A DNA stretch of 57,546 nt. Origin: Bacteroidota bacterium (lineage in GTDB: Bacteria; Bacteroidota; Bacteroidia; B-17B0; Aurantibacillaceae). The notes under the pieces are model-generated. The model was not told the origin of the DNA and searched no databases. It worked only from the letters and a program-made list of their open reading frames with translations. Each line of letters opens with the position of its first letter. Positions within the stretch are counted from its first letter, which is position 1. The stretch is from positions 1 to 57,546 of the forward strand of contig JACCXH010000072.1 in the NCBI GenBank assembly GCA_013697245.1, read 5' to 3'. Below are positions 1 to 57,546 of this stretch, one piece after another. The position numbers and the translations under genes were made by a program.

Positions 1-116
1 AAAGTATATATTCCTTTTATTAACTCCAAATTTATTATCACCTTTTTTATAAAAAAAATAATAATAATCCTCAATCTCCTCTTTCCTCCCTAATAACTGC
101 TCAAAAAACGGGAGGG

Positions 117-147
117 CAAAGATACTACTTCTTTTTTATTAGCCAAA
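117..147 (-). promoter_or_regulatory. consensus Bacteroidota promoter firing leftward out of the window
   Basis: Read on the minus strand, TTTG (144-147) is followed after exactly 19 bases by TATCTTTG (117-124). This is the full -33/-7 consensus TTTG-N19-TAnnTTTG known for the primary sigma factor of Bacteroidota. Transcription would start near 108-113 and run left, so its gene lies before base 1. The first transcribed bases can form a hairpin, CCCTCCCG pairing with GGGAGG across 85-116, with a 19-base loop. The in-window leader has no ATG; a GTG at 40-42 opens a frame to the edge. The target gene cannot be seen. Confidence 0.75.
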
Positions 148-336
148 TAAATTTGCCGATTATTTTTAATAATTCAAGGCTTTTTTGCAACTATTTATCT
201 TAAAGTTTGAAACACTTTTTACGAAAAATTGTTTTTACACTTATGTGCTAAAATTGTTACTAACAAAGGGTTGCTCAATAAAATACCAATAAAGGTAGGG
301 TATGCCTCAATTTTGAGTATCTTTAACTTTTATAAA

Positions 337-972
337 ATGATGGAATATAACACACAATTAGACAGATTAATTATCCCTGAATACGGTAGAAATATACAGG
401 GAATGATAGAGTATTGCTGCAAATTAAAGGATCGCGAAGAGCGCAACCTATGCGCCAGGGCAATTATACAAGTAATGGGTCAATTAAACCCACATTTAAG
501 GGATATTGCAGATTATAATCACAAATTATGGGATCACCTTTTCATAATTTCGCAATTTAAACTGGATGTAGACAGTCCCTACCCTATTCCGAGCCCGGAA
601 ACATTTAAAGAAAAACCGAAAATTTTAGATTATCCTAAAGGAAAAATACGTTTTAAGCATTACGGTAAAACTATTGAGGATATTATTAAAAAAGCAAGAG
701 AGCTGCCTGAAGGGGCTGAAAAACAAGAATTAACGCGCCAGATAGCCAACCACCTGAAAAAATCTTATTTTAACTGGAACAAAGATTCTATTACCGATGA
801 TGTGATCTTTAAGAATTTAGCAGATCTATCAAGTGGTGAATTAAAATTAGATGATAATACTGTATTAAGCTCGCACCAAGAGTTACGTGGCACCAAGAAA
901 TTTTTCCACAAAAACCCAAAACACAAAAACAATAATAATAATCACAAACATAAAAATCCCAGAAAATTCTAA
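337..972 (+). CDS. DUF4290 domain-containing protein
   Basis: This 211-residue protein starts MMEYNTQLDRLIIPEYGRN, the usual N-terminus of DUF4290 proteins, which are conserved in Bacteroidota and commonly precede murA. Helices carrying CCKLKDREERNLCARAII follow, and then a short basic, Asn/His/Lys-rich tail (from about residue 190) that looks disordered. The open frame extends upstream to 229, but that part has no family resemblance. A TAnnTTTA box at 318-325 sits just before the ATG pair at 337/340, so I start here. It lies 9 bases before murA, which suggests co-transcription. The function of the family is not known to me; an envelope-related role is only inferred from position. Confidence 0.85.
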   Translation: MMEYNTQLDRLIIPEYGRNIQGMIEYCCKLKDREERNLCARAIIQVMGQLNPHLRDIADYNHKLWDHLFIISQFKLDVDSPYPIPSPETFKEKPKILDYPKGKIRFKHYGKTIEDIIKKARELPEGAEKQELTRQIANHLKKSYFNWNKDSITDDVIFKNLADLSSGELKLDDNTVLSSHQELRGTKKFFHKNPKHKNNNNNHKHKNPRKF

Positions 973-981
973 TACTTTCTT

Positions 982-2295
982 ATGGCAATTTTTGAAGTAC
1001 ATGGCGGACATAAACTGAAAGGTGAAATTATACCGCAAGGAGCTAAAAATGAAGCGTTACAAATTCTTTGCGCTGTATTATTAACCAAAGAAAAAGTTGT
1101 TATCGGAAATATTCCGAATATTGTTGATATTAATAAACTGATAGAATTACTTGCCGAACTGGGCGTGAAGGTTGAAAAAAGTGGACATGAAGAATTTACT
1201 TTTCAAGCAGATGATGTAAACATTGATTACCTGGTATCGCCCGAATTTAAAAAGAAAGGCGGCAGTTTACGCGGTAGCATGATGATAGTTGGGCCAATGC
1301 TTACACGTTTTGGAAAAGCTTATATGCCAAAACCGGGAGGCGATAAAATTGGTAGACGCCGCGTAGACACTCACTTTATGGGCTTTGAAGCTTTAGGTGC
1401 CAAATTTAATTACCATGCCGATAACGAATTATTTGAGGTTGAAGGAAAAAATTTAAAAGGCGCTTACATGCTTCTCGACGAAGCATCTGTTACAGGAACC
1501 GCCAACATTGTTATGGCCGCTGTTTTAGCCGAAGGCAGAACAACCATTTACAATGCAGCTTGCGAACCCTACTTACAACAACTTTGTAAAATGCTTAACA
1601 GCATGGGCGCAAAGATCTCGGGCATTGGCTCTAACTTACTTTATATTGATGGCGTTAAAGAATTAAAAGGCACAACGCATCGCATATTGCCGGATATGAT
1701 AGAGATAGGCTCATTTATTGGAATGGCCGCTGTTACTCAATCAGAGATCACCATTAAAAATGTGAGCTACGATAATTTAGGAATTATACCAACCATATTT
1801 GGCCGCCTTGGAATTAAAATGGAGCGTAGAGGCGATGATATTTTTATTCCGGAACAGGATCATTACGAAATTGATACTTTTATTGACGGATCTATTCTTA
1901 CTGTGAGCGATGCCATTTGGCCTGGCTTTACACCCGATCTTATAAGTATTGCTTTGGTTACTGCTATTCAGGCACGAGGCAACGTACTTATTCATCAAAA
2001 AATGTTCGAGAGCCGCTTGTTCTTTGTAGATAAATTAATTGATATGGGCGCAAAAATTATTTTATGCGACCCACACAGGGCAACAGTAATGGGCCTTGAC
2101 AGGAAAGTGCAATTGCGCGCCATACAAATGGCAAGCCCCGATATAAGGGCCGGTGTTGCATTACTTATTGCTGCCATGAGCGCAAAAGGAAAAAGTGTGA
2201 TCTTTAACATTAATCAAATAGACAGGGGTTACCAAAATATTGACACACGTTTAAATGCAATTGGCGCTCACATAATAAGAAAAGATAATACATGA
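982..2295 (+). CDS. murA: UDP-N-acetylglucosamine 1-carboxyvinyltransferase, Asp-type active site
   Basis: MurA transfers enolpyruvate from PEP to UDP-GlcNAc, the first committed cytoplasmic step of peptidoglycan synthesis. The 437-residue length matches the family. The substrate-binding GAKNEAL (Lys22) is present near the N-terminus, and the loop reads MPKPGGDKIGRRRVDTH. In E. coli this loop holds catalytic Cys115, the residue alkylated by fosfomycin. Here the equivalent is Asp121 (codon GAT, 1342-1344). Asp-type MurA enzymes are known to be active and fosfomycin-insensitive. The gene overlaps the next one by four bases (ATGA), so translation is probably coupled to the thioredoxin-like lipoprotein downstream. 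Confidence 0.96.
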   Translation: MAIFEVHGGHKLKGEIIPQGAKNEALQILCAVLLTKEKVVIGNIPNIVDINKLIELLAELGVKVEKSGHEEFTFQADDVNIDYLVSPEFKKKGGSLRGSMMIVGPMLTRFGKAYMPKPGGDKIGRRRVDTHFMGFEALGAKFNYHADNELFEVEGKNLKGAYMLLDEASVTGTANIVMAAVLAEGRTTIYNAACEPYLQQLCKMLNSMGAKISGIGSNLLYIDGVKELKGTTHRILPDMIEIGSFIGMAAVTQSEITIKNVSYDNLGIIPTIFGRLGIKMERRGDDIFIPEQDHYEIDTFIDGSILTVSDAIWPGFTPDLISIALVTAIQARGNVLIHQKMFESRLFFVDKLIDMGAKIILCDPHRATVMGLDRKVQLRAIQMASPDIRAGVALLIAAMSAKGKSVIFNINQIDRGYQNIDTRLNAIGAHIIRKDNT

Positions 2296-2885
2296 AACAA
2301 TTAATTGTATTTGTAGGCATTTTTTTAATTTTCATTGCTTCGTGTAAAAGCAAAAAAAATACAGTTGCCGAAGTACCTGTTAAACCAACAGGTGTTGTAA
2401 CGCCTTTACCAGCAGCTGATGTAGAGCCCGTAATTGGCTTAAATTTAGGAAATGCAGCGCCCGAAATTGCACAGGGTAATTTAAATGATAGTGTTATTAA
2501 ACTTTCTTCGCTTAAAGGAAAATTAGTACTGATAGATTTTTGGGCGAGTTGGTGTGGCCCGTGCAGAAAGGAAAATCCTACGGTTGTAAAGGCTTATGCA
2601 AGATTTAAAGATCAAAAATTTAAAAATGCAAACGGTTTTACGATCTACAGTGTATCCCTGGATGCTGATAAAAATCTTTGGAAAAAAGCAATCGAAAAAG
2701 ATGGTTTGGTTTGGCCTTATCATGTTAGTGATCTTAAAGTTTGGAATAACGAAGCCTCGCAAAAGTATGCTGTGCAAGGCATTCCATACAACGTATTAAT
2801 AAATGAAAAAGGAATAATAATTGACAAAAACCTTAGAGGAGAAGATCTTATTGCTGCCCTGGGAAAATTAGTCGTTAGCCAATGA
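2292..2885 (+). CDS. TlpA-type thioredoxin-fold lipoprotein
   Basis: This 197-residue protein has a lipoprotein signal (lipobox IASC, Cys18) and a short Lys/Pro-rich linker. Its TlpA/AhpC-like thioredoxin domain contains DFWASWCGPCRKENP, with redox cysteines Cys88 and Cys91, and a cis-proline loop GIPYNVLI. Family knowledge suggests a membrane-anchored periplasmic thiol-disulfide reductase, as in cytochrome maturation or general disulfide reduction. It overlaps murA upstream and the next gene downstream by ATGA, so the three are likely translated together. The downstream neighbour looks like a dead copy of the same fold. Confidence 0.9.
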   Translation: MKQLIVFVGIFLIFIASCKSKKNTVAEVPVKPTGVVTPLPAADVEPVIGLNLGNAAPEIAQGNLNDSVIKLSSLKGKLVLIDFWASWCGPCRKENPTVVKAYARFKDQKFKNANGFTIYSVSLDADKNLWKKAIEKDGLVWPYHVSDLKVWNNEASQKYAVQGIPYNVLINEKGIIIDKNLRGEDLIAALGKLVVSQ

Positions 2886-4111
2886 AAAAATATTTATTCG
2901 TAATATTTACTTTATTGTTTGCGCGCTTAAATTCGCAAACCGATGGGGCACCATTAAAAGCAGGTGATAAAGCTCCCGGCTTTATTTTAAACCAACAAAA
3001 TTCTATTCAAAGTTTTGCCCTGCCTTATTTTAACCGTTTAGTTCTATTACATTTTTGGAGTACTACTGTACATCAATCAAAAGTAAAAAATAAAGCTCTA
3101 AATCGCCTAACCGGCAGGTATAAAAATGCTATTTATAAAAACGCAGATGGCTTTGATCTTATAGCTATTGCCGTTCAAAGCGATAAAAAAGCCTGGAGTG
3201 AAGAAGTAAAGAACGATTCGCTTACTAATTTTATTAATGGTATTGCTCAAAGAGGATATAATGATGACGTGTGTAAAAAATACGGCGTTACATCATTACC
3301 AACTGATATTTTAATTGATGAGAACGGAATTATAATTGCTATCAATCCAAAAATAGTCACCCTTGAAGATCTGTTGGACGAAAAGAAAAATTTTCTCCCA
3401 ATTAAAAAAGATGTTGTTGGAACCATTGGACATGTTAGTAATCCGGACGAAGTATTAAAGTTTGGCAAACTTTATTTATTTGATGCGTATTATGATTCTC
3501 TCTCTGCAACAGTTACAAATGCAAATGGCGGCTTTTCTTTTTACGATATAAAATTAAATCAGGATTTTATTTTAAAAACAGATAACAAAATGGACATTAT
3601 TACATCTGATCCGCTTGCTATTTACAATACAAGAGGCGAACATATAGTTGACAGCAAAACAATGGACAATGGTTTTGTTTTTTACATAGCCTCTAATTTG
3701 AGTTATAAATTAACCAGCGATAATAATGATGAAGCTTTAAACGGAATAATTGGAGAGGTAAATGTCGTTAAGAACTTAACTTTCTTAAATAATGGTGCGG
3801 CGCTTAACGCAAAAGATGAACAAGAGCTTCAGCCTATTTTAGTAATGCTTCAAAAAAACAAAACCCTGGTTGTAAATATTACCACGCACACCGATTCAAA
3901 ACCGGATGATAAATCGGCGATGGACCTTACCGTTAAGCAAGCAAAAACGGTTAAAGATTATTTTGTTAAAAAAGGCATACAGGCCTCCAGGATCAAAACT
4001 TTACCAAAAGGTAAAACTGAGCCGCGCAAAATTTGTAAGGCCCATACAGATTGCTCAGATGCCGACCATAAACAGAACCGCAGGGTTGAATTTATGGTAT
4101 CAAAGAACTGA
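2882..4111 (+). CDS. degenerate thioredoxin-like domain fused to OmpA domain
   Basis: This 409-residue secreted protein has a cleavable signal peptide without a lipobox. Residues about 28-180 follow the thioredoxin fold of the preceding gene, but where that gene reads FWASWCGPC this one reads FWSTTVHQS (58-66), so both catalytic cysteines are lost. A middle segment (about 185-290) includes short beta-like repeats around GHVSNPDEVL and GGFSFYDI. The C-terminal 100 residues are an OmpA-like peptidoglycan-binding domain (THTDSKPDD, SRIKTLPKGKTEP, QNRRVEFMV). It overlaps the upstream gene by ATGA. I infer a non-redox, cell-wall-tethered binding partner; the true ligand is unknown. Confidence 0.82.
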   Translation: MKKYLFVIFTLLFARLNSQTDGAPLKAGDKAPGFILNQQNSIQSFALPYFNRLVLLHFWSTTVHQSKVKNKALNRLTGRYKNAIYKNADGFDLIAIAVQSDKKAWSEEVKNDSLTNFINGIAQRGYNDDVCKKYGVTSLPTDILIDENGIIIAINPKIVTLEDLLDEKKNFLPIKKDVVGTIGHVSNPDEVLKFGKLYLFDAYYDSLSATVTNANGGFSFYDIKLNQDFILKTDNKMDIITSDPLAIYNTRGEHIVDSKTMDNGFVFYIASNLSYKLTSDNNDEALNGIIGEVNVVKNLTFLNNGAALNAKDEQELQPILVMLQKNKTLVVNITTHTDSKPDDKSAMDLTVKQAKTVKDYFVKKGIQASRIKTLPKGKTEPRKICKAHTDCSDADHKQNRRVEFMVSKN

Positions 4112-4188
4112 CAAAATTTCCCCAATAAAAGTCTGGCAAAATTATTGATTTACTACTAGTGAAAAACTATTTTAAATCGATAAATACC

Positions 4189-4749
4189 ATGGAGAACCAC
4201 GAAAATAGCGTACCTGAAGAAAATTTAGACAATATTGAGAACAATGTAGAATCTGACAATAAGACTGAAAGCGCCATAGAAACTGACGAAACTACCACTA
4301 TTAATACTGTTGATACGGATGCCAAAATAAAAGAATTGAACGATAGGTATTTGCGTTTATATTCTGAATTTGATAATTACCGCAAACGCACTGTAAAAGA
4401 GAAATCAGAGATTATTAAAACTGCCGCTGAAGATGTTTTTAAAGCCATATTACCTATTATTGATGATCTTGAAAGGGCTATTAAAGCGAATGTAACTGTA
4501 ACCGATGTAGAGCCTATTAAAGAAGGTATGCAGCTTATCTTAAATAAATTAAAGAACTCTACACAAACTAAAGGACTTACCGCTTTTGATAGCCTTGGTA
4601 CTGCATTTAATCCCGATACTATGGAAGCAATTACTCATATTCCCGCAGTTAACGATGAACAAAAAGGCAAAGTTATTGACGAACTTGAAAAAGGATATAA
4701 ACTGGGAGATAAAGTAATTAGATTTGCGAAAGTTGTAGTAGCACAATAA
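4189..4749 (+). CDS. grpE: nucleotide exchange factor GrpE
   Basis: GrpE releases ADP from the Hsp70 chaperone DnaK. The protein has an acidic, Asn/Glu-rich disordered N-terminus (about 1-45), the long coiled coil containing LRLYSEFDNYRKRT, and the beta-wing domain ending GYKLGDKVIRFAKVVVAQ, the classic GrpE C-terminus. The frame could begin at a GTG at 4159, but the ATG at 4189 gives MENHENS and is preferred; 186 residues is a normal length. dnaJ follows after 3 bases, giving the usual grpE-dnaJ pair. dnaK is not in the window, and no CIRCE-type operator is visible upstream. Confidence 0.95.
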   Translation: MENHENSVPEENLDNIENNVESDNKTESAIETDETTTINTVDTDAKIKELNDRYLRLYSEFDNYRKRTVKEKSEIIKTAAEDVFKAILPIIDDLERAIKANVTVTDVEPIKEGMQLILNKLKNSTQTKGLTAFDSLGTAFNPDTMEAITHIPAVNDEQKGKVIDELEKGYKLGDKVIRFAKVVVAQ

Positions 4750-4752
4750 AGT

Positions 4753-5892
4753 ATGGCTAAAAGAGATTATTACGAAGTATTAGGAATTGCCAAGAACGCA
4801 AGTGATGAGGAAATAAAAAAAGCTTATCGCAAACTGGCAATTAAATTTCACCCGGATAAAAACCCTGACGATAAATCGGCAGAAGAAAAATTTAAAGAAG
4901 CCGCAGAAGCTTACGAAATTTTAAGTAATGCAGATAAGCGCCAGCGTTACAATCAATTCGGGCATGCCGGTGTTGGCGGCGCCTCTGGCGGCCACGGCCA
5001 TGGCGGCATGAACATGGATGATATTTTTAGTCAGTTTGGCGATGTTTTTGGCGGTGCATTTGGTTTTGGTGGCAGCGGCAATCGAAGTGGTGGCAGGCGC
5101 ATGAACCGAGGCAGTAATTTACGTGTTAAAGTAAAATTAAATTTAAAAGAAATTGCCAACGGTGCTGAGAAAAAAATTAAAGTAAATAAATATGTTGGCT
5201 GCAAAACCTGCAGCGGTAGCGGTGCAAAAAATGGACAGTTTGATACCTGTAAACAATGCAATGGTAGTGGTGTTGTTACACGCGTGCAACAAACTATTTT
5301 GGGTGCTATGCAAACACAAACAACCTGCCCCGGTTGCAGTGGCGAAGGAAGAATTGTAAAAGATAAGTGTAATACCTGTCATGGAGATGGAATTGTAAGA
5401 GAAGAAGAAATCATAACTATGAATATCCCTGCAGGTGTTGCAGAAGGAATGCAGCTAAGTATGCAGGGTAAAGGAAACGCTGCACCGCGAGGTGGCATTA
5501 ACGGCGATCTTTTAATTGTGATAGAAGAAGAAGATCATGCAGATCTTAAACGCGAAGGAAATCATTTGATCTATAGTTTGAACATTTCTTTTCCGGATGC
5601 GGCAATGGGGACCAATGTTGAGATACCAACTATTGATGCAAAAGCAAAAATTAAAATTGAGCCGGGCACACAAAGCGGAAGGGTTTTACGTTTAAAAGGA
5701 AAAGGTTTGCCCGATATAAATGCTTATGGAAGAGGCGATCTTTTGGTTGAAATAAGCGTTTACACGCCAGCACATTTAAGTCCTGATGAAAAAAAAATGC
5801 TAGAACAATTAAAAACTTCAAAGAACTTTGAGCCAAACCCAAACAAAAAAGAAAAAGGCTTTTTTGAACGGATGAAAGATTATTTTGAATAA
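4753..5892 (+). CDS. dnaJ: chaperone DnaJ (Hsp40)
   Basis: DnaJ delivers unfolded clients to DnaK and stimulates its ATPase. All parts of a type I DnaJ are present. The J domain carries HPD at residues 33-35, and a Gly/Phe-rich linker spans about 66-118. Four zinc-binding CxxCxGxG repeats start at Cys150, Cys166, Cys192 and Cys206, followed by two C-terminal client-binding beta domains. The 379-residue length is normal. The final residues read [15 protein letters not shown], and the next gene ends with a very similar tail. A clear intrinsic terminator follows at 5919-5948, so the grpE-dnaJ transcript ends here. Confidence 0.97.
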
Positions 5893-5918
5893 TATTTTCA
5901 TTTAACTTAACTATACTT

Positions 5919-5948
5919 AAAACCACAGGATTTTTTCTGTGGTTTTTT
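5919..5948 (+). terminator. intrinsic terminator after dnaJ
   Basis: AACCACAG (5921-5928) pairs with CTGTGGTT (5937-5944) around an 8-base loop, followed by a run of T. An A-rich run on the other side is short, so it mainly serves the rightward grpE-dnaJ transcript. Confidence 0.85.
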
Positions 5949-6046
5949 GTTTATTAAAACAAAATAAATTTCATTTTTATTTATTTAATTTAGCTTGTAT
6001 AATTTTTAGCATGAGTAATTGTAATTATAGCTGGTTTAAATTTAGA

Positions 6047-6970
6047 ATGTATGTTGCCTGCTTAAAATGCGGCACTAAGATACCTTTACAAAGCCTTGAG
6101 GGTGCGCCTCACTGCAACGACTGTGGCGAAACAAGCGAAAGCAGCTGGGAAGAGTTGTGTTCTATTGCCGACATAAAAGATCTTAGAAAAGGTAACGGCA
6201 GTAATAAAAGTGTATATGCTGTAATGCAAATTGCGCTAAATACCGAGCCTATAGACGAGATTGCTTGTTATCATTGCAAAAACAAGATCGATCTTCATGA
6301 AGATCTTATTCAACAAAAAAGTTGCGATTGTCCTTCCTGCAACGAAAAATTAAATTTTGAAACTATTTCTTCGTACAACGATTTTACTTTTTACCGTTAC
6401 ATTAATCAAAAGATGGATCCTGCGCAACTAAAAACAGTGATTGCTGTGCACTGCGCAGCCTGTGGCGCTCCTATGAAAAAAGATCCGGGTAAAATAAATT
6501 ACCATTGCGATTTTTGTGGTGTTGAAAATATTTTGCCAATTGCATTAAGGCAAAAAAGGGTATTGGATGATATTTTTGCAGGCGTACAGGAGAAAATAAT
6601 TTTGCCTGAAAAATTATTGGAAGTAAATGAGCTTCAAAAAATAATTGCCTGTTTAAAAGGAAATAAAAAAGAGGCGTTTGCCGCAAATAGTTTAAATACA
6701 GTCATGCTAAAGTTTCCTGATAATTTACAAGTGTATCATATTATTGTAAATGATCTTAAACATACTTTTCCTAATGAAGTATTTGAAAAATTATGGGAAA
6801 CTTCTAAAAGCGCAGTATTCTTAAAAATCATCGGGCAAAAATTAAATAAGTCTGAAAGCGAGATCACAAAGCGCATAAAAAAATTTGACAAAAATTATAA
6901 GCAGCAAGAACAGACTTCTAAAAAAGAAGAGAAAGGCTTTTTTGATTCTTTGAAAAAAATTTTTGAGTAA
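6047..6970 (+). CDS. multi-zinc-ribbon cytoplasmic protein with DnaJ-like tail
   Basis: This protein of 307 residues from the chosen start (MYVACLKCGTKIP) is of unknown function. It contains successive CxxC pairs: CLKC with CNDC, CYHC with CPSC, and CAAC with CDFC, indicating three zinc ribbons in the first half. An alpha-helical region without cysteines follows. The last residues KKEEKGFFDSLKKIFE closely match the end of DnaJ encoded just upstream. There is no signal peptide. The frame continues upstream to an ATG at 6011 and further into the dnaJ terminator; the latter part cannot be coding, and 6011 remains an alternative start. A chaperone-associated role is inference only. Confidence 0.78.
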   Translation: MYVACLKCGTKIPLQSLEGAPHCNDCGETSESSWEELCSIADIKDLRKGNGSNKSVYAVMQIALNTEPIDEIACYHCKNKIDLHEDLIQQKSCDCPSCNEKLNFETISSYNDFTFYRYINQKMDPAQLKTVIAVHCAACGAPMKKDPGKINYHCDFCGVENILPIALRQKRVLDDIFAGVQEKIILPEKLLEVNELQKIIACLKGNKKEAFAANSLNTVMLKFPDNLQVYHIIVNDLKHTFPNEVFEKLWETSKSAVFLKIIGQKLNKSESEITKRIKKFDKNYKQQEQTSKKEEKGFFDSLKKIFE

Positions 6971-7053
6971 CCCAACCAGCCTAAAATCATTAACCCTTTA
7001 AACCTGCACAGACAGGGTCACTTCAGATTTTACAAAGTGGAATAATTTTGATA

Positions 7054-9078
7054 TTATTTCTCCATAATCATAAACTCTGTTCTACGATTTTTTGCCCTAC
7101 CCTCTTCTGTTGTATTCTCGGCTACCGGTTTATTTGAACCAAAACCTTTTGCGTTTATCCTATCACCATCAATTCCTAATTCTTCCAGAGAACTTTTTAC
7201 CGAAAAAGCACGATTGGTACTTAGTGCCTCGTTTGCTTTTGGATTACCTACATTATCCGTATGACCGTGGATCTCTATTTTTATACCCGGGTTTTCTTTT
7301 AAATAACCCGCAAAGGATTTTAATACTACCTTACTTTCTTTCGTTAGCTCAGCGCTGTTGGTGGCATAAAAAATATTATTTAATACAAACGTTTTTCCCG
7401 GCAAGGCTTCCTGCACTACCATTTTTATTTCTTTAGCAGGAGCTTCGTAGGTAAGATCTTTTACGCTTACTACTTTTGATAAAAAAGCTTGCTCTTCTTT
7501 TTTTACCGTAATTAAAATATCATCTTTTTGTTTTAAGTTTACCGCCGCCATAAATTGCCCACTCACACTATCAACTACTGCGTAGGTTTTTTCTTCGGTC
7601 CTAATATTTTTAAGCTCTACCACGGCGCCGGTAATTTCGTTACCAACATTATCTTTCACATCTCCTTTTATGAATGCGATCTGTTGCGGACGCGCTTCTT
7701 TATAAAGGTCAAATTTATAAAGATCAAAGCGCCCAACGCCTTTACCTCTTACTTTACCCTCATCGAAACTAAAAAAGTAACCCATTTTTGTATCTGTACT
7801 CACAAAAAAACCAACATCATCTGTGCCTCCATTAATTGGCGAACCAATGTTTTCAGGATCCTGCCATTCGCCTTTTTCGTCTTTACGCACATAAAAAATA
7901 TCCATGCCGCCAAAACCAAAATGTCCATCGCTGCTAAAATAAAGTGTTTCGCTATCACTGTGTATGAAGGGGGTTTTCTCATTACCTTTTGTATTTATTT
8001 TTGGCCCAAGATTTTTTGGTGTACTCCAAATATTTGTTCTAGGATCCTTTACAGTTACATAAAGATCAACGCCTCCAAAACCACCCGGCCTATCGCTTGC
8101 AAAATACAATGTAACACCATCTGCAGCAATAGTTGGCTGGCTATCCCAATAAACAGGGTGATTTACCACATTACTTAACTTACGAATAGGTTTCCATTCA
8201 TCATTTTGATTATCGCTAATATAAATATCAACGTTTGGCTGGTTGCCGCCTTCATCACGCTGCATAGCAAAATATAAATGTTTGTTATCGATAGAAATAC
8301 TACAACCACCTTGGTTATCCTCTTTCTCGTTAAAGGGGTAAGGCATTTCTTCTCCTTTATCAAACTCACCGGTTTTATCACGCACCGAATACATAAATAC
8401 TTCTACTTCTTTATCGCTGGTGTAAACTTTATCTTTATTGTTTGCTGGCATTTTTCGCACGTAATAACAATTTTTATCATCCGGCGAAATGTAGGCTAAA
8501 TACTCGTCGCGCTCTGTAGATACGCCTTTCACTACCTTAGGATCAAAAGGTACACCTTTTTTTAAAGCGCTTTCTTTCTTCATCGATTTCAACATTTCTT
8601 TTGCGTTATATATTTCACCGGCATAATCTTTTGCAAATTTTTTATCATCGTCATCTTTAAAGGCAACAAATTTTTCTAAATATTTTTTTGCCGAATCGTT
8701 CATGCTTCGTTCGTAATAATCAAAGCCAATATAATAATATGGCTCGCTGTGTATTTGCGGACACGATGCAATGGCTTTCATAAAGTAAGGCGTCATGGGT
8801 TTAAATGGCAGGCTTTCTAACTTAGCCCGCACGATCATTTCAAGTCCCATAAATAAATTAGCTTCTGCAAAATCAGGTTCTATTTGTAAACTCTCCATCA
8901 AAAAACTGATACGTTCGGGTTTTTTGTATTTCTTTTTATCAATGGCTTTTTCGTAAAGCTTCATGGCTTTTTTATCAATATCATCCCTGCAAAATGTTTT
9001 TGGCCCTGTATCGTCGTCTTGCGCAAAAGCGAAAATGTTGAGAGCAATAAATGGAAGTATTAAAAATATTTTTTTCAT
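7054..9078 (-). CDS. PorE-like TPR / PD40 propeller / OmpA envelope protein
   Basis: This 674-residue protein starts MKKIFLILPFIALNIF, with a signal peptide ending FAFA before QDDD. Longer starts upstream would spoil this signal. Domain order: TPR-like helices (about 25-165), then a WD40-like PD40 propeller with repeats such as LYFASDRPGGFGGVDLYV and LYFSSDGHFGFGGMDIFYV (about 190-440). Next is a carboxypeptidase-regulatory beta domain (about 460-540), and a C-terminal OmpA domain with GHTDNVGNPKANEALSTNRA. This is the architecture of PorE, a T9SS component of Porphyromonas that contacts peptidoglycan. Many Bacteroidota carry several paralogues with the same plan, so a T9SS role is likely but not proven. 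It stands alone on its strand. Confidence 0.86.
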   Translation of the reverse strand: MKKIFLILPFIALNIFAFAQDDDTGPKTFCRDDIDKKAMKLYEKAIDKKKYKKPERISFLMESLQIEPDFAEANLFMGLEMIVRAKLESLPFKPMTPYFMKAIASCPQIHSEPYYYIGFDYYERSMNDSAKKYLEKFVAFKDDDDKKFAKDYAGEIYNAKEMLKSMKKESALKKGVPFDPKVVKGVSTERDEYLAYISPDDKNCYYVRKMPANNKDKVYTSDKEVEVFMYSVRDKTGEFDKGEEMPYPFNEKEDNQGGCSISIDNKHLYFAMQRDEGGNQPNVDIYISDNQNDEWKPIRKLSNVVNHPVYWDSQPTIAADGVTLYFASDRPGGFGGVDLYVTVKDPRTNIWSTPKNLGPKINTKGNEKTPFIHSDSETLYFSSDGHFGFGGMDIFYVRKDEKGEWQDPENIGSPINGGTDDVGFFVSTDTKMGYFFSFDEGKVRGKGVGRFDLYKFDLYKEARPQQIAFIKGDVKDNVGNEITGAVVELKNIRTEEKTYAVVDSVSGQFMAAVNLKQKDDILITVKKEEQAFLSKVVSVKDLTYEAPAKEIKMVVQEALPGKTFVLNNIFYATNSAELTKESKVVLKSFAGYLKENPGIKIEIHGHTDNVGNPKANEALSTNRAFSVKSSLEELGIDGDRINAKGFGSNKPVAENTTEEGRAKNRRTEFMIMEK

Positions 9079-9252
9079 ATCAACGCTGTTCCAAAAGAAT
9101 ATAATCAAATATAAAGGCTTTGGCTACACTAATTTACTAAGATTTAATTTGTTTGTTTACGGGCTAATGTTAAAAAGCACTAACAAATGTTTATAACATA
9201 GAAAAACTAATACAATGGTACATGTTACATTTACTTAAAATAAAAAAAATTT

Positions 9253-11190
9253 ATGGAATATATTTTAAGATTTTGGTGGATAATCATCCCCGTGTTTTTA
9301 TTGGTTTTTTACAAATTAATTTTCAGGTTATTTGGTATCATTATTATACCCGAAGATAAAATTGGTTTAGTAACCAAAAAATTTGTTTTGTTTGGAAAAT
9401 CGGAATTACCTCCGGGCCGCATTATTGCGGTTGAAGGCGAAGCAGGTTTCCAGGCACAAACCTTAGCCCCGGGAATTTATTTCTGGAAATGGATCTGGCA
9501 ATTTGAGATCACCAAACAAGCTCTTACTGTTATTCCGCAAGGTAAAATTGGATTACTGGTGGCCAGGGACGGAAAAGAACTGGAAACAGGACATATTCTA
9601 GCACGTAAAGTGGAGTGTGATGGCTTTCAGGACACGGTGGCTTTTTTAACCAAAGGCGGCGCCAAAGGAAGACAAAGTGCCTACATTACTGCCGGGACTT
9701 ACCGAATAAATACCTTTTTGTTTGAAGTTTTTACGGTAGATATGTTTACCATTAACGAAAGTATGGTGGGCATTATTACCACTTTAGACGGTATGCCAAT
9801 TGAAGAAGGAAGTATTGCCGGTAAAGATGTTGCCGGGCATAATAACTTTCAGGATGCCGATGCATTTTTAAGAGCCGGCGGAAATAAAGGATTACAGCCT
9901 CAAACCATTTTAGCGGGCTCTTATTATATTAACCCATGGTTTGTAGGTGTTGAACAAATAAAAATGATGGAGATCCCTATTGGATACGTAGGAGTTGTTA
10001 TTAGCTATGTAGGGAAAGAAGGAAAAGATCTTAGCGGTATTGAATTTAAACACGGTAACATTGTAACCAAAGGCGAGAAAGGTGTTTGGGCAGAGCCATT
10101 AGGGCCGGGAAAATACCCTATCAATACTTTTATTATGCGTGTAGAACTAGTGCCTACTACAAATTTAGTTTTAAACTGGGCCAATGCCCGCAGCGAATCG
10201 CATCAATTAGATAAAAATTTAAGTACGATCACCGTTCGTTCAAAAGACGGTTTCCCGTTTAATTTAGATGTAAGCCAGATCATTCACATACCAACAACAG
10301 AAGCACCAAAAGTAATTGCGCGTTTTGGTAGCATGATGAATTTAGTTGGACAGGTGTTAGAGCCAACCATTGGTAACTATTTCCGTAACTCGGCGCAGGA
10401 CAGCGATGTAATTGCTTTCTTAAGCACCCGTAAGGAAAGACAGGACGCCGCTAAAAAACGGATTAGTGAGGTGTTAGACCAATATAACGTAAACGGGGTT
10501 GACACATTAATTGGTGACATTGTGCCGCCGGAAAGTTTAATGAAAACTTTGACCGATCGAAAAATTGCTGAAGAGCAAAACACCACCTTCGAAACGCAAA
10601 AACGTGCAGAGGTTACCCGCCAAACACTTGAAAAAGAAACAGCGGTTGCCGATATGCAAAAAGAGATTGTGAAGGCCGACCAGGGTGTGTTAATTGCCGA
10701 ACGTATTGCCGATGCAGCTGTTAAGAAAGCAACCGGTGAAGCAAGTGGTGTAAAAATTTCGTCGGTGGCAGAAGCGGATCGTTTAAAAATTATTGCGAAT
10801 GCTGATGCAGAAAAAACAAAAGTTACCGCCAATGCGGAAGCTGAAAAAATTAAAGCCCTGGCAAATGCGGAGGCCGAAAAAATTAGCGTAACCGGTAAAG
10901 CAGAAGCAGAGAAGATACTGGCAATTGGTAAATCAAATGCAGAATCGTATAAACTATCGGTTGAAGCTATGGGCGGTGATAACTTTACCAAGTTAAAAGT
11001 AACCGAACAAATAGGAAAAGAACGCATTAAAATAATACCGGAAGTATTAATTACCGGGAACGGTGATGGCCAGAATGGCCCTATTAACGGGCTTTTAGGC
11101 TTGCAATTATTGGATGGCATTTTGGATAGAAATAAGACCAAAGATGCCGATGATAAAAATGCGGGGGCTAAAACGGATGGGAAGAAATAA
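9253..11190 (+). CDS. flotillin-like SPFH domain protein with N-terminal repeats
   Basis: This 645-residue membrane protein has a transmembrane segment at about 7-32. Four related beta segments follow (about 32-88, 94-162, 166-236, 240-300), each with a GxxQ...(L/I)xxGxYxxN-type ending. An SPFH/band 7 domain covers about 300-430. A long coiled coil is rich in Ala/Glu, with repeated NAEAEKI-type units (about 450-575), and a polar tail ends the protein. Flotillins scaffold membrane microdomains and keep membranes fluid. The repeats before the SPFH domain are unusual compared with short flotillins such as YqfA/FloA. A conserved NfeD partner is not adjacent. It is monocistronic, with a hairpin at 11212-11238 downstream. 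Confidence 0.9.
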   Translation: MEYILRFWWIIIPVFLLVFYKLIFRLFGIIIIPEDKIGLVTKKFVLFGKSELPPGRIIAVEGEAGFQAQTLAPGIYFWKWIWQFEITKQALTVIPQGKIGLLVARDGKELETGHILARKVECDGFQDTVAFLTKGGAKGRQSAYITAGTYRINTFLFEVFTVDMFTINESMVGIITTLDGMPIEEGSIAGKDVAGHNNFQDADAFLRAGGNKGLQPQTILAGSYYINPWFVGVEQIKMMEIPIGYVGVVISYVGKEGKDLSGIEFKHGNIVTKGEKGVWAEPLGPGKYPINTFIMRVELVPTTNLVLNWANARSESHQLDKNLSTITVRSKDGFPFNLDVSQIIHIPTTEAPKVIARFGSMMNLVGQVLEPTIGNYFRNSAQDSDVIAFLSTRKERQDAAKKRISEVLDQYNVNGVDTLIGDIVPPESLMKTLTDRKIAEEQNTTFETQKRAEVTRQTLEKETAVADMQKEIVKADQGVLIAERIADAAVKKATGEASGVKISSVAEADRLKIIANADAEKTKVTANAEAEKIKALANAEAEKISVTGKAEAEKILAIGKSNAESYKLSVEAMGGDNFTKLKVTEQIGKERIKIIPEVLITGNGDGQNGPINGLLGLQLLDGILDRNKTKDADDKNAGAKTDGKK

Positions 11191-11211
11191 TTGGCCTCAC
11201 AGCCTCACCCT

Positions 11212-11240
11212 AAATCCCTCTCCAAAGGAGAGGGATTTTA
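11212..11240 (+). terminator. probable terminator hairpin after SPFH gene
   Basis: AAATCCCTCTCC (11212-11223) pairs perfectly with GGAGAGGGATTT (11227-11238) around an AAA loop, followed by TTATTATG. The CCCTCTCCnnnGGAGAGGG core is a motif I know to be widespread between genes in Bacteroidota, so it may be a dispersed repeat used as a terminator. Confidence 0.65.
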
Positions 11241-11241
11241 T

Positions 11242-11269
11242 TATGTTTGCTTACGCGTAAGTAAACATA
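11242..11269. repeat. 28-bp near-perfect palindrome
   Basis: TATGTTTGCTTAC (left arm) and GTAAGTAAACATA (right arm) flank a central GC, with one G/T wobble as the only imperfection. It directly abuts the preceding hairpin. It could be a second terminator stem for the SPFH transcript, or a dyad binding site. The cold-shock gene starts about 190 bases further on. Confidence 0.55.
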
Positions 11270-11409
11270 GTCATGTGGCATCAAAGAAATTCCGTAAGAT
11301 TTTTTTGATTTGTTTTTACGAAGGGTTAATACTTCCCATAATTCTTATCAAAATCACACATTATTAACCTAAAACTAAAGATTTGCTAAGAAAGCCCAGT
11401 GCTTTTTCG

Positions 11410-11417
11410 TATATTTG
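11410..11417 (+). promoter_or_regulatory. -7 box of the cold-shock protein promoter
   Basis: TATATTTG matches TAnnTTTG exactly. TTTG at 11382-11385 lies 24 bases upstream, slightly longer than the usual 19-23 spacing. Transcription would start around 11422, leaving a leader of about 40 bases before the ATG at 11463. Confidence 0.6.
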
Positions 11418-11462
11418 TATCTAACAACTTCCCCAAAGGGAACTAAAATTTTTAAAGAACAA

Positions 11463-11912
11463 ATGGCTAAATCGCAGGAAACGTATAGTAAAAAAGAAAA
11501 AGAAAGCAAGAAATTAAAAAAGAGGCAAGAGAAAGAAGAGAAAAAAGCCGAGCGTAAAGCCGGTGGTAAAAAAAGTTTTGAAGACATGATCGCTTATGTG
11601 GATGAATTTGGAAATTTAACCGATACACCACCAGATCCAAAAAAGAAAAAAGAATTAAATCTTGAAGATATACAACTTGGCGCTAAAATAGAAGCCGCCA
11701 TTGATCCCGCCGACCTTATCAGGAGAGGCAACATCAGTTTTTTTAACGAAGAAAAAGGTTACGGATTTATCCGCGACGAAAAATCGCAGGAAAGTATTTT
11801 CTTTCACGTTAACGGGTTACTAAGCCAGGTTAAAGAAAAAGACAAAGTAAGTTTTGAAACCGAAATGGGCCAAAAAGGTTTGAATGCCATTAAGGTAACT
11901 TTGGTTGCTTAG
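11463..11912 (+). CDS. cold-shock domain protein with charged N-terminal extension
   Basis: This 149-residue protein has a highly charged Lys/Glu-rich N-terminus (about 1-35, likely disordered), a middle segment with KSFEDMIAYVDEFGNLTDTPPD, and a C-terminal cold-shock OB fold. The fold carries GNISFFNEEKGYGFIRDE (RNP1-like) and SIFFHVNG (RNP2-like). It should bind single-stranded RNA/DNA. This extended form with the 'DEFGN-TPPDP' linker is common in Bacteroidota, in addition to the short 65-70-residue CspA type. The ATG at 11463 is chosen because the frame from 11415 overlaps the promoter region. A leader of about 40 bases would leave room for RNA-based cold regulation, but no thermosensor structure is evident by eye. 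Confidence 0.87.
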   Translation: MAKSQETYSKKEKESKKLKKRQEKEEKKAERKAGGKKSFEDMIAYVDEFGNLTDTPPDPKKKKELNLEDIQLGAKIEAAIDPADLIRRGNISFFNEEKGYGFIRDEKSQESIFFHVNGLLSQVKEKDKVSFETEMGQKGLNAIKVTLVA

Positions 11913-11987
11913 AAAGAAAGCTAAAATTATTTTATTTCGTATTTTTTGCAGACACAACTAGTTTCTGTTGTTGATTATTTTTTAAAA

Positions 11988-12107
11988 ATGGTTAAATTCG
12001 ATAGTACCCTAAACATTACAAAAATTCAGGTTATTAATCAAAAACAAGCAGATGACCTTACATTTTGTAAAGTAGTCAGGTGTAAGTGGTGTGATAATTC
12101 CTTGTAA
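11988..12107 (+). CDS. possible 39-residue small protein
   Basis: An ATG-initiated frame encodes MVKFDSTLNITKIQ... and ends FCKVVRCKWCDNSL, with a CX4CX2C cluster at the C-terminus. There is no recognised family and no clear promoter; it sits in the gap between the cold-shock gene and a small lipoprotein gene. It may be real, a remnant of a longer gene, or chance. Confidence 0.2.
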   Translation: MVKFDSTLNITKIQVINQKQADDLTFCKVVRCKWCDNSL

Positions 12108-12137
12108 GACAAACTGACTAGCTGACAAAAACGAAAA

Positions 12138-12467
12138 ATGACAATAAAAATTGCGTTGAATGTATTACTGACAGCTGTAATAGTAGCATGCGGAAAAAAG
12201 ACTGAGGTAAAAGGTGTTGTTTATTCAAGGCACAATATCCCAATGCCAAATGTATCAATCATACTGCAACAATACAAATCATCAGATTATCCGGAAAGGA
12301 CGTTTAAAAATGTTGCCGTTACAAATAACATTGGTGAGTATACTTATAATACTAAATTACCTCGTCGATATTCCAACGAACTTGAATGCAAATGTGACAG
12401 CGGTAGTGCTCAACGTAAAAAAATAAATATTGGCATAGAAAATACTATTGACATTTATTTAAAATAA
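12138..12467 (+). CDS. small lipoprotein with carboxypeptidase-regulatory-like domain
   Basis: This 109-residue protein has a lipoprotein signal (AVIVAC, Cys18). It is followed by a beta-sandwich of the carboxypeptidase regulatory-like/CarboxypepD_reg type: VKGVVYSRHNIPMPNVSIIL, then a turn NNIGEYTYNTKLP and a final beta strand IDIYLK. Such domains sit on Bacteroidota surface or periplasmic lipoproteins and often bind partners rather than catalyse. It stands alone, with about 225 bases before and 298 bases after it without another clear gene, which is loose packing compared with the rest of the window. Specific function unknown. Confidence 0.68.
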   Translation: MTIKIALNVLLTAVIVACGKKTEVKGVVYSRHNIPMPNVSIILQQYKSSDYPERTFKNVAVTNNIGEYTYNTKLPRRYSNELECKCDSGSAQRKKINIGIENTIDIYLK

Positions 12468-12765
12468 ATATCCATTCAATTAACGCGGACAATTACCAAG
12501 AAGTATCTGCGTGCAATCACCAAACTATAACATAGTGCAATTGCGTCAGGGGGCGGACGAGATCATTTCAAAGCCAATTTATTGTCTGGTCACTTCTACA
12601 AGCTCAGCGCAAGCTTACCAGAACTTTTTTCATTTGGCTTTGCTAATAAACATTTGTACATTTAATAAACGTTTCGTAGAGTAGACAAAGGATTTTTAAA
12701 AACGTATTGCGACTAGCTGCAAATCGTTATAACTAATAGAGTATAACTTCTCAGCTGAAAAAATT
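12468..12765. other. 298-base stretch without a gene
   Basis: No convincing gene is seen. It holds one inverted repeat, CAAAGCCAA (12569-12577) against TTGGCTTTG (12634-12642), separated by 56 bases. Upstream there is a GC-richer patch around GCGTCAGGGGGCGGACG (12544-12560). No promoter box upstream of the peptidase gene could be assigned with confidence. Confidence 0.4.
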
Positions 12766-14727
12766 ATGAATAAAAAATTAATTCCAACCCTTCGGAAGAC
12801 TTTCATATTAATACCTACTATTGTTTTCCTAATAGTTCTAACTTCATGTCAATCTAATTCGCAATCGGAAAACCTTCAAGAAGAAAAGGAATTGCCTGCG
12901 CCATTGATCGAGATGAAGGACTTTTTTAAAAACGGTAACAAGACTTCTCTTCTCATTTCTCCTGATGGTAATTATTTTAGTTATAGAGCCGACTACCGGG
13001 GAATGATGAATATTTTCGTACAGAAAACTAGTGATACTGTTGCATGGAGAGTTACCAATGATACGGTGCGTAGTATTCGTCGCTATTTTTGGAAAGGTAA
13101 CAGAATTGTATTTTCACAAGATATTGGAGGTGATGAAAATTACCAGTTGTTTTCGGTGAATGCTGACGGCAGCGACCTAAAAGGTTTAACAGTTTTCCCA
13201 GGTATAAATACAAATGTGATTGATGCACTAACGGAAATACCCGGCAAAGAAAAAGAACTTCTTGTTGGAATAAATAAAAGAGTTAGAGAGTGTTTAGACC
13301 CCTATTTACTAAACGTAGAAACCGGAGAGCTTAAACTATTATACACTAATAAAGAGAATTATAATACTTGGGTTACAGATAATCAAGGCGTTATTAGATT
13401 GGCATCCAAACCAGATGGCTTAGATATTACGTGGTACTATAAAAATAACGAGAAAGATGTTTTTTCGCCAATGATAACCGTATCTTTCGATGACCAATTT
13501 ACCGTTGGTTCATTTGATAAGGATAACAAAAATATTTATACCCTCAGTAACATTGGAAGAGACAAAGTGACTTTATCTGAATATGATCCTTTAACTAAAA
13601 AAGAAGTGAAAGAAATATTTAGTGATAACAACTATGATCTAGAAAAAATATTTTATGACCGAAAAAAGAAAAAGCTGGTTTCTGTTTCTTGGACAGGGGA
13701 AAAAAACGAAAGACATTTTTTTGATAAAGAATGGGAGAAAATACAAAAAGGACTTGACGACAAATTTAAAGATTACAGTATCATTATTGGTGGTTATGAT
13801 GACGCAAGGACAAAAGCCATAGTTGTAATATACAATGATCGTACTTGGCCAAAATTTTATTTTTACAACTTCAAAACAAAAGAAACAACAGAAGCTGCTA
13901 ATCCTTATCCATGGTGTAACGAAAAACAAATGAGCCATACTAAACCTATTACCTATAGAGCAAAAGACGGGTTGGTTATACATGGTTACCTCACATTACC
14001 GGTTGGTGTAGAAGCAAAGCGATTGCCTGTTGTTATAAATCCTCATGGTGGCCCTTGGACTAGAGATGAATGGGGTATCAATCCTGAAGTACAATTTTTA
14101 GCAAACCGTGGTTATGCTGTTTTGCAAATGGATTTCAGAGGAAGTACTGGATATGGTAAAAAGTTTTATAAGGCTGGATTTAAACAATGGGGCAAAAAGA
14201 TGCAAGATGATATTACGGATGGCGTTGAATGGTTGAAGAAGGAAGGAATTGCAGATGCTAAACGCATAGCTATTTATGGCGGAAGCTATGGAGGTAATGC
14301 AGTGCTATTTGGCGTTACATCAACACCTGACCTTTATGCCGCGGGTGTGGCAGACGTAGCCGCAAGTAATATGTTTACATTTATAAGATCATTAGCTCCT
14401 GAGTGGGGGCCTTACATTAAACAATTTTACGAAATGGTTGGCGATCCAAATGACCCGAAAGACAGTGTTATGTTAGCGGAAATCTCTCCATTATTTCATG
14501 TCGATAAAATTAAATCGCCATTATTTATTTCCTGCGGCGCCAACGACCCAAGAGTTAATAGAGCTGAAAGCGACCAAATTGTAGCCGCATTGAAGAAACG
14601 AGGTGTAGCTGTGGAATATATGGTAAAAAATGACGAAGGACATGGTTTTAGTAATCAGAAAAATCAGTTTGATTTTTATGAAGCTATGGAAAAATTTTTG
14701 GACAAGCATGTTAAAAATAAAAAATAA
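12766..14727 (+). CDS. S9 family prolyl oligopeptidase-like lipoprotein peptidase
   Basis: This 653-residue protein has a lipoprotein signal ending LTSC. An N-terminal beta-propeller (about 50-390) includes YRADYRGMMNIFVQ and GNRIVFSQDIGGDENYQLF. A C-terminal alpha/beta-hydrolase domain carries the catalytic triad: Ser507 in GGSYGGNA, Asp594 in GANDPRVNRA and His626 in DEGHGFS. These are the hallmarks of the S9C-type acylaminoacyl/dipeptidyl peptidases. Anchoring in the envelope suggests it trims oligopeptides in the periplasm or at the surface. The gene is transcribed alone and appears intact. Exact substrate preference (dipeptidyl versus acylaminoacyl) cannot be read from sequence. Confidence 0.93.
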   Translation: MNKKLIPTLRKTFILIPTIVFLIVLTSCQSNSQSENLQEEKELPAPLIEMKDFFKNGNKTSLLISPDGNYFSYRADYRGMMNIFVQKTSDTVAWRVTNDTVRSIRRYFWKGNRIVFSQDIGGDENYQLFSVNADGSDLKGLTVFPGINTNVIDALTEIPGKEKELLVGINKRVRECLDPYLLNVETGELKLLYTNKENYNTWVTDNQGVIRLASKPDGLDITWYYKNNEKDVFSPMITVSFDDQFTVGSFDKDNKNIYTLSNIGRDKVTLSEYDPLTKKEVKEIFSDNNYDLEKIFYDRKKKKLVSVSWTGEKNERHFFDKEWEKIQKGLDDKFKDYSIIIGGYDDARTKAIVVIYNDRTWPKFYFYNFKTKETTEAANPYPWCNEKQMSHTKPITYRAKDGLVIHGYLTLPVGVEAKRLPVVINPHGGPWTRDEWGINPEVQFLANRGYAVLQMDFRGSTGYGKKFYKAGFKQWGKKMQDDITDGVEWLKKEGIADAKRIAIYGGSYGGNAVLFGVTSTPDLYAAGVADVAASNMFTFIRSLAPEWGPYIKQFYEMVGDPNDPKDSVMLAEISPLFHVDKIKSPLFISCGANDPRVNRAESDQIVAALKKRGVAVEYMVKNDEGHGFSNQKNQFDFYEAMEKFLDKHVKNKK

Positions 14728-14851
14728 AGCGTGTACCTGCAAATACCAGGCTTGGCGGCTAAAACACTTAAAGCAAGCAATCGCAACAAGGATCTCACAT
14801 TAGGATTTACAATCTTCTTTTCATACATTTAGTATAACCAAAACAAAAACC

Positions 14852-15763
14852 ATGAAAACAATTAGACAACTAATTATTATTACTTGCTTAATTTTAATTT
14901 GTTCTCATGTAAAAGCAAATTCGCTATCCAACTCTCATCAAAAGAATACAATTACCCAAAAAGCACATAAAGGTGAGATAAATTTACTTTGGGCTTCAAC
15001 AAGTAAAGATGTTTTGGTAATTGCATCTACAATCGAAAAACAAGATCTTCCTGCAAAGGGCGTAAGCTATTTGGCCGATCTGAAATTTGGTTCCGGTACT
15101 GCAATTAATAAAAGCTTTGTGGTTTATAAAGGAAACGAGAGTTCGATAATAGTTACCGGCTTACAATCCGGAAAAGAATATTATTTCACCATCTATGAAG
15201 CAGATGCAAATGGCGATTATACTATAGCCGGACCTTCGCTCAACTCTTTGCAAGGTAAATACGATATGGGTAAAACAATACTTAGTTTAAAAACAACATT
15301 AGATAAAAACAACAACTATTTTATTGTAGAACGTAGCGATAATTCAGGCAACTGGAAAGAGATCGGAAAAATTGTTCTCTCAGAAAATTCTGCTAAACAT
15401 GGAGAATACTTCTTTACTGATAAAGGACTTTTGGGTGGAACTTATTATTATCGGATCAAACAACTTTTGGGCAATAAATATAATTACTCTTTACCTATTG
15501 AAGTAGTAGGTTATGAATTAACAAATGTTTTTGAAATTATAGCCTACCCTGATATTAAAAGTAAAACAGAATTTTCTGTTTTCAGTGATATGAATACGGA
15601 GCTTTCGATAACAGATGATATAGGTACTCGTGTTAAAAGCATTGTGCTCAACGATAAAAATGGTTACCAATTCAGCGTTAAAGATCTACCCGCAGGTATG
15701 TATGCTGTAAGCGGCAGCAATAGCCGTGGCACAATAACTCAAAAAATAACTCTATCAAAATAA
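14852..15763 (+). CDS. secreted protein with T9SS type A-like sorting domain
   Basis: This 303-residue protein has a signal peptide (MKTIRQLIIITCLILI...). A fibronectin-like beta region (about 40-125, SSIIVTGLQSGKEYYFTIYE) comes next, then a second beta region with YFIVERSDNSGNWKEIG. The C-terminal 75 residues resemble a T9SS type A sorting domain (LSITDDIGTRVKSI, VKDLPAGMYAVSGS, ITQKITLSK). Such proteins cross the outer membrane through the type IX system and are anchored or released. The usual PNP motif at the start of the domain is replaced by AYPDIKSKTEF, so the domain is slightly divergent. A TACATTTA box at 14824-14831 could be its -7 element. No enzymatic domain is seen. Confidence 0.72.
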   Translation: MKTIRQLIIITCLILICSHVKANSLSNSHQKNTITQKAHKGEINLLWASTSKDVLVIASTIEKQDLPAKGVSYLADLKFGSGTAINKSFVVYKGNESSIIVTGLQSGKEYYFTIYEADANGDYTIAGPSLNSLQGKYDMGKTILSLKTTLDKNNNYFIVERSDNSGNWKEIGKIVLSENSAKHGEYFFTDKGLLGGTYYYRIKQLLGNKYNYSLPIEVVGYELTNVFEIIAYPDIKSKTEFSVFSDMNTELSITDDIGTRVKSIVLNDKNGYQFSVKDLPAGMYAVSGSNSRGTITQKITLSK

Positions 15764-15940
15764 CATCTTTATAGGTTTGTAAAAACGTAAGGCCATTTGT
15801 TGGGAAGCTTTAAATGTAGCAGACTCTCAATAACCTTGATGGCGATCAACTTTAGGTGAGGACTTGTCTCCCATAATTGTAATGCGTATTTTTATAGTCA
15901 AAGACCGTTATTCATTAAAGCTCTTTATGCTTACCAATAA

Positions 15941-17731
15941 ATGAAAAAGATCAATTTAGTAGTTATTTTACTTATTAGTTTCTTCATACAAAAATATGAG
16001 GCCCAAACTAATGTAAAAGATTCGCTGCTAACATTACTTAAAAAAACTACTGAGGATACCAGCCGGGTAAATACTTTAAATGCGCTGACATTTGAATTAA
16101 AAACCAATCCCGATTCTGCCCTTTCAATATCGCTGCAGGCTCTACAGCTTGCACAAAAAATAAAATTTGCACATGGGCAAACCTGTGCCGAATACACTCA
16201 GGGTAACGCCTTGCTTAGCTTAAATAAATTAGATGAGGCGCTTGAACATTTAAATAGAGCTTTAAAACTTAGTCAAAGAAAAAAAACAAGCGCCAATATT
16301 TATGCGTCAATTGCAAACGTTTACCTTGCCCGCAAAGAATTTGAGGAAGCAATGAAAAACAATTTAACCTCCTTAAAAATCTTCGAAGAAATTGGTGATA
16401 AAAAAGCTACGGCAAGCATTTACCATAGTATAGCAGTAGTGCATACCAAGCAAGGAAACGACTCTGCAGCAATAAGAAATTATAATATTGCTATCCGCAT
16501 CAATAAGGAATTTGGAAATAAAACATGGGGAGCAAATAATTATTTTAATTTGGCACTAATTTATGGTTCTCAGGATAATTATCCTGAAGCTCTTAAAAAT
16601 TATAATATATCCTTAAAACTGAGGGAAGAAACAGGTGATAAAAAAAATATTGCTGTAACCTATAATAACATCGGCAGCATTTATAAACAACAGGGTAATT
16701 TTACAGAATCATTAACAAATTATTTCACCGCTTTAAAAATACGTGAGGAACTGAACGATAAGCCAGGTATTGCCTCATCCTACAACAATATTGGCAATGT
16801 TTATTTGGGCATTAAAAATTATGCCCCAGCAAGAAAAAATTATTTAGCCTGTTTAAAAATTGGTCGTGAGATAGCCGACAAAAAAATTATCTCTTCCTCT
16901 GTAAACAATCTTGGAAATATAGATGAGGCGGAAGGAAATCACGCTGAAGCCTTAAAAAATTATGCCATCGCCCTGGAAATAAATAAAGAAATGGGTAATA
17001 AAGATTGGCTTGGTAATAATTATATGAATATTGGCGCAGTTTATCAGGATATTCATAAAAATGCGGAAGCGCTTAAAAATTATTTTATTGGCCTCAAGAT
17101 CTTTGAAGAACTTAAAAATAAAAGCAGCATTGCCACGGCATTTAATAACATTGGCACTGCATACATGAACCTTGGTAAATTTAAAGATGCCGAAGACTGT
17201 TTAAAAAAAGGCCTTGTATTAAGCGGAGAAGTTGGGAGTATTGACGGAATAAAGAACGCCTACAGGGGGCTTAGCCAGCTTACAGATACCATGGGGCGGG
17301 GCAAAGAATCATTACGTTATTACAAACAATACATCGTTTTTAGGGATAGCTTGTATAATTATAACAACGCAAAAAAAATAGTTCAGCAGCAAATGCAATA
17401 TGATTTTGATAAAAAAGAAACGTTGGGCAAAATGGAACAGAGACAAAAAGATATTGTATTAGCTCAGGAAAAACAAAAACAAAAGATCATTTTATTCTCG
17501 GTAATATTATTTTTAGCAGTAGTGATCGTTTTTTCATTCTTCTTATATCGCCGCTTTAAATTAACCGAAAAACAAAAAGAAATTATACAGGAACAAAAGG
17601 ACATTGTGGATGAGCAGCGAAAAGAAGTGTTAGACAGTATTCGTTATGCCAAACGTATTCAAATTTCGTTAATGCCAACCGAAAAATATATTGCACGTAT
17701 TTTGGACGAAAAAGATAAAAAGATCAGTTAA
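15941..17731 (+). CDS. TPR-repeat membrane sensor ending at a SpoIIE-type linker
   Basis: This 596-residue protein has a signal peptide, then about ten TPR repeats with 40-residue spacing (YNNIGSIYKQQGNFTESL, FNNIGTAYMNLGKFKDAE) that fill about 50-470 and lie in the periplasm. One transmembrane helix (about 513-533) and a cytoplasmic coiled coil of about 60 residues follow. The coiled coil ends DSIRYAKRIQISLMPTEKYI, the linker that in many Bacteroidota proteins leads into a SpoIIE/PP2C phosphatase or a kinase, but here the protein stops 15 residues later. A stand-alone LuxR-type DNA-binding protein follows 16 bases downstream. I infer a signalling pair: periplasmic TPR input and a separate output protein. 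Confidence 0.86.
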   Translation: MKKINLVVILLISFFIQKYEAQTNVKDSLLTLLKKTTEDTSRVNTLNALTFELKTNPDSALSISLQALQLAQKIKFAHGQTCAEYTQGNALLSLNKLDEALEHLNRALKLSQRKKTSANIYASIANVYLARKEFEEAMKNNLTSLKIFEEIGDKKATASIYHSIAVVHTKQGNDSAAIRNYNIAIRINKEFGNKTWGANNYFNLALIYGSQDNYPEALKNYNISLKLREETGDKKNIAVTYNNIGSIYKQQGNFTESLTNYFTALKIREELNDKPGIASSYNNIGNVYLGIKNYAPARKNYLACLKIGREIADKKIISSSVNNLGNIDEAEGNHAEALKNYAIALEINKEMGNKDWLGNNYMNIGAVYQDIHKNAEALKNYFIGLKIFEELKNKSSIATAFNNIGTAYMNLGKFKDAEDCLKKGLVLSGEVGSIDGIKNAYRGLSQLTDTMGRGKESLRYYKQYIVFRDSLYNYNNAKKIVQQQMQYDFDKKETLGKMEQRQKDIVLAQEKQKQKIILFSVILFLAVVIVFSFFLYRRFKLTEKQKEIIQEQKDIVDEQRKEVLDSIRYAKRIQISLMPTEKYIARILDEKDKKIS

Positions 17732-17747
17732 TTTAAATTAAAACGTT

Positions 17748-18011
17748 ATGAAAGGAAAAGCGCTAACCAAAGGTAAACTTACAAGAGAGCAATATAATAC
17801 CCTCAGAAGAGATCATGTTATAAAACGAGAACTTGTAATTATTAAATTAATTTGTGAAGAACATACCAGTGACGAAATTGGTGAAAAAGTTGGAATTAGC
17901 GGAAAAAGAGTTGACGCAATAAGGCTTGAACTTCTGAGAAAAACAAGATCAAGAAATGCAATAGGTATAGTTAAATATGCTATAAAAAATAAACTATATA
18001 AAGTAAAATAA
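17748..18011 (+). CDS. stand-alone LuxR/GerE-type helix-turn-helix protein
   Basis: This 87-residue protein has no receiver or sensor domain. Residues about 28-82 form a LuxR-like HTH: ELVIIKLICEEHTSDEIGEK, then VGISGKRVDAIRLELLRKT (recognition helix) and NAIGIVKYAIKNKLY, which matches the usual ending of Bacteroidota LuxR output domains. The N-terminus is short and basic. In many relatives this HTH is fused to TPR-transmembrane-coiled-coil proteins; here it is a separate gene 16 bases after such a protein and 17 bases before the next. It probably regulates its own operon or envelope genes in response to the TPR partner, which is inference. Confidence 0.82.
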   Translation: MKGKALTKGKLTREQYNTLRRDHVIKRELVIIKLICEEHTSDEIGEKVGISGKRVDAIRLELLRKTRSRNAIGIVKYAIKNKLYKVK

Positions 18012-18028
18012 GTTTAAAAATTAGCGTG

Positions 18029-18664
18029 ATGACATCAGAAAAAAGCCTTTTAGAACCTGCCTGGAAAAAATTCGAAAAACAGGATCTTGACGGAACTATT
18101 TTACTTGCCGAACAATTTAAAGAAGACGCAAATACTTCAGTAAAACGTGAGGCAAATAAATTAATTGCTTTGGCAAAATTCAGACAACTTAAATTTTCTG
18201 AGGCTGAAAAAATATTTAATGAATTAGCGCAGGGCTCTGAAAATTCAGACGATTGGTTTAATGTTGTTACCTCTGCCGCTTTAAATAAAAACGTTGATCT
18301 TAGTAAAATTGCTTTTGATAATGCAGTTCATTTTTACCAAATTCATCAAACAAAAGGAAATTTGGGTATCCCCTTCATGGCATTTTACTATATACTCGCT
18401 TTAAGGGATGTAAAAGAGTACGAACGCGCGTTTGAACAGTTTGGGTTATTACGAGACATATATGCAAGTGTTAGCATTACAGATAGTCATTTTTTATACA
18501 TTAGAGGTATTCCATCCTTTGAAACAGCAATAACAGAAGCAAAAATTATTTTTGAAAACAATCCAAAAGAAAGTGTGATAGCCCTTTTTACTTATTTAAC
18601 AAAAAAAGTGGATGAATATGGCGCAAAATTTATTGAAGAATATATGACAACCCTTAAGTTATAA
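18029..18664 (+). CDS. cytoplasmic helical-repeat (TPR-like) protein of unknown function
   Basis: This 211-residue protein has no signal peptide. Helical hairpins (ANKLIALAKFRQLKFSEAEK, ALRDVKEYERAFEQFG) suggest degenerate TPR units. A GTG at 18026 directly precedes the ATG at 18029; ATG is preferred. It is the third gene of the operon, 17 bases after the LuxR-type gene and 2 bases before a lipoprotein gene. Its position between a regulator and envelope genes suggests an adaptor role, but the sequence gives no direct clue. Confidence 0.72.
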   Translation: MTSEKSLLEPAWKKFEKQDLDGTILLAEQFKEDANTSVKREANKLIALAKFRQLKFSEAEKIFNELAQGSENSDDWFNVVTSAALNKNVDLSKIAFDNAVHFYQIHQTKGNLGIPFMAFYYILALRDVKEYERAFEQFGLLRDIYASVSITDSHFLYIRGIPSFETAITEAKIIFENNPKESVIALFTYLTKKVDEYGAKFIEEYMTTLKL

Positions 18665-18666
18665 AA

Positions 18667-19746
18667 ATGAGAATAAAATTAAAACCTGTTATTATATTAA
18701 TAGTGCTGGCACTTTTTAGCTGTAAGAACAAAGACAAAAAAACCGAAGAAGAGGCTCAGGTAGCAACACCACCGGCGGCACAAGGAATTGAGCCCTATGG
18801 CTTCAATGTCTTAAAAAAACTAAGAGGTATCTGGAATGGACCTGTTACTTCCACTACTCCTCTTGGCGGTTATCCGGAATGGATAGTAGATTTCAGGCCA
18901 AACGCTGAGAACCAGATCTCGGCAAAAAATGAGTTGGATACCTTGAACGATATTTTTATGTCGTTCTTTGTTGCTAAATATAATAACCAATATAAAGTGG
19001 CCTTTCGCAATGGCGGCTCATTTAACGCCATGAAACGTGTATCTTATTTTTTGGCAGACAGCGTTTCAGAAAATGGCAGCAATTCGTTCTATCGCTTTTG
19101 CGAAATAATAAAAGGAAAAAGTCGTGCTTATACCGAAGTGATCTTTAGGGCAGACAGTTTATATATAAGATCGTACACAAATAAATATAATACTTTACCA
19201 TCCTCTTCACCACACATGGCATGGAGTTCTAAACTCCAGGATACAAGCTCGGTTCAGCCATCCATTTTAGCACTTGGCTTTCCTAAAAAAACCTTAACAA
19301 AAGACTTCTCTACAAGTTTTGCGAGTTTAACAGAAGCAATTTATTTCTCTACCTCCGGCATTCCGGCAGGAGATCCATATGCAGAGAACACACAACCTTA
19401 TTTAGGAAAAACTACTGCTACCTATAATTACGCGGCAAGCTATGCGCCTGTTTCCACAAAAAAAGTATTGTTGATAATCACTACTCAACCTTTATTTTCG
19501 GGTGTTACATTTAATGCGGCAAGTTTAAAGACCCGCTCTCGCTATGTTATCTTATCTGCCGGCAGCAGTACTTTTACATTTAATTATATGCATCCCGGGG
19601 TTTATTATTATTACGCCCTTTACGATAACAATGGCGATAACCTTTATAGCAGCGGCGATTGGATAAGCACCGCAAATACCACCTTTACACTTGGTGCGCT
19701 TGGAACCACAAGTGTAAGCACACAAATTAATTTTACTATCCCATAA
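18667..19746 (+). CDS. lipoprotein of unknown function
   Basis: This 359-residue protein has a lipoprotein signal (ALFSC, Cys near residue 19), a short Lys/Glu-rich linker, and a large beta-rich body without a family I recognise. Notable segments are LRGIWNGPVTSTTPLGGYPE near residue 50, which resembles the start of a lipocalin-like 'amount/treatment' beta domain, and a C-terminal part (about 250-359) with YASYAPVSTKK, HPGVYYYYALYD and a calcium-like DNNGDNLYSSGD loop. It likely sits in the envelope as the effector end of the TPR/LuxR operon. The gene is intact, and its start is fixed by the 2-base gap from the previous stop. Confidence 0.75.
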   Translation: MRIKLKPVIILIVLALFSCKNKDKKTEEEAQVATPPAAQGIEPYGFNVLKKLRGIWNGPVTSTTPLGGYPEWIVDFRPNAENQISAKNELDTLNDIFMSFFVAKYNNQYKVAFRNGGSFNAMKRVSYFLADSVSENGSNSFYRFCEIIKGKSRAYTEVIFRADSLYIRSYTNKYNTLPSSSPHMAWSSKLQDTSSVQPSILALGFPKKTLTKDFSTSFASLTEAIYFSTSGIPAGDPYAENTQPYLGKTTATYNYAASYAPVSTKKVLLIITTQPLFSGVTFNAASLKTRSRYVILSAGSSTFTFNYMHPGVYYYYALYDNNGDNLYSSGDWISTANTTFTLGALGTTSVSTQINFTIP

Positions 19747-19760
19747 TGAAACAAGAGTAA

Positions 19761-20219
19761 ATGAAATTTTTTCTTATCATATTAACGCTGGTTTCTTTTG
19801 AATGTTTTTCGCAAAGCAAAAAAATCGCTTCTCTTATTTCAGAATTAGATAACAGCCAGTTTACAATCAGTCACGAGGCCAAAGCCACCTTTAGCATGCA
19901 CAGCAAGGCTGCCCATAAACTGATAAGAATTGGCAAGCCCGCTACTGAAAAATTAATATTAGCTTTGAGCGATTCCACTAAAGTTATTATGGCGCAGTTG
20001 GTGTTATGCCACATTTATTTTAATGCAGCAACATTTGCCGGGCCAAAAGTAATTACTGTTAACAACCAGCACGTATCTAACTATTTTTTGGGCCAGGAAA
20101 AAGGTGAAGGCCTTATAATTAGCGAAATAAAAAATAATAACGTTTACACCAAATATATTGAAGCAAATGATCGCGAAATAATAATTACTTATTGGAAAAA
20201 TAAGGCAGCGAAAAAATAA
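19761..20219 (+). CDS. small secreted protein of unknown function
   Basis: This 152-residue protein has a signal peptide (MKFFLIILTLVSFECFSQS). A short helical region with AAHKLIRIGKPATEKLILAL resembles a single HEAT-like hairpin, and beta strands follow near the C-terminus (VYTKYIEANDREIIITYW). It lies 14 bases after the lipoprotein gene and is probably the last gene of the operon that begins at 15941. No catalytic motif is visible. Confidence 0.7.
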   Translation: MKFFLIILTLVSFECFSQSKKIASLISELDNSQFTISHEAKATFSMHSKAAHKLIRIGKPATEKLILALSDSTKVIMAQLVLCHIYFNAATFAGPKVITVNNQHVSNYFLGQEKGEGLIISEIKNNNVYTKYIEANDREIIITYWKNKAAKK

Positions 20220-20230
20220 TATTATATCTG

Positions 20231-20238
20231 TATCTTTG
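20231..20238 (+). promoter_or_regulatory. -7 box immediately upstream of the acidic protein gene
   Basis: TATCTTTG matches TAnnTTTG exactly and ends only five bases before the ATG at 20244. The transcript would start at or within a few bases of the start codon. No convincing -33 TTG is found at the normal distance. Confidence 0.5.
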
Positions 20239-20243
20239 TAATT

Positions 20244-20741
20244 ATGGAATCATTAAAAGAACTCGAATTTATTGACAAGATCGAAGATAATTTTCCTGTA
20301 GAGAATTACTTGCATTGTATTAAACTGATAGATGAGGCCATTATGATCTCGCCCAACTCGGTATTTGCTGTGGTTGAAGAGATCTGTAAAAAAGCAGCAG
20401 AAGATGTCGTGCATGAAGAAACGCTCGTAAACCTTTTAAAACACATAGATAAAAAATTTGAACATCCTCTACGCAAAATGATCCTTGAAATTGCGCAGGA
20501 TATTATTTTTGAAGACGAAATTTCTTTTGAAACTGCCGCAGCCAATATGGAATCGGTAAGGCAGTATAAAAATCAATATGCTGCGCTGAATATTTTATTT
20601 TTTTCTACCGAAGATGTGGACGGAAAATTAGAAAAGCTTTGGGATAATATTACAACAGAATGGAATGATGGCCAATCTTTATTTGACGAGGATGACGAAG
20701 ATGAGAACGAAGAAGATGAGGACGAAGAACCAAATGATTAA
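20244..20741 (+). CDS. acidic-tailed cytoplasmic protein of unknown function
   Basis: This 165-residue protein has no signal peptide. A helical body (about 1-140; HCIKLIDEAIMISPNSVFAV, RKMILEIAQDIIF) is followed by a strongly acidic C-terminal tail of Asp/Glu (about 147-165). I do not recognise the family. It has its own promoter box just upstream, although it follows the operon by only 24 bases. It converges on the leftward TPM gene with 38 bases between stops. Confidence 0.72.
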   Translation: MESLKELEFIDKIEDNFPVENYLHCIKLIDEAIMISPNSVFAVVEEICKKAAEDVVHEETLVNLLKHIDKKFEHPLRKMILEIAQDIIFEDEISFETAAANMESVRQYKNQYAALNILFFSTEDVDGKLEKLWDNITTEWNDGQSLFDEDDEDENEEDEDEEPND

Positions 20742-20779
20742 TTAGACCTGACAGGTCTCTGAAAAAATCCGGAAGAACT

Positions 20780-21538
20780 TTACCAGCTACCGCCGGAGCC
20801 GCCGCCACCTGAACTGCCTCCGCCAAAACCTCCAAAACCGCCGGAGCCGCCTCCGCTAAAGCCGCTACCGAAACCACCACCACCCCAAAAGGTTGTGCTT
20901 CCGCCACTTGAAAATGTTCGCCCACCACCACCGCCAAAAAATATTCTTAGCAGCAAAACAATAACTACTATAATAATTACCAAAGCAGTAGTATTATTTT
21001 TATTATTACTTTGGCGGGAGTAATCTTCTACATTGATCTCCCCTTTTGCCAAAGCCATTAATTTATCAGTAGCTTTATCTATTGCCGTATAATTATCTCC
21101 GGCTTTTAAATAGGGGTACATTTCCTCTTCGCGAATGCGTTTTGTAGCCAGGTCAGGGATGGCTCCCTCTAAACCATAACCGATACCAATAAAAAGATCT
21201 CTCCCGTTTGCACCGCCTGTTGGTTTTACTAAAATAACAATTCCGTTATTAGATCCTTTTTTACCAATACCCCACTCGTTAATTATTTTTGTAGCGTAAT
21301 CGGCTGCATCTGTGCCGTTAAACTCATCAACAATTACAACACATATTTGATTAGAAGTTTGATTGGAGAATTGTTCCAGTTTTTCCTCCAACTGCATAGA
21401 TTGCTGAGCATTTAAAAATTCGGGGAATTCTTTTGAAAGATTGTTGTATAACCTTTGGGGATTTGGTCGCTCGGCAATTTGAGAGGAAACAACGCCAACC
21501 AAAATTAAAAATATAAAACTTAGTATCCTCCGCATCAT
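20780..21538 (-). CDS. TPM domain protein, YgcG family, Gly-rich C-terminus
   Basis: This 252-residue protein has a signal peptide and a TPM_phosphatase domain (about 30-170; QICVVIVDEFNGTDAADYAT, WGIGKKGSNNGIVILV, GIGYGLEGAIPD). A transmembrane helix follows (about 187-203), and then a tail made almost only of Gly, Ser and Phe. TPM domains of this family occur in photosystem repair and bacterial membrane proteins, and some have phosphatase activity. The gene overlaps the upstream TPM gene by one base (TAATG) and is third in the lemA-TPM-TPM operon. The Gly-rich tail is typical of YgcG and probably anchors or oligomerises the protein. Confidence 0.88.
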   Translation of the reverse strand: MMRRILSFIFLILVGVVSSQIAERPNPQRLYNNLSKEFPEFLNAQQSMQLEEKLEQFSNQTSNQICVVIVDEFNGTDAADYATKIINEWGIGKKGSNNGIVILVKPTGGANGRDLFIGIGYGLEGAIPDLATKRIREEEMYPYLKAGDNYTAIDKATDKLMALAKGEINVEDYSRQSNNKNNTTALVIIIVVIVLLLRIFFGGGGGRTFSSGGSTTFWGGGGFGSGFSGGGSGGFGGFGGGSSGGGGSGGSW

Positions 21539-21972
21539 TAATAAGAAATAGTGTTGGTTAATTCATTCTTATCATCACTATTTCTTGGAAAATATTTACC
21601 TAACTGCTCACCGCATTCAAGTATACATTCTGCCATAGCTTCGGCTTTTTTGTTTTCTTTAAATTTTTTAATAAGGTCATTTACTATTTTCTGCCAAAAC
21701 TCGTTACCTAACTTTTGGTGAATGCCTTCATCGCCTATAACCGCAATTTTTTTATTAAGTGTGGCAATATAAATTAAAACGCCGTTTCGTTCAGCGGTCT
21801 CATGCATTTTTAATTTTGCGAAAACCCTTTGCGCGCATTTTATTTCGCTTCCCAAACAATAGTTCTCAATATGCAGACGTATCTCACCCGATGTTCTTAA
21901 CTCCGCTTGCGCAATAGCATTTACCAAAATTTCTTGTTCTCGTTGATCAAAAAAATTACGGGCCGTTGGCAT
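21538..21972 (-). CDS. TPM domain protein without signal peptide
   Basis: This 144-residue protein is a single TPM domain with NAIAQAELRTSGEIRLHIE, HETAERNGVLIYIATLNKKI and IGDEGIHQKLGNEFW, and no obvious signal or transmembrane helix. It sits between lemA (28-base gap) and the membrane-bound TPM protein (1-base overlap). The pairing of one soluble and one membrane TPM protein with LemA is common in Bacteroidota, which suggests a shared envelope function. Biochemical activity is not established for this branch. Confidence 0.86.
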   Translation of the reverse strand: MPTARNFFDQREQEILVNAIAQAELRTSGEIRLHIENYCLGSEIKCAQRVFAKLKMHETAERNGVLIYIATLNKKIAVIGDEGIHQKLGNEFWQKIVNDLIKKFKENKKAEAMAECILECGEQLGKYFPRNSDDKNELTNTISY

Positions 21973-22000
21973 TTTAGATTTAAGGTTTTAGAAGTTATAT

Positions 22001-22585
22001 TTAAAATTCAACTTTCGGTGCTTTTTCTGCCCCAGCTTCAGCCTCAAAATATGGCATTTGTGCCATACTTCCGGCAATTAAACTGCCGGGAAAGAACTGT
22101 ATTGATTTATTAAAATCGCGGGCAAGGTCATTATACTTCATCCTTTCGGTAGAAATACGGTTTTCACAACCTTCCAATGTAACACGAAGGTCGCCAAATG
22201 CCGCATTTGATTTTAAATTTGGGTAATTTTCCGTGACCATTAATAAACGCGATAAAGCACCGCTTAACTCACCTTGCGCTGCTTTGTATTTTTGTATAGA
22301 ACCCTCATCTAATTTATCCGGATCGATGGTCATTTGTGTTGCCTTTGCACGAGCAGAAACTACTGCCTCCAAAGTACTTTTTTCGAAATTAGCTTCTCCT
22401 TTTACGGTTGCAACTATATTTGGAACAAGGTCGGCACGGCGTTGATATTGGCTCTCTACCTGCTGCCATTGCGCTTTCGCATTTTCGCGTAAACCAACAA
22501 AACTATTACGTTTATTGCAGGCCCATACGCCACCAAACAATACAATTACTCCAAAAATTAAAACGGTTATTAATCCTTTGCTCAT
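22001..22585 (-). CDS. lemA: LemA family membrane protein
   Basis: LemA proteins have a single N-terminal transmembrane helix and a helical bundle outside. Here MSKGLITVLIFGVIVLFGGV is the anchor and NAKAQWQQVESQYQRRADLV with PNIVATVKG is the diagnostic LemA signature. The 194-residue length is normal. The frame can be opened further upstream to 22645, but the ATG at 22585 matches the family start, and a TATCTTTA box (22602-22609, minus strand) lies just before it. It leads the operon with two TPM genes. The molecular role of LemA is not known; a link to envelope or magnetosome-like stress is only from other species. Confidence 0.92.
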   Translation of the reverse strand: MSKGLITVLIFGVIVLFGGVWACNKRNSFVGLRENAKAQWQQVESQYQRRADLVPNIVATVKGEANFEKSTLEAVVSARAKATQMTIDPDKLDEGSIQKYKAAQGELSGALSRLLMVTENYPNLKSNAAFGDLRVTLEGCENRISTERMKYNDLARDFNKSIQFFPGSLIAGSMAQMPYFEAEAGAEKAPKVEF

Positions 22586-22698
22586 GATATAAAATTTTAA
22601 GTAAAGATACTTGTAAAAGTGGTTCACTAACATAGTCTTTAACATAAATTCTATTTCTTTTTAACTTATAATAAACAACCGGTTTTCTTTATGTAAAT

Positions 22699-22706
22699 TA
22701 GATTTG
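22699..22706 (+). promoter_or_regulatory. -7 box of the aminotransferase operon
   Basis: TAGATTTG matches TAnnTTTG exactly. It includes the TTG (22704) that could otherwise be read as a start codon, which argues for initiation at the ATG at 22731 with a leader of about 20 bases. No clear -33 element. Confidence 0.5.
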
Positions 22707-22730
22707 CGTTATACAGTTAATTTTAAAACT

Positions 22731-23987
22731 ATGAATAGCAAACGAAATTTTTTAAAGACATTGTTGCTTACAGCCACCTTGCCCTTAACTATAAAGGCAA
22801 AAAGCATAACAGATGAGTTACCGGCTGTTTGGGCAACGGAAGATGAACCGGATTATTGGAAAAAGATCCGTAACGATTATAAACTAAAACCCGATTATAT
22901 TAACCTTGAGAATGGTTATTACAGTATCATGGCACAACCGGTAATGGAAGGCTATTTGAAAGACTTGCAACTGGTTAATATGGAAGGGTCTTATTATATG
23001 CGCACGGTGCAATATGATAATAAACAAAAAAGCAAAGAGCAATTAGCAGAGTTACTAGGTTGCGCTAGCGAAGAATTAATTATTACTCGTAACACAACCG
23101 AATCTTTAGATACAATCATCTCAGGCTTTGATTGGAAAGCCGGAGACGAAGCAATTATGGCAGAGCAGGATTACGGAAGCATGTTGGATATGTTCAAACA
23201 ACAAGCTAAACGTTATGGCATGGTAAATAAAATAATATCAATTCCGCTTGATCCAAAAAGTGATGAAGAAATTGTTGCTTTGTACGAAAAAGCAATAACC
23301 GCAAAAACAAAATTGATAATGATATGCCATATGATAAATATTACGGGACATATTTTACCAGTAAAAAAGATTTGCCACATGGCCCATAGTAAAGGTGTTG
23401 AAGTGATGGTGGATGGCGCACATTCTGTATCGCACATAGATTTTAAAATCAGCGATCTTAATTGCGATTATTTTGGCAGCAGTCTGCACAAATGGTTAGG
23501 TGTGCCACTTGGAGTTGGTATTTTATATGTAAGAAAAGAAAAAATAAAACAACTTTGGCCAATTTATGGTGAGTTTGCTTTTAAAGAAGAAGATATTCGC
23601 AAACTTAATCATACCGGCACTATTTCGGTAGCCTCTGATATTGCCATTAAACATGCCGTTGCATATCAAAACGCGATTGGTATAAAAAGGAAAGAAGAAC
23701 GCTTACGCTTGTTACAAAATTATTGGACAAGTAAAGTGAAGGATATAAAAAAAATAAAATTAAATACACCGCTTGATCCGCACAGAAGTTGCGGCATTGC
23801 AAACGTTGGCATTGAAGGCATTACACCCGGCGAACTTGCAAAATTATTATTGGATAAATATAAGATATGGACTGTTGCTATTAATACTGCTAATGTGCAA
23901 GGCGTTAGAGTAACGCCGCAATTATTTACCACAACTGCCGAGTTGGATAAATTTATAATAGCTTTAAAAGAAATTGCTGCAACATAA
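22731..23987 (+). CDS. exported class V aminotransferase (PLP enzyme)
   Basis: This 418-residue protein is of the isopenicillin N epimerase/cysteine desulfurase-like group. The PLP lysine is Lys254 in SSLHKWLGVPLG. The cofactor aspartate and histidine lie in MVDGAHSVSHID, and an anchoring motif is TRNTTESLDTI. The N-terminus MNSKRNFLKTLLLTATLPL is a Tat-like signal with a KR rather than an RR pair, so the enzyme is probably folded with cofactor and then exported. The start at 22731 is chosen because the frame to 22704 uses the promoter box. A cupin gene follows after one base. Substrate unknown; epimerase or lyase activity on an amino acid derivative is possible. Confidence 0.88.
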   Translation: MNSKRNFLKTLLLTATLPLTIKAKSITDELPAVWATEDEPDYWKKIRNDYKLKPDYINLENGYYSIMAQPVMEGYLKDLQLVNMEGSYYMRTVQYDNKQKSKEQLAELLGCASEELIITRNTTESLDTIISGFDWKAGDEAIMAEQDYGSMLDMFKQQAKRYGMVNKIISIPLDPKSDEEIVALYEKAITAKTKLIMICHMINITGHILPVKKICHMAHSKGVEVMVDGAHSVSHIDFKISDLNCDYFGSSLHKWLGVPLGVGILYVRKEKIKQLWPIYGEFAFKEEDIRKLNHTGTISVASDIAIKHAVAYQNAIGIKRKEERLRLLQNYWTSKVKDIKKIKLNTPLDPHRSCGIANVGIEGITPGELAKLLLDKYKIWTVAINTANVQGVRVTPQLFTTTAELDKFIIALKEIAAT

Positions 23988-23988
23988 T

Positions 23989-24348
23989 ATGGAAAAGATA
24001 AATATTAAAGACAAACTTTCGTTATTTAGCGATTATTGGAATCCGAGAATTGTAGGAGAACTAAATGGGCAACATGTAAAGCTCGTAAAATTTAAAGGAG
24101 AGTTTACCTGGCATAAACATGATGATGAAGATGAATTGTTTTATGTGATAGACGGGAAATTTAAAATGGAATTCAGGGACAGGACAGTTGACGTATTGCA
24201 TAATGAATTTTTAATAGTGCCAAAAGGTATTGAACATCGCCCGGTTGCCGAAAATGAGGCATCGGTAATGTTATTTGAGCCGGCAGCAACCTTAAATACC
24301 GGCAATGTGCGCAACGCATTTACAAAAGACGATCTATCAAAGCTTTGA
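23989..24348 (+). CDS. small cupin-fold protein
   Basis: This 119-residue single-domain cupin has a first motif WHKHDDEDELFYVIDGK, with metal-ligand His residues and a Glu, and a second motif PKGIEHRPVAE with the last His. Length and pattern fit the mannose-6-phosphate-isomerase-like small cupins widespread in bacteria. It starts one base after the aminotransferase stop and overlaps the next gene by four bases, so all three are translated together. It may be a metal-dependent sugar or amino-acid derivative isomerase or a sensor. Specific substrate unknown. Confidence 0.88.
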   Translation: MEKINIKDKLSLFSDYWNPRIVGELNGQHVKLVKFKGEFTWHKHDDEDELFYVIDGKFKMEFRDRTVDVLHNEFLIVPKGIEHRPVAENEASVMLFEPAATLNTGNVRNAFTKDDLSKL

Positions 24349-24638
24349 TAAAAGCAAATACCCATAAAGAAGCCATTAAAGAATTAAGAAAAATTCCGGG
24401 TGTTGGCGTTTCAATTGCAAACGATCTTGTAAACATTGGTATTACTTCTATTGAACAACTTAAAGGTAAAGACCCTTATATCTTATACGATGAATCAAAT
24501 AAATTTTCAGGTGCTGTGCAAGATCGTTGTCTTTTATATGTTTTTAAATGCGCGGTTTATTATGCTGAAACACCTAGCTCAAAACAGGATGATGAAAAGC
24601 TAAAATGGTGGAGTTGGAAAGATAATAAGAGCCAGTAA
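24345..24638 (+). CDS. Cdd1-like helix-hairpin-helix protein with TTG start
   Basis: This 97-residue protein matches the pathogenicity-locus Cdd1 family. It has a helix-hairpin-helix (ELRKIPGVGVSIANDLVNIG), the stretch IEQLKGKDPYILYDESN, and the family ending CLLYVFKCAVYYAE with KLKWWSWKD. HhH domains bind DNA non-specifically. No ATG is available in frame; the frame opens at a TTG that overlaps the cupin stop (TTGA), implying translational re-initiation from a rare start codon. Its co-occurrence with an aminotransferase and a cupin is unusual, and its role is unknown. Confidence 0.82.
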   Translation: MIKANTHKEAIKELRKIPGVGVSIANDLVNIGITSIEQLKGKDPYILYDESNKFSGAVQDRCLLYVFKCAVYYAETPSSKQDDEKLKWWSWKDNKSQ

Positions 24639-24906
24639 TCATTGTAAGCTTAGCATTCCTCCGTTTCTCCTTACCCGACTTATTAACCATTTGCAGGTTT
24701 ATAACTTAATCTGTTTAAAAACGAACCTTTTAAAATTGCCAACGTACAAAAAGGTAACACTAAACACAAACATACCCGATACCCTTATCTACCCAAAGAC
24801 TAGAAAGGGCTGGTAAAAAAAGGAATAACCTTGTTTTTTTTCAATTATTTACAAATTTAAATTTTATTTAAAATGAAAACATTTACACACGTAAAACAAA
24901 TTCGCT

Positions 24907-25530
24907 ATGAAAACAAATCTCTATCTTCCAACATTGTTGGCAGTTATCATTCAGGTAATGGTAAACGGCCAAACACCAGGCAACCAAATTACTCAGATTA
25001 GAAAAACGCTGATCAGCACAGAAAGTTCTATTGTGAATGTAACCTACACAATGAAATCAACTACGCTTGAGTTGCCGGCACTTTTAAAACAAGCCAAAGA
25101 ATTAAATACCACCATGCAGGAATTTAAACATGCTGCAAAGATCAAAACCGGTGATGAAAAAAAAGAGTTAATCATTGAAGCCCTTTTCTTCGAAAAACAA
25201 TTTGTTCTAAAACAAATTGAGATATCAGAATTATTAGCAAAAGACACGTACCAAAAACTCTATCAAAACAGAAATTATATTGGTGTATTGCTTAAAAGCA
25301 TTAAGGACGATGATTACACTAGCAATTTAGCTACCAATCTGAATTCTGAAGCTGAAAAATATATTAGAATGGCAAAAGAAATGCGCGAAGAAGCATACTC
25401 TCAACCAAATAACGTTGCTAAACTTGGCAACATGACCAATGCAGAAGATGAAGAGATAGTAGCCCTTAACAAACAACAACAGGTGTTTGATATTATTGAA
25501 AGGGTTAATCCAAAAGTGAGTGTACGATAA
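24907..25530 (+). CDS. secreted helical protein of unknown function
   Basis: This 207-residue protein has a signal peptide (MKTNLYLPTLLAVIIQVMVNG). A mostly alpha-helical, charged body includes KSTTLELPALLKQAKELNTT and IRMAKEMREEAYSQP, suggesting a periplasmic four-helix or coiled-coil protein. No domain is recognised. Another ATG at 24872 opens a 42-codon frame in a different phase that overlaps the start and stops inside this gene; it could be an upstream frame but has no support. The 268 bases before the gene hold no other gene and no clear promoter box. Confidence 0.68.
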   Translation: MKTNLYLPTLLAVIIQVMVNGQTPGNQITQIRKTLISTESSIVNVTYTMKSTTLELPALLKQAKELNTTMQEFKHAAKIKTGDEKKELIIEALFFEKQFVLKQIEISELLAKDTYQKLYQNRNYIGVLLKSIKDDDYTSNLATNLNSEAEKYIRMAKEMREEAYSQPNNVAKLGNMTNAEDEEIVALNKQQQVFDIIERVNPKVSVR

Positions 25531-25543
25531 TATTCTTATGATA

Positions 25544-25625
25544 GAACACAGAGGAAACGGATCAAACAGGTTAACACGGATCATTTAATCAGTAAAAACC
25601 TGTAAAATCTGAGTGATCTGTGTTC
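25544..25625. repeat. intergenic inverted repeat (GAACACAG / CTGTGTTC)
   Basis: The outer arms GAACACAG (25544-25551) and CTGTGTTC (25618-25625) are perfect complements. Partly complementary ACGGATCA and TGATCTGT segments lie inside. Similar 'CACAGA ... TCTGTG' intergenic repeats occur at 26081-26150 and 49550-49641, so this is one of a dispersed family. Confidence 0.55.
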
Positions 25626-25683
25626 CATCATTTTGAACTCTTATTTCTTTTATTTAGCTTTAAATACCTAAAAACTAAATACA

Positions 25684-26061
25684 ATGAAAAATTCAATGAA
25701 ATCATTTTTTGCGATCGTCGCATTTACATTAATTTCTTCTGTTGCCTCTGCACAATATAAAATGGATAGCGATGGAAGAACACTTCGTAATTCAAGTAAT
25801 TCTTCTGTTGGAAGTATTGACAGCGATGGAAAGACCATTCGTAACTCAAGTAACAGCTCTATCGGAAGTGTTGATAGTGATGGAAAAACTATCCGCAACT
25901 CCAGCAACTCTTCTGTCTTAAGAGTAGACGGGAACGATATCCGTAACTCGAGCAATAGCACTATTGCTAAAATGAGCGATGTAACAAGCGCGATACAGGG
26001 TGCAAAACCAGAAGCTGCTTACGTGGCGCTTTGGTGGTTCATTGTAAAAGGAAATAAATAA
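25684..26061 (+). CDS. secreted protein with 18-residue tandem repeats
   Basis: This 125-residue protein has a signal peptide (to about ASA at residue 23). Residues 28-81 are three 18-residue repeats of the form DSDGKTIRNSSNSSIGSV, and a fourth shorter copy (82-97) reads DGNDIRNSSNSTIAKM. A C-terminal segment (about 98-125) with GAKPEAAYVALWWFIVKGNK follows. The repeat suggests a small beta-solenoid, each turn capped by Asn/Ser. Proteins with 'DGxxxRNSSN' repeats exist in Bacteroidota without assigned function. M5 at 25696 is an alternative start. Confidence 0.78.
   Translation: MKNSMKSFFAIVAFTLISSVASAQYKMDSDGRTLRNSSNSSVGSIDSDGKTIRNSSNSSIGSVDSDGKTIRNSSNSSVLRVDGNDIRNSSNSTIAKMSDVTSAIQGAKPEAAYVALWWFIVKGNK
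25765..25974 (+). repeat. coding tandem repeat, three 54-bp units plus a 48-bp unit
   Basis: Units begin at 25765, 25819, 25873 and 25927, each encoding the DGxxxRNSSNS motif. They are diverged at third codon positions, so the array is old or under protein-level selection rather than a recent slippage product. Confidence 0.8.
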
Positions 26062-26080
26062 ATTATTAATCTTATTTTTA

Positions 26081-26150
26081 GTCACAGCTCTCACAGATTT
26101 TTATATTTCTTAAATTAATCTGCTTAATTCCCGAGATCTGTGGCTTTTTT
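26081..26150. repeat. intergenic inverted repeat, probable bidirectional terminator
   Basis: GTCACAGCTCTC (26081-26092) pairs with GAGATCTGTGGC (26133-26144, a few mismatches), followed by TTTTTTA. It lies between the convergent stops of the repeat protein and the DEAD-box helicase and probably ends at least the rightward transcript. It is related to the repeats at 25544 and 49550. Confidence 0.5.
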
Positions 26151-26177
26151 ATAAGTCTTAGGGCGAGCAATTTTTTG

Positions 26178-27506
26178 CTATCTTTTGTTCTTATTGTACA
26201 TTTCTTTCAAGCGTCTTATCTTCTCTTGGCTGCGTTTTCCCCCCAGTTGTTCTTTTTTATTCTTTGCTTTCTTTTCATGAAAAGCTCCTCCACCTTCCAG
26301 TTTAATTTTTTTCTGTTTCGCTAAATTCTTATCGCGCGTTACAGGCATCTCATCTTTTGTTAGCTCAGAGTTGATCTCTAGGTCTTTTGGTAATTTAAGA
26401 ATGGGAATTTTTTTATTCATTAAGGTTTCTATGGCAATCTGAAAAGGTTTTTCAGCATCCGTAATAAAACTCATCGCATTTCCTGCTTTATCTGCTCTGC
26501 CCGTTCGACCAATGCGGTGAATATAAGCACTTGCCTCTTTTGGAATATCAAAATTAACAACGTGTGTTACATCAGCAATATCTAAACCACGTGCAATAAT
26601 ATCTGTAGCTATCAATAAACGGTGTACGCCCTCGTCGAAATATTTTACCGCAGCAAAACGCTGTGGTTGCGATTTGTTGGAGTGAATAATGCCTGTTTCA
26701 GTTGGAAAATCTTCTTCCAATGCGGCGTAAATATCGTCTGCTATTTTTTTGTTCTTCACAAACAATAAAACTTTTTTAAATCCTTTTTCATGAAGCAGCA
26801 ACCATTTTAATAAATTTATTTTGGTGTAAAAATTCGGAACAAAATACCCGTGCTGAATGATCTTTTCTAAAGGTGTGCCTCGCGAGATGAGTTCAATATA
26901 TTGTGGCTTATTAAAATAGTTAGCGATCATGGTTTCAACATCCTCATTTAAGGTTGCCGAGAATAAAAGATTTTGTCTTTTAGGCGGTAAAATATCCAGT
27001 ATCTGCGTTAATTGCGCTCTAAAGCCAAGGTTCAGCATCTCATCCACTTCATCTATCACCAGGCGTTTTACAGAGCCCAATTGTAAAGTTCTACTTAAAG
27101 TAAGATCAATTAATCTACCGGGAGTAGCCACTAAGATATCAAGGCCATCGTATACTTTTTGCTTTTGTGTATTGATATTTGACGCGCCATAAACACCACA
27201 AACCCTGACACTCATGAATTTTGCCAGTTTTTCTATTTCACTTACTACTTGTGCCACCAATTCGCGGGTTGGCACAACTATTAATACGCGTGGCTGGCGT
27301 TGTTCTGAATAGGTTAATTGTTTTAGTATTGGTAACAAATAAGCATATGTTTTACCTGTACCTGTTTGTGCAATCCCAACTGCATCGGCACCTGAAGAAA
27401 TTACCGGAAAAGCTTTTTCCTGAATAGGTGTTGGCTCTGTAAACCCAATCTCATCAATGGCGCGTAAAAGTTGTTTAGAAAGATTAAGGTCGTTAAAAGT
27501 GCTCAT
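26178..27506 (-). CDS. DEAD-box RNA helicase with DEVD motif II
   Basis: This 442-residue ATP-dependent RNA helicase carries every core motif: Q motif PTPIQ, Walker A AQTGTGKT (about 46-53), PTREL, TPGR, motif III SAT, motif V ATDIIARGLDI, motif VI HRIGRTGR. Motif II reads DEVD (152-155) instead of DEAD, a conservative exception that keeps the metal-binding Asp-Glu. The C-terminus (about 370-442) is Lys-rich with KKAKNKKEQLGGKRSQEK, typical of RhlE-like enzymes acting on ribosome assembly or RNA decay in the cold. It is transcribed alone from a TATCTTTG box at 27523-27530. Confidence 0.95.
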   Translation of the reverse strand: MSTFNDLNLSKQLLRAIDEIGFTEPTPIQEKAFPVISSGADAVGIAQTGTGKTYAYLLPILKQLTYSEQRQPRVLIVVPTRELVAQVVSEIEKLAKFMSVRVCGVYGASNINTQKQKVYDGLDILVATPGRLIDLTLSRTLQLGSVKRLVIDEVDEMLNLGFRAQLTQILDILPPKRQNLLFSATLNEDVETMIANYFNKPQYIELISRGTPLEKIIQHGYFVPNFYTKINLLKWLLLHEKGFKKVLLFVKNKKIADDIYAALEEDFPTETGIIHSNKSQPQRFAAVKYFDEGVHRLLIATDIIARGLDIADVTHVVNFDIPKEASAYIHRIGRTGRADKAGNAMSFITDAEKPFQIAIETLMNKKIPILKLPKDLEINSELTKDEMPVTRDKNLAKQKKIKLEGGGAFHEKKAKNKKEQLGGKRSQEKIRRLKEMYNKNKR

Positions 27507-27522
27507 TTGTATTAAATTTATA

Positions 27523-27530
27523 CAAAGATA
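27523..27530 (-). promoter_or_regulatory. -7 box of the DEAD-box helicase gene
   Basis: On the minus strand TATCTTTG matches TAnnTTTG and lies 16 bases before the ATG at 27506, implying a leader of about 10 bases. Confidence 0.55.
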
Positions 27531-27548
27531 CTTTAATTAATTAAATGG

Positions 27549-27911
27549 CTAATTTTCAAGCATACCGCCTTCTATCCAACAACGGAACTGTCGTAATTCA
27601 TCAGCGGAAAGGGTACCTGAACCATATGGCGGCATATTTTTTTGTATTAAAACATGTTCTTTTACCTCGCCTTCATCACCTACATGTTTAAGATTGCTGT
27701 ATATTTTAAAGTTCATGCGCTTCCTGCTTTCATCATGGCAGCCACTTGTATTACAACTTTTTGCCAATAAAGGCTGTAATGTAGCGTAGGTTACTTTTTC
27801 ATCACAGGCTTTTGTTTCTTCTGCGGTGGTAGCTACTTTTTTGGTCTTACAAGCAATAATAGTTAATACTGCTATAAAAGAAAAGAAAATAATTGATCTT
27901 GAGTACTTCAT
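27549..27911 (-). CDS. c-type cytochrome-like lipoprotein with CX4CH heme motif
   Basis: This 120-residue protein has a lipoprotein signal (IIAC, Cys21). The heme site is SCNTSGCHDE: Cys53 and Cys58 with His59, spaced CX4CH rather than the usual CXXCH. A typical distal region follows, NMPPYGSGTLSADELRQF with Met93 as candidate axial ligand, and CWIEGG near the end. CX4CH heme attachment is known in a few cytochromes. The family resembles the small Bacteroidota/Planctomycete cytochromes that end in 'WI..G'. The ATG at 27911 is preferred over 27941 because it begins the signal peptide. Confidence 0.74.
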   Translation of the reverse strand: MKYSRSIIFFSFIAVLTIIACKTKKVATTAEETKACDEKVTYATLQPLLAKSCNTSGCHDESRKRMNFKIYSNLKHVGDEGEVKEHVLIQKNMPPYGSGTLSADELRQFRCWIEGGMLEN

Positions 27912-27938
27912 TGTTTTTGATTTTAAAAAACGAAGTAA

Positions 27939-27946
27939 CAAATTTA
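27939..27946 (-). promoter_or_regulatory. -7 box of the cytochrome-like gene
   Basis: TAAATTTG on the minus strand matches TAnnTTTG and lies 27 bases before the ATG at 27911. Confidence 0.45.
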
Positions 27947-28036
27947 TTGCGGAATAAATAAATCACTTTTATTAACACTGTTCCAATACCATCCTATTTT
28001 TATTTTTTTAACTTTACTTACCTTTATAAAAGGCAA

Positions 28037-28927
28037 ATGGACAGAAGAGATTTTTTAAAACTATTAGGATTACTTCCTCTATCCGATGCAGCGATGAAAT
28101 TGAACGAATTAAATAAATTAACCGAAAATTTGGAGGTTACTGAACAAATGCCCGTTCTTTTTATCGGTCACGGTAACCCCATGAATGCAATTAACGATAA
28201 TGAGTTTGTGAAAGGCTGGAAAACAACGGCTAAAAATTTACCAAAGCCTAAAGCCATCTTGTGTATCTCTGCTCATTGGGAAACCAATGGTACTTTTGTT
28301 ACCGCTATGAAAAGTCCTAGAACCATTCATGACTTTGGAGGTTTTCCGAACGAATTATTTGAAACAAAATATCCTGCACCCGGCAGCCCTGAATTTGCAT
28401 TAGAAACAAAAAATACAATTAAGAAAACTACCATTGAACTTGATGAAAAATGGGGGTTAGACCATGGCACCTGGAGCATTTTAAAACCTATGTTCCCAAA
28501 TGCTGATATACCTGTTTTTCAATTAAGTTTAGATTATAATCAACCGCCAAAATACCATTATGAACTGGCAAAAGAGTTAGCCTCGCTCCGTAAAAAAGGG
28601 GTTTTAATTATTGGTAGTGGCAACATGGTACATAATTTAGGAATGGTAAAAGCCACATCAATGGCGGATATTGATAAAGAATTTGGTTTTGATTGGGCAC
28701 TTGAAATGAATAGCATTTTTAAAGCAAAAATTACTTCTCAGGATCATAAGGCATTAATAAATTATGAAACCTTAAGTAGTTCTGCCAAACTAGCAATACC
28801 AACACGAGAGCATTACTTACCTTTACTTTACACTTTAGCGTTGCAAGAAAAAAATGAACAAGCAACTTTTTTTAATGATAAAGCTGTAGCGGGTTCTTTA
28901 ACCATGACATCTGTTCTAATTAAATAA
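28037..28927 (+). CDS. ygiD: Tat-exported extradiol dioxygenase of the YgiD (DOPA 4,5-dioxygenase) family
   Basis: This 296-residue protein matches the LigB/YgiD fold: MPVLFIGHGNPMNAI with a metal His, SAHWETNGTFVT, the FGGFPNELFETKYPAPG stretch, DHGTWSILKPMFP, and GSGNMVHNLGM. YgiD in E. coli cleaves aromatic rings such as DOPA with a divalent metal. Here the N-terminus is MDRRDFLKLLGLLPLS, a twin-arginine signal that E. coli YgiD lacks, so the enzyme is probably exported folded with its metal. The reductase gene 18 bases downstream is probably co-transcribed. A TACCTTTA box at 28019-28026 precedes the start by 10 bases. Substrate in this organism unknown. Confidence 0.9.
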   Translation: MDRRDFLKLLGLLPLSDAAMKLNELNKLTENLEVTEQMPVLFIGHGNPMNAINDNEFVKGWKTTAKNLPKPKAILCISAHWETNGTFVTAMKSPRTIHDFGGFPNELFETKYPAPGSPEFALETKNTIKKTTIELDEKWGLDHGTWSILKPMFPNADIPVFQLSLDYNQPPKYHYELAKELASLRKKGVLIIGSGNMVHNLGMVKATSMADIDKEFGFDWALEMNSIFKAKITSQDHKALINYETLSSSAKLAIPTREHYLPLLYTLALQEKNEQATFFNDKAVAGSLTMTSVLIK

Positions 28928-28945
28928 ACCAATAAAAATAACATT

Positions 28946-29635
28946 ATGCAAAAAATAGCAATTTTAGGAACTGGAACTGTTGGGCAAACATTTGGCACAA
29001 GATTAGCCGGCCTTGGCCATGAAGTAATGATTGGCACAAGAAATGTGCAGGAAAAATTAACTGCTCCAGGAAAAGACGGTGCTAAAAATGGATTTGCAAG
29101 CTGGCATGAAAAAAACCCAACTATTAAGTTAGGTACTTTTGAAGAAGCGGCAGCTTTTGGCGAAATGATCTTAAACGTTTCGCAAGGCGCAAATACACTA
29201 ACTGTTTTAAACCTTGCTAAAGCAAAAAATTTAGATGGAAAGATCCTTGTGGATATTTCTAATCCTTTGGATTTTAGTAAAGGTATGCCACCGGGATTAA
29301 TTCCCGAATTAAGTAATTTTAATTCGTTGGGTGAAGAGATCCAAAAAACATTTCCAAATGCGAAAGTTGTAAAAACTTTAAACACTATGTGGTGCGGTAT
29401 TATGGTTGATCCTGCTTTAATAAAAGGTGATCATGTAAATTATATTTGCGGTAATGATGAGGCTGCTAAAACAACAGTTAAAACATTCTTAAAAGGATTT
29501 GGTTGGAAAGATGAGAACATTCTCGATCTCGGCGACCTAAGCGCTGCAAGGGGCACAGAAGCAGTGTTACCTGTTTGGTTAAGGATCTATGGCGCTAAAA
29601 AAATGGGTGCATTTAATTTTAATATTGTGAGTTAA
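28946..29635 (+). CDS. NADPH/F420-dependent reductase-like Rossmann protein
   Basis: This 229-residue protein has an N-terminal Rossmann nucleotide site MQKIAILGTGTVGQTFGTRL and MIGTRNVQEKL after the second strand, then DISNPLDFSKGMPPGLIPEL and KTLNTMWCGIMVDP. These fit the NADP oxidoreductase, coenzyme F420-dependent-like family (YqeC/Npd group). Bacteroidota do not generally make F420, so NADPH is the likelier partner. It lies 18 bases after the extradiol dioxygenase gene. A bidirectional terminator lies about 70 bases after its stop. Exact substrate unknown. Confidence 0.84.
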   Translation: MQKIAILGTGTVGQTFGTRLAGLGHEVMIGTRNVQEKLTAPGKDGAKNGFASWHEKNPTIKLGTFEEAAAFGEMILNVSQGANTLTVLNLAKAKNLDGKILVDISNPLDFSKGMPPGLIPELSNFNSLGEEIQKTFPNAKVVKTLNTMWCGIMVDPALIKGDHVNYICGNDEAAKTTVKTFLKGFGWKDENILDLGDLSAARGTEAVLPVWLRIYGAKKMGAFNFNIVS

Positions 29636-29645
29636 TACATTTACG

Positions 29646-29700
29646 TCACCCTGAGCTTGTCGAAGGGCAGTACATCATGGTTCGACAAGCTCACCATGAA
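29646..29700. repeat. intergenic inverted repeat (GAGCTTGTCGAA / TTCGACAAGCTC)
   Basis: The 12-base arms at 29653-29664 and 29681-29692 are perfect complements, flanked by partly matching CACCCT and CACCAT. This 'CTGAGCTTGTCGAAG' sequence is a motif I know to recur between genes in many Bacteroidota. It lies between two convergent genes, just before a terminator. Confidence 0.65.
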
Positions 29701-29707
29701 ATAAGAC

Positions 29708-29742
29708 AAAAAAAAGTCCCGGAAAAACCGGGACTTTTTTTT
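29708..29742. terminator. bidirectional intrinsic terminator
   Basis: AGTCCCGG (29715-29722) pairs with CCGGGACT (29728-29735) around AAAAA, with runs of A before and T after. It serves both the rightward reductase gene and the leftward gene ending at 29746. Confidence 0.9.
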
Positions 29743-29745
29743 GGA

Positions 29746-30165
29746 TCAAAAATGAAAACAAGTTGTGTTATCTCTACTTAACCGTCTTAGTTTTTTTCTT
29801 TTTGAACTTTTCTTCTTTTTGAAATTAAAAAAGCTGCGGGTCCATTTTTTTGAGCGAAACTTTTTAGTAACCTCTTTATTATTTGAATTTATATCACTCC
29901 CCCCAACAAAAGAATTATGAAAATTATTTCTATCATTATCAGCAGTTATTTTTATTGCCACTGCTGAGCTTATCGAAGCATTTTTTCCTAAAAATTTTTT
30001 GTACTCTTCATCTGCCAACTTTTGATACTTATGACAAGGGCAGTTTGGGTTTCTTGGGTCTTTAATATCAAATTCACTCTTTAAAGAATCTTCTTTTAAT
30101 TCAAACACATTTGCAAAAGAAAATTGATAAATGAAAAGACCAAATATTAAACTTATTTTTTTCAT
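29746..30165 (-). CDS. small secreted basic protein of unknown function
   Basis: This 139-residue protein has a signal peptide (MKKISLIFGLFIYQFSFANV). A conserved-looking block NPNCPCHKYQKLADEEYKK with a CPC pair follows, and then a very basic C-terminal region (about 85-139) rich in Lys, Arg and Ser. Related proteins with the NPNCPCHKYQK block occur in Bacteroidota, but I know no function. The basic tail could bind nucleic acid, peptidoglycan or lipids. It stands alone. Confidence 0.62.
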   Translation of the reverse strand: MKKISLIFGLFIYQFSFANVFELKEDSLKSEFDIKDPRNPNCPCHKYQKLADEEYKKFLGKNASISSAVAIKITADNDRNNFHNSFVGGSDINSNNKEVTKKFRSKKWTRSFFNFKKKKSSKRKKLRRLSRDNTTCFHF

Positions 30166-30208
30166 ATTTATTAATTACACTGTTTTGAAAAGAGTTATTC
30201 CAATTCTT

Positions 30209-30310
30209 ACCACTAAGACACTAAGAACACAAGGTTTTTTGTTTTTAGCGATAAACGCCTAAGTATGTAAATTTCTTTATGTTTTTGAGTGACCTATGTG
30301 CCTTAGTGGT
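30209..30310. repeat. intergenic inverted repeat (ACCACTAAG / CTTAGTGGT)
   Basis: The outer arms ACCACTAAG (30209-30217) and CTTAGTGGT (30302-30310) are perfect complements. Imperfect ACACTAAGAACACAAG and TGAGTGACCTATGTG segments lie inside. This is the well-known 'CACTAAGACACTAAG' type of Bacteroidota intergenic palindrome. It lies just after the stop of the leftward alpha-2-macroglobulin gene. Confidence 0.65.
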
Positions 30311-30316
30311 AATTTT

Positions 30317-33300
30317 TTAAATTGTTGTTTTTTTGATCGTGATCTTTTCTGTTGAACTCCATGTTTTAAATTCGTTCGTGTAATACAGGTAAGCTGAAGA
30401 GGCAGGAGCATCGTACTCTCCCGGCATTTCTGCTTTAAGATCTAAATTAATTTCTTTAACCGATGATGGTGCCATGCCTCTGTAATAAATTGCAATATTA
30501 TTACCGGAGATCTCATAATAATCGAACACATGTTTTTCCTGCATTTCTTTTAATTGCCAAGGTTGAGCAGTAAAACCTGCAGGAATACCCAATAACACCA
30601 TGGTGCTTGGAATGCCTTCGTTCTTTTTATTTGTAACCGTTGCAGTTAAACGAACAGTTTCGCCAACGCTGGTAGTTTTTTCCGCTAATTTAGTTTTAAG
30701 ATCTACAGCGCATTCTTTATTACTGTTTGGCAAAGAAGTGTTCCAACCAATTGCAACAGAATAAGGCAGCGGTGTTTTAACACCAAGGTATTTTACTTTT
30801 ACGGTATGCTTGCCATCACCAACAATAAATTTCTCTAAACTATCAATTATTAAAGCGCCTTTATCGCCTGCTTTATAATTTCTGATCCCGATCTTTTTAT
30901 TATCAATAAAAACTTCAATAGTTCCATCTTCGGTAGTTTTTTTACTCGCTTTTGCAAATTCAGTTAAAGCTTTTAACGCTAACACTGTGCCTTGTGTGGT
31001 ACTAAACACGCCGTAACCGCTACGGGCACTTACTAAGAATTGAACAGCATCATTTAATTCTTTAGCATTTTTATTTGATTTGATCATGGCCATAATAGCC
31101 ATTGCCGTACTTTCAACCGTTAAGGATTGCCCTTGTGAGTAGGTGATAGAATGTGTTGAGCCTGTCCAGCTACCGTTCTTATCTTGTAGAGCTAAAAGCG
31201 TTGTCATTAATTCATCACCTTTTTTTGTATCCTTAAAACTATAAGCGGCGTTTGCCATCATAGCAACCAAGTAAGCATCTTTAGTATCTAACGCTTTTTT
31301 GCATGACGCATTAAATTCTGTTTTTACATCTGTATAACCTGCCTCTGCAACTGCATAAACAATATAGGCGTTCATGACATCTTCGCTAATTCTTCCAAAA
31401 TCGTGGTAAGCTTGTGTATTTCTAGAAAATCCACCTTTACCATCTTTGTGTTTCATGATCCACTCAGCGGTGCGGTCTATCATTTTTTGATCTACATCGC
31501 CACCGGCTTTTTTCATGTCAACAAATTCCATTAAACCAAAAGCTGTAAGACCTTCGTGGCCTGGAGATGCACCGAACCATTCGTATCCTTTTTCTTTTGT
31601 TTCGAAAGTAACAAGGCGTTTGTAACCTCTGCCTAAAAGTGTGCCTGCATAAGCCAGTGTTTTATCATCTTTGCTTTCAGTAGCTTTTAAATAGTCTAAC
31701 ACCATTGCATTAGGATATGCACTCATAGAAGTTTGTTCAAAACATCCACCCGGTTCACGAAGAATTCCTTCCACGCCTTTCATCAGATCTGCAACCACAT
31801 TTGGGTAAGCGGTAAAAATTGCTTTTGCTGATCCGTTGATCACTTTATTCATCACAAAAGAAAATTCTTTTTCAACATCTTGTCCCGAAAAAGAAGCGGT
31901 AACCGGAAAACCTTTTGGCGCTATTTTAATTTTTTGAGTAAAAGCATCGCCTAAACCACAAGCTTTAAATCCAATTGTAAATTCGCCATAACCAATTTTA
32001 TCCAATACTTTGTAATCTAAATAAATTGTTTTTGCCTGGCCCGGCATAATTGTTTGTATAGTAGCTGTGGCTGCAACTGCTTGCAATGCTGCAGGAGCAG
32101 TGATCGCTAATGATCCGCCAATAGGCTTATCGGTATTATTTTTTAATGTTAATGGAATCGATACCATATCTTCTGTTGCAACTTCCACCGGAATTTTTGT
32201 TGTCATAAAGAAAGGTAATTGCGAGAAGAAATTCTTTTCTGCTCTTCCTAATGTCCCGTCAGTTCCAATTCCTTCGATCGTTGTGCGAAAAGAAGTAATA
32301 TCATCAGAAGTGTAGAACTCAATCGTTTTCTTTCCAGAATAGCCGACTTCTACATTCGGATTCCAATAAATAGTATTTCTAAAATCTGTCCTTGTTTCAA
32401 CGTTCTCGTCATTTTTATAAATTGGAGCGGCAAACTGACGTGCGCGGTGATATTGCACAAGGTTTTCGTTATTAGCTATATTTTTATTTAAACGCGCGCC
32501 TTTTGCGAATTGGTTCACACGAAGATCTGCAACTTCAGAAGCTACACTTTTTTCAGCTTCCATATCCATGCTTTTCATATTCATTTCGGCTGCCATATCT
32601 TTTTTAGCATCTTCGTTCTTTACTATCATGGGTTTTTTCTCGGCAATTTTATCTTTATTAGCCACTTCTTTTCTAACAATTTTCCCAAGATCTACAGGTC
32701 CCGCCATATTTTGAGCCGGAATTGCCATCCCTGCCACTTCTCCAACTGCCATTGCATTGTTATCATCTTCAAAATTCATTGCTGCTTTACCGCTTTTTGA
32801 ACGAGCAGATTTTGTACTTGGCCGCTGTTTGTAATTATAATTGTAAGATTGGATCGGGTATAAATAAACCGTCATGTCCTGGTTATAATTTTGTATATAT
32901 TGTGCCTGGTCAGAATAACCGGGTGCTTTAAATGTAACGGTTTGTGAATTTGAAAGATCAAGATTCTTCACAAAGAATTTACCTTCCCAATCACCGGCAT
33001 ATTCTAAGCCGCCGTTAATTTTTACAATTGAATTGGTAATTATTTTTCTTGTATAAGCATCTAAAACTTTTCCTGAAATAATTGTTCTTTCTTCTTTATA
33101 AGTGGCAACCGGTACTTCGTTCTCAATTAATTTTTCCCATGTAAAACGTCTCCAGCCGGATGTCATTAAAAGATAATCTAAAGCTTTATCCGATTTTTTT
33201 TCTTTCTCATCAAAATAAAATGCGGGCTCTTCTACTTTATCTTTGATATCCTGTTGCAATAAAAATTGAGAAAGCATATTACCTGATTTGTCATCCGCAA

Positions 33301-34780
33301 AAGAAAGTAGTTGATCATTTACTACTGCCATTGAAAGATTGGCAGGCATTGGTAAACCGCGCTCATCCTTAACAAAAAGGGTCATTTTTACTTTTTCTCT
33401 TGGCAAATATTTATCCTTATCTGTTTCAATAGAAATATTCAAGTGTTTGTCTTTGTTCACAAACACTAACCTTTCAGCACGTGGAATTGAATGCGAATCG
33501 AATAAAGTTATTTGCGAAACACCAATTGGAAAATTTGTAGTTGAGAAAGTGATTTTGTTAGATCCCTTTTTAGCATTAACAACTGTCGTATAAAATGATT
33601 TTCCACGAACCTGTGCTAGCAGTGATAATTCTTCAGCTTCAGTAGAATTAATAGTGATCGTTACTTCTTCTTCTTTTGAATTATCAATATTCATGGCATA
33701 ACCGCGCTTTAAAGCTTCGGGCAATTTAAATGTTTCTTTAATGCCTTCCGGTTTTGTGATCTTTATTGTATATTTTTCTTTCAGGTTTGGGTTAATTTTA
33801 AATGCCCCCATTCCCTGATGAAAACTACTAAAAGTTGTAACCGCAATACCTTTCTCATCCAGCACCACACCTTCAATATCGGCAGGTTTACCAAACTCAT
33901 TCAGTGCACGAAAAGCAACGGTGTTCTCAAAACCACAAAGCAAGTCGCCACCTTCAGGAAAAGCCGTAAAATCAATATCGTTTAAAATAATAGGAATAGA
34001 ACGCGAAACACTTTCTGTACTTCCGTTATAATCTATCAATACATTTAGTAAACCATCACTAGTCTCTAATTTTGCAGGCAAATTAAATTTAATATATTTA
34101 ATACCTTCTTCATCTGTTACTTCAGCTTTCTCAATTATTTTTTTTCCGTCAAGATTAGCTACAAATTTTATTTTATAATCCGATAAAGGTTTATTTTCAT
34201 TTGTATTTAATTCAAGCTTAGCAACAACCTGGTCGCCGGCGCCAAAAGCTTTTTTCTCGAAATTTAATTTCATCTTTAAATTTGGAAGTATAATGTCCTG
34301 CACCTGAAAGTCGCGTTCAAAAGTATTTTCTTCGCCTTCATTCTTCATCCAATTGGTATAGGCACGTATCTTATACATACCGCCTAACGCTTCATTATCC
34401 AATAAAAAATCGCCGGCAGCTTTACCATTTTTAGAAATGATGGTGATTTTTTTTTCGATACCACCTTTTGGATTTAATAATTCTACATGCACAATATCAC
34501 TTTTATGCGATGGTTTTAATGTTTGACCATCGCGCACGTATGCGCTGAACCAAATACTTTCGCCCGGTTCGTAAAAAGGTTTATCAAAATGCAGATAAAC
34601 CCTGTCTTCAGGCAGGGCATCGTTATATTTGGTTAATTTACGTTTGATCATGGAAATAACTTCGTTATCCATGGCCAGCTTATATATACTGGTTGGCGTT
34701 ACCCATGCCGCAAGTGATAAGGTAACCAAACCTATTGCAGCCATGCGGGTTGTTTTTGAGGTAATTGATCTGATATTCAT
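30317..34780 (-). CDS. alpha-2-macroglobulin-family protein with thioester
   Basis: This 1487-residue envelope protein has an N-terminal hydrophobic segment (about 12-30). Macroglobulin domains start with RVYLHFDKPFYEPGESIWFS. A long linker follows (about 680-800), rich in Met, Lys and Ala. The thioester domain carries GCFEQT, where Cys1013 and Gln1016 form the internal thioester (codons within 31733-31744). An alpha-toroid (EWIMKHKDGKGGFSR...) and a C-terminal receptor-like domain complete it. Bacterial alpha-2-macroglobulins trap proteases and protect the envelope. The usual partner, the penicillin-binding protein PbpC, is not adjacent. The frame extends upstream to 34840, but the start MNIRSITSKTTRMAAIG gives a better signal or anchor. 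Confidence 0.92.
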   Translation of the reverse strand: MNIRSITSKTTRMAAIGLVTLSLAAWVTPTSIYKLAMDNEVISMIKRKLTKYNDALPEDRVYLHFDKPFYEPGESIWFSAYVRDGQTLKPSHKSDIVHVELLNPKGGIEKKITIISKNGKAAGDFLLDNEALGGMYKIRAYTNWMKNEGEENTFERDFQVQDIILPNLKMKLNFEKKAFGAGDQVVAKLELNTNENKPLSDYKIKFVANLDGKKIIEKAEVTDEEGIKYIKFNLPAKLETSDGLLNVLIDYNGSTESVSRSIPIILNDIDFTAFPEGGDLLCGFENTVAFRALNEFGKPADIEGVVLDEKGIAVTTFSSFHQGMGAFKINPNLKEKYTIKITKPEGIKETFKLPEALKRGYAMNIDNSKEEEVTITINSTEAEELSLLAQVRGKSFYTTVVNAKKGSNKITFSTTNFPIGVSQITLFDSHSIPRAERLVFVNKDKHLNISIETDKDKYLPREKVKMTLFVKDERGLPMPANLSMAVVNDQLLSFADDKSGNMLSQFLLQQDIKDKVEEPAFYFDEKEKKSDKALDYLLMTSGWRRFTWEKLIENEVPVATYKEERTIISGKVLDAYTRKIITNSIVKINGGLEYAGDWEGKFFVKNLDLSNSQTVTFKAPGYSDQAQYIQNYNQDMTVYLYPIQSYNYNYKQRPSTKSARSKSGKAAMNFEDDNNAMAVGEVAGMAIPAQNMAGPVDLGKIVRKEVANKDKIAEKKPMIVKNEDAKKDMAAEMNMKSMDMEAEKSVASEVADLRVNQFAKGARLNKNIANNENLVQYHRARQFAAPIYKNDENVETRTDFRNTIYWNPNVEVGYSGKKTIEFYTSDDITSFRTTIEGIGTDGTLGRAEKNFFSQLPFFMTTKIPVEVATEDMVSIPLTLKNNTDKPIGGSLAITAPAALQAVAATATIQTIMPGQAKTIYLDYKVLDKIGYGEFTIGFKACGLGDAFTQKIKIAPKGFPVTASFSGQDVEKEFSFVMNKVINGSAKAIFTAYPNVVADLMKGVEGILREPGGCFEQTSMSAYPNAMVLDYLKATESKDDKTLAYAGTLLGRGYKRLVTFETKEKGYEWFGASPGHEGLTAFGLMEFVDMKKAGGDVDQKMIDRTAEWIMKHKDGKGGFSRNTQAYHDFGRISEDVMNAYIVYAVAEAGYTDVKTEFNASCKKALDTKDAYLVAMMANAAYSFKDTKKGDELMTTLLALQDKNGSWTGSTHSITYSQGQSLTVESTAMAIMAMIKSNKNAKELNDAVQFLVSARSGYGVFSTTQGTVLALKALTEFAKASKKTTEDGTIEVFIDNKKIGIRNYKAGDKGALIIDSLEKFIVGDGKHTVKVKYLGVKTPLPYSVAIGWNTSLPNSNKECAVDLKTKLAEKTTSVGETVRLTATVTNKKNEGIPSTMVLLGIPAGFTAQPWQLKEMQEKHVFDYYEISGNNIAIYYRGMAPSSVKEINLDLKAEMPGEYDAPASSAYLYYTNEFKTWSSTEKITIKKTTI

Positions 34781-34951
34781 TTTATATATAATTTTAGTTG
34801 TTAGTTTTCTATTTAGATGGCAGATCTTTAAAAATTCCATAAAAAGATTATTAAAAGATTAGAAAGTGCGTTATTATTACAAAAAATAACAACATTCTTT
34901 CATTTATATTATTACCTTTCGTTCCAAATTTTAACAAACCGGAACATAAAC

Positions 34952-35350
34952 ATGTCTAACGATACTAAAAAAATAACTACCCAAAAATGTGAGGTTACTT
35001 TTTTAGAGGAAGGTATTGTGGAGAATTATATTAAGCCGGGAATTGTTGTTGAAGCAGTGGACCTTGAAGAACTAAAAAAAATAAGTTCAGAGCTTGCAGG
35101 AAATAAGCCCTATGTGATCATAGTTACTTCGGGCGAATTGGCTTCATTTAGCAAAGAAGCAAGGGAGCTTTCAGCCAGTAAATCGTTTATTACAAATGCT
35201 GTTGCAAAAGCGATTGTTGTTGATTCTATTGCAAAAAAAATAATCGGTAATTTTTACCTTAGAGTAAACAAACCTTACTTACCAACAAAACTATTTTCAG
35301 ATAGAGCAGAAGCTTTAACCTGGCTGAGATCAATCATCAACAAACAATAA
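34952..35350 (+). CDS. small STAS-like cytoplasmic protein
   Basis: This 132-residue protein has no signal peptide. An alternating beta/alpha pattern (VTFLEEGIVENYIKPGIVVE, YVIIVTSGELASFSKEAREL, AKAIVVDSIAKKIIGNFYL) resembles the STAS/SpoIIAA-like family present in many Bacteroidota, but the match is by eye only. It is divergent from the alpha-2-macroglobulin gene, with about 170 bases between starts. TACCTTTC at 34913-34920 is a weak -7 candidate. Function unknown. Confidence 0.7.
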   Translation: MSNDTKKITTQKCEVTFLEEGIVENYIKPGIVVEAVDLEELKKISSELAGNKPYVIIVTSGELASFSKEARELSASKSFITNAVAKAIVVDSIAKKIIGNFYLRVNKPYLPTKLFSDRAEALTWLRSIINKQ

Positions 35351-35447
35351 TGAGTTTTTACTATTTAAATAAGGAAAGTCGTATTTAATTAGTTTCTAAA
35401 ATAAAGCAAGCCTTACATTTAGAAGAAGAATTATAAATAAATTAGGA

Positions 35448-36773
35448 ATGAAAGCCATTTGTTTTTTAATATTAATTCCCTTTTCGATATTTAGCCAAGG
35501 GGTGAAATATAACCTGGGAAAATACCTTGAGGCCCAGGAAAGCATAAATAATTTTTATGGAGTTGTTTTGGTTATGCGAAACGACACCGTCCTTCTAAAG
35601 AAAGCCTATGGGTATGCCAACAGATCGAAAAACATCTTAAATAATACGGAAACGAAATTTCAAATTGCCTCCATCACAAAAGAATTTACTGCAGCCTGTA
35701 TTCTTCAAATGGAAGAACAGGGAAAGCTTAAAGTGACTGATAAACTCTCAAACTATTTTTCCGGTTTTCCAATGGGAGATAGCATTACTATTCATATGAT
35801 GTTGTGTCATATATCAGGTATTAAAGGCTATTGGCCATCGCGCATGTATTATAGCTTTACACATTATAGCGAGAAAAAAGCAATTAACTATCTCAAAAAA
35901 CAGAAACTTGAATTTACACCTGGAACAAACACGAGCTATTGTACAACCAGTTATTATCTATTAAGTCTGATTATTGAAAAAGTTTCGGGACAGACCTACC
36001 TTGAGTATATTGCTCAGCATATTTTTCAGCCTTTAAAAATGACCAACAGCGGTTGTTATGCAAAAGGAATTAAAACAGATAACAAAGCAAAACCTGCCAA
36101 AACTATGAGTTATGGCTTTGACATTAGTAAGCGCGAGAATTTTAATTTAATTGCAGGCGCGGGCATGATCTATTCTAATGTAGATGATCTTTATAAATGG
36201 GATAGGGCTTATTATAACAATAGTGTACTATCAGATGCGTCTAAAAAGAAAAAATTTACTACTTATAAAAGTAGCTTCGGTTATGGAGAAAGTGTAGATA
36301 CATTTCAAACGCATTATAGAGTACGACACGAAGGTATTGGAGAAGGTTATACTAGTTGTTTGTACCATTATACAAATGATAACGTTTGCATTGTAATGTT
36401 ATGCAATAATGGCACCAATACATTTGCTATGCCTGAAGCCCTTTCTGCTATTGTATTTAATAAGCCATACGAATTACCGTATCATCACAAAAAAATTAAA
36501 ATCGATCTGTTATTGTTAGATAACTATGTAGGGAATTACTACAGAAAAATTCAGGATAAAAAATACATACAGGTAATTAAAAAAAACAAAAAACTTTATT
36601 TAATAAATGGTAACGAAGAAGGCGTTGAAATGAAACCTGAATCAAATACAAAATTCTTTTTAGAAGATGGTAGCGATCGTCAAATGGAATTTGTAGTGGA
36701 TGCAAACGGAAAAGTGCTTCAAACATGGTTAATAAGAGGTGGTGTAAAAACAGAAAGAATAAAAGCCTTATAA
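35448..36773 (+). CDS. serine hydrolase, beta-lactamase/penicillin-binding-like
   Basis: This 441-residue protein has a signal peptide. The beta-lactamase (class C-like) fold carries Ser75-x-x-Lys78 in ASITKEF, a second motif YCTTSYYLL where most relatives read YSN, so Asn is replaced by Thr166, and RHEGIGEGY as the third (HxG) motif. A C-terminal beta domain follows (about 345-441). Such proteins are usually esterases or D-aminopeptidases rather than true beta-lactamases. TACATTTA at 35414-35421 may be its -7 box. It converges on obg with one base between stops. Confidence 0.86.
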   Translation: MKAICFLILIPFSIFSQGVKYNLGKYLEAQESINNFYGVVLVMRNDTVLLKKAYGYANRSKNILNNTETKFQIASITKEFTAACILQMEEQGKLKVTDKLSNYFSGFPMGDSITIHMMLCHISGIKGYWPSRMYYSFTHYSEKKAINYLKKQKLEFTPGTNTSYCTTSYYLLSLIIEKVSGQTYLEYIAQHIFQPLKMTNSGCYAKGIKTDNKAKPAKTMSYGFDISKRENFNLIAGAGMIYSNVDDLYKWDRAYYNNSVLSDASKKKKFTTYKSSFGYGESVDTFQTHYRVRHEGIGEGYTSCLYHYTNDNVCIVMLCNNGTNTFAMPEALSAIVFNKPYELPYHHKKIKIDLLLLDNYVGNYYRKIQDKKYIQVIKKNKKLYLINGNEEGVEMKPESNTKFFLEDGSDRQMEFVVDANGKVLQTWLIRGGVKTERIKAL

Positions 36774-36774
36774 A

Positions 36775-37788
36775 CTAAAAAGCGGCATTCATTTGTTCCC
36801 AAAGCATATCTTTTAATTGCAGGATATTTTTTTGGCTGGCAGATGAAAAGAAAATAAATGGTACTTTATTTTTACCTGTTAATCTTTTCTTAAGATCCTT
36901 GTTCATTTCACTTTCCAATTCATCATCTAAAAGATCGGCTTTACTGATTGCTAAAATTCTTTTTTTATCCAACAATTCGGGATTGAATTTTTTTAATTCG
37001 TTCAGTAAAATTTTGTATTCATCAACAATATCTTTACTGTCGCAACTTACTAAAAATAATAAAGAAGAGTTTCGTTCAATATGTCTTAAAAAACGCAAAC
37101 CCAATCCTTTGCCTTCATGTGCCCCTTCAATAATACCGGGGATGTCGGCCATAACAAAACTTTTATGATCGCGGTAACTTACAATTCCTAAATTAGGCAC
37201 TAAGGTTGTAAATGGATAATTGGCGATCTCAGGTTTTGCAGCACTCACTACAGAAAGTAAAGTAGATTTTCCGGCATTTGGAAATCCAACCAAACCAACA
37301 TCAGCTAAAACTTTTAATTCCAATATTTTCCATTCGGTTTTTCCATTCTCACCGGGTTGCGCATATTGCGGATTTTGCTGAACGCTATTTTTAAAATTTG
37401 CATTGCCCATGCCTCCTCTTCCACCCGGTACCAAAACTATTTCCTGTCCATCTTCGGTGATCTCGCATTCTATTTCTCCGGTTTCTTCATCGCGGGCAAT
37501 TGTTCCTAATGGCACATCTAAATATTCATCGCCACCTTCTTTACCCGATTTGTTTCCACTTGAGCCATTTACACCGCCATCAGCAATAATATGTTTACGG
37601 TATTTTAAATGGATCAATGTCCACAATTGTTTATTACCTCTTAAGATAATGTGGCCACCTCGTCCGCCATTTCCGCCATCCGGGCCACCAAAGGCAGTTA
37701 ATTTATCTCTGTGAAAATGAACTGAACCTGCGCCGCCTTTACCACTGCGACAACACACTTTAACGTAATCAACAAAATTATTATCCAT
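36775..37788 (-). CDS. obg: ribosome assembly GTPase Obg
   Basis: Obg is a late 50S assembly and stress GTPase. The Gly-rich N-terminal OBG fold (about 1-158) includes [17 protein letters not shown] and [15 protein letters not shown]. The G domain carries GFPNAGKS (168-175), DIPG (215-218) and the NKxD-equivalent SKAD. The 337-residue length lacks the extra C-terminal OCT domain, as usual in Bacteroidota. It follows hpt-adk, a conserved neighbourhood, but a hairpin at 37806-37838 lies between adk and obg and may separate expression. Its stop is one base from that of the convergent serine hydrolase. Confidence 0.96.
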
Positions 37789-37805
37789 CTTCTCTAGCTA
37801 CAAAT

Positions 37806-37838
37806 AAAAAAGTCTAATGCAAAAAGCATCAGACTTTT
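37806..37838 (-). terminator. terminator after adk
   Basis: On the minus strand AGTCT/ATGC pairs with GCAT/AGACT around TTTTT, with one A/C mismatch, followed by a run of T (the A-run 37806-37811 on the plus strand). It separates adk from obg and may attenuate read-through. Confidence 0.7.
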
Positions 37839-37853
37839 AATATGTTTATATAT

Positions 37854-38933
37854 TTATTTTCTTCTGCCTGACTTTTTTGCTTTCGCAACTTTCTTTGCAG
37901 GTTTTTTAGTTACTTTTTTTGCAGCTGGCTTTTTTGCCGCTACTTTTTTCGTTGCAACTTTCTTAATTACTTTTTTTATTGCTTTTCTTTTTACTATCTT
38001 TTTTGCTATTGCTTTTTTTGGTGAAGCTTTTTTAGTTACTTTTTTTACCGCTTTTTTCTTAGCAGCCACTTTTGCTTTCTTTACAGGTTTAGCAATTTTC
38101 TTTACAGGCTTAGCAACTTTTTTAGCTGCTGATTTTGCAGGGGCTTTTTTTGCTGGCAAGCTTACTTTTTTTGCTTTAGCGGCTTGTTTTTTGTTTTCTT
38201 TTTCTTCTTCAGCTTCTTCAGCCTCAATTCTCTTTATAGCATCAATTTCCAATAATAATTCAGGTTCAATTTCGTTTGCTACATCAAAATCCTGTATAGT
38301 AAGATCCAAATGCTCCAGATCGCTTTCCAAAGCAGTAAGGTCCATTTCTGCATTTAAAAAGGTAATTCTATCAACCAATAGTTTAAAGATCTCATCTATT
38401 GTACCAATGCCTTCTATTGAATGGTATTTACCCTGCTCGCTATAAAAAGTTTTAAGTGGTAAAGTTTTTGTATTGTATTCTAAAATTCTTCTGCGAATAA
38501 CATCTTCGTTCCTGTCATCTGCGCGCCCGCTTGATTCACCTCTTTTTAATAAACGCTTTGTCAACTCTTCATCATCCACTTCAAGTGCTAACATTCCACT
38601 AATACCGGTACCTTTCTTTTGTAAAAGGTCATCTAAAGCAATTGCTTGCGCAGTTGTTCTCGGAAACCCATCAAAAATAAAACCTTTGGCATTTGTGTTA
38701 TCGTCTAACTTAGATTCTATCATTCCAATTACAATCTCATCGCTAACCAATTCGCCTCTATCCATGATCTCTTTGGCTTTTTTTCCTAAAGCCGTTCCCC
38801 TGTCTATCTCGCTGCGCAAAATATCGCCGGTACTTAAATGCACTAAACCGTATTTGCTTATTAGGTTTTCTGATTGTGTACCTTTACCTGCGCCCGGAGG
38901 GCCAAATAACACAAGGTTTAACATTTTTTTCAT
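37854..38933 (-). CDS. adk: adenylate kinase with histone H1-like C-terminal tail
   Basis: Adenylate kinase interconverts ATP, ADP and AMP. The core (1-193) is standard: P-loop GPPGAGKGT (11-19), DGFPRT, the short-lid RGESSGRADDR region and YNTKTLPL. Most Bacteroidota enzymes end here at about 190 residues. This one continues with an acidic linker (about 194-247) and then about 112 residues (248-359) made almost only of Lys, Ala, Val and Pro, with repeated KKVAKPVKK, AAKK and KKAVKKV units, like histone H1 or AlgP tails. Such tails bind DNA or RNA. The ATG at 38924 (MLNLVLF) is an alternative start. It lies 30 bases after hpt. Confidence 0.93.
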   Translation of the reverse strand: MKKMLNLVLFGPPGAGKGTQSENLISKYGLVHLSTGDILRSEIDRGTALGKKAKEIMDRGELVSDEIVIGMIESKLDDNTNAKGFIFDGFPRTTAQAIALDDLLQKKGTGISGMLALEVDDEELTKRLLKRGESSGRADDRNEDVIRRRILEYNTKTLPLKTFYSEQGKYHSIEGIGTIDEIFKLLVDRITFLNAEMDLTALESDLEHLDLTIQDFDVANEIEPELLLEIDAIKRIEAEEAEEEKENKKQAAKAKKVSLPAKKAPAKSAAKKVAKPVKKIAKPVKKAKVAAKKKAVKKVTKKASPKKAIAKKIVKRKAIKKVIKKVATKKVAAKKPAAKKVTKKPAKKVAKAKKSGRRK

Positions 38934-38963
38934 ATACTGTTGTTTTTATTCTTTAATGATTTT

Positions 38964-39500
38964 TTAAGCAAGAACGTATATTTCTTTTAAATTTCTTCCA
39001 AATCCGTCATAGTCCAAGCCGTAACCTATTACAAAATCGTTTGGGATCTTTATGCCGTAGTAATCTATTTTAAATTCTTTTTTATAAGAATCCGGTTTTA
39101 ATAATACGGTGGCAACTTTTATTTGTTTTACATTTTTTCTTTTTAAAACGGTAATTAATTTTTCTAAAGTAATTCCGGTATCAACTATGTCCTCAACAAT
39201 TACTACTGTTCTTCCCGTTACATCTTCCGATAAGCCTATTAACTCAGTAACATTTCCGCTACTTGTTGTGCCATGGTAACTTGCTACTTTAATAAAAGAT
39301 ATTTCGCAAGGTATACTTACTTCTTTTAAAAGATCGGCAGCAAACATAAAAGAACCATTTAGTACAACCAAAAAAAAAGGCAGCTCTTTTTCAAGTTCGC
39401 TATTTATAGAATTGGCAATTTTTTTAACAGCATCAGATATTTGTTGTTGAGAAATATATGGCTTAAATTGCTTATCTTTTATGGTAACGAGGTCGCTCAT
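38964..39500 (-). CDS. hpt: hypoxanthine phosphoribosyltransferase
   Basis: Purine salvage enzyme: hypoxanthine/guanine plus PRPP gives IMP/GMP. The 178-residue protein has the PRPP loop VVIVEDIVDTG, ASYHGTTSSG (flexible loop), LLKPDSYKKEF and VGYGLDYDGFGRNL-like ending (IGYGLDYDGFGRN). The frame could be opened much further upstream, but that part is antisense to the coding region of sua5 and unlike any relative. The chosen ATG follows a TATATTTG box by only six bases. First gene of the conserved hpt-adk-obg order. Confidence 0.95.
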   Translation of the reverse strand: MSDLVTIKDKQFKPYISQQQISDAVKKIANSINSELEKELPFFLVVLNGSFMFAADLLKEVSIPCEISFIKVASYHGTTSSGNVTELIGLSEDVTGRTVVIVEDIVDTGITLEKLITVLKRKNVKQIKVATVLLKPDSYKKEFKIDYYGIKIPNDFVIGYGLDYDGFGRNLKEIYVLA

Positions 39501-39506
39501 ACGTAA

Positions 39507-39514
39507 CAAATATA
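39507..39514 (-). promoter_or_regulatory. -7 box of hpt
   Basis: TATATTTG on the minus strand (CAAATATA on the plus strand) ends six bases before the hpt ATG, so the transcript should have almost no leader. It shares the 43-base divergent region with the sua5 box. Confidence 0.6.
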
Positions 39515-39531
39515 AGGTTTTTTGATATTTG

Positions 39532-39539
39532 TATATTTG
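39532..39539 (+). promoter_or_regulatory. -7 box of sua5
   Basis: TATATTTG on the plus strand ends four bases before the GTG at 39544. Transcription would begin at or next to the start codon. This box lies inside the part of the open frame upstream of the GTG, which is why that part is not taken as coding. Confidence 0.6.
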
Positions 39540-39543
39540 CATT

Positions 39544-40500
39544 GTGGCAGAAACAGGAAAAAATATTGATCTGGCAGCAGAATTACTCTTAAAAGGTAAG
39601 CTGGTAGCCATTCCAACCGAGACCGTATATGGCCTGGCGGCTAATGCTATTAACGAAAAAGCGGTAATTTCTATATTTGAAGCTAAACAAAGGCCCTTTT
39701 TTGATCCGCTGATTATACACCTTCCCGATATTGAAAGTATTGCCAAATATGCCGATCTGAAAGATATTCGTTTACAAAAGTTGGCAAAAGCCTTTTGGCC
39801 GGGGCCTTTAACCTTATTGCTTCCCAAAAAAGAGATCGTTCCAAACCTTGTTACCTCGGGGCTTAACCATGTAGCAGTAAGAATACCAAAACACACCCTA
39901 ACGCTAGAACTTCTTAAAAAAATAAATACGCCCCTGGCAGCCCCAAGTGCCAATCCTTTTGGTTATGTGAGTCCAACAGAGCCGGCCCATGTTAATCGTC
40001 AATTGGGAGATAAAGTTGCTTATATTTTGGATGGCGGGCCTTGCGCCGTTGGCCTAGAATCTACCATTATTGGTATTGAAGAAGATAAGGTTTGTATTTT
40101 TAGGTTAGGTGGATTAGCCATAGAAGATATTGAGAAAATAGTGGGTAAAGTTGAATTACAGATCAATCATTCGAGCGATCCAAAAGCGCCGGGGCAACTA
40201 AAAAGCCATTATGCGCCAAAAAAACCTTTGTATATTGGTAATATTGAGCAATTACTTGCCAAGAATACAATAAAAAAAATAGCGGTAATTTGTTTTGGCG
40301 AAGAAAATTTTCAGGCCAAAGATCACCTAATTTTTAATCTTTCAAAAAACAAAGATTTACAGGAAGCCGCCATTAATTTATTTAAATACTTACGCTTAGC
40401 GGATGATAGTAGTGCTGATGTTGTGATGTGCAGCGAACTACCTGAAGTTGGATTAGGCCGCGCTATTAACGACAGGTTAAAAAGAGCCGCCGCTCATTAA
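39544..40500 (+). CDS. sua5: threonylcarbamoyl-AMP synthase (Sua5/TsaC), GTG start
   Basis: First step of the tRNA t6A modification: makes threonylcarbamoyl-AMP from Thr, bicarbonate and ATP. The 318-residue protein has the YrdC-type core (LVAIPTETVYGLAANA, KQRPFFDPLIIH, FWPGPLTLLLPKK, PLAAPSANPFGYVSPT, ESTIIGIE) and the Sua5 C-terminal domain starting APGQLKSHYAPK. The GTG at 39544 (product MAETGKNID...) is the start expected from relatives; a TTG at 39529 is upstream but overlaps the promoter box. The transcript is probably leaderless. It diverges from hpt and converges with the next gene, with one base between stops. Confidence 0.94.
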   Translation: MAETGKNIDLAAELLLKGKLVAIPTETVYGLAANAINEKAVISIFEAKQRPFFDPLIIHLPDIESIAKYADLKDIRLQKLAKAFWPGPLTLLLPKKEIVPNLVTSGLNHVAVRIPKHTLTLELLKKINTPLAAPSANPFGYVSPTEPAHVNRQLGDKVAYILDGGPCAVGLESTIIGIEEDKVCIFRLGGLAIEDIEKIVGKVELQINHSSDPKAPGQLKSHYAPKKPLYIGNIEQLLAKNTIKKIAVICFGEENFQAKDHLIFNLSKNKDLQEAAINLFKYLRLADDSSADVVMCSELPEVGLGRAINDRLKRAAAH

Positions 40501-40501
40501 A

Positions 40502-41941
40502 TTACTCAACAATTAATTTTTTGAATTTAATGCCGGTTTTACTTTTTACTTCTAAAGTATACACACCACTTGTAATTTTAGAAAGATCAAGCGAAGCATA
40601 TTTATCATAAAAAGAATTCTCAAAAACAATCCGGCCGGTAATATCTATTAATGAGATTTTATAATCATCGCAATCCGTCATACTGATATTTAAAGTTTCG
40701 TTTACAGGATTTGGAAAGAAATTAAATTCAAACTCTTTTTCGTTTTCTTTTATTCCAACAAAAGAAGTATTGGTGTACCAAATTGGCGAGGTTACTATCC
40801 ACTGTCCGTCAGCTTGTTTTATTTCAGCGAAATAATAATATTCCATATTCTGTATCATCGGGCTTACATCGGTATATGTTGCGGTGTTATTATTTAAAGA
40901 TGTATAAACAACAGTAGCATAGGTTCCCGTACCATTATTTATTCCTTTCCAGATCTTAATAGAATCGGCCTGTTCGCCATCCATATCATTGTGCACCACA
41001 TTAAAAACAGGATTAGTACTGCCGGTTATGATAGAACCCATAATATTTCCATTGGTATTAAAATCAATTTTTGCATTCCAGTCATCACTTCCATAAAAGT
41101 TCATTCTTTGCATAGCAGTCGTTAAATTTGCGCGGGTTAGCGAAGGCATTAATACCACTAATCTTCCACCTGTACTTCTTCCAAAAGTGGTGTAGTGATT
41201 GTCATGATCATATCCACAACCAAGATGGTAACCTACAGATAAAAGTTTTTTGTAATACGAAAAATAATCTCCAAAAGGATAATCACTGTAATCTGTAAAA
41301 GTACTAAATGCTAAACCACTGCGTAATGGCGTTCCAACAATAGCGCTGTCATATGCTGCGTTATAGGCAGAGTAAGCCAAAGCTGTAGAAGATGTGCCGT
41401 TGGTCGTATAATCGCTAAAGCCAGGATGCGCCAGGTAACTAAATGCAGCAGAATTATTTTTTATTTTTCTGAAGATACCGTCGTAATCTGTTTTGGCATT
41501 AAAAATATCATAATTATTACCAACCACTCCCGGTACTGATGTTTCCCAACCTATTAACTGGTTAAAACCGTAAATAACGATGTGACCATTATAGGTTGAT
41601 GACACGCCCCACTCCATTCCAAACAATGCTAAGAATGTGCCATCCTGGTTAGCAGCATTGGCCATTGTAAAACCCGGCTGGTAACTTTGAACTTTAAACC
41701 CCGGATTACGAGAGCTTGAATAATGGTTGTGTTCTGAAATACCCAAAAAATCCATATGCTGACTTAGTTTTGCAAAGGCATAAGCACCTGAAGGATCGTG
41801 AACACCCGTTGAAGCAGAATCTTTATTGCCATCACTCAAGGCTGTGTGTGCGTGCAAATTACCAAAGTAATAATTATAAGTTTGTGCCGAAGCAGTAATG
41901 GTTACAAAAAAAATGATGCTAAAAAAAATGTTGGATCTCAT
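40502..41941 (-). CDS. secreted PHP-domain metallohydrolase with T9SS sorting tail
   Basis: This 479-residue protein has a signal peptide (ending about ASAQ). A PHP-type metal site follows: GNLHAHTALSDG with His30, His32 and Asp37, and SEHNHY with Glu70, His71 and His73. The body resembles CehA/McbA and DUF3604 hydrolases. The C-terminal 75 residues form a T9SS type A domain (FNFFPNPVNETLNI, DITGRIVFENS, LDLSKITSGVYTLEVKSK, GIKFKKLIVE). It is therefore an exported, surface-bound phosphoesterase or similar enzyme. TACCTTTA (41946-41953, minus) lies four bases before the ATG. Substrate unknown. Confidence 0.88.
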   Translation of the reverse strand: MRSNIFFSIIFFVTITASAQTYNYYFGNLHAHTALSDGNKDSASTGVHDPSGAYAFAKLSQHMDFLGISEHNHYSSSRNPGFKVQSYQPGFTMANAANQDGTFLALFGMEWGVSSTYNGHIVIYGFNQLIGWETSVPGVVGNNYDIFNAKTDYDGIFRKIKNNSAAFSYLAHPGFSDYTTNGTSSTALAYSAYNAAYDSAIVGTPLRSGLAFSTFTDYSDYPFGDYFSYYKKLLSVGYHLGCGYDHDNHYTTFGRSTGGRLVVLMPSLTRANLTTAMQRMNFYGSDDWNAKIDFNTNGNIMGSIITGSTNPVFNVVHNDMDGEQADSIKIWKGINNGTGTYATVVYTSLNNNTATYTDVSPMIQNMEYYYFAEIKQADGQWIVTSPIWYTNTSFVGIKENEKEFEFNFFPNPVNETLNISMTDCDDYKISLIDITGRIVFENSFYDKYASLDLSKITSGVYTLEVKSKTGIKFKKLIVE

Positions 41942-42065
41942 GTAATAAAGGTAGTAAATTAAATGTTGTTGATTTTACTAATAGTCTACATTTAACAATT
42001 ACTTTATGCGATTTTTAAAGCTTTTTTTAAGTACTTTTAAGTATAATTAATCTACATCGATTTTA

Positions 42066-43637
42066 ATGAGAAAAATAATCCTATTAATCTTTCTTTTTTT
42101 GAAAGGTTTTATATTTGCACAATTTCCTAATGTATTGATAAGTACATTAAATCAACCCGAAGAAGTTGCTATTGCTATCAATCCAAAAAACACCAACCAG
42201 ATCGTAGCGGGTTCTAATTTAAAAAATGCTTATAGAAGTAATGATGGCGGTGTTACCTGGAGTTACCAGCTATTGGCCTGCAACGCTTATGATGTTTATG
42301 GCGACCCTGTAATGATATGGGATACAGCCAATGCCTGTTATTATATCCATCTATCAAATCCAAACTCTGCCATTACACCCGGTGGTACCTGGGTTGACAG
42401 GATAGTGATACAAAAATCGGGTGATTTTGGACAAACTTATACTACTTGCGTTGGTGTGGGAAAGAATGGCTCCAAAGTTCAGGATAAAGCCTGGCCGGTA
42501 ATTAACCCTTACAATAACGAAATGCATATTACCTGGACTCAGTTTGATAATTACGGTAGCGCTTCACCACTTGACAGTTCAATTATTTTGTATTCAAAAT
42601 CAAGTGATGGTGGAAATACTTTTACTACACCAAAACGTATCTCAAAATTTCCGGGCAATTGTATCGATTCAGATTCAACCGTTGAAGGTGCTGTTCCGGC
42701 GGTTGGTCCGCTAGGTGAAATTTATGTTGGATGGGTTGGCGCCAATGGATTAATGTTTCAAAAATCAACAGATGGTGGTAACACCTGGCTTGCAACAGAA
42801 CAATTTATAAATACATTTCCGGGAGGTTGGGATTATGGCATTAATGGTTTGTACCGTTGTAACGGATTGCCGTTTACATTTTGTGACTTAAGCAACTCGC
42901 CATATCACGGCACGATCTATATAAACTGGAGCGATCAGGCTAACGGTTTAAATGATGGCGATATTTGGATCATAAAATCAACCAATGGCGGAGCCACGTG
43001 GAGCGCGCCTTTTAGAGTAAATGATGATGTACCGGGCAAACAACAATTTATGAGCGCTATGACCATTGACCAGGCTACAGGTTATCTTTACATTCTTTTT
43101 TACGACAGAAGAAACTATGCCTCGGGAAATAATACAGATGTATACATGGCTGTATCAACAAATGGCGGAACAAGTTTTACAAATTATAAAGTTAATGCCA
43201 ATGCATTTTCACCAAACGCGGGTTATTTTTTTGGTGATTACATAGGTATTTCTGCGCATAATAATGTGGTAAGGCCTATTTGGATGCAAATGACCAATAA
43301 CGGGGCTTTAAGCGTTTATACAGCTTTGGTAAATCCGCTTACTTTAGGTATTGAAGATAAAAAGAAAGATAATCTAAACGCAATAAATGTGGCACCAAAT
43401 CCTTTTAAAACAGAGACAACAATTGAGTTTTCTTTGCTAAAAGAAGCGAAATTAACCATTCAATTAGTGGATAACGTTGGTAGAATAATTAAAGAGTTAG
43501 TGACCGAAAAAAATTATTTTATTGGAAAAAATAAAATTACAATTAACGCAACCGAAAATAATTTAAAACCCGGAATTTATTATGTAGCTTTTTATGATGG
43601 CGAGAAAAGTAAATTCACGAAGATAGTGATGGAGTAA
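42066..43637 (+). CDS. secreted sialidase-like Asp-box propeller with T9SS tail
   Basis: This 523-residue protein has a signal peptide (MRKIILLIFLFLKGFIFAQ). A beta-propeller follows with Asp-box repeats SNDGGVTW, SSDGGNTF, STDGGNTW, STNGGATW and STNGGTSF. A C-terminal T9SS type A domain (NVAPNPFKTETTIEF, DNVGRIIKEL, LKPGIYYVAFYDGEKSK) ends the protein. The fold is that of exo-alpha-sialidases and BNR proteins, but the arginine triad cannot be verified by eye, so a glycosidase role is not claimed. It is likely surface-displayed. It lies back-to-back with the PHP hydrolase, about 125 bases between starts. Confidence 0.88.
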   Translation: MRKIILLIFLFLKGFIFAQFPNVLISTLNQPEEVAIAINPKNTNQIVAGSNLKNAYRSNDGGVTWSYQLLACNAYDVYGDPVMIWDTANACYYIHLSNPNSAITPGGTWVDRIVIQKSGDFGQTYTTCVGVGKNGSKVQDKAWPVINPYNNEMHITWTQFDNYGSASPLDSSIILYSKSSDGGNTFTTPKRISKFPGNCIDSDSTVEGAVPAVGPLGEIYVGWVGANGLMFQKSTDGGNTWLATEQFINTFPGGWDYGINGLYRCNGLPFTFCDLSNSPYHGTIYINWSDQANGLNDGDIWIIKSTNGGATWSAPFRVNDDVPGKQQFMSAMTIDQATGYLYILFYDRRNYASGNNTDVYMAVSTNGGTSFTNYKVNANAFSPNAGYFFGDYIGISAHNNVVRPIWMQMTNNGALSVYTALVNPLTLGIEDKKKDNLNAINVAPNPFKTETTIEFSLLKEAKLTIQLVDNVGRIIKELVTEKNYFIGKNKITINATENNLKPGIYYVAFYDGEKSKFTKIVME

Positions 43638-43643
43638 ATATTG

Positions 43644-44111
43644 TTATTGAGCCCTTCTAGCTTCATCAATCAGCACCTTATATGCCTTCGGCCTATAGTC
43701 AAACAAAATATAATCTTTACCTGAAATGTTGTAATCGCCAATAGGAGAATCTGCTAATTGTATTTTTGAAACGCATATTTGATATATTGCCAACGAAGGC
43801 GATGTTATCTCATCAATTTTTATAAATATAGTAGATCGTTGCATACTAATCAAACTCACTTGCCTAATTTGATGAAAGTAGATTTGTTTTTTTCTAACTA
43901 ATCCTTTTTGAACAATAGAATTTTCTGTAAGGTGAATTTTTGTCAACGAGTTATAAAGTAAAATAAACATTAGGTCCAATACGTAAACTACAAGCATAAA
44001 TGTTTCTCCAGTACTAATGTAAGCGATAGTAAAAACAATTGTAAATAGCAAGAAGCCCAATCCCATAGTAATATATGGAAGTGTAAATAAATTTGTTTTA
44101 GAAAATGTCAT
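43644..44111 (-). CDS. small membrane protein with PH-like C-terminal domain
   Basis: This 155-residue protein has two transmembrane helices near the N-terminus (about 10-30 and 34-52). A beta-rich cytoplasmic region follows (ENSIVQKGLVRKKQIYFHQI, RQVSLISMQRSTIFIKIDE), resembling bacterial PH-like (bPH) membrane proteins. No catalytic motif. It converges on the Asp-box gene with a 6-base gap and is divergent from the hipBA operators. Function unknown. Confidence 0.68.
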   Translation of the reverse strand: MTFSKTNLFTLPYITMGLGFLLFTIVFTIAYISTGETFMLVVYVLDLMFILLYNSLTKIHLTENSIVQKGLVRKKQIYFHQIRQVSLISMQRSTIFIKIDEITSPSLAIYQICVSKIQLADSPIGDYNISGKDYILFDYRPKAYKVLIDEARRAQ

Positions 44112-44236
44112 ACTACTTTTAGCTTGGAAAAAAAATAAATTTGAACTCTATTTAAATTCTAATATAAATATACACCTTTTCCGCTTTTTCTAAATGCAAA
44201 CCTCCGGTATACTTGTATTACCAAATAAACAAAATA

Positions 44237-44254
44237 TGTAGTACAAACACTACA
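44237..44254. promoter_or_regulatory. hipBA operator 1: TGTAGT-N6-ACTACA
   Basis: Perfect dyad TGTAGT acaaac ACTACA, the first of three identical-arm dyads upstream of hipB. Its right arm continues as ACTACATTAATG, shared with operator 3. Confidence 0.8.
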
Positions 44255-44277
44255 TTAATGCTAGAAATTGGTGTTAA

Positions 44278-44295
44278 TGTAGTGAATTAACTACA
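44278..44295. promoter_or_regulatory. hipBA operator 2: TGTAGT-N6-ACTACA
   Basis: Perfect dyad TGTAGT gaatta ACTACA, 41 bases after operator 1. The symmetry extends by two bases to AATGTAGT/ACTACATT (44276-44297). Confidence 0.8.
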
Positions 44296-44322
44296 TTTTT
44301 TTATTTGTATTAATATATTACG

Positions 44323-44330
44323 TATATTTG
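44323..44330 (+). promoter_or_regulatory. -7 box of hipBA
   Basis: TATATTTG matches TAnnTTTG exactly and overlaps the first two bases of operator 3. A TTTG at 44304-44307 is 15 bases upstream, shorter than usual. Repressor bound at operator 3 would cover this box. Confidence 0.65.
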
Positions 44331-44346
44331 TAGTTAAAATACTACA
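44329..44346. promoter_or_regulatory. hipBA operator 3: TGTAGT-N6-ACTACA
   Basis: Perfect dyad TGTAGT taaaat ACTACA, 51 bases after operator 2 and overlapping the -7 box. The three dyads lie 41 and 51 bases apart, close to whole turns of the helix, so bound proteins would sit on one face. Confidence 0.8.
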
Positions 44347-44368
44347 TTAATGTTAAAAAAAATCTATA

Positions 44369-44749
44369 ATGTTAGAAAAAGACTACAAAAAAGACTGGTA
44401 TAGCATGAGTGAGCCTGCCATACTGAGAGAACTTGCTTCTTTTGTAAAAGAAACCAGGCTAAAGAAAAATTATACGCAACACGATCTTGCTGTTAAAGCC
44501 GGTGTGCACCGCGTTACTTTAAGTGAATTTGAGCAAGGCATGCGAAGCATTTCTATCGGCACGTTTATAGAATTATTAAGAGGCCTGGAAGAACTGGAGC
44601 TATTAGATGTTTTTAAACTAACAACAGATATCAGTCCTTTACAAATGGCAAAACTGGAAGCGCAAAAACGTAAACGTGCTTCGGCAACAAAAAAGATAAA
44701 AAAGATCGTTCGTAAAACTTTAGCAACAAGAGCAAAAAAGAAAAAATAA
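44369..44749 (+). CDS. hipB: HipB-like antitoxin and repressor
   Basis: This 126-residue protein has an N-terminal Lys/Tyr/Asp-rich stretch and an XRE-type HTH (about 22-80: FVKETRLKKNYTQHDLAVKA, GVHRVTLSEFEQGMRSISIG). The C-terminal part reads LEAQKRKRASATKKIKKIVR... and ends in a run of Lys/Arg, much more basic than E. coli HipB. As in other hipBA loci it should bind the three operators upstream, repress the operon and neutralise HipA. The ATG at 44369 is the first usable start; an ATG at 44350 leads to an immediate stop. It overlaps hipA by one base. Confidence 0.9.
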   Translation: MLEKDYKKDWYSMSEPAILRELASFVKETRLKKNYTQHDLAVKAGVHRVTLSEFEQGMRSISIGTFIELLRGLEELELLDVFKLTTDISPLQMAKLEAQKRKRASATKKIKKIVRKTLATRAKKKK

Positions 44750-46053
44750 TGGCAAACTTAACAGCAACCGTAAAATTGTGGGGCGAATTTGTTGGCGTGG
44801 TATTTTGGGATGAAGAAAAAGAACTAGGCTCGTTTCAGTATAACCCAAAATTTATAAAAACCAATTGGGAAGTGGCGCCGTTGATGATGCCCTTACCAAA
44901 GTCAGTTAAAAAAGATAATCCTGTTTTTAAATTTGAACGCTTAAACAGGGAAACCTTTTATAGATTACCGGGCATGCTCGCTGATGCTTTACCTGATAAG
45001 TATGGTACTACTTTGATAGATGCCTGGCTTGCCTCGCAAGGAAGAACAGCCCAAAGCATGAATCCTGTGGAGCGCTTGTGTTATATGGGAAACCGCGGCA
45101 TGGGCGCACTTGAATTTGAACCGGCAACACATAAAACTAAAGAAAGCGCTGTTAGTGTAGAAATAAAAAGTTTAGTAGAAATGGCCCAACAAATTATAGG
45201 TTCAAGAAAAAAGTTTTCAGTAAACTTAAAAAATGATGTAAAAAAAAGTTTAGAAGATATTATAAGAGTTGGCACGTCGGCAGGTGGTGCAAGGGCAAAA
45301 GCGATCATTGCCTACAATGAAAAAACAGGGGAAGTGCGTTCGGGGCAGGTAGCGGCGCCAAAAGGATTTAATCACTGGCTGTTAAAGTTTGATGGCGTGA
45401 GTGACAGGGCACTTGGCGATCCGGCAGGATACGGAAGGATCGAATTAGCCTATTATTATATGGCATTAGATTGTGGTATTAAAATAAGCGAATCACGATT
45501 ATTAGAGGAAAATGGCCGTGCACATTTTATGACAAAGCGATTTGACCGCATCAAAGGAAAAGAAAAACTGCACGTACAATCTTTATGTGGTATTCGTCAT
45601 TTTGATTTTGCGCAGGTAGGCACCTATTCCTACGAGCAGGTATTTGAAACCATTCGTTCGTTGCGATTGCCCGCCGGGGCAAAGGAACAATTATACATAC
45701 GTATGGTGTTTAATGTAATTGCCAGGAACCTTGATGATCACACGAAAAACTTTTCATTCTTAATGAATAAAAAAGGAGAATGGCAACTTGCACCCGCGTA
45801 TGATCTTACCTATTCATATAATCCCGAGAGCAAATGGGTAAGCCAACATAATTTATCTATTAATGGAAAAACCAAAGATATTACTAAAGAAGATCTTTTA
45901 CGCGTTGGCCATGAAATGAATGTAAAAAAAGCAAAAGCTATTATAGAAAAAGTACAAAGCGTTATAAAAAAATGGGCACAGTACGCAAAAAAAACCGGGG
46001 TTAAAGCAGATCAAATAAAAGCTATTGATAAAACGCTTTTGACCAAGATTTAG
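44749..46053 (+). CDS. hipA: HipA-family serine/threonine kinase toxin
   Basis: This 434-residue protein has the N-terminal HipA domain (VKLWGEFVGVVFWDEEKE, MMPLPKS) and the kinase-like C-terminal domain: GTSAGGARAKAIIAY (nucleotide loop), LLKFDGVSD, the catalytic RNLDDHTKNFSFLMN with Asp329/Asp330, and PAYDLTYS with Asp352 as metal ligand. E. coli HipA phosphorylates glutamyl-tRNA synthetase and causes dormancy. All key residues are present, so the toxin should be active. The gene overlaps hipB by one base (TAATG), the usual antitoxin-first order. Target unknown. Confidence 0.93.
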   Translation: MANLTATVKLWGEFVGVVFWDEEKELGSFQYNPKFIKTNWEVAPLMMPLPKSVKKDNPVFKFERLNRETFYRLPGMLADALPDKYGTTLIDAWLASQGRTAQSMNPVERLCYMGNRGMGALEFEPATHKTKESAVSVEIKSLVEMAQQIIGSRKKFSVNLKNDVKKSLEDIIRVGTSAGGARAKAIIAYNEKTGEVRSGQVAAPKGFNHWLLKFDGVSDRALGDPAGYGRIELAYYYMALDCGIKISESRLLEENGRAHFMTKRFDRIKGKEKLHVQSLCGIRHFDFAQVGTYSYEQVFETIRSLRLPAGAKEQLYIRMVFNVIARNLDDHTKNFSFLMNKKGEWQLAPAYDLTYSYNPESKWVSQHNLSINGKTKDITKEDLLRVGHEMNVKKAKAIIEKVQSVIKKWAQYAKKTGVKADQIKAIDKTLLTKI

Positions 46054-46105
46054 CCGCCAGAGCTTAGCAGAATATTATTAGACGCACTAACGTTATGCGA
46101 AAAAA

Positions 46106-46585
46106 TTATTTTTTATAGATCAAAGCAACAGCATAAGCATTCACACCTTCGCCTTTACCAACATAACCTAGTTTTTCGTTGGTAGTTGCTTTTATAGAAA
46201 TTTCGTTTGGGGTTACTTCGCAAATGGGTGCTAAAATTTGCTGCATTTTTTTTATGTGCGGGTTTATTTTAGGATCTTCCAAACTCACAGTTGCATCAAT
46301 ATTGCCGACATAATAATTATTTTCTTTTAATAATTTAATCACTTCCGTCAATAATAACTTACTATCAGCACCTTTATATTTTGGATCAGTGTTCGGGAAG
46401 TGAAAACCAATATCGCGTAAATTTGCTGCGCCCAATAAGGCATCGCAAATAGCATGTAATAACACATCGGCATCGCTATGACCCACGCAGCCTTTATTAA
46501 ACTCAAGTTTAATGCCCCCTAACCAAAGCTCTCTGCCTTCGCCTAAAGGATGTACATCATAACCAAAACCTACGCGTATATTCAT
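46106..46585 (-). CDS. ispF: 2-C-methyl-D-erythritol 2,4-cyclodiphosphate synthase
   Basis: Fifth enzyme of the MEP isoprenoid pathway; forms the cyclic diphosphate. The 159-residue protein has metal ligands in GFGYDVHPL (Asp10, His12) and His44 in GHSDADVLLHAI, and the family blocks DIGFHFPNTDPKYKG, ATVSLEDPKI and ATTNEKLGYVGKGEG. Length is normal. It is the last gene of the hemL-pgk-lipoprotein-lipoprotein-ispF operon, 4 bases after the second lipoprotein gene. Confidence 0.96.
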   Translation of the reverse strand: MNIRVGFGYDVHPLGEGRELWLGGIKLEFNKGCVGHSDADVLLHAICDALLGAANLRDIGFHFPNTDPKYKGADSKLLLTEVIKLLKENNYYVGNIDATVSLEDPKINPHIKKMQQILAPICEVTPNEISIKATTNEKLGYVGKGEGVNAYAVALIYKK

Positions 46586-46589
46586 ATTA

Positions 46590-46799
46590 TTAATTTATGG
46601 TGAATGTTATAAAATTACCACTTGAGATCATACTTACATTGTTAGCACAAATTTCCTTCGCTTTTTTCTTTGATGCTGAAACTGTTCCTACCTTTATAAC
46701 CTGTCCCTTATCAGTTGTACAATTACAATCATAAGTTTTATGGCAACCAAACAGCGTAATTAAAACTAAAACAAAACAAGTTACTAAAAGTACTTTCAT
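46590..46799 (-). CDS. small Cys-containing lipoprotein, copy 2
   Basis: This 69-residue protein has a lipoprotein signal (TLFGC). The mature part starts CHKTYDCNCTTDKGQ and contains KKAKEIC, so four cysteines follow signal cleavage. It resembles the preceding gene product (CKKTYICECKN, QAKKYC) and is probably its paralogue. The two genes abut without a gap. Its function and its place between pgk and ispF are unexplained. Confidence 0.72.
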   Translation of the reverse strand: MKVLLVTCFVLVLITLFGCHKTYDCNCTTDKGQVIKVGTVSASKKKAKEICANNVSMISSGNFITFTIN

Positions 46800-46997
46800 T
46801 TACTGTTGTATGTTGCATTTGGTATCGCCACTGGAAAGATCCTGACAATATTTTTTTGCCTGGTTGCGAGTACCTTCTTTTTCTCCTGCTACATAAGTTG
46901 TATTTGAATTTTTACATTCGCATATATATGTTTTTTTGCAGGAAAATAATCCGCAGGCTAAAAAAATCAAAACATAAAAAATTGTTCTCATACTCAT
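46800..46997 (-). CDS. small Cys-containing lipoprotein, copy 1
   Basis: This 65-residue protein has a lipoprotein signal (GLFSC). The mature part starts CKKTYICECKNSNTTYVAG, with QAKKYCQDL and a final TKCNIQQ. It shares CxKTYxCxC and AKxxC with the next gene product, which argues for tandem duplication. It begins 16 bases after the pgk stop; M3 at 46991 is an alternative start. Confidence 0.72.
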   Translation of the reverse strand: MSMRTIFYVLIFLACGLFSCKKTYICECKNSNTTYVAGEKEGTRNQAKKYCQDLSSGDTKCNIQQ

Positions 46998-47013
46998 TTG
47001 TATTTAATTTGCA

Positions 47014-48207
47014 TTAAGCTTTAATTGCCTCTACTCCCGGCAATGTACCTTGTTCAATATACTCTAACAATGCGCCACCGCCGGTGCTTACATAACTTAC
47101 TTTATCGGCTAAATTATATTTATTAATGGCCGCAACACTATCTCCTCCACCAATTAACGAATAAGCACCGTTCTTTGTCGCCTCAACAATATCAAATGCT
47201 GCCTGTTTGGTACCATTTTCAAAACTACTCATTTCAAAAACACCCATTGGGCCGTTCCATAAAATCGTTTTTGAGTTCTTAATTATCTCACCAAACATTT
47301 TTACGGACTTAGGTCCAACATCCAATCCCATCCAGCCATCCGGTATCTTATCAATATCTACTTCTTTTTTATTGGCATCGTTTGCAAAATTATCGGCAAT
47401 AATGGCATCAACCGGTATACATAAATTTACACCTTTTGCTTTTGCTTTACTAATTAATTCTTTGGCAATTTCCAAACGGTCGTCTTCACAAAGCGACTTA
47501 CCAATTTGTCCGCCCATTGCTTTAACAAAAGTAAAGGCCATACCACCGCCAATTAAAATGTTATTAGCCTTACTCATTAACTGTTCTATAATTAAAATTT
47601 TATCGCTCACTTTTGCACCACCAACTATTGCGGTAAAAGGTTTTTGAGCTTGATTTAAAACTTTATCAATACTTGCTACTTCACCGGCCATTACAAAACC
47701 AAAACATTTTGCTTCGGGCTTAAAATATTTTGCAATTACAGCGGTTGAAGCATGCGCGCGGTGCGCAGTACCAAATGCATCGTTCACATAAATATCGCCA
47801 TGCTTACTTAATTTTTCAGCAAATTTTTCATTGCCTTTTTCCTCTTCTTTGTAAAAACGTAAATTCTCTAATAATAAAATCTCTCCGCTTTTTAAAGCTG
47901 CCGATTGGTGAAATGCATTTTCGCTGATGCAATCATCCGCAAATAAAACGGACGTTCCTAATTGTTTACTTAATTCTGAAACAATATGTTTTAATGAATA
48001 TTTGTTAGTTGGCCCTTCTTTGGGGCGGCCTAAATGACTCATTAAAACAAGACTCCCGCCATCTTTTAAGATCTTTTTTAAAGTTGGAACGGCGGCGCGG
48101 ATACGCGTGGCATCAGTCACTTCAAATTTATCGTTTAGAGGTACATTAAAATCAACGCGAACAACTGCACGCTTGTTTGAGAAATTTATAGAGTCAACAG
48201 TTTTCAT
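47014..48207 (-). CDS. pgk: phosphoglycerate kinase
   Basis: Glycolytic enzyme making ATP from 1,3-bisphosphoglycerate. The 397-residue protein has the substrate loops VDFNVPL and [28 protein letters not shown] and the C-terminal nucleotide region [10 protein letters not shown] and GGGDSVAAI. Length is normal. It lies 15 bases after hemL and 16 bases before a small lipoprotein gene, so it is the second gene of a five-gene leftward operon. A TAnnTTAA-like sequence upstream is not a convincing promoter, so transcription likely comes from hemL. Confidence 0.97.
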
Positions 48208-48222
48208 ATATTTAAGATAAAT

Positions 48223-49506
48223 TTAAACTAATTTTTTTAAACTTTTTCCAAATGCGCTAATTGTTTTATCAAGATCTTCGGTTGTGTGTGCTTGGCTTAC
48301 AAAACCAACTTCATAGCCACTCGGGCCGAGGTACACGCCGTTTTCAAGCAAAGCATGATAAAGTGTTTTAAAATGACTCATACTGTTGGCGTCAATTTCA
48401 TCGGCATTATTAATAGTTTCTTTTTCGGTAAAAGCTATCCAGAAAATAGAACCTAAATGAAATAGCTTAAATAATTTAAATGGATTTATTTGATTGATAC
48501 CATCTACCAAATACTTTGTTTTTATTTCAAGGTCCTTATAAAAATTTGGCGCCAAACATTCTGTTAGCTGTGCAATACCTGCACTCATAGCAACCGGATT
48601 TCCGCTAAGTGTTCCGGCCTGGTAAACCGCGCCTTCAGGCGAGATGTTACTCATAATTTCCTTACTCGCACCATAAGCGCCAACAGGAAAACCGCCACCA
48701 ATTATTTTTCCGTAAGTAATAATATCGGGTTGAATATTATACATACCGGCCACACCACAAAAACCCATTCTAAAACCGCTAATAACCTCATCAAAAATTA
48801 AAAGGGTTTTATTTGCGCTGCAGATCTCGCGTAAAAATTCTAAAAATTCTTTTCCTTGTAAAAGCAGGCCGTTATTGGCCGGTACAGGTTCTATAATAAT
48901 GCAGGCAATTTCGTTCTTAAATTTTTCGAAGGCTTCTTTTACGGCTTCTTTATTGTGTAAAGGCACAACAATTGTTTCGTTTACAAAACTTTCGGGCACA
49001 CCGGCACTGCTGGAGTTACCAAAGGTTACTAAACCACTGCCCGCTTTTACCAAGAGCGAATCTACATGTCCATGGTAACAACCCTCGAACTTTAAAATTT
49101 TATTACGCTTTGTAAAGCCACGTGCCAGGCGAATTGCGCTCATTACTGCTTCTGTACCACTGCTTACAAAACGGATCTTTTGTATAAATTTATTGTTTGA
49201 TAAAATTAATTCTGCCAATTCATTCTCTAATTTTGTTGGTGCACCAAAGGAAGTACCATTGCGCATGGTCTTATCCACTGCATTTAAAACTTTATCGTTG
49301 GCATGGCCTAAGATAAGAGGTCCCCAACTGCAGCAATAATCAATATATTCATTACCATCCGCATCCCAAATATGAGAACCTTTTCCCTTTTCAATAAAAA
49401 GAGGGTCTCCTCCAACGCTTCTAAATGCACGAACCGGCGAATTAACTCCGCCCGGAAAATAATTTTTTGCCTTGTCAAAAAGCTCGGCAGACTTAGCTGT
49501 TTTCAT
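48223..49506 (-). CDS. hemL: glutamate-1-semialdehyde 2,1-aminomutase
   Basis: PLP enzyme making 5-aminolevulinate from glutamate-1-semialdehyde (C5 route to heme). The 427-residue protein has the aminotransferase III fold: FPGGVNSPVRAFRSVGGDP, RFVSSGTEAVMSAIRLAR, FDEVISGFR (PLP Asp) and TYGKIIGGGFPVGAYG with the PLP lysine. The ATG at 49506 gives MKTAKSAELFDKAKNYFPGG, the normal start; the frame continues to 49572 without resemblance. A TATTTTTG box lies 13 bases before the ATG. It leads the hemL-pgk-lipoproteins-ispF operon. Confidence 0.96.
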   Translation of the reverse strand: MKTAKSAELFDKAKNYFPGGVNSPVRAFRSVGGDPLFIEKGKGSHIWDADGNEYIDYCCSWGPLILGHANDKVLNAVDKTMRNGTSFGAPTKLENELAELILSNNKFIQKIRFVSSGTEAVMSAIRLARGFTKRNKILKFEGCYHGHVDSLLVKAGSGLVTFGNSSSAGVPESFVNETIVVPLHNKEAVKEAFEKFKNEIACIIIEPVPANNGLLLQGKEFLEFLREICSANKTLLIFDEVISGFRMGFCGVAGMYNIQPDIITYGKIIGGGFPVGAYGASKEIMSNISPEGAVYQAGTLSGNPVAMSAGIAQLTECLAPNFYKDLEIKTKYLVDGINQINPFKLFKLFHLGSIFWIAFTEKETINNADEIDANSMSHFKTLYHALLENGVYLGPSGYEVGFVSQAHTTEDLDKTISAFGKSLKKLV

Positions 49507-49519
49507 AGAAAAATTTTTG

Positions 49520-49527
49520 CAAAAATA
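49520..49527 (-). promoter_or_regulatory. -7 box of the hemL operon
   Basis: TATTTTTG on the minus strand matches TAnnTTTG and lies 13 bases before the hemL ATG. No clear TTG at the -33 distance. Confidence 0.45.
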
Positions 49528-49549
49528 GCGAAATAAACTAAAGAAATTA

Positions 49550-49641
49550 GCCACAGATTTTGCTGATTTCACAAATAGCCTAAATAAAATGCTTTAATGA
49601 AATTATAAAAATAAATCTGCGGTATCTGTGAAATCCGCGGT
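49550..49641. repeat. intergenic inverted repeat (CCACAGATTT ... AAATCTGCGG)
   Basis: CCACAGATTT (49551-49560) faces AAATCTGCGG (49613-49622) with one mismatch, and GATTTCACA (49565-49573) faces TGTGAAATC (49627-49635) perfectly. Related to the 25544 and 26081 repeats; this is the 'CACAGATTTCACAGAT' type of Bacteroidota intergenic repeat. Confidence 0.6.
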
Positions 49642-49724
49642 AATATCTAAAATTTAGATTTCGTATTAGAAAAGGCTATTTATTTTAACTTTTGTACAAA
49701 AAGTGTTAAAGTGGATATTAAAGA

Positions 49725-49732
49725 TATTTTTG
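49725..49732 (+). promoter_or_regulatory. possible -7 box of the TlpA-DUF6029-Omp28 cluster
   Basis: TATTTTTG matches TAnnTTTG and would give a leader of about 43 bases before the ATG at 49780. Confidence 0.4.
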
Positions 49733-49779
49733 TTATCATTGTGGATCAATTATTGGTAAATACACCTAAACATTATATT

Positions 49780-50295
49780 ATGAAAAAAATAATTTTAGCT
49801 CTTTTATTAGTTACGGCATTTTCATTTACTTCTTCGCGTTTAGACGGTGATAAAATCCCTGCTGCTACTTTAAAAAAATTAGACGGTAGCAAAATAAACT
49901 CTAACACGTTTAGCAATAATGGCAAACCTATTATCATCAGCTTTTGGGCTACCTGGTGCAAACCCTGCAAAAAAGAATTAGATGCTATTGCAGAAAATTA
50001 TCCTGATTGGGTAAAAGAAACAGGCGTTAAATTAATTGCAATTTCTATTGATGATGCAAGAAGTTCTGGTAAAGTTGTAACCGACGTTAAAACAAAAGGT
50101 TGGGAATATGAAGTGTATATTGACGAGAACCAAGATTTTAAGCGTGCCATGAACGTAAATAACGTGCCTCACACCTTTATTGTTGACGGTGAAGGCAAAA
50201 TAGTTTGGAGTCATAATTCATATTCAGATGGCGACGAAATTAAACTGTACGAAAACATACAAGCACTTGTTAAAGGAGAAAAACTAAAACATTAA
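49780..50295 (+). CDS. secreted TlpA-like thioredoxin
   Basis: This 171-residue protein has a signal peptide (MKKIILALLLVTAFSFTSS), not a lipobox. A TlpA-type thioredoxin domain follows with SFWATWCKPCKKELDAIAE (redox CKPC), SIDDARSS and NVPHTFIVDGEGKIVW (cis-Pro). It should reduce or oxidise thiols in the periplasm. The frame extends to 49711, but that part lies over the promoter region and would bury the signal peptide. It leads the cluster with DUF6029 (17-base gap) and Omp28. Distinct from the TlpA lipoprotein at 2292. Confidence 0.92.
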   Translation: MKKIILALLLVTAFSFTSSRLDGDKIPAATLKKLDGSKINSNTFSNNGKPIIISFWATWCKPCKKELDAIAENYPDWVKETGVKLIAISIDDARSSGKVVTDVKTKGWEYEVYIDENQDFKRAMNVNNVPHTFIVDGEGKIVWSHNSYSDGDEIKLYENIQALVKGEKLKH

Positions 50296-50312
50296 TTTTT
50301 TTTAATTAGTAT

Positions 50313-52010
50313 ATGACGTTTTGTAAAACTGCGCTTAAACACGCATTATTTTTATTATTGCTTTTTAGCGCAACATTTTTCAAAGCCCAACAATTGCCCG
50401 CCACCGGTGATCTAGGCTCTATTCACGGAAATTTCCAGATAGACGCACAATATTATCAACCCGATTCTTTAATTGGTGCGCCAAGAGTTCCTGAAAAATT
50501 CTTGTCAAACGTTTTTGGAAACATCAATTATTCAAAAGGTAATTTTTCCGCGGGTGTTAGATATGAAGCGTATAACAATGTAAGGCAAGGTTTTGATACC
50601 AGGTATAAAGGTCAGGGTATTGTTAACCGTTTTGCGAGGTACAGAACAGATCTTTTAGATATTACCATTGGTAATATTTACGAACAGTTTGGAAGTGGTT
50701 TAATGCTTAGAACTTATTACGAGCCGGGTTTATTGTACGATAATTCATTGGATGGTATCCGTGTTATTTCTTCACCCATAAAAGGTATTACATTAAAAGG
50801 TTTAGCGGGTAAACAACGTTATTTTTTTACCGTTGGCCAGGGCATTGTACGTGGCGCTGATGCTGAAGTTAACATCAATGAATTATTTGATACGGTTTTA
50901 GGACAGAAAAAAACCAAAGTTATTTTGGGTGGAAGTTTTGTAAGTAAATTTCAAGCCGATCTTGATCCTAATTTAGCCTTGCCACAAAACGTTGGCTGTT
51001 ATGGCGGCCGCATAAATATTATTCGCGAAGGCTTTAATTTTGCGTCTGAATATGCTTACAAAATTAACGATCCATCATCTGACAATAAATATTCTTACAA
51101 AACCGGCGAGGCATTATTTTCAACGATCTCTTACGCTACTAATGGACTTTCTTTTTTAGTGCAAGGAAAACGTGTAGATAATATGAGCTTTAGAAGTGAC
51201 CGTAACGAAAGTTTACAAGCTCTTTTAATTAATTATTTACCGGCCACTACACGCCAGCACACTTATTCTATGTTAGCGCTTAACCCTTATGCCACACAAA
51301 TAAAAGGTGAGATAGGCGGCATGGCCGAGATGCAATATAAATTTAAAAGGAACACACCAATGGGTGGAAAGTATGGCATGGAAATTACCCTTAATTATTC
51401 GCAGGCAAATGGTTTAAACCAAATACCTGTTGGTGATTCAACATCTACCATGACCTATTACAAAACGAGTTACACAGACGTTGGACAAAATTATTATCAT
51501 GATTTTTTTGTAGAGATCAACAAAAAATTCTCAAAAAAATGGAAAGGTACTTTTGTGTACTCAAATCAATTTTATAATCGTAACATTATTCAGTTTGGAG
51601 CCGATGAAGGATTTAAAAACCTAAAAACACAAATTGGTGTTGTAGATATTACATACAAATACAAAAGCACAGGATCTATCCGTTTAGAAATGCAAGGTTT
51701 ATTTGCTAAAGATCAGGATATGGTTACCAATTCTAATTTAGTTGCACGCGGTAACTGGGGTACTGCTTTATTGGAATGGACACCAAGTGGCAATTGGTTC
51801 TTCGCTGTTTACGACCAATATAATTATGGTAACCCTGCCGAGAATTTAAGAATCCATTATTACTTAGGCACTTTTGGTTATAATAAAGATGCCAGCCGCA
51901 TTTCAGTAAGTTATGGTAAACAAAGTGCCGGTATTTTTTGTGTTGGCGGTGTTTGCCGCACAGTGCCCGCCTCTAATGGTTTAACACTTTCAATTACCAG
52001 TAGTTTTTAG
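50313..52010 (+). CDS. DUF6029 outer-membrane barrel-like protein
   Basis: This 565-residue protein has a signal peptide (ALFLLLLFSATFFKAQ). A long series of amphipathic beta strands follows (GNFSAGVRYEAYNNVRQGF, LDITIGNIYEQFGSGLMLRT, SASRISVSYGKQ-like ISVSYGKQSAGIFCVGGVC), and the protein ends in ...LSITSSF with a terminal Phe, the usual signal for the BAM complex. This fits the DUF6029 family of Bacteroidota and an outer-membrane beta-barrel. Two Cys (CVGGVC) near the C-terminus could form a disulfide served by the neighbouring thioredoxin-fold proteins. Role unknown; a transport or secretion channel is possible. Confidence 0.82.
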   Translation: MTFCKTALKHALFLLLLFSATFFKAQQLPATGDLGSIHGNFQIDAQYYQPDSLIGAPRVPEKFLSNVFGNINYSKGNFSAGVRYEAYNNVRQGFDTRYKGQGIVNRFARYRTDLLDITIGNIYEQFGSGLMLRTYYEPGLLYDNSLDGIRVISSPIKGITLKGLAGKQRYFFTVGQGIVRGADAEVNINELFDTVLGQKKTKVILGGSFVSKFQADLDPNLALPQNVGCYGGRINIIREGFNFASEYAYKINDPSSDNKYSYKTGEALFSTISYATNGLSFLVQGKRVDNMSFRSDRNESLQALLINYLPATTRQHTYSMLALNPYATQIKGEIGGMAEMQYKFKRNTPMGGKYGMEITLNYSQANGLNQIPVGDSTSTMTYYKTSYTDVGQNYYHDFFVEINKKFSKKWKGTFVYSNQFYNRNIIQFGADEGFKNLKTQIGVVDITYKYKSTGSIRLEMQGLFAKDQDMVTNSNLVARGNWGTALLEWTPSGNWFFAVYDQYNYGNPAENLRIHYYLGTFGYNKDASRISVSYGKQSAGIFCVGGVCRTVPASNGLTLSITSSF

Positions 52011-52029
52011 TATCTTTATATATAATTAA

Positions 52030-52974
52030 ATGAGCATGAAAACATCGATCATATTTATTTTTTTTGCTTCACTCATATTTATGAGTTGTGATAAAGTAAA
52101 ACATCCCGACACCAGACCTCCTGTTATTCCACATTGCGTGGATTCAACAAGCATGGTAGTAAAAACAAAGTCAAGTACTACAAGAAAAGTATTGCTGGAA
52201 GATTATACCGGACACACTTGTATTAATTGTCCCAGAGCTGCTGAAGCTGCGGAATCTTTAACTCCAAAATCCAGTATTATTATAATTGCCAATCACGTTA
52301 GTGCTTTTGCCGATCCGCAATCTTTTAATGATCCATTAAACGATACAATCTATAAAGAAAATTTTCAAAATACAGCCTCTACAACATGGGATAAAGTAAG
52401 TTTAGGTGGGTTTGGCATGTCTAGCGCCGGCTTACCAAAAGGTTTTGTGAACCGTGTTGGTGGACCTCAAAATTATGGTACCTGGTCTGGTTTGGTTGCA
52501 ACAGCATTGGCAAAACCATGGAGCGCTAAATTAGACGTAACAACTTATTATGATACTGTAAGTCATTATACCAATGTAAAAGTAAAAACCACTTTTATAA
52601 CGGCCTGGCCTAATAATGTTAACTTGGTTGTTCTTTTTACACAAGATAGTATTGTTTCTGATCAAAAAGATGGTTCGCCGCCTCCCGGCGCTATTATGGA
52701 TCCTAATGGGGCATCAAGGCGTTTGCGTTACCACTTTGACAACATCGTTATAGAATCGTTTAATGGTGCCTGGGGAGATCTTGTAAAGGCAACTCCGGCA
52801 GCTAATGATACTGTAACTAAATCTTACGGTTGTTTTTTACTAAATAAATGCTTTTTTACTTCGTCTACCAAACCAAATGTTTGTGTAAAAGACAAATATG
52901 TAAATGTTGTGGCTTTTCTGTACGATGTAGTAACAAAAGAAGTGTTGCAGGCCGAAAAATTAAGAATAAGGTAA
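52030..52974 (+). CDS. Omp28-related lipoprotein with CxxC motif
   Basis: This 314-residue protein has a lipoprotein signal (FMSC). A thioredoxin-like region typical of Omp28 follows: LLEDYTGHTCINCPRAAEAA with a CINC redox-type pair, and SIIIIANHVSAFADP. A beta-sandwich C-terminal half contains four further Cys (GCFLLNKCFF, NVCVKDK). Omp28 of Porphyromonas gingivalis is an outer-membrane protein with adhesin-like roles. It ends the TlpA-DUF6029-Omp28 cluster. Its stop lies one base from the stop of panB on the other strand. Confidence 0.86.
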   Translation: MSMKTSIIFIFFASLIFMSCDKVKHPDTRPPVIPHCVDSTSMVVKTKSSTTRKVLLEDYTGHTCINCPRAAEAAESLTPKSSIIIIANHVSAFADPQSFNDPLNDTIYKENFQNTASTTWDKVSLGGFGMSSAGLPKGFVNRVGGPQNYGTWSGLVATALAKPWSAKLDVTTYYDTVSHYTNVKVKTTFITAWPNNVNLVVLFTQDSIVSDQKDGSPPPGAIMDPNGASRRLRYHFDNIVIESFNGAWGDLVKATPAANDTVTKSYGCFLLNKCFFTSSTKPNVCVKDKYVNVVAFLYDVVTKEVLQAEKLRIR

Positions 52975-52975
52975 T

Positions 52976-53791
52976 TTAGTACTGTTCTTTATCGCTTGGA
53001 AAATCTTTACTTTTTACATCGGTAATGTATTGTTTAAAAGCATTTCCCATACTTTCATATAAATTTAAATAACGTCGTAAAAAACGAGGACTAAATTCAT
53101 GCGTCATACCTAACATATCGTGTGTAACCAACACCTGCCCATCAGTTCCGCCACCGGCGCCAATACCAATTACAGGAATGGAAATACTTTGAGAAACTTT
53201 TGTTGCGAGTACTGCAGGAATTTTTTCTACGACTAAAGCAAAACAACCGTATTGCTCTAATAATTTTGCGTCTTCTAATAAACGTTCTGCTTCATCCTGT
53301 TCTTTCGCTCTTACGGTGTAGGTTCCAAATTTATAAATGCTTTGTGGCGTTAAACCAAGATGTCCCATTACAGGAATACCGGCTGTTAAGATACGTTCGA
53401 TACTTTCTTTTATTTCGCGACCACCTTCTAATTTTACAGCGTGCGCACCACTCTCTTTCATTATTCTTATAGCAGAATTTAATGCTTCTTTAGAATTGGC
53501 CTGGTACGACCCAAAAGGAAGATCTACTACAACAAGCGCTCTATCAATAGCACGTATCACACTTCCCGCATGATAGATCATTTGGTCTAAGGTAATTGGT
53601 AAAGTTGTTTCATGTCCTGCCATTACATTACTGGCACTATCTCCTACTAAAACTACATCAATGCCGGCACTATCAATGATCTTGGCCATTGTATAATCGT
53701 ATGCTGTTAGCATGGCTATTTTTTCACCTCTCTGTTTCATTTCCTGTAAAACATGAGTGGTTACTTTTTTTACTTCTTTACGAGTTGGCAT
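52976..53791 (-). CDS. panB: 3-methyl-2-oxobutanoate hydroxymethyltransferase
   Basis: PanB makes ketopantoate, the first step of pantothenate and coenzyme A synthesis. The 271-residue protein has the family blocks [36 protein letters not shown] (metal/substrate), [37 protein letters not shown] and [11 protein letters not shown]. The ATG at 53791 ([15 protein letters not shown]) is the usual start; the frame continues to 53827 into the terminator of the upstream gene. It is transcribed alone. Confidence 0.96.
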
Positions 53792-53816
53792 GTTTAAAAT
53801 ATAAAATGAGTTAAAT

Positions 53817-53849
53817 AAAAAACCCAACCTAAATTAGATTGGGTTTTTT
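53817..53849 (-). terminator. terminator between the 53866 gene and panB
   Basis: AAACCCAA (53820-53827) pairs with TTGGGTTT (53839-53846), with runs of A before and T after, so it can act in both directions. It ends the operon of the two genes to its right on the leftward strand. Confidence 0.75.
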
Positions 53850-53865
53850 AAAAATATGTTTAAGA

Positions 53866-54351
53866 CTAGTAAGTAGAGAAACCTTGTTTATCAGTAATCT
53901 TGTGCTCAATTAATAAACCAACACAGGCAGCATCAGTAGCTTTGTGTTTGTCTTTTTCGGTAGCGCCTTGCGGAACAACCACTTCAATAATTAACTGACG
54001 CGTGCTTACACTTTGAAACTCAAATACAGGAGTGTCTTCAGATGCAGCATTGTTAAATAATAATTCGTTTGTGCGCGAATCAAAGATCTTGTAATTTACT
54101 TTATCTCCCAACACAGTTTCGCAGCATACAGAGATCCTGTAGTCCATGCCTTTATAAATTACACAACGCAATTTAGAAACCATGCCCTGGTTAAATAAAC
54201 CACTTTTACTTTGAGCATTATATTGCCAGTTGGCGCCTTTATCTTTTTCAAGAACGCAATATTTTTTATGAAAATTTCCGCAAACACCCGCTTGCGAGAA
54301 TGAGGACGAGCTTATTACAAAAGCTATTAATATGGTTAAAAAGTATTTCAT
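53866..54351 (-). CDS. secreted Cys-containing protein of unknown function
   Basis: This 161-residue protein has a signal peptide (MKYFLTILIAFVISSSSFSQ). A compact beta-rich domain contains several cysteines (GVCGNFHKKYC, LRCVIYKGMDYRISVCCE, ACVGLLIEHKI). I do not recognise the family; the Cys spacing suggests disulfides. It lies 10 bases after the lipoprotein gene at 54362-55255, so the two are co-transcribed, and both probably act in the periplasm. Confidence 0.7.
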   Translation of the reverse strand: MKYFLTILIAFVISSSSFSQAGVCGNFHKKYCVLEKDKGANWQYNAQSKSGLFNQGMVSKLRCVIYKGMDYRISVCCETVLGDKVNYKIFDSRTNELLFNNAASEDTPVFEFQSVSTRQLIIEVVVPQGATEKDKHKATDAACVGLLIEHKITDKQGFSTY

Positions 54352-54361
54352 GATACAAATA

Positions 54362-55255
54362 TTATTTAGTTAATGTATAAGAGTTACGTACAGATTTAAT
54401 TTTAGCTACTATTGCTTCGTAAACATCTTTGGTAATGAATAATTGTTTTCCACCACCTAACATAGCTGTTTTACTTCCTTCTTTTGCAGCTGCACCGGTA
54501 ACATCTTTTTCGCTGATCTTGTTGAATTCAGCTAACAAGCCATCAAAATCTTTCTTTACAGAAGCTACATTTGCATCAGACTCATGCTTCTTTAAAAACT
54601 CAACAAGGTTTTCTAAAGTATATTTTTGATCTGCTAAACGCTCTATTACAGGGCTTTTTTCTTCGAATTTTGCAAGGTTAGTTGCAATGAAAATACTTTC
54701 TAACCAACCACCGGCAACAACCAGTGCTAAAGTTGGACCTTGTTTGCTGTCTTCTAAAGCTTCGAATGAAGAGAAATAAACATCATCTGTAATTACTGCT
54801 AATGAATCAGAAGATCCTACATTGCTTTCTAAACGCTTTAGAACTTCAGGCTTAATGGCTGTAGAAACGCCAATTTGATCGCCCATAACTTTTACAGTTT
54901 TAAAATATTTTAAAGCTTCAGAGCCTATATTAAAAATACTGCAGTAACTAAGGTCGCAGCTGTAAATACCAAAATTTAAAGCTTTTGATTTGTTATCCGT
55001 GTAATTTTTTTCATTACTTGGAACATTTAAAAACGATGTGTTCTTATTGTTCGTGCCACCAACCATTTTAATAAAAGTTAGCATCTCTCCCGGAGATGGG
55101 ACTTGGAAAAAAGTTTCGGACACAGGGTTGATCTGTGGCTCTTCTGTTTTTAAAGAGTCTCCTGTTTCAATTTCTTCGGATTTTTCACCGCCACCGCAAC
55201 TGCTTAAAGTAAATGCAGTTATTGTAGACAAAAATAATAGAGTTGATTTGTTCAT
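54362..55255 (-). CDS. lipoprotein of unknown function
   Basis: This 297-residue protein has a lipoprotein signal (LSSC) followed by a Gly/Glu-rich linker (GGGEKSEEIETGDSL). The body is alpha-helical (ALNFGIYSCDLSYCSIFNIG, EALKYFKTVKVMGDQIGVST, ENLVEFLKKHESDAN). Conserved-looking features are YSCDLSYC with two Cys and FQVPSPGEM at the N-terminus, seen in uncharacterised Bacteroidota lipoproteins. TATCTTTA at 55274-55281 (minus) is a possible -7 box. Downstream is a secreted Cys-rich protein 10 bases away. Confidence 0.72.
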   Translation of the reverse strand: MNKSTLLFLSTITAFTLSSCGGGEKSEEIETGDSLKTEEPQINPVSETFFQVPSPGEMLTFIKMVGGTNNKNTSFLNVPSNEKNYTDNKSKALNFGIYSCDLSYCSIFNIGSEALKYFKTVKVMGDQIGVSTAIKPEVLKRLESNVGSSDSLAVITDDVYFSSFEALEDSKQGPTLALVVAGGWLESIFIATNLAKFEEKSPVIERLADQKYTLENLVEFLKKHESDANVASVKKDFDGLLAEFNKISEKDVTGAAAKEGSKTAMLGGGKQLFITKDVYEAIVAKIKSVRNSYTLTK

Positions 55256-55290
55256 CTGTTCTTATATATTTTTTAAAGATATTATTTTTT

Positions 55291-56484
55291 TTAGTTTTTT
55301 AATAATTTATTTACCAAAGAGGCGGCCTCATGAAATTCAATGGCAGAGTAGACTTTTAGGCCTGATTCGTCAATTATCTTCTTTGCAGCTTCGGCATTGG
55401 TGCCCTGCAAACGCACAATTATGGGCACATTTATGGTTCCCATGTTTTTGTAAGCATCTACAATACCTTGCGCAACGCGGTCGCAGCGTACAATTCCACC
55501 AAAAATATTAACTAAAATAGCTTTAACGTTGGAATCCTTTAAAATGATCCTGAATGCCTTTTCAACACGCTCTGCATTTGCCGTACCGCCCACATCAAGG
55601 AAGTTAGCAGGTTCTCCACCGCTTAATTTAATAATATCCATGGTAGCCATGGCCAAACCCGCGCCGTTAACCATACAGCCAACATTACCATCCAGTTTCA
55701 CATAATTTAATTCGGCCTGCCGTGCTTCAACATCTGTAGGATCTTCTTCTGTGATGTCGCGCATAGCTTCATAATCAGGGTGACGGAACAAACCGTTATC
55801 ATCAAAAGACACTTTACTGTCTACCGCAATAATTTTATCATCGCTGGTTTTTAAAACAGGATTAATTTCAAATAAAGAGGCATCAATACTTTCATAAGCT
55901 TTGTATAAAGACGCAACAAATTTTACCATTTCTTTAAACGCATTACCGCTAAGACCTAAGTTAAAAGCAATTTTACGTGCCTGAAATGCTTGTATACCAA
56001 CGCGTGGGTCTATCTCTTCTTTCCAGATCTTTTCAGGTGTATGTTCGGCAACATGTTCAATATCCATACCACCTTCGGTACTGTAAATAATGGTATTCCT
56101 GCTTTTAGCGCGATCTAAAAGCACACTCATATAATATTCTTTTATCTCTGATTTGCCAGGGTAATAAACATCCTGTGCAATTAAAACCTTATTAACTAAT
56201 TTGCCTTTTGCACTTGTTTGTGGTGTAATTAAATGCATACCAATTATGGCAGATGCTTTTTCTTTTACCTCATCTAAGTTCTTTGCAAGCTTTACTCCCC
56301 CGCCCTTTCCACGGCCACCGGCATGGATCTGCGCTTTAACAACAACCCAATCGCTGTTATATTTTGCTTTTAATTCTTTGGCCGCAGCTACTGCTTGTTC
56401 GGCAGTTTCGGCAACTATTCCTTCCTGGATAGAAACGCCAAAACTTTTTAAGATACTTTTTCCCTGATATTCGTGAATGTTCAT
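55291..56484 (-). CDS. sucC: succinyl-CoA synthetase beta subunit (ADP-forming)
   Basis: TCA-cycle enzyme subunit. The 397-residue protein has the ATP-grasp N-terminus [76 protein letters not shown] and [16 protein letters not shown], all standard. Length is normal. sucD, the alpha subunit, is not adjacent. It appears to be transcribed alone, about 36 bases upstream of the divergently named lipoprotein's start on the same strand, without visible terminator between them. Confidence 0.97.
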
Positions 56485-56566
56485 TTTAGTGGTTTAAATG
56501 AGCTTTTATACTTACAATAATGTGCTTCAAATTTAAGGTTTTATTTGTAAAAGAAAAGTTTGAAAC

Positions 56567-56600
56567 AAAAAAAATCCCGATAAAATAATATTACCGGGAT
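56567..56600 (-). terminator. terminator after the T9SS type B gene
   Basis: On the minus strand ATCCCG pairs with CGGGAT, with inner TAA/TTA pairing, followed by a run of T (the A-run 56567-56574 on the plus strand). It lies 18 bases after the stop at 56618. Confidence 0.8.
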
Positions 56601-56617
56601 CCTTTAAATTCGGGGAT

Positions 56618-57546
56618 CTATCTGTAAATACTCACATTTCCTTTTTGATCGTAATCTTTATCATCTTTACCCGTGGCTTTAATGATATAAAAATATGTTC
56701 CGGCAGGCAGGTCTTTACCAGACATGTTCTTACCATCCCATTCGATATTACCGGTATTACTATTGCTTTCATAAACTTTGTTGCCCCAACGATCAAATAT
56801 TAAAGCATGAATTTCGGATACATTGCTCACTTTTAAGAAGAAAACATCGTTACTTCCATCACCATTAGGCGTGAAAACGTTTGGCACTTCCAGTTTTGAA
56901 GGAAGCTCTACTTTTATTACTTTTTGAACTGTATCCAAACAACTGCCTTTGCTTACGTAAAGTGTAACGGTATAAGTTCCCGCATTGCTGTATGTTGTTA
57001 CCGGCGATATACTTGAAGAATTTGTAACCTGGCTATAGCCATTTCCAAAGCTCCAAACAGAGGTAATGCTTGAACTGCCTGTGGCTGTTGAAGTGGAAGC
57101 ACTAAGATTAGTAAAGTTCACCGTTAAAGGTGCGTAGCCCGTTATTGAACTGGCCGAGAAATCTCCGGTTATTGAACCATTTAAAACTTCAACCACACCA
57201 AAAGAAACACAACCATTTGCCGGATTTGTTACAATAATTTTATACGGACCCGGTTTGTTAACAACAGTTATAGCTGTTGTATAACTACTGAATGAAGCTG
57301 TTGGTACTGCAACCCACGAATAAGTGAACCCTGTTGTAGTTCCTGTAATAAGAGGAAAAATAGTAGCTCCAGGTGCTGCACAATCTAAGATGAATGGTCC
57401 CGGTTGAACAGGTGTATTCACAATTGGGTAGATCCTGTTATCGGCAATGGTTTTTGTAGCTACTGCGGTGCAACCATTATTAAGATCTTTTACCACTAAC
57501 GTATACTGGTTTGCCACACCGGCAGGCGTAAAAGCAACATATGTAG
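56618..57546 (-). CDS. giant T9SS type B surface protein, C-terminal part only
   Basis: The open frame runs off the right edge, so only about 309 C-terminal residues are seen; the frame is open to the last codon (TYVAFTPAGVANQYTL...). Visible parts are Ig-like/SprB-like repeats (NQYTLVVKDLNNGCTAVATK, GPYKIIVTNPANGCVSFGVV) and a PKD domain (GYAPLTVNFTNLSAST, TSVWSFGNGYSQVTNSSS, YSNAGTYTVTLYVSKGSC). The gliding motility-associated type B C-terminal domain follows (PNVFTPNGDGSNDVFFLKV, IFDRWGNKVYESNS, WDGKNMSGKDLPAGTYFYII). It is probably a large adhesin exported by T9SS. The start is outside the window. Confidence 0.93.
   Translation of the reverse strand, partial: TYVAFTPAGVANQYTLVVKDLNNGCTAVATKTIADNRIYPIVNTPVQPGPFILDCAAPGATIFPLITGTTTGFTYSWVAVPTASFSSYTTAITVVNKPGPYKIIVTNPANGCVSFGVVEVLNGSITGDFSASSITGYAPLTVNFTNLSASTSTATGSSSITSVWSFGNGYSQVTNSSSISPVTTYSNAGTYTVTLYVSKGSCLDTVQKVIKVELPSKLEVPNVFTPNGDGSNDVFFLKVSNVSEIHALIFDRWGNKVYESNSNTGNIEWDGKNMSGKDLPAGTYFYIIKATGKDDKDYDQKGNVSIYR

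Follow-up and report, generated by a model that had tools for sequence, protein, structure and literature searches.

A histone H1-like tail on a conserved acidic neck extends adenylate kinase in a clade of Bacteroidota

Adenylate kinase (Adk) balances AMP, ADP and ATP, sets the energy charge of the cell, and is usually taken to diffuse freely. Why, then, should a bacterium carry an Adk that runs on, in frame, into a long polycationic extension? Such a gene lies in the window analysed here, the whole 57,546-nucleotide stretch of contig JACCXH010000072.1 from a member of the Aurantibacillaceae (Bacteroidota). On its minus strand (38933..37854), an ATG-initiated open reading frame (ORF) encodes 359 residues. 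The original prediction described one continuous frame joining Adk to a histone H1-like tail, a description that holds.

Computation identifies residues 1-193 (38355..38933, minus strand) as an intact short-type Adk, in agreement with the completeness claimed for this part. The ORF scored 173 bits against Pfam ADK (cut-off 26.8) and 232.5 bits against the 188-position NCBIfam model NF001381 (cut-off 187), and it carries the Adk motifs GPPGAGKGTQ at residue 11, STGD at 34, DGFPRT at 88 and GRADD at 136. With P-loop, NMP-binding and short LID motifs in place and curated cut-offs passed, the domain falls within the short-type bacterial Adks. AlphaFold2 block means of 90-98 span residues 1-200, the top Foldseek match is the Thermus structure 3cm0 (TM 0.86 by target length), and the best 50 Foldseek rows listed are all adenylate or UMP-CMP kinases. 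The ORF is the single Adk-family match in its own genome, and each of 38 matched genomes of the genus likewise holds one match, ruling out an extra Adk paralogue.

The gene is flanked upstream by a 178-residue ORF beginning MSDLVTIKDK (38964..39500, minus strand), which from its sequence we take to be hpt-like (hypoxanthine phosphoribosyltransferase), and downstream by a 337-residue ORF (36775..37788, minus strand), presumably an obgE-like GTPase, with matches near adk in relatives. As proposed, the ORF is followed by its own intrinsic terminator-like hairpin, located 3′ of the stop codon (37808..37838, minus strand) and comprising a 13-pair stem and a T run (fold z -4.5). A scan of 3 kb found two such sites against 2.2 in shuffled sequence, so the scan by itself proves nothing.

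The tail itself occupies residues 248-359 (37857..38192, minus strand). Its 112 residues include 48 Lys, 26 Ala, 13 Val and 7 Pro (84% K/A/V/P) with a net charge of +51, and KKVAKPVKK occurs at residue 271 of the ORF, bearing out the reported composition of almost only these four residues in repeats of this type. Such a lysine count exceeds chance: among the window's stop-to-stop frames of at least 112 residues (70 in all), no other has more than 24. Codons for Lys, Ala and Val are mixed along the tail, the +1 and +2 frames contain 12 and 8 stops, and one antisense frame is open across it. Tandem Repeats Finder recovered degenerate repeats only (best unit 69 nt, about 2 copies, 75% matches); with repeats degenerate and codons mixed, DNA repeat expansion is out as the sole origin of the tail.

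Structure prediction points to a disordered tail: AlphaFold2 pLDDT block means fall to 46-62 once residue 250 is passed, and beyond residue 254 the model contains neither helix nor strand. Across 68 unique tails, the basic part measures 69-233 residues (median 132), with a median of 41% Lys and a median net charge of +53. Being long, predicted disordered, Lys/Ala/Pro-rich, strongly positive and C-terminal, the tail resembles the H1-like tails of the AlgP and TopA type, a descriptive class that has no curated family. The label H1-like stands for composition and charge but does not extend to membership of the HC2 family, since Pfam HC2 (PF07382) gave the tail 10.6 bits (E 0.63) against a cut-off of 40; searching NCBIfam with the tail alone returned no match.

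Between kinase and tail lies a neck (residues 194-247; 38193..38354, minus strand) whose acidic character, noted in the original prediction, is confirmed by a computed net charge of -17; beyond that note, it is strongly conserved and predicted to be helical. An AlphaFold2 model built on 42 sequences, only five of which include the neck, places helices at 179-219 and 224-254, with block means of 81-98 over the neck helices but 68 at the bend, and predicts the neck to be a continuation of the final Adk helix. Searches of PDB sequences, NCBIfam and Pfam returned no match to the neck, which rules out a known domain from these libraries. Within the window's family (f1) this segment is as conserved as the kinase, yet matched by no library searched. 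A neck motif of our own making is present in 42 of 69 rows, which belong to genera g1, g5, g7, g8 and g10 or to the two named relatives. The other 27, namely the tail-bearing rows of g2, g4, g6 and g9 and all 21 rows from other families, lack it.

The tail is conserved in its own clade. Within the window's genus, 38 of 40 genomes gave an Adk match, and 36 of these 38 frames are 347-434 residues long; the other two measure 251 residues, cut by a contig end, and 55 residues, a 50-residue partial match. Across the family, 80 of 87 genomes matched, and an order-level search returned the same set. Among the 48 family loci read, 45 carry the basic tail, two (genus g3) end just past the kinase and one is cut by its contig, so that the feature is spread over a clade rather than confined to a single strain, as had been anticipated. 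In one of the genus g2 loci (L068, genome G040), a long His/Asp/Glu-rich stretch, possibly metal-binding, lies between the kinase and the K/A tail.

Evolutionary rates reveal that both extensions are under purifying selection and that the neck is constrained no less than the kinase. Across eight pairs of close relatives, the kinase has dN/dS values of 0.02-0.05, the neck 0.01-0.03 and the tail 0.12-0.19. The pair with the least saturation (dS about 0.4) gave 0.16 for the tail, and because dS exceeds 1 in most of the other pairs, these values are rough. A fixed composition alone lowers dN/dS, and the tail value is thus weaker evidence than the neck value. Charge and composition persist as residue order and tail length vary, the pattern expected of a disordered polyelectrolyte. 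The alternative of an artefact, in which the tail stems from a sequencing or assembly join or the frame is untranslated past residue 193, can be given almost no weight: the only hints of it are the low complexity of the sequence and a single antisense frame that stays open across the tail, and it conflicts with the presence of the tail in separate assemblies and with purifying selection acting on neck and tail.

How far does the tail extend beyond this family? A class-level search matched 294 of 296 genomes; among the matches listed, 22 long frames were read, of which 10 bear K-rich tails (six of them in genus g29) and 12 do not. A scan of genome contigs found the tail in at least four among the 80 loci listed, these four being Bacteroidota/Bacteroidetes and two of them identical to loci already in our set. 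In g29, another genus of the Bacteroidia, in which 34 of 36 genomes gave an Adk match, a K-rich tail follows the kinase immediately in 17 of the 30 loci read (one of them truncated by its contig within the tail), and 13 are tail-less, ending 9-22 residues beyond the point of the kinase/tail junction. Single tailed cases occur in families f6, f11, f36 and f42. Extensions of other kinds were also observed: one 511-residue Adk frame from the contig scan (L133, JAIFMG010000010.1) is extended at its N terminus and ends in 128 residues of acidic, beta-like, repetitive sequence, and another (L051, genome G093) continues in frame into a non-basic C-terminal part of 333 residues.

Mapping tail state onto a quick single-gene tree (171 rows, 68 tailed, reduced from 180 by dropping duplicates of kinase plus tail; no state was assigned to L019, which a contig end cuts) required at least seven changes. 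Forty-eight rows from f1 and its two named relatives formed one group (SH-aLRT support 90), and the g29 tails split into groups of nine, four, three and one. In f1, 38 of the 45 tailed rows had matches to both hpt and obg nearby; in f20, so did 16 of 17 tailed rows and all 12 tail-less ones, as scored by presence rather than order in the short flanks fetched. Such shared flanks fit a single ancestral adk that gained or lost its tail.

Similar modules occur on other proteins of the same genome. As a protein query, the tail matched only itself there, so a DNA pattern for KK[AV][AV]KK was used instead; this pattern, which misses other K-rich proteins, gave 20 hits on nine contigs against 10 for the reversed control. 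Besides Adk (contig C36), five contigs (C10, C21, C47, C54 and C57) yielded proteins that are K/A-rich or bear such an arm, C41 and C53 each had a single hit inside an ordinary protein, and no frame was recovered for C28. Two are free K/A proteins of H1-like composition (164 and 51 residues), both under the cut-offs of H1-like models; their coexistence with the tailed Adk contradicts the idea that the fusion replaces a separate H1-like gene. K/A arms were found on a SWIB protein, ribosomal protein bTHX and a LigD-type ligase. The SWIB-domain protein (L084, C54:29877) has its arm at the N terminus, resembling the ends of TopA/TopIII-SWIB fusion models; the THX protein (L082, C47:71312; TIGR04560 39.6 bits, cut-off 26) has a C-terminal arm; and the ligase (L078:538-2439, C21) unites ligase and primase-polymerase domains in one frame with a K/A-rich linker.

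A comparable survey in g29 (20 pattern clusters from five hand-picked genomes, about 17 giving K/A-rich frames) found the module on small free proteins, TopA, L21, a glyoxalase-fold protein, DUF72 and 2-oxoacid:ferredoxin oxidoreductase. A further protein has a DksA-like end, to which Pfam gives no hit. The oxidoreductase (L204:1966-3981, genome G709; Pfam POR and POR_N), with its long K/A-rich C-terminal tail, represents a second tailed metabolic enzyme. Genome G711, one of the five, has K/A-rich proteins though its Adk is tail-less, and pattern counts per genome were higher where Adk is tailed, with the hits in Adk itself included and uncorrected, so that no weight is put on the difference. 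Collectively, many but not all bearers of the module are linked to nucleic acids or ribosomes, and some are metabolic.

We lean, though not strongly, towards a housekeeping Adk whose disordered polycationic tail, mounted on the conserved acidic helical neck, serves as a polyanion tether. The tail would bind polyanions irrespective of their sequence, in the manner of the AlgP and TopA tails, with nucleic acid or ribonucleoprotein as its main target and polyphosphate (polyP) as a possible further one; we infer this binding from those two tails and from the company that the K/A module keeps. Tethering might then concentrate AMP/ADP/ATP exchange at the nucleoid, ribosomes or polyP, with the neck holding the tail away from the active site and perhaps binding it when no polyanion is near. 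Against such a tether stand the K/A modules on the 2-oxoacid oxidoreductase, the glyoxalase-fold protein and DUF72, which have no obvious nucleic-acid role, the two g3 genomes and 13 of 30 g29 loci that manage without the tail, and the K/A-rich proteins of G711, whose Adk has none. The same observations on varied and partly metabolic bearers, together with gain or loss inside one genus and the seven or more changes on the tree, would suit a passenger, that is, an arm of a kind that these lineages readily grow, aiding only solubility on Adk and lost with little or no effect. We rate that as fairly unlikely, because the tail is near-constant in f1, constraint on the neck matches that on the kinase, and charge and Lys content are held while length drifts. 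The opposite charges and the low neck dN/dS could instead reflect self-regulation, with neck and tail binding each other to gate the active site or dimerisation until polyanions release the clamp; this appears very unlikely, given that tails occur without the neck motif in 27 of 69 rows and that the AlphaFold2 model has no ordered contact between tail and neck.

As a special case of the tether, the tail may be a polyP anchor, with Adk and PPK1 together turning polyP and AMP into ADP and ATP and so replacing PPK2. All 13 genus genomes tested, the window's own included, have a PPK1 match, two (one of them partial) have a PPK2 match, and the own genome gave no match to PPK2, so a polyP role for the tail may be considered. 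According to a review, overproduction of PPK1 in Escherichia coli elicited polyP:AMP phosphotransferase activity with adenylate kinase. Lysine-rich stretches are also reported to bind polyP in EngA and SrmB of Pseudomonas aeruginosa (PMC12077175) and in YihI and RNase R of E. coli. The window's tail has 10 lysines in 20 residues with a longest run of three, compared with nine in 20 including four in a row in EngA and SrmB (PMC12077175). That shorter run, the commonness of PPK1 (20 of 21 genomes tested), by which its presence says little, and the fact that the searched texts of the EngA/SrmB and YihI/RNase R studies do not name adenylate kinase make this special case rather doubtful. Quite unlikely is the conjecture that some Bacteroidota repeatedly tag housekeeping enzymes, such as Adk and the 2-oxoacid oxidoreductase, with the cationic module also borne by their chromatin-like and ribosomal proteins, recruiting energy metabolism to nucleoid or polyP condensates, with PPK1 and tethered Adk providing a route from polyP to ATP without PPK2.

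A selected, clade-wide H1-like tail on the sole Adk suggests that the location of this enzyme matters to these uncultured bacteria. The g29 loci with and without the tail (17 and 13 of the 30 read) offer natural pairs for comparison, and a single deletion of the tail could test whether nucleotide balance is localised to the nucleoid, ribosomes or polyP.

An Adk of this architecture is not without precedent. The curated 335-position model NF010381 (PRK13808), which presumably stems from alphaproteobacteria, scores the basic tail of the window's Adk: 182.6 bits for residues 1-193, 182.0 for 1-247 and 201.4 at full length (profile positions 2-321), a gain of about 19 bits from the tail, with nothing added by the neck alone. 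A relative (L093) reached 218.2 bits over positions 2-333. Since the model scores the tail, an extended-Adk architecture is already catalogued; the difference is that 201.4 bits lies far below the curated cut-off of 426, which places the window's Adk outside this family. In a phylum sample from which other genomes known to carry tailed Adks are absent, 389 of 392 genomes matched and none of the 392 exceeded the cut-off; among the matches listed, only genome G000 aligns beyond profile position 250.

H1-like tails and long Adks are already known; no description was found of a case that is selected, spread across a clade and provided with a conserved neck of its own, and the open-access literature, with subscription papers largely outside this scope, yielded no description of an Adk with an H1-like or lysine-rich tail. 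Adk is also extended in the Hpt-Adk fusion, seen in Flavobacteriaceae and other groups: of 17 rows with additional N-terminal sequence, 11 have a segment there that is 47-53% identical to the Hpt-like protein encoded upstream in the window. This extension differs in being N-terminal and an enzyme, and these rows end a few residues past the kinase. Chlamydial HC2 shares the Lys/Ala richness but is a free nucleoprotein, and its model matches the tail only under the cut-off given above. In a survey of low-complexity regions in prokaryotes, those rich in lysine are linked to DNA-binding proteins; the main text of that survey does not mention Adk. The facts used here on polyP binders, TopA, AlgP, the survey and the review derive from PMC12077175, PMC12345225, PMC7398561, PMC6821194, PMC8776046, PMC3163519 and PMC9239181.

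AlgP/PhaF of Pseudomonas, with KPAA-repeat C-terminal domains, shares the long disordered Lys/Ala/Pro tail. AlgP is reported to have a whole-protein net charge of +55 and to localise to polyP granules, or to the nucleoid region when polyP kinases are lacking. It differs from the window's Adk in that its remainder is reported to be a predicted helical domain rather than an enzyme, and its repeats are KPAA, compared with mixed KKxAKK-like repeats in the window. Actinobacterial topoisomerase I (TopA) provides the likeness of an enzyme with an H1-like, lysine-rich C-terminal part, whose lysine repeats reportedly hold the enzyme on DNA; the substrate of TopA is that DNA, whereas the substrates of Adk are free nucleotides.
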